Assembly: GCA_003213695.1 (NCBI GenBank) | Contig: QCMO01000005.1 | Span: 1-38,344 of the forward strand | Length of the DNA: 38,344 bases | Direction: 5' to 3' | DNA from: Pelagibacteraceae bacterium AG-422-C23 | Lineage (GTDB): Bacteria > Pseudomonadota > Alphaproteobacteria > Pelagibacterales > Pelagibacteraceae | Part shown: positions 1 to 38,344 of the stretch, piece after piece | How positions within the stretch are numbered: position 1 is the first letter of the stretch | Layout of the letters: every line of letters begins with the position of its first letter | Translations under genes and position numbers: made by a program | The notes under the pieces: generated by a model | Database searches by the model: none | What the model saw: only the letters and a program-made list of their open reading frames with translations | What the model was told of the DNA's origin: nothing

Positions 1-523
1 TAATTGATCCTCCTGTTTGAGACCCAACTGAAAGCGGTGCCATTAGTGATGCAACACTTGCCGCTGATCCACTCGAAGAGCCTCCTGGTGTACGAGAGTA
101 ATCGTGAGGATTTGTAGTTTTTGGTGGGCCAAGATACGCCAACTCAGAAGTGTTTGTTTTACCCATTACAATCGCTCCAGCTCCATGCAAAAGTTCAACT
201 ATTTCCGCATTTTGAGAATAAGATTTACCTTTTCTAATTACTGTACCGCATTCAGTTGGCATATCTACAGTCCCAATAATATCTTTTAAAGCAACCGGCA
301 CTCCATGTAATGAGCCAACTGGTTTGCCAGATTTTCTATGCTCGTCTGCATCTGTAGCTTTTTCTAATAAAATCTTTTTATCAAAATGAGCCCAAGCTTT
401 AACATCTTTTTCAAACTTATTTATTCTTTCGACATATTTTTCACACACTTCAACAGATGTTAATTGACCACCTTTAATTTGTGAGGCCATCTCCTCAACA
501 CTAAGTGAAAATATATCAATCAT
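1..523 (-). CDS. Amidase signature family protein (partial; C-terminal part lies off the window edge)
   Basis: Reverse-strand reading from ATG at 523: MIDIFSLSVEEMASQIKGGQLTSVEVCEKYVERI...VALKDIIGT...TRTPGGSSSGSAASVASLMAPLSVGSQTGGSI, the typical amidase Gly/Ser-rich signature. Not in the ORF track because it is truncated. Confidence 0.9.
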   Translation of the reverse strand, partial: MIDIFSLSVEEMASQIKGGQLTSVEVCEKYVERINKFEKDVKAWAHFDKKILLEKATDADEHRKSGKPVGSLHGVPVALKDIIGTVDMPTECGTVIRKGKSYSQNAEIVELLHGAGAIVMGKTNTSELAYLGPPKTTNPHDYSRTPGGSSSGSAASVASLMAPLSVGSQTGGSI

Positions 524-526
524 TTT

Positions 527-1888
527 TTAGTCAGCAAACAATACATCTGGCAGCCATAGAGCTATTCCAGGAAACATGTACATTAAAAACATTCCAAAAA
601 TTACAATACCTAAGAATGGCATAATCCCTTTAAATATTTCCAATAATTCAACATTTGCCTTTTGAACTCCTTTTAAATAATAAGCAGACATTGCCATTGG
701 TGGGGTTAAAAAAGATGTCTGTAAATTTAGAGCAATCAACATTGCAAAGAAATATGGATTTACATTAAAAATCTCTAAAAGAGGCAAAAATATTGGAACA
801 AATATAATTAAAATTTCAGTCCATTCTAAAGGCCAACCTAAAAGAAAAATTATTATTTGAGTTATTACTAAAAATTGCCAAGTTGAAATATTTATTGATG
901 TAAAAAAATGTTCAAAAACTTCATGTCCACCTAAATAAGAAAATACAGATGAAAAAGTCCAAGACCCTATAAACAGCCACATAATCATAGCAGTTGTTTT
1001 TGCAGTTAAAAAAACTGACTCCTTAAAATTTTGCCATTTTAATGTTTTATAAAACCATGATAAAAGAATTGCACCAAATGCTCCTGCTGCTGCTGCTTCT
1101 GCTGGAGTTGCTATTCCTGCCAAAATTGTTCCAAGAACTAACATTATCAGACCAAATAGAGGCACAAAAGAAACTAATACCTCTTTTAAAATTTCTGCCC
1201 TTGGCGGAATGTCTTCTGCTGGTGGTCTGGGTGCTATGGATGGATTGAGCCAAGCTCTAAAAACTGCATAAGCAATATATAAGCCTGCCAACATAAGTCC
1301 TGGGAAAATTGCAGCTGCGAATAATCGAAGTGGTGATAATTGTGCTATTACTGAATAAACAATTAACATAATACTTGGTGGAATTAAAATTCCCAAACAG
1401 CCACCGGAACAAATAATTCCTGATGCAAATTTTTTATCATATCCTGCCTTAACCATCGCTGGCCACGCAAGTAATCCCATTAAAGTTACCACTGCTCCAA
1501 TAATTCCTGTTGCTGTAGAAAATAAAGTACATGTTATTAATGCAGCTACAGCCATAGAGGCTGGTAATCTATGTGCTGCTAATCTAATGGCAAAAAATAA
1601 TTTTGCTACAATTCCAGCTCTTTCAACTAAATATCCCATGAATAAAAAAAGTGGCACTGCTGTTAACACGTTATTATCCATGACTGTATAAGTGTTTTTT
1701 ACAAATAAAGAAAATATTCTATTATCAAATAAATGATCCATTAAGACTGGATCGTAGTAGGCATAATAACCAAAGCCTATGCCCATAGCCATCAAGGTGA
1801 ATGCTATAGGAAACCCTAATAAGACTGCAAATAAAAATACACCCATCATTAAAATTGCTACTTCAGGATTAGTTAGACTAAACAGCAT
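527..1888 (-). CDS. dctM: TRAP transporter large permease (DctM)
   Basis: 453 aa polytopic protein with DctM-like motifs (ATGIIGAVVTLMGLLAWPAM, SGGCLGILIPPSIMLIVY, FLTPPMAMSAYYLKGV); adjacent to DctQ and DctP. Confidence 0.93.
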   Translation of the reverse strand: MLFSLTNPEVAILMMGVFLFAVLLGFPIAFTLMAMGIGFGYYAYYDPVLMDHLFDNRIFSLFVKNTYTVMDNNVLTAVPLFLFMGYLVERAGIVAKLFFAIRLAAHRLPASMAVAALITCTLFSTATGIIGAVVTLMGLLAWPAMVKAGYDKKFASGIICSGGCLGILIPPSIMLIVYSVIAQLSPLRLFAAAIFPGLMLAGLYIAYAVFRAWLNPSIAPRPPAEDIPPRAEILKEVLVSFVPLFGLIMLVLGTILAGIATPAEAAAAGAFGAILLSWFYKTLKWQNFKESVFLTAKTTAMIMWLFIGSWTFSSVFSYLGGHEVFEHFFTSINISTWQFLVITQIIIFLLGWPLEWTEILIIFVPIFLPLLEIFNVNPYFFAMLIALNLQTSFLTPPMAMSAYYLKGVQKANVELLEIFKGIMPFLGIVIFGMFLMYMFPGIALWLPDVLFAD

Positions 1889-2465
1889 TTTCTTTATCTT
1901 CCTCTTGAGATGTTCTCATTAAAATTTTCTCTGTTTCCTCTGCCACAACCATTCTTGCAGGCCATTGACCAGATTGAATGCATAATATTGATCTAAATAC
2001 TTCACTGATTCCTTGAATTATCAGTAGAACACCTGCAGCAGGTATCATAGATTTTACCATATAAATTTGAATCTGCGCAGGGCTACTCCAACTAGTTTCT
2101 TTTATCTTCCAGGCTTGAGCTGCATATTCGTATCCATAAAAGGCTAAAGCAATTACTCCTGGAAAAAAGAAAATAAAATATAAAACTAAATCTATCCATG
2201 CCTGAGTTTTTTGACTGAACAATCTGTAAATTACATCACCTCTTACATGTGCTTCCGTAGCTAAACAATATGCTCCTGACATCATTAATATTGCTCCATA
2301 CATCTGCATACTAAAATCAAAATTCCATAAAGTTGGTGCATTGAAAGCATAGGCCATAACGACCTCATAGACTGTACCTCCCATTAAAATAACTATGCAC
2401 CATGAAAAAGCTTTTCCCATCGAGGTGCTAAGAGTATCAGCAAATCTTATGAAGGATTTCATCAT
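1878..2465 (-). CDS. dctQ: TRAP transporter small permease (DctQ)
   Basis: 195 aa, four hydrophobic segments, overlaps dctM by 11 nt, DctQ-like EAHVRGDVIYRLFS motif. Confidence 0.88.
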   Translation of the reverse strand: MMKSFIRFADTLSTSMGKAFSWCIVILMGGTVYEVVMAYAFNAPTLWNFDFSMQMYGAILMMSGAYCLATEAHVRGDVIYRLFSQKTQAWIDLVLYFIFFFPGVIALAFYGYEYAAQAWKIKETSWSSPAQIQIYMVKSMIPAAGVLLIIQGISEVFRSILCIQSGQWPARMVVAEETEKILMRTSQEEDKENAV

Positions 2466-2492
2466 TATTTTTAAAGTATATTAAATTTGGCT

Positions 2493-2527
2493 AAAAAAAA
2501 AGGGGGTTTTTAAACCCCCCCTTTTTT
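2493..2527. terminator. GC-core inverted repeat flanked by A/T tracts: intrinsic terminator or attenuator between dctP and dctQ
   Basis: AAAAAAAAGGGGG-tttttaaac-CCCCCCTTTTTT; on the minus strand it is followed by a run of Ts. Confidence 0.75.
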
Positions 2528-2544
2528 AAAAATTTAAAAGTTAC

Positions 2545-3702
2545 TTAAATTTTAACTTTTGCGATTGGACCAAACTCATTTTCATAAGCTAATTTGTAGT
2601 TCGGCTGATTCATCAACAGATACTTCATTGTTCTTTTAGCGTATGCTTTTTGAGATGCGATAATTTTCTTAAAGAAAGGATCTTTCTTAGAAAAATCACC
2701 TACAATTTTATCCCAGCCTTTTAACTGTTCAGCTAAAATAGCATCAGATGTTTGGTACACATTAACCTTATGCTCATTCATCAACTTACCTAAGTCAGTT
2801 GAATATCTGACTAAAGCTTTAAAGTAGTTATCTGAGTTTGCAGCATAAGCAGCATTTTTCAAGATAGCTTGATGAGCAGGTGAAAGGCTATTGTATCTTT
2901 TTTTGTTCACCGGTATCTCAAACATTTCTTGAGACTGGTGGAAACTACCTAAGTGATAGTGTTTAGATACATCTTGCATTCCAAACTGTGAGTCTGATGT
3001 TGGGTTGTTAAATTCAGCAGCATCAATCAAACCTGTTTTCATTGCTGGTTGGATTTCACCACCTGGTAATTGTCTTACGACCATTCCCATAGCAGTTAAA
3101 ACGTTAGTAGCAAGACCAACTGTTCTATACTTCATTCCTTTAACATCAGATACTTTTGTTACGTTCTTTTTAAACCAACCAAAAGGTTGTGCTGGCATAG
3201 GCATATGAAAGAATCCAATATAATCGAATCCAACTGAAGCTACTGCTTCTTCATATAATTTTCTTCCTCCACCATACTCCATCCATCCCATAACTTCTTG
3301 AGATGACATTCCGTATGAAGGACCAGTTCCAAAAAGTGAAGCTGCAGGATTTTTACCATACCAATATGCTGTCACCCAGTGACCCATATCAAGGTTTCCA
3401 TCACTTACCGCCGCTCCAATCTCTGAAGTTTTAACAACCGCACCAACTGGTTGAAGGTCTATTTTAAGTGTTCCTCCAGACATTTCTTTTACCATGTTGC
3501 AGTAGTCGCCAGCCATTTCAAAAAAGATGTTAGCGCCTGAAGGCCAAGCTGCTTGCATCTTTAATGTAACGTGACCGTCTGCTCTTGCAATGTTTGGCAT
3601 TGCAACTGTAGCTGCAGCAACAGCTCCAGCTTTAGCAGCAGTTTTAAAGAACTTACGTCTTGAAGATGTTTTAATCTTCAATGATTTATTTTCTTTTGTC
3701 AT
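2545..3702 (-). CDS. TRAP transporter solute-binding protein, Tat-exported, TakP-like (2-oxoacid-type)
   Basis: 385 aa; twin-arginine leader SSRRKFFKTAAKAGAVAAATVAMPNIARA; motifs resembling TakP-class binding proteins (AAEFNNPTSD...GMQDVSKHYHLGSFHQSQEMFEI). Confidence 0.88.
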   Translation of the reverse strand: MTKENKSLKIKTSSRRKFFKTAAKAGAVAAATVAMPNIARADGHVTLKMQAAWPSGANIFFEMAGDYCNMVKEMSGGTLKIDLQPVGAVVKTSEIGAAVSDGNLDMGHWVTAYWYGKNPAASLFGTGPSYGMSSQEVMGWMEYGGGRKLYEEAVASVGFDYIGFFHMPMPAQPFGWFKKNVTKVSDVKGMKYRTVGLATNVLTAMGMVVRQLPGGEIQPAMKTGLIDAAEFNNPTSDSQFGMQDVSKHYHLGSFHQSQEMFEIPVNKKRYNSLSPAHQAILKNAAYAANSDNYFKALVRYSTDLGKLMNEHKVNVYQTSDAILAEQLKGWDKIVGDFSKKDPFFKKIIASQKAYAKRTMKYLLMNQPNYKLAYENEFGPIAKVKI

Positions 3703-3820
3703 TATTACTCCTATTAAAGTTAATTAACTCTAATAATTTAAACACAGATTTAGATTAGAGTCTTTCTAAAAAATCGCGTAGATGTCGCAGAACTTAATTA
3801 ATTTACAATCCTTAGTAGAA

Positions 3821-4774
3821 TTAATTTACTTTGTTTTTGCAATTTCCTGTTTTAAAAAATTCATCAATATTATCAATCGCTAAATTCGCCATTGCAATCC
3901 TAGTATCTTTAGTTGCACTTCCTAAATGAGGTAAAATAAAAGCTGTTTTTACTTTTAAGTAACCTGGATTTAGATTTGGTTCATTCTTGTAAACATCCAA
4001 ACCGACAGCATAAATTTTTCTTCTATTTAGTGCATCGATTAAAGCTTCATCCTCAATTATGTCTCCTCTTGCAACGTTAGTTATAATTGCTCCTTTAGGA
4101 AAATACTCAACTGTCTCTTTATTAATCATATTTTCAGTTTCTTTAGTAGCTGGACAACAAATTGATAACACGTCTGAAACAGAAAAAAGACTTTTAATAT
4201 CATCATGATAAATGGCCCCATCTTCTTTTTCATCTTTTAATTTAGATCTATTATGATAATGGATTACCATCCCTAAAGATTTAGCTATCTTGGCAATCTT
4301 CTGTCCTATTCTTCCCATGCCTAAAATACCTAGTCTTGTTCCTGTTAATTGTTTACCAATTAAATAATCAGCCGACCATTTCCAACCACCTTCTCGTGCA
4401 GCCTCTATTCCCTCTGCTGCTCTTCTACATGCACCTAAAATTAATAAAATACCAATTTCTGCAGTTGCATCTGACAAAACTTCAGGAGTATTTGTTACAG
4501 CAATACCTTTTTTTTTTGCAGCCTCTAAGTCGATATTTCCAAAACCAACTGCAAAGTTAGATATTATTTTTATAGTTTCAGGTAGCTTATTAATTGTTTC
4601 TTTATCCATTTTATCTGTAAGTGAAGTGAGAATACCATCGCAACCCTTACTCATTTCAATAACCTTTGACTGAGAATATAATTCATCATTACTATTAAAT
4701 ATTGGATCAAAAATTTTTGAGGCTTTATCTTCGCTATCTTTAATTAATTTTCTTGTTATCAAGATTTTTTTCAT
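3821..4774 (-). CDS. D-isomer-specific 2-hydroxyacid dehydrogenase (glyoxylate/hydroxypyruvate reductase-like)
   Basis: 317 aa; NAD-binding GILGMGRIGQKIAK, NVARGDIIEDEAL, LPHLGSAT catalytic motifs. Confidence 0.92.
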   Translation of the reverse strand: MKKILITRKLIKDSEDKASKIFDPIFNSNDELYSQSKVIEMSKGCDGILTSLTDKMDKETINKLPETIKIISNFAVGFGNIDLEAAKKKGIAVTNTPEVLSDATAEIGILLILGACRRAAEGIEAAREGGWKWSADYLIGKQLTGTRLGILGMGRIGQKIAKIAKSLGMVIHYHNRSKLKDEKEDGAIYHDDIKSLFSVSDVLSICCPATKETENMINKETVEYFPKGAIITNVARGDIIEDEALIDALNRRKIYAVGLDVYKNEPNLNPGYLKVKTAFILPHLGSATKDTRIAMANLAIDNIDEFFKTGNCKNKVN

Positions 4775-4790
4775 AATTATTTCCTTAATA

Positions 4791-6164
4791 TTAATTCAGA
4801 TCAAATATTTTTCCAGGATTCATGATATTATTTTGATCGATACTTCTTTTAATCATTTTCATAACTGGAATATTGTCACCATGTTCCTCTAATAAATATT
4901 CTTTTTTATGAAGACCTACTCCATGTTCACCTGTTATTGTTCCATTTAATTCTAATGCTTTTTTAATCAACAAATCATTAAATTCTCTTATCTTTTTATA
5001 CATTTCTTTTTTTTCTGGATCAAAAGGCAAAAGAACATGAAAATTTCCATCTCCTAGATGGCCAACCATTGGAGCTCTAAGTCCAAATTTTTTAGCTTGT
5101 TCCTCAGCATAATTTACACATTCAGTTATATTTGAAATTGGTAGACACACATCTGTTGAATAAACTCTTCCATTGTTGATTAAAGCTTTTACTGAGTAAT
5201 ACACATCCCATCTTGCTTTCCAAAGCTTATTTCTTTCTTCAAGATCTTTTGCCCATTTAAATGAACTGCCATTGTTATCTTTTGATATTTCCTCAACTAT
5301 TTTAATATTTTCATTATTTGAAATTTCAGATCCATGAAATTCAAAAAATAATGTTGGAACTTCCTGAATATCTTTTAATTTTGAATATCTAATACTTATT
5401 CCCATTTGATCTTTATTAAGCATCTCAATTCTTGCTATTGGAATACCATACTGAATTACTTGTTGAGCAGTTTGGACTGCATTTTCTAAAGTTGGAAAAT
5501 GACATACTGCAGCCATTATACTTTCTGGTATAGGAGATAATCTTAATTGAACCTCAGTTATTATTCCTAATGTTCCTTCTGAGCCAATAAAAAGATTTGT
5601 CAAATTATATCCCGCGGAAGTTTTTTTAGTTCTACTACCTGTATTTATAATATCGCCATTGGGCAAAACTACAGTGAGACCACTAATTACTGTTTTCATT
5701 GTTCCATATTTTACAGCCATTGTTCCTGAGGCTGAAGTTGACGCCATACCACCAATAGCTGCATTAGCACCAGGATCAATCGGAAAAAAAACCCCATCTT
5801 CTCTTAAATAATCATTTAATTGTTCTTTAGTAACACAAGCTTGAACTCTACAGTCAAAATCCTCAACGTTTACGCTTAAAATTTTATTCATTTTTTCAAG
5901 GCAAATTGTTATACCTTTTTCATTACCTACTACATTTCCTTCTAAAGAAGTTCCCGTTCCATAAGGCACTACTGGAATTTTATGTTCATTGCATAATCTT
6001 AATACTTTGGAGACTTCATCATTTGTCTCAGGAAAAACTACAGCTTTAGATAAAACAGGATCATAAGTATCTTCTCCTCTGGCATAATTAGCCCTTGTTG
6101 ATTCAGAGGTTGAGAATCTTCCATTAAAAATTTTTTTTAATTCTGATTGAACTTGCTCATTCAT
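4791..6164 (-). CDS. FAD-linked oxidase, D-lactate dehydrogenase (LDHD/GlcD-like)
   Basis: 457 aa; FAD_binding_4 PYGTGTSLEGN, IDPGANAAIGGMASTSASGTMAVKYGT, C-terminal GHLGDGNFHVLL and TGEHGVG. Confidence 0.92.
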   Translation of the reverse strand: MNEQVQSELKKIFNGRFSTSESTRANYARGEDTYDPVLSKAVVFPETNDEVSKVLRLCNEHKIPVVPYGTGTSLEGNVVGNEKGITICLEKMNKILSVNVEDFDCRVQACVTKEQLNDYLREDGVFFPIDPGANAAIGGMASTSASGTMAVKYGTMKTVISGLTVVLPNGDIINTGSRTKKTSAGYNLTNLFIGSEGTLGIITEVQLRLSPIPESIMAAVCHFPTLENAVQTAQQVIQYGIPIARIEMLNKDQMGISIRYSKLKDIQEVPTLFFEFHGSEISNNENIKIVEEISKDNNGSSFKWAKDLEERNKLWKARWDVYYSVKALINNGRVYSTDVCLPISNITECVNYAEEQAKKFGLRAPMVGHLGDGNFHVLLPFDPEKKEMYKKIREFNDLLIKKALELNGTITGEHGVGLHKKEYLLEEHGDNIPVMKMIKRSIDQNNIMNPGKIFDLN

Positions 6165-6202
6165 AAGACAAATATTATTAGAGTTTTATAGGAAAATATA
6201 GT

Positions 6203-7369
6203 CTATTTAGACAACATTTTTTTCAGATTTTCCAGCGCATCAGAAATATTTTGCTGTGAACACGCAAAGCTAAATCTTACATAATCACTACAAGTTTTAC
6301 CGAATGCTGTACCAGGAACAATTGCAACTCCGGCTTCATGCATAGCCTTTTTACAAAATTCGGCTCCATTCATTCCTGTTCCAATAACCTTCGGAAAAGC
6401 ATAAAAAGCTCCACCTGGCAAACTACATTCAACACCTGGCAAGCTATTTAATCCCTCATGGATTAACTTTCTTCTTTCAGTAAACTTTTTCATCATTTCA
6501 TGTATCGAGTCATCGGGACCATCTAAGGCTGCTATTCCAGCAAATTGTGCAGCTGCATTTACACATGATACACTATTTATTAGAAGCTTATTAACGTGTT
6601 GAACTAAATCTTTAGGCCAAAAGCTCCAACCTAATCTCCAACCAGTCATAGAATAAGCTTTACTCCAACCTTCTAATACAATTAATCTTTCTCTCAGTTC
6701 AGGATAATTAAAAAATGTTGGCATTTCTTTATCATCAAAAATTTGCCTACTATATATTTCATCACTTAAAATTGTAACATGAGGATGTTTTTTTAAACCT
6801 TCAGCTAACTTATCAATCTCTGATTTTTCAACAAAACTTCCAGTTGGATTGTTTGGATTTATTAATATTAGTAATCTTGTCTTTTCTGTTATTAAAGAAA
6901 GAATTTTATCTGCTTTAAATTTTAAATCCTTATCCTCAGTTAAATCATATTGAACAGAGGTTGAGCCTGTATAATTAATCATAGACTCATAAATAGGGAA
7001 AGCTGGTGTTGGATGAATGATTTCTGCTCCTGGTTCACCAAAACATTGAATTGCGTAACTCATAGTTGGTTTTCCGCCAGGCATTATTAAAATTCTCTCA
7101 AAATCTACTTCTACATCGTATCTTTTTTTAATCCATCTTGTAACTGCTTGTCTGCACTCAGGAATACCATTGGACATAACATATCCATGATGTCCGTCAT
7201 CTAAGGCTTTTTTTGCAGCTTCTACAACGTGTTTAGGAGTTTTAAAATCCGGCTGTCCTAGCCCCATATGAATCATCGGGTTTCCTTGTGCTTCTAACTT
7301 TTTTGCCTCTGCTAAAACTGCAAATGCTGACTCGGTTCCAAGATTTTCTAAATTTTTTGCTAATTTCAT
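6203..7369 (-). CDS. PLP-dependent class I/II aminotransferase (aspartate/aromatic aminotransferase-like)
   Basis: 388 aa; NPNNPTGS, SDEIYSRQIF, SKAYSMTGWRLGW (PLP lysine), VRFSFA. Confidence 0.92.
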   Translation of the reverse strand: MKLAKNLENLGTESAFAVLAEAKKLEAQGNPMIHMGLGQPDFKTPKHVVEAAKKALDDGHHGYVMSNGIPECRQAVTRWIKKRYDVEVDFERILIMPGGKPTMSYAIQCFGEPGAEIIHPTPAFPIYESMINYTGSTSVQYDLTEDKDLKFKADKILSLITEKTRLLILINPNNPTGSFVEKSEIDKLAEGLKKHPHVTILSDEIYSRQIFDDKEMPTFFNYPELRERLIVLEGWSKAYSMTGWRLGWSFWPKDLVQHVNKLLINSVSCVNAAAQFAGIAALDGPDDSIHEMMKKFTERRKLIHEGLNSLPGVECSLPGGAFYAFPKVIGTGMNGAEFCKKAMHEAGVAIVPGTAFGKTCSDYVRFSFACSQQNISDALENLKKMLSK

Positions 7370-7441
7370 AATTTATCCTAATATTTTTATTCCATTGATT
7401 AATCTATTTTTTTTATAACTAGTTTTTATAAGTAATTAAAT

Positions 7442-8593
7442 TTATTTTCTATAAATTAATTTTGAACTGTCTAACTCTTTCAAATTTTTACATCCCATCA
7501 AAACCATGTTTCGATTTATTTCATCATGCACATTTTGTAACAAGTGTTCTACACCTTCCTGACCACCCGCTGCCAACGAAAATAAGAACATTTTGCCAAA
7601 GCTACAGGCTTTTGCACCTGCCGCTAAAGCTTTTAAAACGTGCGTTCCTCTTCTCACTCCACCATCTAATATAATTTCCAACTTATCACCCACTGCATCA
7701 GAAATTGCTTTTACCTGATCAAATGGTGCTCTAGAACCATCTAGTTGACGTCCACCATGATTTGAAATCATGATTGCTGTACAACCAATGTCGATTGCCT
7801 TTTTTGCATCCTCTACTGACATCACACCTTTTAATGCAAAAGGTCCATTCCATTTTTTTGCACAGTATTCTGCATCTTTCCAACCCATAGAGGGATCATA
7901 TTGTTCATTAATATATTCGATTACTGATTTTGCAATATTTGTTCCTTTGTCAGTTTTCTTTTTAACGTTCGATAACTCAAACCTTTTGCCTGTTAAATAA
8001 TTAAACACCCAACCTGGTCTCATTGCAAAACTCATCAAGCTTTTTAGTGTGAGCTTTGGTGGAGTGGTAAATCCTGTTCTGTGATCTTTTTCTCTATTTC
8101 CAGCGACTAATGTATCTACAGTAAGACACATGGCGTCAAATCCTGCTCTTCTTGATCTATCAATTAAGTCATTTGTAATTGATTGATCTTTATGAACATA
8201 AAGTTGAAATAATTTTGGACCACTTGAAATATTTGATATTTCTTCAATGGAGTTATTGCTCATCGAGGACATACTATAAAAAGTGTTAAATTTTTCTGCA
8301 GCTCTTGCTGAAGCTTTATCACCTTCAGAATGATAAAGTCTTTGCATTGCACTTGGAGAAAGAAAAATTGGCATATCGATTTTTCTACCAAATAAAGTAG
8401 TAGATAAATCTGGTTTGCCAACTTTTGCTAAAATACTTGGAATCAAATCACAATCATCAAATGAAGCTGTATTTCTTCTTAAAGTCAATTCGTCGTCTGC
8501 TCCACCATCTATGTAATGAAAAATCGGTGAAGGTAATTTTTTTTTTGCTAAACTTCTAAAATCTTCAAAATTATAACAATCTTTTAAATTCAC
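7442..8593 (-). CDS. FMN-dependent alpha-hydroxyacid dehydrogenase (LldD/glycolate oxidase family), paralog A
   Basis: 383 aa; FHYIDGGADDELTLRRN, FQLYVHKD, SNHGGRQLDG, DGGVRRGTHVLKAL. Confidence 0.92.
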   Translation of the reverse strand: MNLKDCYNFEDFRSLAKKKLPSPIFHYIDGGADDELTLRRNTASFDDCDLIPSILAKVGKPDLSTTLFGRKIDMPIFLSPSAMQRLYHSEGDKASARAAEKFNTFYSMSSMSNNSIEEISNISSGPKLFQLYVHKDQSITNDLIDRSRRAGFDAMCLTVDTLVAGNREKDHRTGFTTPPKLTLKSLMSFAMRPGWVFNYLTGKRFELSNVKKKTDKGTNIAKSVIEYINEQYDPSMGWKDAEYCAKKWNGPFALKGVMSVEDAKKAIDIGCTAIMISNHGGRQLDGSRAPFDQVKAISDAVGDKLEIILDGGVRRGTHVLKALAAGAKACSFGKMFLFSLAAGGQEGVEHLLQNVHDEINRNMVLMGCKNLKELDSSKLIYRK

Positions 8594-9744
8594 TATCTTC
8601 TAAATCTTAAGTTGTCTCTATTTAGATCAGAAATTTTTGTACATCCCATTAATTTCATATCTCTAACTAGTTCAGATTTATACAATTCTAAAGCTCTTTC
8701 TACACCTGGTTGACCTGCTGCAGCTAAAGCATAAAGATAAAGCCTACCTCCAGAACATGCTTTTGCACCTAGCGATAATGCTTTTAACATGTGAGTTCCT
8801 CTATGAATTCCTCCCTCACATATGACATCTAGTTTATCTCCAACGGCATCAACAATTTCTGCAAGTTGATCAAAAGGTGATCTTGATCCATCAAGTTGGC
8901 GTCCCCCATGATTTGAAACCATAATACCTGTACATCCTATATCAGCTGCTTTTTTTGCATCTTCTACACTCATTATACCTTTAAGTGCAAAATGACCTCC
9001 CCATTGAGAACAAAGTTTTTCAGCATCTTTCCAATTCATGGATTGATCTAACATAGTAGAAAAATAATTCCCTATTGAGGAGTTTGTACTTGTACCCTCT
9101 TTTACAAAGTCTTGAAGATGGGGTAATTCAAATTTACCTTTTGTTAAATAGTTTATTCCCCACATTGGTTTTGTTGCAAAACTGAATAAACTAGATAAAG
9201 TTAATTTTGGTGGAGATGTGAAACCAGTTCTTAAATCTCTTTCACGATTCCCTCCCGTAATGGTATCTACTGTTAGGGCCATGACATCAAATTTGGCTGC
9301 TTTAGCTCGTTCTAAACAAGAGTCGTTAAGCCCTCTGTCTTTGTGAAAATAAAACTGAAACATTTTTGGTGTATCAATCATTGACGATATTTCCTCGACA
9401 CTAACTGTTGCTAAGGCAGAAACCCCAAACATTGTATTGAACTTTTTAGCTGCTTTCCCTACAGCTCTTTCACCATCATAATGAAAAAGTCTTTGAAGAG
9501 CAGTTGGTGACAAATAAAAAGGTAAATCTAATTTTTTACCGAATATTGTTGTTGATAGATCCACATTTTCAACGCCTCTTAAAACATTTGGAACTAAATC
9601 AACATCATCAAATGCACTTGTATTTCTTGCGTAAGTAATTTCATCATCAGCAGCACCATCAATATAATGAAATATTGGAGAAGGTAATTTTTTTTTAGCT
9701 AATTTTCTAAAATCACTAAAATTGTGACAGTCTTTTAAATTCAT
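8593..9744 (-). CDS. FMN-dependent alpha-hydroxyacid dehydrogenase (LldD/glycolate oxidase family), paralog B
   Basis: 383 aa; same family as the preceding ORF; 27 of the first 30 residues identical; SNHGGRQLDG present, divergent EGGIHRGTH. Confidence 0.91.
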   Translation of the reverse strand: MNLKDCHNFSDFRKLAKKKLPSPIFHYIDGAADDEITYARNTSAFDDVDLVPNVLRGVENVDLSTTIFGKKLDLPFYLSPTALQRLFHYDGERAVGKAAKKFNTMFGVSALATVSVEEISSMIDTPKMFQFYFHKDRGLNDSCLERAKAAKFDVMALTVDTITGGNRERDLRTGFTSPPKLTLSSLFSFATKPMWGINYLTKGKFELPHLQDFVKEGTSTNSSIGNYFSTMLDQSMNWKDAEKLCSQWGGHFALKGIMSVEDAKKAADIGCTGIMVSNHGGRQLDGSRSPFDQLAEIVDAVGDKLDVICEGGIHRGTHMLKALSLGAKACSGGRLYLYALAAAGQPGVERALELYKSELVRDMKLMGCTKISDLNRDNLRFRR

Positions 9745-9753
9745 TTAAATTTG

Positions 9754-10269
9754 TTAAAACTTTTTGAAGAAATTGAACATATAGCTATTTGCCCCAGGAT
9801 TTTTATCTCCCAAACTTGCATTAGACAAATGATTATAAGAAAAACCAAATTGACTATCTTTTGGTAATTCTAGGGAAAGTTGTACCTCACTTTTAAACTC
9901 TAAAGCATGACCTAAATCTTTTCCGTTCCCCTCATTATAATATCCAGGCGCAAAACTTGGTGTCAAATTTAAAGATCCTAATTTGTATTGTGCTTGAATT
10001 CCTGTGTAAAAATATGCAGCATTATCAGCTGTGATCATTGCTCCAGTTATTGGAGATAGGTTTCCTAAAAAAGTATCTCTGTTTAATTCTTCATTTTGAT
10101 GTTGAACACCTACTAAGGTTGCTCTTTTACCGTTGTCACTAAAGTCAAACATACCTGTATAGACATTGAATTCTGTATTTTTATTTTTATCTAATTCTAT
10201 TTCATCAGACTTTACAGGAAGACAGGATAAAAATGTTATTAAAATTATAATTGTTTTATTTAGTTTCAT
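9754..10269 (-). CDS. PagL-like lipid A 3-O-deacylase / acyloxyacyl hydrolase family outer-membrane protein
   Basis: 171 aa, signal peptide, beta-barrel-like C-terminus with YNHLSNASLGDKNPGANSYMFNFFKKF (HxSNA motif). Confidence 0.75.
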   Translation of the reverse strand: MKLNKTIIILITFLSCLPVKSDEIELDKNKNTEFNVYTGMFDFSDNGKRATLVGVQHQNEELNRDTFLGNLSPITGAMITADNAAYFYTGIQAQYKLGSLNLTPSFAPGYYNEGNGKDLGHALEFKSEVQLSLELPKDSQFGFSYNHLSNASLGDKNPGANSYMFNFFKKF

Positions 10270-10282
10270 GAATGCAATATAC

Positions 10283-10648
10283 TTAGTTTTTTTTTATAAT
10301 AAATATTTTAAACATTATTGCACCACCAATTAAAAACATCAAGATAGGTAATAACCATAGAAAATAAGTATTTTTGTTAAATTCTGGATCATAAAGTATC
10401 CATTCACCATATTTATTTTTTAAGAATTCATAAATTTGTTTTTCAGTCAATCCCTCATTTAATTTCATTTCAATTAATAATTTTAAACTATTTGCAAATT
10501 CAGAGTCTGAATCATAGACTGATTGACCTTGACAAATTAAACACCTTAAATTTTTAGTTATTTTTAATTGTAAATCATTGTCACTTGCCATTGATACATT
10601 AAACTTAAATACAAATAATAAAATAATAATGTATTTTAAAAATTTCAT
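10283..10648 (-). CDS. ccmH: Cytochrome c maturation protein CcmH
   Basis: LRCLICQGQS motif, C-terminal TM segment, ccm cluster context. Confidence 0.93.
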   Translation of the reverse strand: MKFLKYIIILLFVFKFNVSMASDNDLQLKITKNLRCLICQGQSVYDSDSEFANSLKLLIEMKLNEGLTEKQIYEFLKNKYGEWILYDPEFNKNTYFLWLLPILMFLIGGAIMFKIFIIKKN

Positions 10649-11169
10649 TTAATTATACTTTTTATTTCAAATAATGAATCTTTATTCAAAGGTCCAATAA
10701 ATCTTTTGATAATTTTTTTTTTATTAATTAAAAAGGACTCTGGCACCCCATATGCTCCCCATTCTATAGCAATTAATCCCTCTTTGTCAGATATAATAGT
10801 TTTGTATGGATTAGTGAGTTTCTCCAAAAAAAATTTAGCATTTTTATTATTATCTTTATAATTTAAACCTACTATTTCTAAGTTATTTTGATTACTTAGA
10901 TTTATTAAAAAAGGATGTTCATCTCTACAAGGCATACACCATGAGGCCCATATATTTAGAAGATAAAATTTATCATTATTAAAAATTTCATTTGAACTTA
11001 CTACTTTATCTTTTTGTGAAAAAATCTTAGCATTAAAGTTTGGTATATCTTTATCGTGAGTTTCTAAATTGGGAGTGTAAATATTTGTATTTTGTAAGCC
11101 TTTATAAAATATAAAAAATAAAATACAAAAGAAAGCGATTAATGATGAATAAAAAATTTTAGTTTTCAT
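10645..11169 (-). CDS. ccmG: Thiol:disulfide interchange protein CcmG/DsbE
   Basis: Thioredoxin fold with NIWASWCMPCRDEHP and GVPESFLI; ccm cluster context. Confidence 0.93.
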   Translation of the reverse strand: MKTKIFYSSLIAFFCILFFIFYKGLQNTNIYTPNLETHDKDIPNFNAKIFSQKDKVVSSNEIFNNDKFYLLNIWASWCMPCRDEHPFLINLSNQNNLEIVGLNYKDNNKNAKFFLEKLTNPYKTIISDKEGLIAIEWGAYGVPESFLINKKKIIKRFIGPLNKDSLFEIKSIIK

Positions 11170-13033
11170 TTCTTTTATTAAACAAACTTATTATTCCACC
11201 AAAACTTATTAACAATACTGATAACCAAATCCAAATCATAAAAGGTTTATTTTGATATCTAATATTGAAATAATCCTGATTTTGTACAAGATTCATAGTC
11301 ATAAATTTATCTGTAAATAAATTTGTCTTAATGTCTGCTTCACTGGTAACGATATTTGGTTGATTGTAAATTCTAAGTTCAGGCTTAAGAACTTCAATGT
11401 TATTATTTAAATTCTTAATATTAAATTTTCCAATTATCACATCATAGTTTTTAATATTTTTGCTTTTTATACTTTCAAAATTAATTTTAATTTTTTCTGA
11501 TTGAAATGTTTCACCAATTTTTAAATTTGTAATAATTTCAGTTGAAAAAATATTATTTAATAAAATACTTAATATTAAAAGACTAAAACCAAAGTGAGCT
11601 AAATTTTGAGACAAATTTTTAAATCCTCTTACAAGGAAATCTTTTGATGTCGAAAAAAATAAATAAAAAGCTGAAGAAAGTAATATTGTATTGATAAGAA
11701 AATCTCCATTAAAATTTTTAATTATAAAATATGATATTAATATTGAAATAATTAAAAATAAAACTAAGAAAAACTTATTTTCTAAATCAGAATTTATCCA
11801 TTTTAATTTTGGGCCAATTGCCATTACAAATAAAAACGGAATTAAAAATGGTATAATTAATTTGTTATAAAAAGGTGGACCTACAGAAATTTTTTCTGAA
11901 GAGATAACTTCCAAGAAAATTGGGTACAATGTTCCAATTAAAATTACAGTTAAAAAGTACATCATAAACCAGTTATTTATTAAAATAGAGGTCTCTTTAC
12001 TTAACCAAAAAAAGTTATAATTTTTTTCATCAGATTTGTGAAAAAATAAAAAAATAAAAATAGATAAGAATATTAAACCAAATAAAAAAATTAAAATAAA
12101 TAAACCTCTTTCTGGATCATTAGCAAAAGTATGAACAGAATTTAAAATTCCTGATCTCACTAAAAAAGTTCCGCACATGCTTAATGTAAAAGTCGATATA
12201 GATAAGATAATTACCCATGAAGTGAGTATTAATCTTTTCTCTAAAATTAAAATACAGTGAAATAATGTAGTAAGAGCTAGCCATGGCATCAAAGAAACAT
12301 TTTCAACTGGGTCCCAAAACCAAAAGCCACCCCAGCCTAATTCGTAATATGCCCATATAGAACCTAGCAAAATTCCTAATGTTAAAAAAATCCAAGACAC
12401 TAGTACCCATTTTTTAATATGTTTTGCCCACTCTTTTGAAATATAATTTAATGACGTTGCGGCAAGTGTAGAGGAAAAAATTATAGATGACCCTACATAT
12501 CCTAAGTATAATATTGGTGGATGAATAGCTAAAGCGGGATCTTGTAAGATTGGATTTAGACCCAATCCTTCCATGGGAACTGGAAAGATATAATTAAATG
12601 GACTTGAGGTTTTTATTAAAAATATGAAAAAACCAATAATAATTATTTGCTGAATAAGTAAAGTTAAATTTCTATACTGTTTAGTTTGTTTCTTAGTTTT
12701 CAGTAAAAATAAAAAAATGAATAATGTCAATACTAATAACCATAGCAATAAACTCCCTTCATGATTTCCCCAAGTACCAGATATTTTATAAAAAAGAGGC
12801 TTAGTGGTGTGAGAATGATTAAATACAGTTTCATTACTGAAATCTGAATTTATAAAGGAAAAAATTAAGCCAAAAAAACTTAAACTTACAAAGAAAAACT
12901 GAAAAAATGTTAGAGATATAATTTTTTTATCAAAAATAGAGGAATTTCTAAAATTTTTTATAGAAAAAAAAACAATGATCAAAGATAAACAAAGACCAAA
13001 TATTAATGAATAAAATCCAATTAAACTTGCCAA
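11159..13033 (-). CDS. ccmF: Heme lyase CcmF
   Basis: 624 aa polytopic; GTWGNHEGSLLLW and WWD-type YYELGWGGFWFWDPVENVSLMPWL. Confidence 0.95.
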   Translation of the reverse strand: MASLIGFYSLIFGLCLSLIIVFFSIKNFRNSSIFDKKIISLTFFQFFFVSLSFFGLIFSFINSDFSNETVFNHSHTTKPLFYKISGTWGNHEGSLLLWLLVLTLFIFLFLLKTKKQTKQYRNLTLLIQQIIIIGFFIFLIKTSSPFNYIFPVPMEGLGLNPILQDPALAIHPPILYLGYVGSSIIFSSTLAATSLNYISKEWAKHIKKWVLVSWIFLTLGILLGSIWAYYELGWGGFWFWDPVENVSLMPWLALTTLFHCILILEKRLILTSWVIILSISTFTLSMCGTFLVRSGILNSVHTFANDPERGLFILIFLFGLIFLSIFIFLFFHKSDEKNYNFFWLSKETSILINNWFMMYFLTVILIGTLYPIFLEVISSEKISVGPPFYNKLIIPFLIPFLFVMAIGPKLKWINSDLENKFFLVLFLIISILISYFIIKNFNGDFLINTILLSSAFYLFFSTSKDFLVRGFKNLSQNLAHFGFSLLILSILLNNIFSTEIITNLKIGETFQSEKIKINFESIKSKNIKNYDVIIGKFNIKNLNNNIEVLKPELRIYNQPNIVTSEADIKTNLFTDKFMTMNLVQNQDYFNIRYQNKPFMIWIWLSVLLISFGGIISLFNKRNEN

Positions 13034-13035
13034 AT

Positions 13036-13455
13036 CTATTTCTCCTTTAATGCAGCTTTAACTTCTGGGGGCATATAGTTTTCATCATGTTTAGCTAAAA
13101 TTTTTGTTGCTAAAAATAGACTTCTGTCTTTCAAAAACCCCTCGGCAACGACTCCCTTTCCCTCAGAAAAAAGGTTTGGTATTACCCCTGTGTAAATCAC
13201 ATTTATCTCATTTTCAAAATCGGTGACAATAAATTTTAATTCTTTTTCCTCTATAAAAATTGAATTATTTTTTACCATTCCACCAATCCTAATTTTATTT
13301 TTTTCAATCTCTGCTAGTGATTTTACATCTGTTGGTGATTGAAAATAAACAACATTCTCTTCTAAAGATTTTAAAATAAGAAAAGCTGTTAATGACAAGA
13401 TTAAAAAAACTAAAAATATGAAAAAAAATCTTAATTTAACTTTATTCCCATACAT
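13036..13455 (-). CDS. ccmE: Heme chaperone CcmE
   Basis: [17 protein letters not shown] heme-binding histidine motif; N-terminal TM anchor. Confidence 0.95.
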
Positions 13456-13465
13456 GGTTTAAAAG

Positions 13466-13693
13466 TTAGATACTTGAAGTGTTGGACAAAATTTCTTTAT
13501 TAATGCTTTGAGATTTTGCAAAAGCTGCTCTTTCGGAGTTTAAAGTTCCAAATTTGGCAATAAATTTACTCTTTTCTTTTGTATATTGAATTTTAATTAC
13601 AATATAAAGTAGGGTAAAACATGAAAAAGTGAATGCAAAAGCAGACCAAACGTAAAGTCCGTATCCATTCATTGTTAAAATTTCATTTATCAT
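13466..13693 (-). CDS. ccmD: Heme exporter subunit CcmD (long form)
   Basis: MNGYGLYVWSAFAFTF single-TM CcmD signature; located between ccmC and ccmE. Confidence 0.82.
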   Translation of the reverse strand: MINEILTMNGYGLYVWSAFAFTFSCFTLLYIVIKIQYTKEKSKFIAKFGTLNSERAAFAKSQSINKEILSNTSSI

Positions 13694-14397
13694 AATCTAT
13701 CTAAACCTTTGTTTTTAATCTTTATCAGTTCTGTATTATATTTCATTAAAAAAATTAATAGAGAAAATAGAGCAAATGCCGCAGTCATAATTAATAATGG
13801 ATATAGCATCGATATGTGAATAGATGATTGTGACAAAATATTAACTGAAGCTGGTTGGTGTAGTGTATTCCACCAGTCTACAGAATATTTTACTATTGGC
13901 ACATTAATTATTCCTAAAATTGTTATAATAGAAGTGACCTTAAATACTTTGTCATTATTTTCATAAATTCTCCAAGAAATTAAATATAAAAGATAAAACA
14001 AAGCCATTATTAACATAGAGGTTATTCTTGCATCCCATGCCCACCAGGTCCCCCATGTAGGTTTTCCCCATATTGATCCTGTTACAATCGCAATTATATT
14101 AAATACAAATCCAGATGGTGCTAGACTTTTTGATATTAAAAAAAAATTTCTAATTTTAAAAATATAACCAACAACAGATAAAAAAGTAATTGATGAAAAA
14201 ATTCCAAGACATATCCAAGCTGCTGGTACATGAACATACATTATCCTAACAGAGTGACTTTGTTTGTAATCTTCAGGGGATAATATTAGTGCTTCTGCTA
14301 ATCCTATAGATAAAATAACTATAAATAAAAATAAGACATATTTTGGTGCCTTGGATGTAACTGCAAAAATTTTATTAGGTTCAAAATATTTAAACAT
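13690..14397 (-). CDS. ccmC: Heme exporter protein CcmC
   Basis: YVHVPAAWICLG, WGKPTWGTWWAWDARITSML tryptophan-rich motif, VKYSVDWWNTLHQPAS. Confidence 0.95.
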   Translation of the reverse strand: MFKYFEPNKIFAVTSKAPKYVLFLFIVILSIGLAEALILSPEDYKQSHSVRIMYVHVPAAWICLGIFSSITFLSVVGYIFKIRNFFLISKSLAPSGFVFNIIAIVTGSIWGKPTWGTWWAWDARITSMLIMALFYLLYLISWRIYENNDKVFKVTSIITILGIINVPIVKYSVDWWNTLHQPASVNILSQSSIHISMLYPLLIMTAAFALFSLLIFLMKYNTELIKIKNKGLDRL

Positions 14398-14448
14398 AAT
14401 TTTGATTATTTTAGTGCAATTTACTTATTATTATTAGGAAATAATTGT

Positions 14449-14509
14449 CTGATCAAGAATGTCAGAGGGAGATAATAACGAAGGGTAAATATTTAACATC
14501 CTTGACCAG
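14449..14509 (-). ncRNA. Candidate structured 5' leader of the ccm operon: 13-bp helix (two G-U pairs) with a 35-nt loop
   Basis: Minus-strand RNA arms CUGGUCAAGGAUG (14509-14497) and CAUUCUUGAUCAG (14461-14449) pair at all 13 positions. Confidence 0.5.
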
Positions 14510-14512
14510 AAT

Positions 14513-14542
14513 AATTTACACAATAAATACCTGCTGTGTCAA
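14513..14542 (-). promoter_or_regulatory. Candidate sigma70-type promoter for ccmC
   Basis: Minus strand TTGACA (14542-14537), 18-nt spacer, TAAATT (14518-14513), in the hspQ-ccmC intergenic region. Confidence 0.5.
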
Positions 14543-14577
14543 AGTTTTGAGCTAAATGTGTTTAAAAAATGAATTTT

Positions 14578-14898
14578 TTAGTTTGAAAGCTTAAAATAGC
14601 TAGATCCTTTTTTTCCTGAAAAAATTTCCTCAATTAAAGGATGTTTAATTGGCTCATCAGAATCATCTATCAACAGATTTTGCTCTGAAACATAAGCTTC
14701 GTATGTTATTTCATCATTCTCTGCAAGCAAATGATAAAATGGTTGATCTTTTCTAGGTCTTACATTTTTTGGGATTGATTGATACCATTCTTCAGAATTA
14801 TTAAATTCAAAATCTACATCGTAAATAACACCTCTGAACTCAAAGTGTTTATGCTTTACAATGTCGCCTATTGAAAATTTAGCTTTTTGAATTGGCAT
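14578..14898 (-). CDS. hspQ: HspQ/YccV-like hemimethylated-DNA-binding domain protein
   Basis: KFSIGDIVKHKHFEFRGVIYDVDFEF, QPFYHLLAENDEITYEAYVSEQNL. Confidence 0.9.
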   Translation of the reverse strand: MPIQKAKFSIGDIVKHKHFEFRGVIYDVDFEFNNSEEWYQSIPKNVRPRKDQPFYHLLAENDEITYEAYVSEQNLLIDDSDEPIKHPLIEEIFSGKKGSSYFKLSN

Positions 14899-14985
14899 TA
14901 AGATTAGTATGGGTATTTAAAAAAAAAAATCAATAGAAAAAATTTAAAGTTTTTCTGAAAATATAATTTATGTTAATATCTTTTA

Positions 14986-15537
14986 GTGAATAAATCTCTA
15001 TTAAAGTTTCTTACTGATTTTGGTCCATTAGTGATTTTTTTTTACTACTATTACGATAGTGAAAAGGATCTAAAAGTTGCCATTCCACCCTTTATAGTTG
15101 CGACAATAATAGCATTAGTTGTTGTGTGGTTTTTAGAAAAAAAAATTCCTAAGGTCCCTCTTCTAAGTGGTATCTTGATAACTTTCTTTGGTAGTTTAAC
15201 AATCTACTTTGATAATCCAGTTTTTATTTATATCAAACCAACAATAATAAATATACTTTTTGGACTTGCTTTAATATTTGGAAAATATTTCACAAATGAG
15301 ACTATGCTTAAAAAGTTAATGGGAAATACAATTTCATTAACTAATGAGGGTTGGGAAATTTTAAATAAAAGATGGATTTATTTTTTCTTCGGCCTTGCTA
15401 TTTTAAATGAGTTGGTTTGGAGGACTCAATCTGAAGAGTTTTGGGTAAACTTTAAGGTATGGGGATTGCTACCGATAACTTTCATTTTTACAGCTTTTCA
15501 AGTAGGATTAATAAACAAATATAAAACAAATGAATAG
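14986..15537 (+). CDS. ispZ: Intracellular septation protein A (IspZ/YciB family)
   Basis: FLTDFGPLVIFF, GSLTIYFDNPVFIYIKPTIIN, GWEILNKRWIYFFFGLAILNELVWR. Confidence 0.92.
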   Translation: MNKSLLKFLTDFGPLVIFFYYYYDSEKDLKVAIPPFIVATIIALVVVWFLEKKIPKVPLLSGILITFFGSLTIYFDNPVFIYIKPTIINILFGLALIFGKYFTNETMLKKLMGNTISLTNEGWEILNKRWIYFFFGLAILNELVWRTQSEEFWVNFKVWGLLPITFIFTAFQVGLINKYKTNE

Positions 15538-15877
15538 TAATTTAAGATTGGTAATTAATAACGTTAATAACGCAAAAATAGAAGATAAGCATTTTTTTGA
15601 AAAGGATGAATTAAAAATTATTCTAGACTTATATGCAAAAATGGTTTCGGAAGGATCGTGGAAAGATTATGGGCTAAGTATATCAAGTAAACAGGTGGGC
15701 TTTAGTGTTTTTAAAAATGCCACTGAAAACGCTCTTTATAAAATTTGCAAAAACTTTAGACCAAAGAATAAAAATCTTAAATATTTAATAACAGACACAA
15801 CAGGCAAAATTTTAAAAAATTCTTATGACTTAAGAATACTATTGAAAAATACTAATTGGAAAAAACTTAAAATATAA
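15530..15877 (+). CDS. DUF2794-family protein
   Basis: 115 aa; FFEKDELKIILDLYAKMVSEGSWKDYGLSISSKQVGFSVFKNATE resembles the alphaproteobacterial DUF2794 family; overlaps ispZ by 8 nt. Confidence 0.8.
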   Translation: MNSNLRLVINNVNNAKIEDKHFFEKDELKIILDLYAKMVSEGSWKDYGLSISSKQVGFSVFKNATENALYKICKNFRPKNKNLKYLITDTTGKILKNSYDLRILLKNTNWKKLKI

Positions 15878-15879
15878 TT

Positions 15880-16641
15880 TTATCTTCTTTGACCAAAAAG
15901 TCTCAAAAGCATAATAAATAAATTAATGAAATCTAGATAAAGAGTTAATGCTCCCATAACAGCTTTTTTACCAATAATTTCACCAGTATCACTCGCAGCA
16001 TACATATTTTTAATTTTTTGAGTATCATAAGCTGTAAGACCTACAAAAATTAATACTCCTAAAATTGAAATAACAAAATACATCATTGAAGATTTCATAA
16101 AAATATTAACTAACGAAGCTATGATTATACCAATTAGTCCCATCATTAAGAAAGATCCTAATTTAGTTAAATCTCTTTTAGTAGTGTAACCATAAATGCT
16201 CATTGCTCCAAAAGTAGCTGAACAAATAAAAAAAACTCTAGTTACACTCATTCCAGTATAAACTAATAAAATTGATGATAGAGATAATCCCATTAATGCT
16301 GCAAAAATCCAAAAAGTTGTTTGAGCTTTTGCTGCACTCATTTTATTAATTCCAAAACTCATGTAAAAAACAATACCTAATGGAGCCAACATCACAATCC
16401 ATTTTAAGCCTGACAAATATATGGCTTCACCTAATGGTGCTAAACCAACAATAGCTCCACTAGCATCAGTTGTTACAGACATCTTAAAAGTTAAAAGAGC
16501 AACTATACCTGTTAATAATATTCCTGTTGCCATATAATTATAAACTTTTAACATGTAGGCTCTAAGACCTTCGTCCATTACTACTGTTGATTGTTGAGCC
16601 TCTGCAGCTCTACCTAAAATGCCTTTTTTATCAAATTCCAT
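15880..16641 (-). CDS. Bax inhibitor-1/YccA family membrane protein
   Basis: 253 aa; seven-TM pattern with C-terminal FVGLTAYDTQKIK and GALTLYLDFINLFIMLLRLFG. Confidence 0.93.
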   Translation of the reverse strand: MEFDKKGILGRAAEAQQSTVVMDEGLRAYMLKVYNYMATGILLTGIVALLTFKMSVTTDASGAIVGLAPLGEAIYLSGLKWIVMLAPLGIVFYMSFGINKMSAAKAQTTFWIFAALMGLSLSSILLVYTGMSVTRVFFICSATFGAMSIYGYTTKRDLTKLGSFLMMGLIGIIIASLVNIFMKSSMMYFVISILGVLIFVGLTAYDTQKIKNMYAASDTGEIIGKKAVMGALTLYLDFINLFIMLLRLFGQRR

Positions 16642-16719
16642 GAAGTAGAATATATAATCTTTTACTAATTATTCAAGATGCCTTAAAAGATTTAAAAAAA
16701 TTAGCTCTAAAAAATCATA

Positions 16720-17757
16720 ATGAATTACAAAAAATTAGGAAATACTGATCTTGATGTAAGTACAATTTGTCTCGGCACAATGACTTGGGGTGAACAAAAT
16801 ACAGAAAAAGAAGGTTTTGAACAAATGGACTTTTCGTTAGATCATGGTGTGAACTTTTGGGATACTGCAGAAATTTACTCTATTCCTCCAAGAGAAGAAA
16901 CATTTGGTAGCACAGAAAAAATTATCGGTAATTGGTTTGAAAAAACAAAAAAAAGAGAGAAGGTAATTCTTGCCTCCAAAGTATGTGGGCCAATGAGAGA
17001 ATATGTTAGAGGTGGTGGAAACCAATTTGGAAAAAAAAATATCACAGAAGCCTTAGAAGGAAGTTTAAAAAGATTAAAAACAGATTATATTGATCTATAT
17101 CAACTTCACTGGCCAGAAAGAAAAACTAATTTTTTTGGTAAGTTGGGCTATGAGCATGAAGATGATGGAGAATGGACTAGATTCGAGGATATTTTAGAAA
17201 ATCTTAAAAAATTTATCGAACAGGGAAAAATAAGACATATTGGTCTTTCAAATGAAACTCCCTGGGGATTGTCTAAATTTTTGGAAATCTCAAATAATAA
17301 AAATCTTCCAAGAATGCTCTCAGTTCAGAACCCTTACAATTTACTAAATCGTTCTTATGAAGTTGGTCTTGCAGAAATATCCATAAGAGAACAGTCGGGG
17401 CTTTTAGCATACTCCCCACTTGCTTGTGGTTATCTTTCCGGTAAATATAGAAATAATCAATTACCAAAAGGGTCAAGAATTGAGCTTCATAAAGATTTCT
17501 GGACTAGATACAACAAGCCAAATGCAGAGAAAGCAATTGAAGAATACTACAAGATAGCAAAAAAATATAAATTAAATTTAGCTCAAATGTCCTTAAAATT
17601 TTTAGAAATTCAACCTTTCGTAACTTCGGTTATCATAGGTGCGACCACAATGGAGCAGTTGAAAACTGATATAGAAAGTGTAAGTATAAATTTAACAGAC
17701 GAAATTATAAATGATATTAATCAAGTACAAAAAATTTATCCAAACCCATGTCCATAG
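16720..17757 (+). CDS. Aldo/keto reductase (Tas/YghZ-like)
   Basis: LGNTDLDVSTICLGTMTWGEQN, DTAEIYSIP, DYIDLYQLHWP, YSPLACGYLSGKY. Confidence 0.93.
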   Translation: MNYKKLGNTDLDVSTICLGTMTWGEQNTEKEGFEQMDFSLDHGVNFWDTAEIYSIPPREETFGSTEKIIGNWFEKTKKREKVILASKVCGPMREYVRGGGNQFGKKNITEALEGSLKRLKTDYIDLYQLHWPERKTNFFGKLGYEHEDDGEWTRFEDILENLKKFIEQGKIRHIGLSNETPWGLSKFLEISNNKNLPRMLSVQNPYNLLNRSYEVGLAEISIREQSGLLAYSPLACGYLSGKYRNNQLPKGSRIELHKDFWTRYNKPNAEKAIEEYYKIAKKYKLNLAQMSLKFLEIQPFVTSVIIGATTMEQLKTDIESVSINLTDEIINDINQVQKIYPNPCP

Positions 17758-18260
17758 TTAGAAAAATACTATTTTTATCAACATTAATTTTAATAGCTTC
17801 TTTATCAAAGGTTTTTGCAGAAGACTTAAAGAAAATTGGAAAATTTAAAGATTGGGAAGTTATGGTAATATCTGAAGCCTCAGGAAAAGTATGTTTTGCT
17901 CAATCATCTCCAGTGTTACAAGCACCAAAGAAAAATAAAAGAGAAGCTAGATTATTCATAACATTTAGACCTAATGAAAAAATTTCAAATGAAATTAGTG
18001 CAACTGCTGGTTATGAATTTAATAAAAAAAATACTGTTTTAGCTACATCAGGAAATAACAAATTTAAGTTTGATATAAAACAACAGGGTTTTGCCTGGAT
18101 GACTAGTAATAAAAAAGAAAAAATTATGGTTAAGGTTATGAAAAAGGGCTCAAGAATTATGCTCACTGGATATAACGAAAAAGGATCCCAAACCATAGAT
18201 CATTATTCACTTCTTGGATTTACAAAAGCATACAATACTGCAAAAAAAGCCTGCAGTTAA
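17748..18260 (+). CDS. Invasion-associated locus B (IalB) family protein
   Basis: Signal peptide, FKDWEVMVI...KVCFAQSSP, GYNEKGSQTIDHYSLLGFTKAYNTAKKAC. Confidence 0.85.
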   Translation: MSIVRKILFLSTLILIASLSKVFAEDLKKIGKFKDWEVMVISEASGKVCFAQSSPVLQAPKKNKREARLFITFRPNEKISNEISATAGYEFNKKNTVLATSGNNKFKFDIKQQGFAWMTSNKKEKIMVKVMKKGSRIMLTGYNEKGSQTIDHYSLLGFTKAYNTAKKACS

Positions 18261-18263
18261 TTA

Positions 18264-19451
18264 ATGAGATCAAAAAAAAGAATTGTTCTAGCTTACTCTG
18301 GTGGTTTAGACACGTCTATTATTTTAAAATGGCTTCAAGAAAATTATAATGCTGAAGTAATTTGTTATACCGCAGACATTGGTCAAAAAATTAATATAAA
18401 AAAGATTAAAAAAAATGCCAAAAAATTTGGAGTAAAAAAAATTATTATAAGAAATTTAAAAAATATTTTTGTAAAAGATTATGTTTTTCCAATGATTAGG
18501 GGGCATGCAATTTATGAAGGTGTTTACTTATTGGGAACTTCAATTGCAAGACCATTAATAGCAAAAGATCAAATAGCGATAGCTAAAAAATATAAGGCCA
18601 GTGCTGTAGCCCATGGAGCAACTGGAAAAGGAAATGATCAGGTAAGATTTGAATTAGGATATCATTACTTTGGTCCAAAAATAAAAATAATTGCCCCTTG
18701 GAGAATTTGGAAATTGAGATCAAGAACAGATTTAATTAATTATGCAAAAAAACATGGACTAACTATTCCAAAAGATAAAAGAGGGGCACCACCTTTTTCT
18801 GTTGATGATAATTTATTTCATACATCAACCGAAGGAAAAATTTTAGAAAATCCAAAAAATTCAGCCCCAGAATTTATTTTTCAAAGAACAATTCCACCAG
18901 AAAAAGCCCCTAGTAAAGCAACTTTTATAACTATTAATTTTAGAAATGGTGATCCAGTAGGTATCAATGGGAAAAAAATAAATCCTGAAAAAATTCTTAC
19001 TAAACTAAATCTTGTTGCTGGAAAAAATGGTATTGGAAGAGTAGATTTAGTTGAAAATAGATTTCTTGGAATTAAATCAAGAGGAGTTTATGAAACTCCA
19101 GGTGGAACAGTTTTGATTCATGCTCACAGAGCAATTGAATCGGTAACATTGGATAAAGAAACTATGCATAAAAAAGATGCTATTATGTCGAGGTATGCAG
19201 AATTAATTTATAACGGTTATTGGTATTCAAAAGAAAGATTTAAACTTCAGAAAATAGTAGATTTAAAAAGAAATAAAATTAATGGATCTGTTAAGCTTAA
19301 GCTTTATAAGGGTAATATCATAATCCACTCTAGAATAACAAATAGCAATGCTTATTCTATGAAGAAGGTTTCTTTTGAAGAAAATAAATCATTTAATAAA
19401 TCAAATGTAGAGAAATTTATAAATTTTCACAAAAAAAGGTTAAGAAACTAG
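18264..19451 (+). CDS. argG: Argininosuccinate synthase
   Basis: RIVLAYSGGLDTSIILKWL, ARPLIAKDQIAIAKKY, AHGATGKGNDQVRFE, RTDLINYAKKHG. Confidence 0.97.
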   Translation: MRSKKRIVLAYSGGLDTSIILKWLQENYNAEVICYTADIGQKINIKKIKKNAKKFGVKKIIIRNLKNIFVKDYVFPMIRGHAIYEGVYLLGTSIARPLIAKDQIAIAKKYKASAVAHGATGKGNDQVRFELGYHYFGPKIKIIAPWRIWKLRSRTDLINYAKKHGLTIPKDKRGAPPFSVDDNLFHTSTEGKILENPKNSAPEFIFQRTIPPEKAPSKATFITINFRNGDPVGINGKKINPEKILTKLNLVAGKNGIGRVDLVENRFLGIKSRGVYETPGGTVLIHAHRAIESVTLDKETMHKKDAIMSRYAELIYNGYWYSKERFKLQKIVDLKRNKINGSVKLKLYKGNIIIHSRITNSNAYSMKKVSFEENKSFNKSNVEKFINFHKKRLRN

Positions 19452-19511
19452 CTATTTATTTACGGCAAATTTAAGCATTGTTTATTTTTGAAAAAAACAT
19501 AATTTATTTTT

Positions 19512-19970
19512 ATGGAATCAATAAAAAATTGGATGAGAGATACTGCAAATATTCTGTTTGATGATAGCAAAAATGATCTCCGTTCTCTTCCCAAAACTGT
19601 TAGATTACAAATCTTGCTAGTCTTAAGTTTTATTTGGACTACCGTTTTCAGTTTGTACGTATTTTCATATACAACTTTTGTGTTTGGTTGGACTGGACTT
19701 TTTTTAGCTCACATTGGTTTAATATTCGCTGTATATATGACATTTAAACATTTTCATCGAGCAGAGGAAAATTCAGCTAGTGTTTTTAAAACAAAAAATT
19801 TTGATCCTTTTAAGATAATGGTTCTCGTTTTTGTAATTGTATTTATTTTTGTTTTCTCCAAGGGAATTGAGGTATTAACTAGTCCAAACCCTTATTCTTA
19901 CTCGATACCTTATGAAGGTTCCTCAAAATCAGTATTTGAAAAATGGCTACCATTTAGTAAAGATAAGTAA
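19512..19970 (+). CDS. Uncharacterised membrane protein (three predicted TM segments)
   Basis: 152 aa ORF with hydrophobic segments; stop/start TAATG overlap with the following psiE-like ORF. Confidence 0.75.
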   Translation: MESIKNWMRDTANILFDDSKNDLRSLPKTVRLQILLVLSFIWTTVFSLYVFSYTTFVFGWTGLFLAHIGLIFAVYMTFKHFHRAEENSASVFKTKNFDPFKIMVLVFVIVFIFVFSKGIEVLTSPNPYSYSIPYEGSSKSVFEKWLPFSKDK

Positions 19971-20350
19971 TGCAAAATATAGCAAAAAATTTACAGTTAG
20001 TTTTAATGTGCATAATTTTAGTGAGCACAGTTATTGCTGTGGGAATAGAAATTAATAATATGTTTTTAAATCAATCAGTAACTTTGGCAGATCTTCTATT
20101 AATGTTTCTATATTTAGAAGTGTTAGCTATGGTTAGAGTTTTTTGGGATCAACAATCAATAAGTATTACATTGCCTTTACTGATAGCAATCACGGCCCTT
20201 GCTAGATTTATTATTCTCCAAGGAAAAGAAATGGATCCTGCTGCACTTGTTTACGAGGCTGTAGCTATTGTGCTTATTGCTGGAGCAATTGTAATCTTAA
20301 GATTAAGACACAGTGATAAATTGGGTCTAAAGAAAAAAAAATCAAAATAA
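19970..20350 (+). CDS. PsiE-like (phosphate-starvation-inducible E) membrane protein
   Basis: 126 aa four-TM protein; LADLLLMFLYLEVLAMVRVFW and LARFIILQGKEMDP resemble the PsiE family. Confidence 0.75.
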   Translation: MQNIAKNLQLVLMCIILVSTVIAVGIEINNMFLNQSVTLADLLLMFLYLEVLAMVRVFWDQQSISITLPLLIAITALARFIILQGKEMDPAALVYEAVAIVLIAGAIVILRLRHSDKLGLKKKKSK

Positions 20351-20356
20351 TTTAGT

Positions 20357-21496
20357 ATGAATTTTGAAGCATCAAGGGCTAAGGCCTTAGACAAATTAAA
20401 TTATTTTGTAGAAAATAATCTTTCAGAATATTCTAAGCTTAGAAATTTTGATTTTGGACCAAAAAATAGATCCAACATTTCTTGTTTATCACCTTACATT
20501 ACTCACGGAATTATTAGTGAAAAAGAAGTAATTAAAAAATCACTTGGTAAATTTTCTTTCTCAAAAAATGAAAAGTTTATACAAGAAGTTTTATGGCGTA
20601 CATATTGGAAAGGCTGGTTAGAATTAAGACCAAATGTTTGGTCAGACTATTTAATGGAATTAAATAAAGTTAAAGAAGAATTTAAAAACAATCAGAACTA
20701 TCTTGATGCAATAGAAGGTAAAACTAATATTGAATGTTTTAATACATGGATAAATGAACTAAAGGAAAACAATTATTTACACAACCACACAAGAATGTGG
20801 TTTGCCAGTATTTGGATTTTTACTTTAGAACTACCTTGGCAATTAGGTGCAGAGTTTTTTATGCAACATCTTTATGATGGGGATGCTGCATCAAATACTC
20901 TTGGATGGAGATGGGTCGTTGGTATTCAAACTCAGGGAAAGCATTATTTAGCAAGTGAATGGAATATCAAAAAATTCACTAATAATAGATTTAATAATAT
21001 TAAATTAAATGAAAATGCTCCTTCAAAAATATCTGAAAAAACTTATCCAGTCATAAAAAAAGATTTTAATAATCCACAACATATAGAGGATAAAAATCTA
21101 TTAATTTTTGAGAATAATCTCTCTTTTGAGATCACTGATTTTCAGAACAATAAATTAAAAAAAATTTATTTAATTTCTAATAAAAATGAGAATAGGTCTA
21201 TAAAGCTTAGTGAAAAAGTAATGAAATTTAAATCCCTTTTAATCGAAGACCAAGAGCAAAGATTAAAAGCTAAGTCTATTGATTGTGAAATCATAAATAT
21301 AAGTGAAATTAAAAAAATTGAAAATTGTTATAGTTTATATCCAACAGTAGGTGAAAACTTAGATTATCTAAATTCAAATAATTTAAAAATAGATTTTTTA
21401 TATAGAAAACTTGATCAGTATTCTTGGCAATATTGTAATAAGGGTTTTTTTAATTTTAAAAATTATATTCCAAAAATAATTTCAACTTTTAACTAA
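20357..21496 (+). CDS. Photolyase/cryptochrome FAD-binding-domain protein with the FAD domain at the N-terminus and a separate C-terminal domain
   Basis: LSPYITHGIISEKEV, QEVLWRTYWKGWLE, HNHTRMWFASIWIF, LYDGDAASNTLGWRWVVGIQTQGKHYLAS; no upstream photolyase alpha/beta domain. Confidence 0.85.
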   Translation: MNFEASRAKALDKLNYFVENNLSEYSKLRNFDFGPKNRSNISCLSPYITHGIISEKEVIKKSLGKFSFSKNEKFIQEVLWRTYWKGWLELRPNVWSDYLMELNKVKEEFKNNQNYLDAIEGKTNIECFNTWINELKENNYLHNHTRMWFASIWIFTLELPWQLGAEFFMQHLYDGDAASNTLGWRWVVGIQTQGKHYLASEWNIKKFTNNRFNNIKLNENAPSKISEKTYPVIKKDFNNPQHIEDKNLLIFENNLSFEITDFQNNKLKKIYLISNKNENRSIKLSEKVMKFKSLLIEDQEQRLKAKSIDCEIINISEIKKIENCYSLYPTVGENLDYLNSNNLKIDFLYRKLDQYSWQYCNKGFFNFKNYIPKIISTFN

Positions 21497-21714
21497 AACC
21501 ACCTAAACATTCCAATAATACCTGCTGTTGCATAAAAGAATTGTAAAAATAATATTCCTCTATGACCACCCCTATAAGCCCAAATTCCAATTAAGATTGC
21601 AGATATCAATAATAAGCAAAAACCGAAAAACTCTATTCCAATATTCATAGCTACAAATAATGAATACAATATTGCGGTAATAACCCCTGCCCATTCAAAA
21701 ATTTTATTATTCAT
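21493..21714 (-). CDS. Small uncharacterised membrane protein
   Basis: 73 aa hydrophobic ORF; overlaps the next minus-strand gene by 4 nt. Confidence 0.65.
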   Translation of the reverse strand: MNNKIFEWAGVITAILYSLFVAMNIGIEFFGFCLLLISAILIGIWAYRGGHRGILFLQFFYATAGIIGMFRWF

Positions 21715-22430
21715 AAAAGTTTTTTAAAATTATTATAAAGAATCTTAGAATAATTATTCATATCTGTCATATTATCTTTTGCAGATTGATCAAATTTTTC
21801 TAATGCTCCATCACCTAGTTGATCTTCTAAAGCTTTTTTATATTCTGGCACACATCCCCACTCGTTAACTGTTGTGTCTTTGATCTCAATGTGAAATTGA
21901 ATACCATAAGCATGATTTTGATATTTAAAAATTTGATATTTAGTAACTGGTGATGAAGCTAACAAAGTAATATCTTTATTATCCTCTATTCCTTGAACTT
22001 CATATGAATGCCATTGCAAACTTTTGATTTTATCTGGAAATTTAGAAAATAAATTGTCTTGATTTTTTTCTTTGGTAAAATTTATATTCATCATGCCAAT
22101 TTCAGCTGGACTAGACTTTACAACTTGACCTCCAACTACTTCACCCAATAACTGACAACCTAAGCAAAAACCTAAATAAGGTTTTTTTAGATCAACAACA
22201 AACTCTTTAATTCTTATTTTTTCTTCAATTAGCCAAGGATATTCTTTTTCCATATAAGTATCCATTGGACCTCCCATACAAAACATTCCATCAAATTTAC
22301 TTAAATCATTTGGAATTTTTTCACCTTCGTCTAGCTCAATTGTAGTAAGATTAAATCCATCAGCTAACATAAGATCTTTTATGTAACCAGGATCTTCAAT
22401 TTTTATATGTTGTAAAATTATTATATTCAA
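21711..22430 (-). CDS. Class I glutamine amidotransferase-like protein (GuaA-like GATase1)
   Basis: PYLGFCLGCQLLGEVVGG nucleophile elbow and YGIQFHIEI histidine motif. Confidence 0.9.
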   Translation of the reverse strand: MNIIILQHIKIEDPGYIKDLMLADGFNLTTIELDEGEKIPNDLSKFDGMFCMGGPMDTYMEKEYPWLIEEKIRIKEFVVDLKKPYLGFCLGCQLLGEVVGGQVVKSSPAEIGMMNINFTKEKNQDNLFSKFPDKIKSLQWHSYEVQGIEDNKDITLLASSPVTKYQIFKYQNHAYGIQFHIEIKDTTVNEWGCVPEYKKALEDQLGDGALEKFDQSAKDNMTDMNNYSKILYNNFKKLL

Positions 22431-22435
22431 TAATC

Positions 22436-22564
22436 CTAGCTTAGCTTAGAACACTTTTTAGAACAATATTTTACTCTTTCCCAATTCAGCTTCCATTTCT
22501 TACGCCAAACAAAAGGTCTTTTACAAACAGGACAAATTTTTGATGGAAGATTTTCTTTTTTCAC
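22436..22564 (-). CDS. DUF2256-like zinc-ribbon micro-protein (42 aa, GTG start)
   Basis: Own translation: [42 protein letters not shown] (CxxC...CxxxC); GTG start shares 1 nt with the TAG stop of the upstream photolyase; absent from the ORF track. Confidence 0.88.
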
Positions 22565-24054
22565 TAGTTTGTATTTTGTTTAATAAACTTGTCTGCAGCT
22601 GACAGAATCAATTTTTTTCTATCAGTTTTCATTTTATCAAAAATTCTTACCATCATTGAAAGTCTAGGATTTTTCAAAAAAAATTTTCTATTACGGTCAA
22701 TAAATCTCCAGTACAGTCCATCCATGATGTTGCACCAATCACCTTTTTTAAAATCCATCATTTTCATAAAGTAACTAGAGCCACATATGTAGGGTTTGGT
22801 TGCAAATATTCCTCCATCACTAAACAATCCCATCCCGTAAACATTAGGCACCATTACCCAATCTGAAGAATCTACGAACATTTCCATAAACCATTTGTAA
22901 ACCATGATAGGTTTTATTTCACAAAGATTCATAATATTAGATAAAATCATCAATCTTTCAATGTGATGAGACCATCCATGATTTAAAGCATTCTTAATTG
23001 CATAATCAAGAGGAGGTAATCCAGTTGTACCTTCGTACCAAGATTTTTTCATTTTTCTATTTTGTTTAAAGAAATTTCCATTTTCCATTTCGTTTGAATA
23101 ACTTTGATAAATTCCTCTCATAAATTCTCTCCAACCAATTACCTGACGTATGTAACCTTCTAGTGAGTTTAATCTTATCTTTTTACTTTTGTGGAATTCT
23201 AAAACTTTTTTAATAATAAATTCTGGAGTGATCAAACCTATATTAATGTACGGGCTTAATGCACTATGAAATAAAACATTATCTTTTTGATCAACTGCAT
23301 CTTCATAATCTCCAAATAAATTTGATTTCTCCTTGATGAAAAAATTTAAAAGCTTGATTACATCATTATATTCAGTAGCGAACCAAAAATTATCAGTTTT
23401 CCCCGGATGATCTTTAAATAATTTTTCAATTATTGGTTTTAACTTTTTAGTATGATTAGTTTCATTTATTTTTGGAAATTGTGGAATTGAAATGTTTTTT
23501 GGTAATTTATTCCTGTTATCCTCATCAAAGCTCCATTTACCTCCAATTGGGTTTCCATCTGAACCCATTAATATCCCTGATTTTTTTCTGACATCTTTAT
23601 AAAAAGTTGCCATGAACGGTTTTTTTGATTTGGATAAATATTGTTTAAATTCCTCTCTTGAATTTAAAAACATTGGAGTTTGTACAACATTCCATTTTAT
23701 TTTTTCTTTTTTAATAAATTGATTTATTTTTTTTTCAAAAAATTTATCTTCAACTTCAAAGCTTGAAATCTCTTTGATTTTTTTTGAATTAATTACTTTT
23801 TTTAATTTTTTTAAATAATCATCCTTAAATTCTTTATCTTCAATTTTAATGTATTCTAATTTAAATTTATCTCTTTTAAGACTATCTGCATGCGAACGCA
23901 TTGATGATAAAAAAAGAAGTATTTTTTGCTTATGGTGTTTTTCATAAGTGCATAATTGGTAATCTTCAGCCATAAAAAATAGGTGATCCTTTTTGAAGCG
24001 GTCCAAGTATTTTGATGGAAATAATTGATTACCCAGTATAAAAAATAACTTCAT
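22564..24054 (-). CDS. Deoxyribodipyrimidine photolyase-related protein (DPRP / FeS-BCP-like family)
   Basis: 496 aa; [13 protein letters not shown]-terminus, [79 protein letters not shown]. Confidence 0.92.
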
Positions 24055-24081
24055 AGTTAAATATAACGAATAAAATTTTTT

Positions 24082-24792
24082 ATGTCAGAAAAATATCTTA
24101 TTTTTGGTGCGACAGGTTCAATCGGATCTAGCTTAGCTGAACAACTGGTAAACTCAGGAAATTCTGTTCATTTAGTTGGAAGAAATAAAAATGAAACAAA
24201 AAGTATTTCGGAAAAACTTGGTTGTACTTTTACCATTGCCGATGTTTTAGAAGATGGATTCATAGAAAAAGTTAAAAATGACATTTCAGATGTAAAAGGT
24301 GTTGCTTATTGTGTTGGTTCAATAGATTTAAAACCTTTGAGAATGGTTAATGAAAATGATTTTAATAAATGTATGAAATTAAATCTCTATTCAGCAGTTG
24401 AAGTTATTAAAGGTTATCAAGAAAGTTTAAAAAAAAATAAAGGTTCGGTAGTTTTGTTCTCTACAGTAGCAGCACAAAGAGGATTTACTAATCATGCAAT
24501 AATTGCTTCAGCTAAAGCCGCTGTTGAGGGATTAACTGTTTCATTAGCAGCTGAATTTGCTCCAAATATTAGAGTAAATTGTATTGCACCAAGTTTAACT
24601 AATTCAAAAATTGCTGAACCAATGTTGAAAAATAAAGCATTAGCGGATGGAATAGCAAAAGCTCATCCTTTAAAAAGATTGGGTGAAGGAAAAGACTCAG
24701 CCTCTCTTGCAAAATTTCTTATTACTGATGACAGCTCTTGGGTTACTGGTCAAATTATTGCTGTAGATGGAGGAAGATCAAAATTATCTTAA
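24082..24792 (+). CDS. Short-chain dehydrogenase/reductase-like protein (divergent active site)
   Basis: GATGSIGSSLAEQL dinucleotide motif, IRVNCIAPSLTNS, TGQIIAVDGG. Confidence 0.92.
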   Translation: MSEKYLIFGATGSIGSSLAEQLVNSGNSVHLVGRNKNETKSISEKLGCTFTIADVLEDGFIEKVKNDISDVKGVAYCVGSIDLKPLRMVNENDFNKCMKLNLYSAVEVIKGYQESLKKNKGSVVLFSTVAAQRGFTNHAIIASAKAAVEGLTVSLAAEFAPNIRVNCIAPSLTNSKIAEPMLKNKALADGIAKAHPLKRLGEGKDSASLAKFLITDDSSWVTGQIIAVDGGRSKLS

Positions 24793-24797
24793 AAATT

Positions 24798-25100
24798 ATG
24801 TATATTGCAATGAATAGATTTAAAATTGTTCTTGGTAAAGAAAAAGAATTTGAAGATGTTTGGAAAAATAGAGATACACATCTTGATGGTGTAAAGGGAT
24901 TTAAGAATTTTAATTTGATTAAAGGTGACACTAATAAAGAGTATTCTCTTTATTCATCTCATAGTACTTGGGATTCTAAAGAAGATTTTATAAATTGGAC
25001 TAAATCAGAAGCTTTTAGACTAGCCCACAAAAATGCTGCACAACACAGAGATTTATATTTAGGTCCACCAGACTTTGAAGGTTTTGACGTAGTTTTTTAA
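24798..25100 (+). CDS. Antibiotic biosynthesis monooxygenase (ABM / HmoA-like) domain protein
   Basis: MYIAMNRFKIVLGKEKEFEDVWKNRDTHLDGVKGFKNFNLIKG; ATG at 24798 preferred over the track start at 24738, which lies inside the SDR gene. Confidence 0.85.
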   Translation: MYIAMNRFKIVLGKEKEFEDVWKNRDTHLDGVKGFKNFNLIKGDTNKEYSLYSSHSTWDSKEDFINWTKSEAFRLAHKNAAQHRDLYLGPPDFEGFDVVF

Positions 25101-25104
25101 TAAT

Positions 25105-26163
25105 ATGAAAATAATTTTCATATTATTAATATTTATTTTTCCAAACATAGCCAACGCAGAAAATTTTTATTTCAAAAAAATTGTGGATCTTAAGGATCCA
25201 TGGGGATCAACTTTTATAAATGAAAATAGTTTACTTATAACTGAAAAAGGTGGATTTATAAAACTAGTAGATTTGAAAAATAAAAAAATAGATCTAATCA
25301 ATCATAATTTAAATTTTCTTGAACACGGTCAAGGTGGACTCTTAGATATTCTTTTTAATGATAATTTTATTTATATCTCATATTCAGAAAATAGAGGTAA
25401 TTGGAAAACTAGTACTTCAATAGCTAAAGCAAAATTTAACAATAAAAATTTAATCTTTAAAAATATTTTTCAAGCAAATCCTCCAATAGACTCTGGATAT
25501 CATTTTGGATCTAGATTAGTGATAAAAGATAATTATCTTTTCGCATCTGCAGGCGAAAGAGGCCAAGGTATGATTGCACAAGATCCTACAAAACATCCTG
25601 GAAGTATTATTAGAATTAATATTGATGGAAGTATTCCAAAAGACAATCCTAAATTTGAAGGTAAATCAAATTGGCTCCCTGAAATTTTTCAAATTGGAAT
25701 TAGAAACCCTCAAGGTTTAACTTTATCTCCATTTGATAAAAAAATTTACATGAGCAATCATGGTGCTAAAGGTGGTGATTGGTTTGGTGAAGTGAAAAAA
25801 GGGGAGAACTATGGATGGAAAATATTAGGTTGGGGAGGAAAAAATTACTCAGGAATTCCCATAGGACCTAAATGGAAACCAGGTTTTACAAAAGCAATAC
25901 AGTATTGGGTACCTTCAATCGCAACAAGTGCTATAACTATCTACAAAGGTGATGAGTTTAATGAGTGGAATGGACATGCTTTAATTACGTCACTTAAAGA
26001 TCAATCCTTAAGAAAATTAATATTCAATGATTTAACAAATGTTGAAGAAGATATTATCTTTAAAAATAAAATTGGAAGGATAAGAGATATACAGGTTCAT
26101 CCAAATAATGGAAAAATTTATTTTTTAGCAGGAGATAGTTTATGGTTAATGGAAAAAAATTAA
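25105..26163 (+). CDS. PQQ-dependent sugar dehydrogenase-like (soluble aldose dehydrogenase, YliI-like), secreted
   Basis: Signal peptide; DPWGSTFINENSLLITEKGG, GQGGLLDILF, GSIIRINIDGSIPKDNP, GIRNPQGL, HGAKGGDWFGEVKKGENYGW. Confidence 0.92.
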   Translation: MKIIFILLIFIFPNIANAENFYFKKIVDLKDPWGSTFINENSLLITEKGGFIKLVDLKNKKIDLINHNLNFLEHGQGGLLDILFNDNFIYISYSENRGNWKTSTSIAKAKFNNKNLIFKNIFQANPPIDSGYHFGSRLVIKDNYLFASAGERGQGMIAQDPTKHPGSIIRINIDGSIPKDNPKFEGKSNWLPEIFQIGIRNPQGLTLSPFDKKIYMSNHGAKGGDWFGEVKKGENYGWKILGWGGKNYSGIPIGPKWKPGFTKAIQYWVPSIATSAITIYKGDEFNEWNGHALITSLKDQSLRKLIFNDLTNVEEDIIFKNKIGRIRDIQVHPNNGKIYFLAGDSLWLMEKN

Positions 26164-27215
26164 TTCGTATTTCATCAATTTTAGTTGGAATTTTTTTTTA
26201 TAGTTGTTTAAGTATTGCAATGGAAAAACCTTACCATCATTTACCAGACGGAACTTTTAGAAACCCAGAAGGTTCACCAAAAAGAGATCCAAATGTTAAA
26301 TGGTCTTATAAAATATTTAATCAAGAAAAAAAGAAGCTTGATATGACAGTGCCCAAAGAGCATGTTGTAGAAAAAGAAAAAGTTTTATCAGATCTAAAAA
26401 AATATCAAGATGATGATTATGTAGCTTGGATAGGTCATGCTACTTTTTTAATAAAGCTTGGAGAAACAACAATTATTACTGATCCAGTATTCTCAAAAAA
26501 TGCAGGTCCATTGATTTTTGGACCAGATAGATTTACCGAGCCAGCCTTAAAACTTAATGAAATTCCAAAAATAGATTTATTTTTACTAACACACAATCAT
26601 TACGATCATCAAGACATGTCTACAATTAGAAAATTTCCATATAAAAATGCAAAAGTTTTACTTCCTCTAAAATTGAAAAAATATTTTAGAAGATATAAGG
26701 ATGTTAATGAAATGGATTGGTATGATGAAATAAAGATTAACGATAATTTAAAAATAACATTTCTCCCTGCTGTTCACTGGTCGAAAAGAAGTTTAACTGA
26801 TACAAACAAAACTTTATGGGGAAACTTTCTAATCGAATATAATGGAAAAAAAATATTTTTTGCCTGTGATACTGGAGTCGGAAAGATTTATAAAGATTTA
26901 GGAAAAAAATATGGCCCGATTGATCTCACATTTATTAATATAGGTGCTTACAATTTTTTCCCTATTATGCCATACAAAGACAAATCTGTTTATCATACTA
27001 ACCCTGAAGAAGCTTTAGAAGTTGCACAAAATTTAAAAAGTAAGAAAGTAATTGGGATGCACTGGGGAACTTTCGTGCTATCTTTAGAGCCCATCATGGA
27101 GCCACCAATTCGATTTAAGAATAGTGCAGAAAAATATGGATTCAAAAATGAAGATGCTATTATTTATAAAATTGGTGAGTTCGGATCATTAAAAAAATTA
27201 CTTGATTATAATTAG
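26142..27215 (+). CDS. MBL-fold metallo-hydrolase (NAPE-PLD/UlaG-like)
   Basis: WIGHATFLIKLGETTIITDPVFS, LLTHNHYDHQD (HxHxDH), FACDTGVG, GMHWGTF. Confidence 0.93.
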   Translation: MVNGKKLIRISSILVGIFFYSCLSIAMEKPYHHLPDGTFRNPEGSPKRDPNVKWSYKIFNQEKKKLDMTVPKEHVVEKEKVLSDLKKYQDDDYVAWIGHATFLIKLGETTIITDPVFSKNAGPLIFGPDRFTEPALKLNEIPKIDLFLLTHNHYDHQDMSTIRKFPYKNAKVLLPLKLKKYFRRYKDVNEMDWYDEIKINDNLKITFLPAVHWSKRSLTDTNKTLWGNFLIEYNGKKIFFACDTGVGKIYKDLGKKYGPIDLTFINIGAYNFFPIMPYKDKSVYHTNPEEALEVAQNLKSKKVIGMHWGTFVLSLEPIMEPPIRFKNSAEKYGFKNEDAIIYKIGEFGSLKKLLDYN

Positions 27216-27475
27216 TTATCTAATAATTTTTTTTTAGCTTTTTCAAATTCTTCTTGAGTTAAAACACCATCTTTTAAAAGATTATTTAATTTATCAAGTT
27301 CCTCACTCAAATTTTTTTTATCGTCAGAGAAATTTTCATTCTCATTATTTTTTAAATTATCTTGCTCTTTAAGAACATTTTTAGCCTCTGTCCCTTTCAT
27401 TATCGCATTAACACCTAAATAAAGTACAAAAGCAAATATTGGTATAACTAAACCAAAAAAAATTATTTTTTCCAT
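27212..27475 (-). CDS. Small membrane protein with C-terminal SHOCT domain
   Basis: N-terminal TM and LDKLNNLLKDGVLTQEEFEKAKKKLL. Confidence 0.82.
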   Translation of the reverse strand: MEKIIFFGLVIPIFAFVLYLGVNAIMKGTEAKNVLKEQDNLKNNENENFSDDKKNLSEELDKLNNLLKDGVLTQEEFEKAKKKLLDN

Positions 27476-27478
27476 AAA

Positions 27479-27682
27479 TTAATCCTCGTCCTCTTCTCTC
27501 CAGTTTTTCTCATACATTAACCAAGCAGCTAATATAACTGAAAATGTACCAATGATCATACCATAATCAAATCCAGTCTGTTGATCATATAAATACCAAC
27601 CTAACTGGGTAGCTCCTATTGGAGGAATTGTAAGTATGCCCATTAGTATTGCGATTCTATAAGGATATTTAGGTTTTTTCAT
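27479..27682 (-). CDS. Small uncharacterised membrane protein
   Basis: 67 aa ORF with two hydrophobic segments, co-directional and 3 nt from the SHOCT gene. Confidence 0.6.
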   Translation of the reverse strand: MKKPKYPYRIAILMGILTIPPIGATQLGWYLYDQQTGFDYGMIIGTFSVILAAWLMYEKNWREEDED

Positions 27683-27712
27683 TTCGTTACCTTATCAATA
27701 TTAGTAATTAGT

Positions 27713-28390
27713 TTAAGCCTTAGATCTAAAGATGTGACTAAATACACCTGACCAAACTAATTCATATCCAAAACTTATCAAATATTTAAAAATTGCACTT
27801 TTTGTAATTTCCTTTTCATGTATTTCAACACAAATTAATTCTGGCTTAAATTTTACTAACGAAAATCCTTCCAACACTTTTAAGTCTGCACCTTCAACAT
27901 CTATATCTAACAAATCTATTTTTAAATTTTTTAAATTTATCATTTTCAAAATTGAATCTAATTTAAAAGATTTTATTTTTGATTTTTTAATATTCCCTTG
28001 AAAAACCTTGTTAGCTTGAAATTTTTCTATTGTACTAATCTGACTTAACTTTTTTTGATAATACATATCAATAATTTCATCTTTATTTGATATAGCGTAA
28101 TTAAAATTAAAATCATTTGGCCTTAAATAATTAAATAAATCTATTGAAAACTGATGTATATCAATGTTTATTCCATGCCATCCTTTTTTATGAAGCAAAA
28201 AAGTATTATTTCTATGAATTGGATGATAACAACCCACATCAATATAAAACCCATTTTTCTTTTTCCTAAAAAATTCATTAATAAATATGTCCTCTCCATC
28301 CATTGAATAAGAATCTTTATTCAATAAATATTTATGTTTAATAAATATATTATGAAATATGTGTATTTTTTTTTTTATCTTTTCGATCAT
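27713..28390 (-). CDS. FkbM family methyltransferase
   Basis: GFYIDVGCYHPIHRNNTFLLHKKGWHGINID, IDLLDIDVEGADLKVLEGF; start at 28390 (MIEKIKKK) preferred over 28453, which lies inside folD. Confidence 0.85.
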   Translation of the reverse strand: MIEKIKKKIHIFHNIFIKHKYLLNKDSYSMDGEDIFINEFFRKKKNGFYIDVGCYHPIHRNNTFLLHKKGWHGINIDIHQFSIDLFNYLRPNDFNFNYAISNKDEIIDMYYQKKLSQISTIEKFQANKVFQGNIKKSKIKSFKLDSILKMINLKNLKIDLLDIDVEGADLKVLEGFSLVKFKPELICVEIHEKEITKSAIFKYLISFGYELVWSGVFSHIFRSKA

Positions 28391-28404
28391 AAAAGTATGA
28401 ACTT

Positions 28405-29250
28405 TTATTTTTGTGATCTTTTGAAACAGTCGATTGTATTTTTTAGCAAACAAGCAATAGTCATTGGACCAACACCGCCAGGTACAGGGGTCAAAGCTTT
28501 CGCATTTTTTGAAACTTCATCAAATGCTACATCTCCAACAATTCCTTTATCCGTTTTATTTATACCAACATCAATAACTATTGTATCTTTTTTAACCCAA
28601 TCACCTTTTACTAGTTCAGGAATACCAACCGCAGCAACAATAATATCTGCTTCTAAACATTCAGCTTTTAGATCTTTGGTTTTTGAATGGGTTATTGTTA
28701 CAGTGCAATTTTCTTTTAAAAGAAGTTGCGTCATTGGCTTTCCATTTAAATTTGATCTTCCAACTACAACTGCTTTTTTTCCACTTAAATTTGGTTCAAC
28801 TTTTTTTATCAATAAATAACATCCTAATGGTGTGCATGGTACTGAACTTTCATAGCCTGAAGATAAGTTTCCTACATTCATTGGATGAAAACCATCAACG
28901 TCTTTAGAAGGATCAATAGTTTCAATAACTTTTTGCTTATCAATATGTTTTGGTAATGGCAATTGAACCAATATTCCAGAAACAGTATCGTCCTGATTTA
29001 ATTCTTTAATTTTTTCTAAAACAATTTTTTCCTCCACTGTGTCTGGATATTTAATTACTTCAGATTTTAATCCTACTTCATTAGCTGATTTCTCTTTATT
29101 ACGAACATAAATTTGGCTTGGAGTCATATCTCCAATTAAAATTACAGTTAATCCAGGTACTTTGTTATAATTTGTTTTTAGTTTAGAAACTTCTTTTTTA
29201 AGTTCCTCTCTTAGTTCTGCTGCTGCTTTTTTTCCGTCGATTAAAATCAT
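28405..29250 (-). CDS. folD: Bifunctional methylenetetrahydrofolate dehydrogenase/cyclohydrolase FolD
   Basis: SGILVQLPLPKHID, KDVDGFHP, VVGRSNLNGKPMTQLLL, TPVPGGVGPMTIACLL. Confidence 0.96.
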   Translation of the reverse strand: MILIDGKKAAAELREELKKEVSKLKTNYNKVPGLTVILIGDMTPSQIYVRNKEKSANEVGLKSEVIKYPDTVEEKIVLEKIKELNQDDTVSGILVQLPLPKHIDKQKVIETIDPSKDVDGFHPMNVGNLSSGYESSVPCTPLGCYLLIKKVEPNLSGKKAVVVGRSNLNGKPMTQLLLKENCTVTITHSKTKDLKAECLEADIIVAAVGIPELVKGDWVKKDTIVIDVGINKTDKGIVGDVAFDEVSKNAKALTPVPGGVGPMTIACLLKNTIDCFKRSQK

Positions 29251-29254
29251 AAAT

Positions 29255-29545
29255 TTAGAATATTAATGGTGCAATGTAGAGCTTCATACACATTTCTATA
29301 AACCAAATCAATAGAAGTAAAATTATTGGTGATATATCAAATGATCCTAAATTTGGTAGAAAACGCCTAATTTTATTTAATATTGGGTCAGTGAGACGAT
29401 AGCTTAATTCTAAAATAGAATAAACAAACCGATTTTGGGTATTTAAAATATTAAAGGCTATTAACCAGCTGACAATTACGTTAGCTATAACAACATAAGA
29501 ATAAAGCTTTAGTAGCTGTAAAACCAAGTAAAAAATTGCAATCAT
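29255..29545 (-). CDS. YggT family membrane protein
   Basis: NVIVSWLIAFNILNTQNRFVYSILELSYRLTDPILNKIRRFLPNLGSFDISPIILLLLI. Confidence 0.9.
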   Translation of the reverse strand: MIAIFYLVLQLLKLYSYVVIANVIVSWLIAFNILNTQNRFVYSILELSYRLTDPILNKIRRFLPNLGSFDISPIILLLLIWFIEMCMKLYIAPLIF

Positions 29546-30627
29546 TTTTTTTCAATGTAAATTGAAGAACTTGGAAATGCGAATGAAGCTTTATTGCTTT
29601 CAACAATTTGTTTAATTTCGATAGCCAATTTCTCTTTTACAGAAAGCCATTCATTCCAACTGTCAGATTTTGTAAAACATCGTACATACATATCAATTGA
29701 GCTGTCAGAAAATTTGTCAACTCTCACTGCTATCCCAATACTCGTATTAAAATCTTCACTTTTTTTAATATGATCTTCAATTTGATTCCTAATCGTTTTT
29801 AATTGATCAACTGTTGTGTCATACTGAAGAGTAATAATCCAACTTATCAGCCAGTTTGAAGTTTCACTGACATTAATCACTGCATTTTCAGCAAATTGAA
29901 AATTTGGTATTATTGCTAAGGATTTATCAAATTTTCTAATTGTTGTTGAACGAAATCCAATTTTTTCAACTATACCCTCAATGATACCATCAACTAAAAT
30001 CCAATCTCCTATTTTAAACCTTTTTTCAACGAGAACTAAAATTCCTGAAATCAAATTTTTGAATAAGTCTTGAGCACCTAGAGCAACTGCAACACCAAAC
30101 AAACCTAGACCAGCTATAATTGGACCAATTTTAATGCCCCATAATTCAAGTACCGCTGCAAGCCCCAAAATAAAAATTAGAATTTTAAGAGACTTGATGA
30201 TCCATCCAATTAATTCTCTTGTTAAAAGTTTATCGAGCCCACTTAGAATATAAGAGACAGGTTCGATAATTTGATGAATTACCCAAAAAATTAAAATTGT
30301 AATTAAAGTCCTATTTATTGTGTCTACAACTTCACGACCTTCGATTGAGAACGTCATATAATAACTTGCAATAAAAAAACCTACAACAATTGGCAAAAAT
30401 CTAGCAGGGCCAGTTAAAGATAAAACAAAAGTATCATCTAATTTATTAGTAGTACGCTTTGAAATAATTTCTAATTTTTTAATAATAAGTTTACTAATTA
30501 GACCCCTAAAAATTAAAAATATTAAAAAAATACCTATTCCAATTAATATTTGAAATATATCAACACCCAAGATTCCTTTATTCCAAACAGATAAAAATAT
30601 TTCAGAAAAATTATTTAGTATTTCCAT
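29542..30627 (-). CDS. Small-conductance mechanosensitive channel family protein (MscS)
   Basis: LGLFGVAVALGAQDLFKNLISGILVLVEKRFKIGDWI, IVEKIGFRSTTIRKFDKSLAIIPN. Confidence 0.95.
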   Translation of the reverse strand: MEILNNFSEIFLSVWNKGILGVDIFQILIGIGIFLIFLIFRGLISKLIIKKLEIISKRTTNKLDDTFVLSLTGPARFLPIVVGFFIASYYMTFSIEGREVVDTINRTLITILIFWVIHQIIEPVSYILSGLDKLLTRELIGWIIKSLKILIFILGLAAVLELWGIKIGPIIAGLGLFGVAVALGAQDLFKNLISGILVLVEKRFKIGDWILVDGIIEGIVEKIGFRSTTIRKFDKSLAIIPNFQFAENAVINVSETSNWLISWIITLQYDTTVDQLKTIRNQIEDHIKKSEDFNTSIGIAVRVDKFSDSSIDMYVRCFTKSDSWNEWLSVKEKLAIEIKQIVESNKASFAFPSSSIYIEKK

Positions 30628-30629
30628 AT

Positions 30630-31328
30630 TTAAATTTTATATAACAAAAACTCCTCTTCTCCAGGGTTAAAAAGAAATATTTTCTTCCACTTAATTTCAT
30701 TCAATATAGCTGATGTTTTTTCACCTATACACATTAAATTTGTATTCATCCAAAGAGCTTCGGATTGGTTAAATTTAATAAATTTTAATAAACTTGATGC
30801 ACTATTTTGAGAATAGACATATACAATATCAGGCATATTTAACTTTAATTCTTTAACAAAATGCTCATCAAAATTTTCATTATGAATAGTTCTATAATTA
30901 ATGATTCTTTTAACATCATATCCTTCTTTTATTAATTCTTGATCGAGATCAATCGAAATATTTTCTCCACTTACATAAATTATTTTTCCATTTTTTTTAT
31001 CAAAATTTCTTAAAATTAGTTCTTTTAAATTTTCTACATTACCTTCAGCCGTAATAACATTTTGAAAACCTATACTTCGAGCTTTGTTTTCTGTAGCAGT
31101 ACCAACACAAAAACATAAGATTTTTTTATCAATAACCTTATGATCTAAAAACTTTACAGCATTAGCACTGGTGAAAACGATTCCTTTAAATTCTGAAAAA
31201 TTGATTTCATCATAATCTATCTTTCCTACTTTTAATAAAGGAAGATGTGAAACTTTATTTCCTAATGATTGAAATTTTAAAATCATTTGAGAACAGTCTT
31301 CTAATGGTCTTGTTAGTAAAATATGCAT
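30630..31328 (-). CDS. hemD: Uroporphyrinogen-III synthase
   Basis: ILLTRPLEDCSQM, VFTSANAVKFL, FCVGTATENKARSIGF; directly downstream of hemC. Confidence 0.88.
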   Translation of the reverse strand: MHILLTRPLEDCSQMILKFQSLGNKVSHLPLLKVGKIDYDEINFSEFKGIVFTSANAVKFLDHKVIDKKILCFCVGTATENKARSIGFQNVITAEGNVENLKELILRNFDKKNGKIIYVSGENISIDLDQELIKEGYDVKRIINYRTIHNENFDEHFVKELKLNMPDIVYVYSQNSASSLLKFIKFNQSEALWMNTNLMCIGEKTSAILNEIKWKKIFLFNPGEEEFLLYKI

Positions 31329-31329
31329 A

Positions 31330-32247
31330 TTATTTTTTATAAATATTATTCGATTTTGTCTTTAACATTTGTCCTATCTCCTTACCAAGTTCCTCTGCTT
31401 TTTCAATTTCAGTAGATTTTTTTTCATAAAATCTTTTCGTGCCGTCCAAAGAAAAAAGTTCTGCTTCTAGTATAATTTTACTATCTTGAATTATTGCATG
31501 AACACCAATTGCAGTTTCACAATCACCCTCCAAAACCTTTAGGACTTTTCTTTCTGCTTTAGCTCTTTGATATGTTTCATAATGATTTAATTGTTTTAAT
31601 ATAGACTTTATTCTTTTGTCATTATCACGACACTGAAGAGAAATAATTCCTTGTCCAGCACTTGGGATTACGTCATTTACAGAAAATATTTCTGAAACCT
31701 GACTATCCATTTTTAAAGATATAATTCCTGCGTAAGACAAAATAATGGCATCATATAAACCTTCATTAAGTTTTTTTATTCTTGTATCAACGTTTCCTCT
31801 TATGAGCTTACAATTAAGGTCTTTTCTAATATTCTTAATTTGAAACTCTCTTCGAAACGATGACGTTCCTATCACTGCATTTGGTTTTAAATCTTTAATT
31901 TTTTTATTATTAGCTGTTATCAAAATTTCTCTTGGATCATTTCTTTTTAAAAAAGTATCCGTAATCAAACCATCCGTTTCCTTAGCTGGCAAATCCTTTA
32001 AGGCATGAACCGCTATATCAATTTTTTTATCTTGAAGTTCTTTTTCTATATTGGTCGAAAATAAACCCTTTCCACCAATATCAGATAACCTAAAATCTTG
32101 GACTTGATCACCTTTAGTTGTAATTTTTTTAATTATAACATCTTCGTTGCTTAAATCAGTATTTTGAACAATATTATCTTTGGCTATTTGCGCATAAATT
32201 AATGCCAACTTACTGCCTCTTGACCCAATTATTATTTTTTTATTCAT
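31330..32247 (-). CDS. hemC: Hydroxymethylbilane synthase (porphobilinogen deaminase)
   Basis: IIIGSRGSKLALIYAQ, DIAVHALKDLPA, IGTSSFRREFQIK, VLEGDCETAIGVHA. Confidence 0.96.
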   Translation of the reverse strand: MNKKIIIGSRGSKLALIYAQIAKDNIVQNTDLSNEDVIIKKITTKGDQVQDFRLSDIGGKGLFSTNIEKELQDKKIDIAVHALKDLPAKETDGLITDTFLKRNDPREILITANNKKIKDLKPNAVIGTSSFRREFQIKNIRKDLNCKLIRGNVDTRIKKLNEGLYDAIILSYAGIISLKMDSQVSEIFSVNDVIPSAGQGIISLQCRDNDKRIKSILKQLNHYETYQRAKAERKVLKVLEGDCETAIGVHAIIQDSKIILEAELFSLDGTKRFYEKKSTEIEKAEELGKEIGQMLKTKSNNIYKK

Positions 32248-32303
32248 AAATATATTTATTTCTTACTTGTATTGGGATTGTACAGTTAATAAAAACTATT
32301 TGA

Positions 32304-33377
32304 ATGAGTAAAAAACCCTTAATTCTTGGAATAGAGTCAAGTTGTGATGAGACGGCTGCATCTATAATTACTGAAAACGAGGATGGAATACCTATTGTTT
32401 TATCAAATATTATATCAAGCCAAGTCGATGTACATAAAGAATTTGGTGGAGTAGTCCCAGAGTTAGCAGCTAGATCTCATATGGAGAAAATAGATTTGAT
32501 TGTTAAAAAAGCAATAAACGATAGTGGTCACAAAATTGAAGAAATTAATGCCGTTGCCTCAACAGCAGGTCCAGGTTTAATAGTATGTTTATCGGTTGGT
32601 TTGAGTTTTGGAAAAGCTTTTGCTGCATCATTAAACATACCTTTTATAGCAGTAAACCATTTGGAGGGACATGCATTAAGTCCTAAACTTAATTCAAATT
32701 TAAATTATCCTTATTTATTATTATTAATTTCAGGAGGGCACTCACAATTTTTAAATGTTCAAAATCTTGGAAAATATAAAAGACTAGGAACAACTATTGA
32801 TGATGCATTGGGTGAAGCTTTTGACAAAACAGCTAAACTTTTGGGAATAGAATTTCCTGGTGGTCCACAAATTGAAATTCTAGCAAAAAAAGGAGATCCG
32901 GACAGATATAATTTACCAAAACCAATAATAAATAAAGGTGGGTGTAATTTATCATTCGCAGGACTCAAAACTGCGATATTAAAGATAACCAAAGATATTA
33001 AAACCGATCAAGAAAAATTTGATCTCGCTGCATCTTTTCAAAAAACTGTTGAAAAGATTTTATATAAAAAAACTAAAATTGCATTCATTGAATTTGAAAA
33101 ACAAATTACAACTAAAAAAAAAATATTTGTAGTTGCTGGTGGTGTGGCTGCAAATAAAAATATTAGATCTATGCTAAATAATTTATGTAAAGAAAAAGAT
33201 TATCAAAGTATGTTTCCTCCAATAGAAATTTGTGGAGACAATGCTGCAATGATAGCTTTAGTCGGATTAGAAAAATTTAAATTAAAACAATTTAATGATT
33301 TAGATTATCCAGCAAAGCCACGATGGTCGTTAGATGAAAATGCAAAATTTCTTAAAGGTGCAGGAGTCAGATTATAA
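32304..33377 (+). CDS. tsaD: tRNA N6-adenosine threonylcarbamoyltransferase TsaD
   Basis: LGIESSCDETAASII, GGVVPELAARSHME, NHLEGHALSP, LLISGGHSQFL, VAGGVAANKNIRSML. Confidence 0.97.
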   Translation: MSKKPLILGIESSCDETAASIITENEDGIPIVLSNIISSQVDVHKEFGGVVPELAARSHMEKIDLIVKKAINDSGHKIEEINAVASTAGPGLIVCLSVGLSFGKAFAASLNIPFIAVNHLEGHALSPKLNSNLNYPYLLLLISGGHSQFLNVQNLGKYKRLGTTIDDALGEAFDKTAKLLGIEFPGGPQIEILAKKGDPDRYNLPKPIINKGGCNLSFAGLKTAILKITKDIKTDQEKFDLAASFQKTVEKILYKKTKIAFIEFEKQITTKKKIFVVAGGVAANKNIRSMLNNLCKEKDYQSMFPPIEICGDNAAMIALVGLEKFKLKQFNDLDYPAKPRWSLDENAKFLKGAGVRL

Positions 33378-33790
33378 TGCAATATTGGTTAATGAAATCT
33401 GAACCTGATGTATGGTCAATAGATCAACAAAAAAAAGCTGGGAAAAAAGGTGCACCATGGGATGGTGTAAGAAATTATCAGGCTGCAAAAAATTTAAGAT
33501 CTATGAAAAAAGGTGATAAATGTTTTTTTTATCACTCAAATATTGGAAAAGAAATTGTAGGTATCGTAGAGGTAATAAAGGAACATTACTTAGATAAAAC
33601 AGACCAATCTGGACGGTTTGTAGCTGTAACTGTTAAATTTATTGAGAAACTGAAAAAACCCGTTGGTCTTGGTGAAATTAAAAAAAACAAGCAATTAGGC
33701 CATTTATCATTAATCAAACAAAGCAGATTATCCGTAATGCCTATAGACTCTAAAAGCTGGAAAATTTTAAATAACATGGGTAAGATTTAA
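33377..33790 (+). CDS. EVE domain-containing protein
   Basis: [45 protein letters not shown]. Confidence 0.95.
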
Positions 33791-33794
33791 TCTT

Positions 33795-35924
33795 ATGGCA
33801 AAAAAAAAGAGAAAATCTAAATTAAAGAATAAACCTTCAAAAAAAAGAAGAGTTAAAAATAGAAAAAAAATATCAAAAAAGAAGAAGGTAATAAAAAAAA
33901 GAAGAAAAATAAAAAAAAGATATTCTAAAAGAAAAAGAATAATAAAAAAAAGAATTTTAAGAGATAAAAAAGACGAAAAATCTAATTCAAGTGAATTAAT
34001 TTTCAAAACAAAACAAGAATGGATTAAGAATAGTCTTGCAAATAAAGCTCAATATCAAAATAAATATAACGATTCCATTAAGAACAATAACTCCTTCTGG
34101 AAGAAAGAAGGAAAGAGAATTACTTGGATAAAACCTTATAAGAAAATTAAAGATGTGAAATATAGTAAAGATGAAGTAAGAATAAAATGGTATGAGGATG
34201 GTACACTTAATGCTTCAGCAAATTGTATTGATAGACATTTAAAAGATAAAAAAGATAAGACAGCTATTATTTGGGTTGGAGATGATCCTAAAGATAGCCA
34301 AAAAATATCTTACAAACAACTTCACCAAAAAGTTTCTAAAGCAGCAAATGGATTAAAAAAAATTGGAATAAAAAAAGGGGATCGAGTAACAATTTATCTT
34401 ACGATGATACCAGAGTTAGCAATATTAATGCTAGCGTGTGCAAGAATAGGGGCTATTCACTCCATAATTTTTGGTGGCTTCTCCGCAGAATCGATATCGG
34501 GAAGAGTAAATGATTGTAAGTCTGAATATATAATTACAGCTGATGAAGGTGTAAGAGGAGGAAAAACAATCCCACTAAAGGCAACGACTGATGAAGCATT
34601 AACGAATTGTCCCAATGTAAAAAAATGTATAGTTGTTAAAAGAACGGGCAATTATGTTTTTTGGGATAATGATAGAGATATTTGGTACCATGATTTAATT
34701 AAAGATGTGCCAAATCACTGCGAACCGGAAGAAATGAATGCGGAAGATCCACTTTTTATTCTTTATACATCTGGATCTACTGGGAAACCAAAAGGAGTAT
34801 TACATACAACTGGTGGATACATGGTCTATGCCTCAATGACTCATCAATATATCTTTAATTATAAACCAAAAGATATTTACTGGTGTACTGCAGATATAGG
34901 CTGGGTTACAGGTCATAGTTATATTATTTATGGCCCGTTATCTAATGGAGCTACAACAATTATGTTTGAAGGTGTACCTAATTATCCTGACAGTTCAAGA
35001 TGGTGGCAAATAGTTGACAAATTTAAAGTTAATACTTTTTATACTGCTCCAACTGCAATAAGAGCATTAATGAGAGAAGGTGACGACCCCGTAAATAAAA
35101 CTTCAAGAAAATCTCTAAAATTACTTGGTACAGTTGGTGAACCTATTAATCCTGAGGCATGGATGTGGTACTATAAGACAATTGGAAATTCTAAATGTCC
35201 GATAGTAGACACTTGGTGGCAAACAGAAACAGGCGGAATTTTGATTTCTCCACAAACTGGTGCTATTCCCCTTAAACCAGGGTCAGCTACAAAACCTTTT
35301 TATGGAATTAAACCTGCAATTTTAGATAAAGACGGTAAAGAAATTAAAGGAGCAGGAGAAGGAAGACTTTGTATTTCACAATCTTGGCCAGGTCAAATGA
35401 GGACTGTTTATGGAGACCATCAAAGATTTATAGATACTTACTTTTCTCAATTTGATGGAAAGTATTTTACTGGAGATGGATGCAAAAGAGATAAAGATGG
35501 ATATTACTGGATAACAGGTCGAGTTGATGACGTAATAATTGTATCTGGTCACAATCTTGGAACAGCTGAAATAGAAAGTGCATTTGTAGCTCATCCAAAA
35601 GTTGCAGAAGCAGCCGTTGTTGGTTATCCACACGACATTAAAGGAAACGGTTTATATTGTTATGTAACTTTGAACGCTGGAGAAAATGGGACTGGCGAAT
35701 TAGAAAGAGATTTAAAACTTTGGGTAAGAAAACAAATTGGTCCACTTGCAACACCAGACTTAATTCATTTTTCACCAGGCTTGCCTAAAACAAGATCTGG
35801 TAAAATAATGAGAAGAATTTTAAGAAAGATTGCTGCAAACGAGCATGATCAATTAGGTGATACAACAACTTTGGCAGATCCTAGCGTTGTGGCTAGTTTA
35901 GTTGAAAATAGAAAAAATAATTAA
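33795..35924 (+). CDS. acs: Acetyl-CoA synthetase with a Lys/Arg-rich N-terminal extension of about 60 aa
   Basis: [86 protein letters not shown]-terminus [31 protein letters not shown]... Confidence 0.95.
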
Positions 35925-36544
35925 AATTTTATTCTTTCTTCAAATTCTTTTTTAACAATATCCCATTTCAAGATTACAGAATTTAAAACGATTTTTCGAT
36001 CTAATTTTTTTAATTCATCAGCAATTGGTGCCCACTTATATAAAGATAACGCACTTTCATTAAATGGAAGATCGTTGTAATAAATATCCCAATTTATATT
36101 TTGTAATCTATCTTCATAATTTTTTTTTGCTTCTTCAATAATATCTAAAGGCATTTTATTAGAAGTTTCATCGTCAAGAATTTTAAAAAAAATTTCTTTA
36201 GCTTTAGCCATATCATTGTAATTGAAAATAGATTTTAAATATGAAAATGAAAATAATGTCATATCTTGAAGGGCCGCAGAATAAATATTCCACTTAGCTA
36301 AATTAACTGAATTCATAAACTCATCATTTTCAAAATGAAGCACGTACCTTGTTCCCATTCTTGTTTTCAAATAACCATATAAAGTAACCTGAGTTACCCA
36401 CGCCGACTTGGATTGTATGAACTCCTCAAGTTCATTTAAACTACTTATTTTCTTTCTAGGTATGAAGGCTTTAAAAAGCGCAAATAGATAAATTTTAAAA
36501 TCATTCCAAGTAAGGTCTTTCCATGTAAGTTTGTATTTTGACAT
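35921..36544 (-). CDS. Uncharacterised protein (207 aa)
   Basis: Long ORF filling the gap between acs and the divergent symporter genes; no family recognised. Confidence 0.7.
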
Positions 36545-36669
36545 AAAAGTAGCTATTTACTTAATTTATACCTCAAAAACCCTTTTTTTTTGTACAATTT
36601 TAATACTTTAAATCTCCTTCATAATGGTTATGGTTTTCGCCAGTTATAACTAAAAAGAGAGAGGTATAA

Positions 36670-36930
36670 ATGTCAAAACAAGCACAACACTGGGAAAAAA
36701 CCAGGAATTTGCTATTCGTTACGTTAGCAATCTGGTTTGTATTCTCAATTGGCATCTTCTTATTCGGAGCTGAGATGAACGAGGTCACTGGACCTTTCGG
36801 TTATCCATGGACATATTGGTTTACATGTCAGGGATCTCTTGGAATATTCGTAATCCTTATTTTCTGGTTTGCGAATAGACAAGAAAAAATCGATGAAGAA
36901 TTCGGCTTTTCAGAAAGAGAGGACGACTAA
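36670..36930 (+). CDS. DUF4212 protein, putative sodium:solute symporter small subunit
   Basis: HWEKTRNLLFVTLAIWFVFSIGIFLFGAEMNEVTGPFGYPWTYWFTCQGSLGIFVILIFWFANRQEKIDEEFG; strong purine-rich RBS (agagagagg). Confidence 0.92.
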   Translation: MSKQAQHWEKTRNLLFVTLAIWFVFSIGIFLFGAEMNEVTGPFGYPWTYWFTCQGSLGIFVILIFWFANRQEKIDEEFGFSEREDD

Positions 36931-38344
36931 TGATGAAAGGTAATTTTATAGATAACTTGCCTAGAGTTTATGGAATCTACACGGGTGGATTTCTAGCTTT
37001 CATAATCATTATGGCAATTTGCGAACAGATGGGTATGACTGCGAAAACAATTGGTATTTGTTTCGTAGCTTTTACAGTAGCTATCTACGCAATAATCGGT
37101 TGGCTATCACGTACAGCACAAGCAGATGCATATTACGTAGCTGGAAGACAAGTACCTACCGTGTTCAATGGAATGGCGACTGCAGCAGACTGGATGTCTG
37201 GTGCTTCGTTCGTTGCAATGGCAGGTGGTATTTATTTCAAAGGTTACGGTTATATGGCACTCCTTGTAGGTTGGACTGGTGGTTATGTATTAGTTGCATC
37301 TTTATTAGCACCATACCTAAGAAAATTTGGCTGTTACACAGTTCCAGATTTTATTGGTACAAGATACGGTGGTAATTTAGCTAGGTTACTTGCAGTAATA
37401 GTTTTAACTGTTGCTTCATTTACTTATGTGACTGCACAAATTAATGCTACAGGTACTATTGCATCTGTTGCACTTGATATTCCATTCCAATACGCAGTTT
37501 ATGTTGGATTAGTAAGTATCTTACTATGTTCAATGTTAGGTGGTATGAGAGGAGTAACTTGGACACAGGTTGCACAGTACATTGTACTAATTATAGCTTA
37601 CTTGCTTCCAGTATTCTGGATCAGTAACAAAATGGGTGCGGGTTTCTTCCCACACTTTATGTTAGCTGATGAAGTGGCTAGAATTGGTGAACTAGAACAG
37701 CAGTTTGGTTTTGTGGCAAATTCAAAAGAGAATCTTGCTATGGTTCCAAAAGGGTTGGCTGGAATAACTAAAGCTCACTCAGCGGTTAACGCTACACCTT
37801 GGGCATTTATTTCATTAGCACTAGCGATGATGATGGGAACAGCTTCATTGCCTCACGTGATGATGAGATATTTTACTACTCCAAGTGTAAAAGCAGCTAG
37901 AAAATCAGTAGGTTGGTCTTTATTCTTTATCTTCCTACTTTATTCTTCTGCTCCAATGTTAGCTACATTGTCTAAATTGTCATTGATTGATCCATCACTA
38001 CCAACTGGTATTATTGGTAAATCAATTGCAGATGTTCAAGCAATAGATTGGTATCAAAACTGGAATCAAGCAAACTTAATGTTTGTAAGCGACTTTAACG
38101 GAAATGGAACACTTGAATTAAACGAGTTTTTCATGGGTGGTAAAGCCGTTGTGTTAGCAACACCGGAAATAGCTGGATTACCATACGTAATCTCAGGTCT
38201 GGTTGCTGCTGGAGGTATGGCTGCTGCCATGTCAACAGCCGATGGTTTGATTCTAGCGATTGCAAATGCTTTATCACATGACTTGTACTACAAGATCATT
38301 GATCCAAAAGCAGAAACAGCAAAAAGACTAGTTGTTGCAAGGGT
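36930..38344 (+). CDS. Sodium:solute symporter, VC_2705/ActP-like subfamily (partial at the window end)
   Basis: Own translation from ATG 36930: MMKGNFIDNLPRVYGIYTGGFLAFIIIMAICEQMGMTAKTIG...AADWMSGASFVAMAGGIYFKGY...GLPYVISGLVAAGGMAAAMSTADGLILAIANALSHDLYY. Start overlaps the DUF4212 stop by 1 nt; open to the window edge. Confidence 0.92.
   Translation, partial: MMKGNFIDNLPRVYGIYTGGFLAFIIIMAICEQMGMTAKTIGICFVAFTVAIYAIIGWLSRTAQADAYYVAGRQVPTVFNGMATAADWMSGASFVAMAGGIYFKGYGYMALLVGWTGGYVLVASLLAPYLRKFGCYTVPDFIGTRYGGNLARLLAVIVLTVASFTYVTAQINATGTIASVALDIPFQYAVYVGLVSILLCSMLGGMRGVTWTQVAQYIVLIIAYLLPVFWISNKMGAGFFPHFMLADEVARIGELEQQFGFVANSKENLAMVPKGLAGITKAHSAVNATPWAFISLALAMMMGTASLPHVMMRYFTTPSVKAARKSVGWSLFFIFLLYSSAPMLATLSKLSLIDPSLPTGIIGKSIADVQAIDWYQNWNQANLMFVSDFNGNGTLELNEFFMGGKAVVLATPEIAGLPYVISGLVAAGGMAAAMSTADGLILAIANALSHDLYYKIIDPKAETAKRLVVAR

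Follow-up and report, generated by a model that had tools for sequence, protein, structure and literature searches.

A conserved RNA hairpin between hspQ and ccmC in the Pelagibacteraceae, a candidate small RNA of SAR11 bacteria

The intergenic region between hspQ and ccmC in the Pelagibacteraceae encodes an RNA hairpin that is almost certainly a conserved and hitherto undescribed RNA, with homologues spanning the sampled genera of this SAR11 family. We analysed it in a window of 38,344 nt, the whole stretch of DNA under study (contig 5 of a genome with 46 contigs), in which the two genes lie on the minus strand and are separated by 180 nt. The features of the locus are as follows.

14578..14898, minus strand: hspQ (yccV-like; Pfam PF08755), the upstream gene and constant neighbour except in genome G102
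14536..14572, minus strand: operator- or promoter-like block of four 11-bp direct repeats, with an invariant C then A at 14571, 14560, 14549 and 14538 (from the column profile, its autocorrelation, and the joint displacement with the hairpin in G102)
14520..14525, minus strand: -10-like element TATTGT, its leading T and A conserved in 51/55 and 53/55 relatives (column profile)
14511..14513, minus strand: predicted transcription start, 1-4 nt 5' of the helix (placed from the -10 position)
14494..14510, minus strand: 5' arm of the hairpin (17-bp helix, from the best fold and covariance models)
14465..14493, minus strand: pyrimidine-rich hairpin loop (best fold)
14465..14473, minus strand: ultraconserved loop motif AUCUCCCUC, adjoining the 3' arm (alignments of relatives)
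14448..14464, minus strand: 3' arm of the hairpin (best fold and covariance models)
14408..14413, minus strand: possible separate ccmC -10 element, TAAAAT, 16 nt before the ATG, of weak sequence here (many relatives have TATAAT)
13690..14397, minus strand: ccmC (Pfam PF01578), the downstream gene in most, not all, genera

The first-pass annotation of this DNA had proposed a 13-bp helix in the ccmC leader, in which CUGGUCAAGGAUG (14509-14497) pairs with CAUUCUUGAUCAG (14461-14449) at 13 of 13 positions, two of them G-U, and this helix was recovered in full. In the best fold of the minus strand it extends to 17 bp (14510-14494 with 14464-14448), so that the loop, pyrimidine-rich as had been noted, measures 29 nt rather than the 35 nt first given. 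Fourteen of these pairs (14510-14497 with 14461-14448) fall inside a covariance model of 15 pairs; the outermost pair of the model is a mismatch in the window. The folding energy of the leader was -27.2 kcal/mol, as compared with -15.1 +/- 3.2 for shuffled sequences (z = -3.8; 0/200 shuffles equal). Several other GC-rich hairpins of at least 13 bp occur in the window, on the minus strand (2491-2529, 13214-13292 and 21611-21695) and on the plus strand (13473-13512 and 33124-33156), and helix length alone is therefore not decisive; conservation is. The three on the minus strand are possibly terminators or additional RNAs.

We labelled the genera g1 (that of the window), g2 and so on, and the family of the window f1. 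The intergenic region matches dozens of g1 genomes, at identities down to about 68% and in the order hspQ, element, ccmC. Across 43 distinct sequences, 98.9% of the cells of the 15-pair helix were paired and 7 of its pairs had undergone double changes; the pairing was better than in every shuffle and slide. When these relatives were read as minus-strand RNA, G-U cells outnumbered A-C cells by 99 to 4; together with the double changes, this asymmetry marks the minus-strand RNA as the molecule under selection, in agreement with the strand preference first proposed, and would imply that the minus strand is transcribed through the helix. A first covariance model brought out weaker homologues in other genera, and a wider one, which added g2, g3, g4, g6, g8, g10, g11, g13 and g14, showed compensatory double changes at 15 of 15 pairs, with 96.8% of cells paired. 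Genera g5, g7, g9 and g12 were missed by the covariance models and found by reading downstream of hspQ; their stems differ, and their loops are alike. No shuffle out of 500 matched the wider model, and stem finding without a covariance model scored at least 31 in the tested subset and at least 29 in all listed sequences (shuffled control: mean 13.1, maximum 26.6), but shuffle tests of this kind are inflated by the relatedness of the sequences, and we therefore place the weight on the full replacement of the stems from one genus to another (e.g., CUGAUCAAGAGUG/CAUUCUUGAUCAG, GCCUAAUUGGGGAUU/AAUUCUCAAUUAGGC, GUCCAGUUUGAAG/CUUCAAACUGGAC and UGUCUGGUUUGGAG/CUCCAAACCAGACA). The covariation test that had been suggested for relatives was thus passed decisively, with compensatory changes beyond chance in independent relatives, as in a structured RNA element.

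The loop behaves in the opposite manner to the stem. Its core, CUCCC, usually within AUCUCCCUC, lies directly 5' of the 3' arm and is retained in nearly all relatives, while the stems are wholly different (e.g., GCCUAAUUGGGGAUU, GUCUGGUUUGGAG and UACCUAACUGAG). In g5, g7 and g12 the motif ends in CUCCCUU. A second, earlier C run is frequent but not constant, and the length of the loop ranges from about 17 to 37 nt across relatives. In a scan of Rfam 15 no family matched at the gathering level, nor anything plausible at E-values up to 10, and an earlier description was not found in the open-access literature, consistent with the initial view of the RNA as undescribed.

Most of the g1 genomes sampled carry the element, mostly as one strong match per genome. 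Nine g1 genomes without it (G097, G137, G149, G186, G226, G252, G262, G278 and G294) also have neither hspQ nor ccmC; since ccmC is absent too and the region simply missing, we do not count the joint loss of element and hspQ as evidence. These nine genomes are nearly complete, and they may share an assembly gap or have undergone a real regional loss. In a class-wide sample of 289 genomes, matches occurred only in G000, G003 and G634. The match in G634, the only one beyond the Pelagibacteraceae (G634 belongs to another alphaproteobacterial family), was set aside as probable mis-binning, because its contig is Pelagibacter-like (89% identity in hspQ, 77% in ccmC); this contig (G634:C48; L418) has the order septation protein, hspQ, element, ccmC, and is probably a contamination of the metagenome bin. 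Family f2 has no such intergenic region, the septation protein gene directly following hspQ. Covariance matches in f2/g15 were rejected as chance, being located within coding sequence (an NAD(P) transhydrogenase by eye), as were two pattern matches on viral contigs, in GC-rich unrelated DNA with neither hspQ nor ccmC.

A second conserved segment lies between hspQ and the stem. We aligned 55 non-redundant sequences of the family on this common upstream block, and the column profile displayed four invariant or near-invariant C residues spaced 11, 11 and 11 bp apart, mostly followed by A. The autocorrelation of column information peaked solely at lag 11 (r = 0.60, permutation p = 0.0002). Downstream of the block, T and A at 14525-14524 are conserved, and beyond them there is no strong conservation until the stem. 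The distance from this TA to the stem is mostly 12-15 nt across relatives, which fits a -10 element that would start transcription just 5' of the helix. The sigma70-like promoter proposed initially, TTGACA-18-TAAATT, can be read at 14542-14513 but shows no conservation in the 55-sequence profile: its TTGACA stands only 11 nt before the conserved -10, and what is conserved is a different -10 position and the block of 11-bp repeats. Tandem 11-bp repeats are typical of response regulators of the OmpR/PhoB family, and by analogy a response regulator may act on those found here. The operator pattern AACA-N9-CAAA-N5-GACA has an exact match in the window's own genome only at the element, with one-mismatch matches at about the control number.

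In g3 (L162, L165), g6 (L115, L121) and g8 (L163), the element lies 3' of hspQ, and other genes take the place of ccmC downstream. The one in g6 codes for a PagL-like protein (PF09411; lipid A deacylase), and ccmC of that genus is found on other contigs that have no match to the element. In G102, of genus g4, a gene that we take by eye to be methyltransferase-like (L183/L151) is inserted 3' of hspQ, and the intact block and hairpin follow about 850 nt further, before ccmC. Judged by gene order, block and hairpin are one unit, separable from either neighbour gene.

Several other explanations for the hairpin were weighed. A chance structure in AT-rich DNA, for which the additional long GC-rich hairpins of the window might speak, is refuted by the family-wide conservation and covariation, and its probability is practically negligible. 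Scarcely more tenable is a DNA-level inverted repeat, i.e., an operator: its arms in g1 do contain TGATCA-like inverted repeats, but the 99:4 ratio of G-U to A-C on the minus strand refutes it, the arms are replaced between genera with pairing kept, and the loop motif is one-sided. We also consider it very unlikely that the element is a transcription terminator of hspQ or a stabilizer of its 3'-UTR. It is constantly found 3' of hspQ, and a U tract follows the stem in some species (L109, L020); against this, most sequences have no U tract, the loop, at about 17-37 nt and with its invariant motif, does not resemble the short one of an intrinsic terminator, a promoter-like block is conserved between hspQ and the stem, and in G102 the unit lies about 850 nt from hspQ with another gene in between.

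A cis-acting 5' leader of ccmC, in which a transcript from the upstream promoter would cross the hairpin and continue into ccmC, with elongation, stability or translation set by the hairpin (for instance by way of a protein or an RNA that binds AUCUCCCUC), is a real possibility, if one that we doubt. Element and ccmC are on the same strand, with the ccmC start 24-57 nt downstream of the helix in 11 of 14 genera, and the unit in G102 has remained with ccmC while parted from hspQ. Moreover, ccmC mRNA is strongly regulated in 'Ca. P. ubique', rising about 10-fold in sulfur-limited stationary phase and 2-fold in control stationary phase, with the CcmC protein never detected (PMC5069961). This was the one pertinent expression result that we found; the study gave us nothing on the leader or start site of ccmC, and is silent on whether the hairpin is part of the ccmC transcript. 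The absence of a consistent terminator (14/69 sequences have a run of at least 5 T in the 14 nt that follow the helix, as compared with 4/69 for a control stretch) also favours a leader, and speaks against taking a discrete short RNA for granted. Against a leader, the element persists with its covariation in g3, g6 and g8, behind hspQ and with no ccmC downstream, and the ccmC-bearing contigs of g6 show no such match; the initial designation as a ccmC leader is only partly borne out, and a strict association with ccmC does not exist. The stretch from helix to ATG is poorly conserved in length and sequence, and around the start of ccmC we see nothing complementary to the loop. TATAAT-like hexamers 12-32 nt 5' of the ccmC ATG number 72, as compared with 48.5 +/- 6.3 in shuffled sequences, suggesting a further start, specific to ccmC, downstream of the hairpin. 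Nothing in the sequence speaks for the link to heme, redox state or iron that had been suggested speculatively for this leader.

The best reading, to which we give slightly more credence than doubt, is that the element is an autonomous small RNA acting through an anti-Shine-Dalgarno-like loop. It would be a family-wide SAR11 small RNA gene, whose promoter would be activated via the four 11-bp repeats, with a transcription start just 5' of the helix. The RNA would measure perhaps 65-80 nt and may at times extend into the next gene. The stem would serve as a scaffold, free to drift in sequence while pairing persists, and would present the fixed C-rich single-stranded segment AUCUCCCU/C. This segment could pair with G-rich ribosome-binding sites of other mRNAs and so block their translation; alternatively, the loop may bind a protein.

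Among known RNAs, the SAR11 element probably works most like alpha-r14 (NfeR1 of Sinorhizobium meliloti, of the 'cuckoo' RNA family), which keeps an ultraconserved, unpaired, anti-Shine-Dalgarno-like C-rich motif while its stems diverge, and is transcribed from a promoter of its own that is preceded by a conserved stretch (PMC10746234). Both are alphaproteobacterial and combine a fixed C-rich unpaired motif and free stems with a promoter-like region that includes such a stretch. By architecture, however, the element is not a member of that family: it has one hairpin with AUCUCCCU/C in the loop motif AUCUCCCUC, whereas alpha-r14 has three hairpins, each with CCUCCUCCC, in another lineage and at another locus. 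If a response regulator drives the SAR11 element, its logic would be similar to that of ChvR of Caulobacter crescentus, an 84-nt alphaproteobacterial sRNA that has its own intergenic promoter, is activated by the two-component regulator ChvI and pairs through stem-loops (PMC6237742, PMC9731502). ChvR differs in sequence and has several stem-loops, and the Caulobacter ChvI motif, TTGC-N3-GCAA (PMC6237742, PMC9731502), differs from the 11-bp CA repeat found here. In 'Ca. Pelagibacter ubique', Meyer et al. (2009) described candidate RNAs (the rpsB, rpsL, ffh, SAM-V, pntA, rhtB, bablM and SAR11_0636 elements; PMC2704228), which like our element are intergenic and structured and belong to the same group of organisms, one being a single hairpin with a conserved loop. 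None of them lies between hspQ and ccmC, and the ccmC intergenic region is absent from their table of regions >100 bp ranked by GC (PMC2704228).

Targets are a matter of speculation; we compared the loop with gene starts. Complementarity to C-rich loops is a general property of good ribosome-binding sites. In the window's own genome, the proteorhodopsin start ranked 2 of 247 gene starts for pairing with the loop, as compared with 14 of 247 for pairing with the 16S anti-Shine-Dalgarno, and was the sole one with GAGGGAG, the exact complement of CUCCCUC. The AGGGAG site recurred at the proteorhodopsin start (PF01036) in 6/6 g1 genomes where it was seen (GAGGGAGUUUUUUAUG). By genus, the site reads GAGGGAG in g1, g4 and g14, AAGGGAG in g2, g7, g12 and g13, AAGGAGA in g9, AGGGGAU in g5 and GAGGGCA in g10, and is not recognisable in g6. 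The AAGGGAG site of g7 and g12 coincides with a loop ending in CUCCCUU, and g5, with a GGGGAU site, has a loop that also contains AUCCCC. Pairing of each loop with its own proteorhodopsin site was not significantly better than that of other genera's loops (p = 0.13), and the pairing remains a lead. A SAR11-wide sRNA, controlled by a response regulator, that represses proteorhodopsin translation by pairing of its CUCCCUC/U loop with the ribosome-binding site is a specific proposal that we hold to be unlikely; if true, a sensory signal would be coupled to the capture of energy from light. Counts of AGGGAG-N-ATG were close to those of a reversed-pattern control, with no general excess of targets. 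For the 8-mer complement (AGGGAGAT / AGGGAGAU), the sites examined in the own genome were inside reading frames, the element excepted, and the full 8-mer therefore points to no obvious large regulon.

SAR11 is the most abundant bacterial group of the ocean. Its members have very few transcription factors, with two sigma factors and four two-component systems (PMC13198564). They are thought to rely on RNA-level and post-translational control, and the regulatory RNAs described for them are few, riboswitches and candidate leader motifs aside. A family-wide RNA with a promoter-like block, a fixed loop and a drifting stem offers a handle on post-transcriptional regulation in this group.

Two further observations concern gene starts. 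The proteorhodopsin ribosome-binding site (G000:C2:15518-15532; L350, L376; homologues L377-L401) was unusually constant, reading AAGAGGGAGUUUUUUAUG or nearly so in the g1 species checked, with AAGGGAG/GAGGGAG variants at the proteorhodopsin start in most other genera. Two other starts, L407:18319 and L407:5444 (G000:C1), also pair well with the loop; judged by eye, one gene is alanine-dehydrogenase-like (GAGAGAGAUAAUG) and the other encodes 101 aa (AGAGAGGAGAUAAAAUG).
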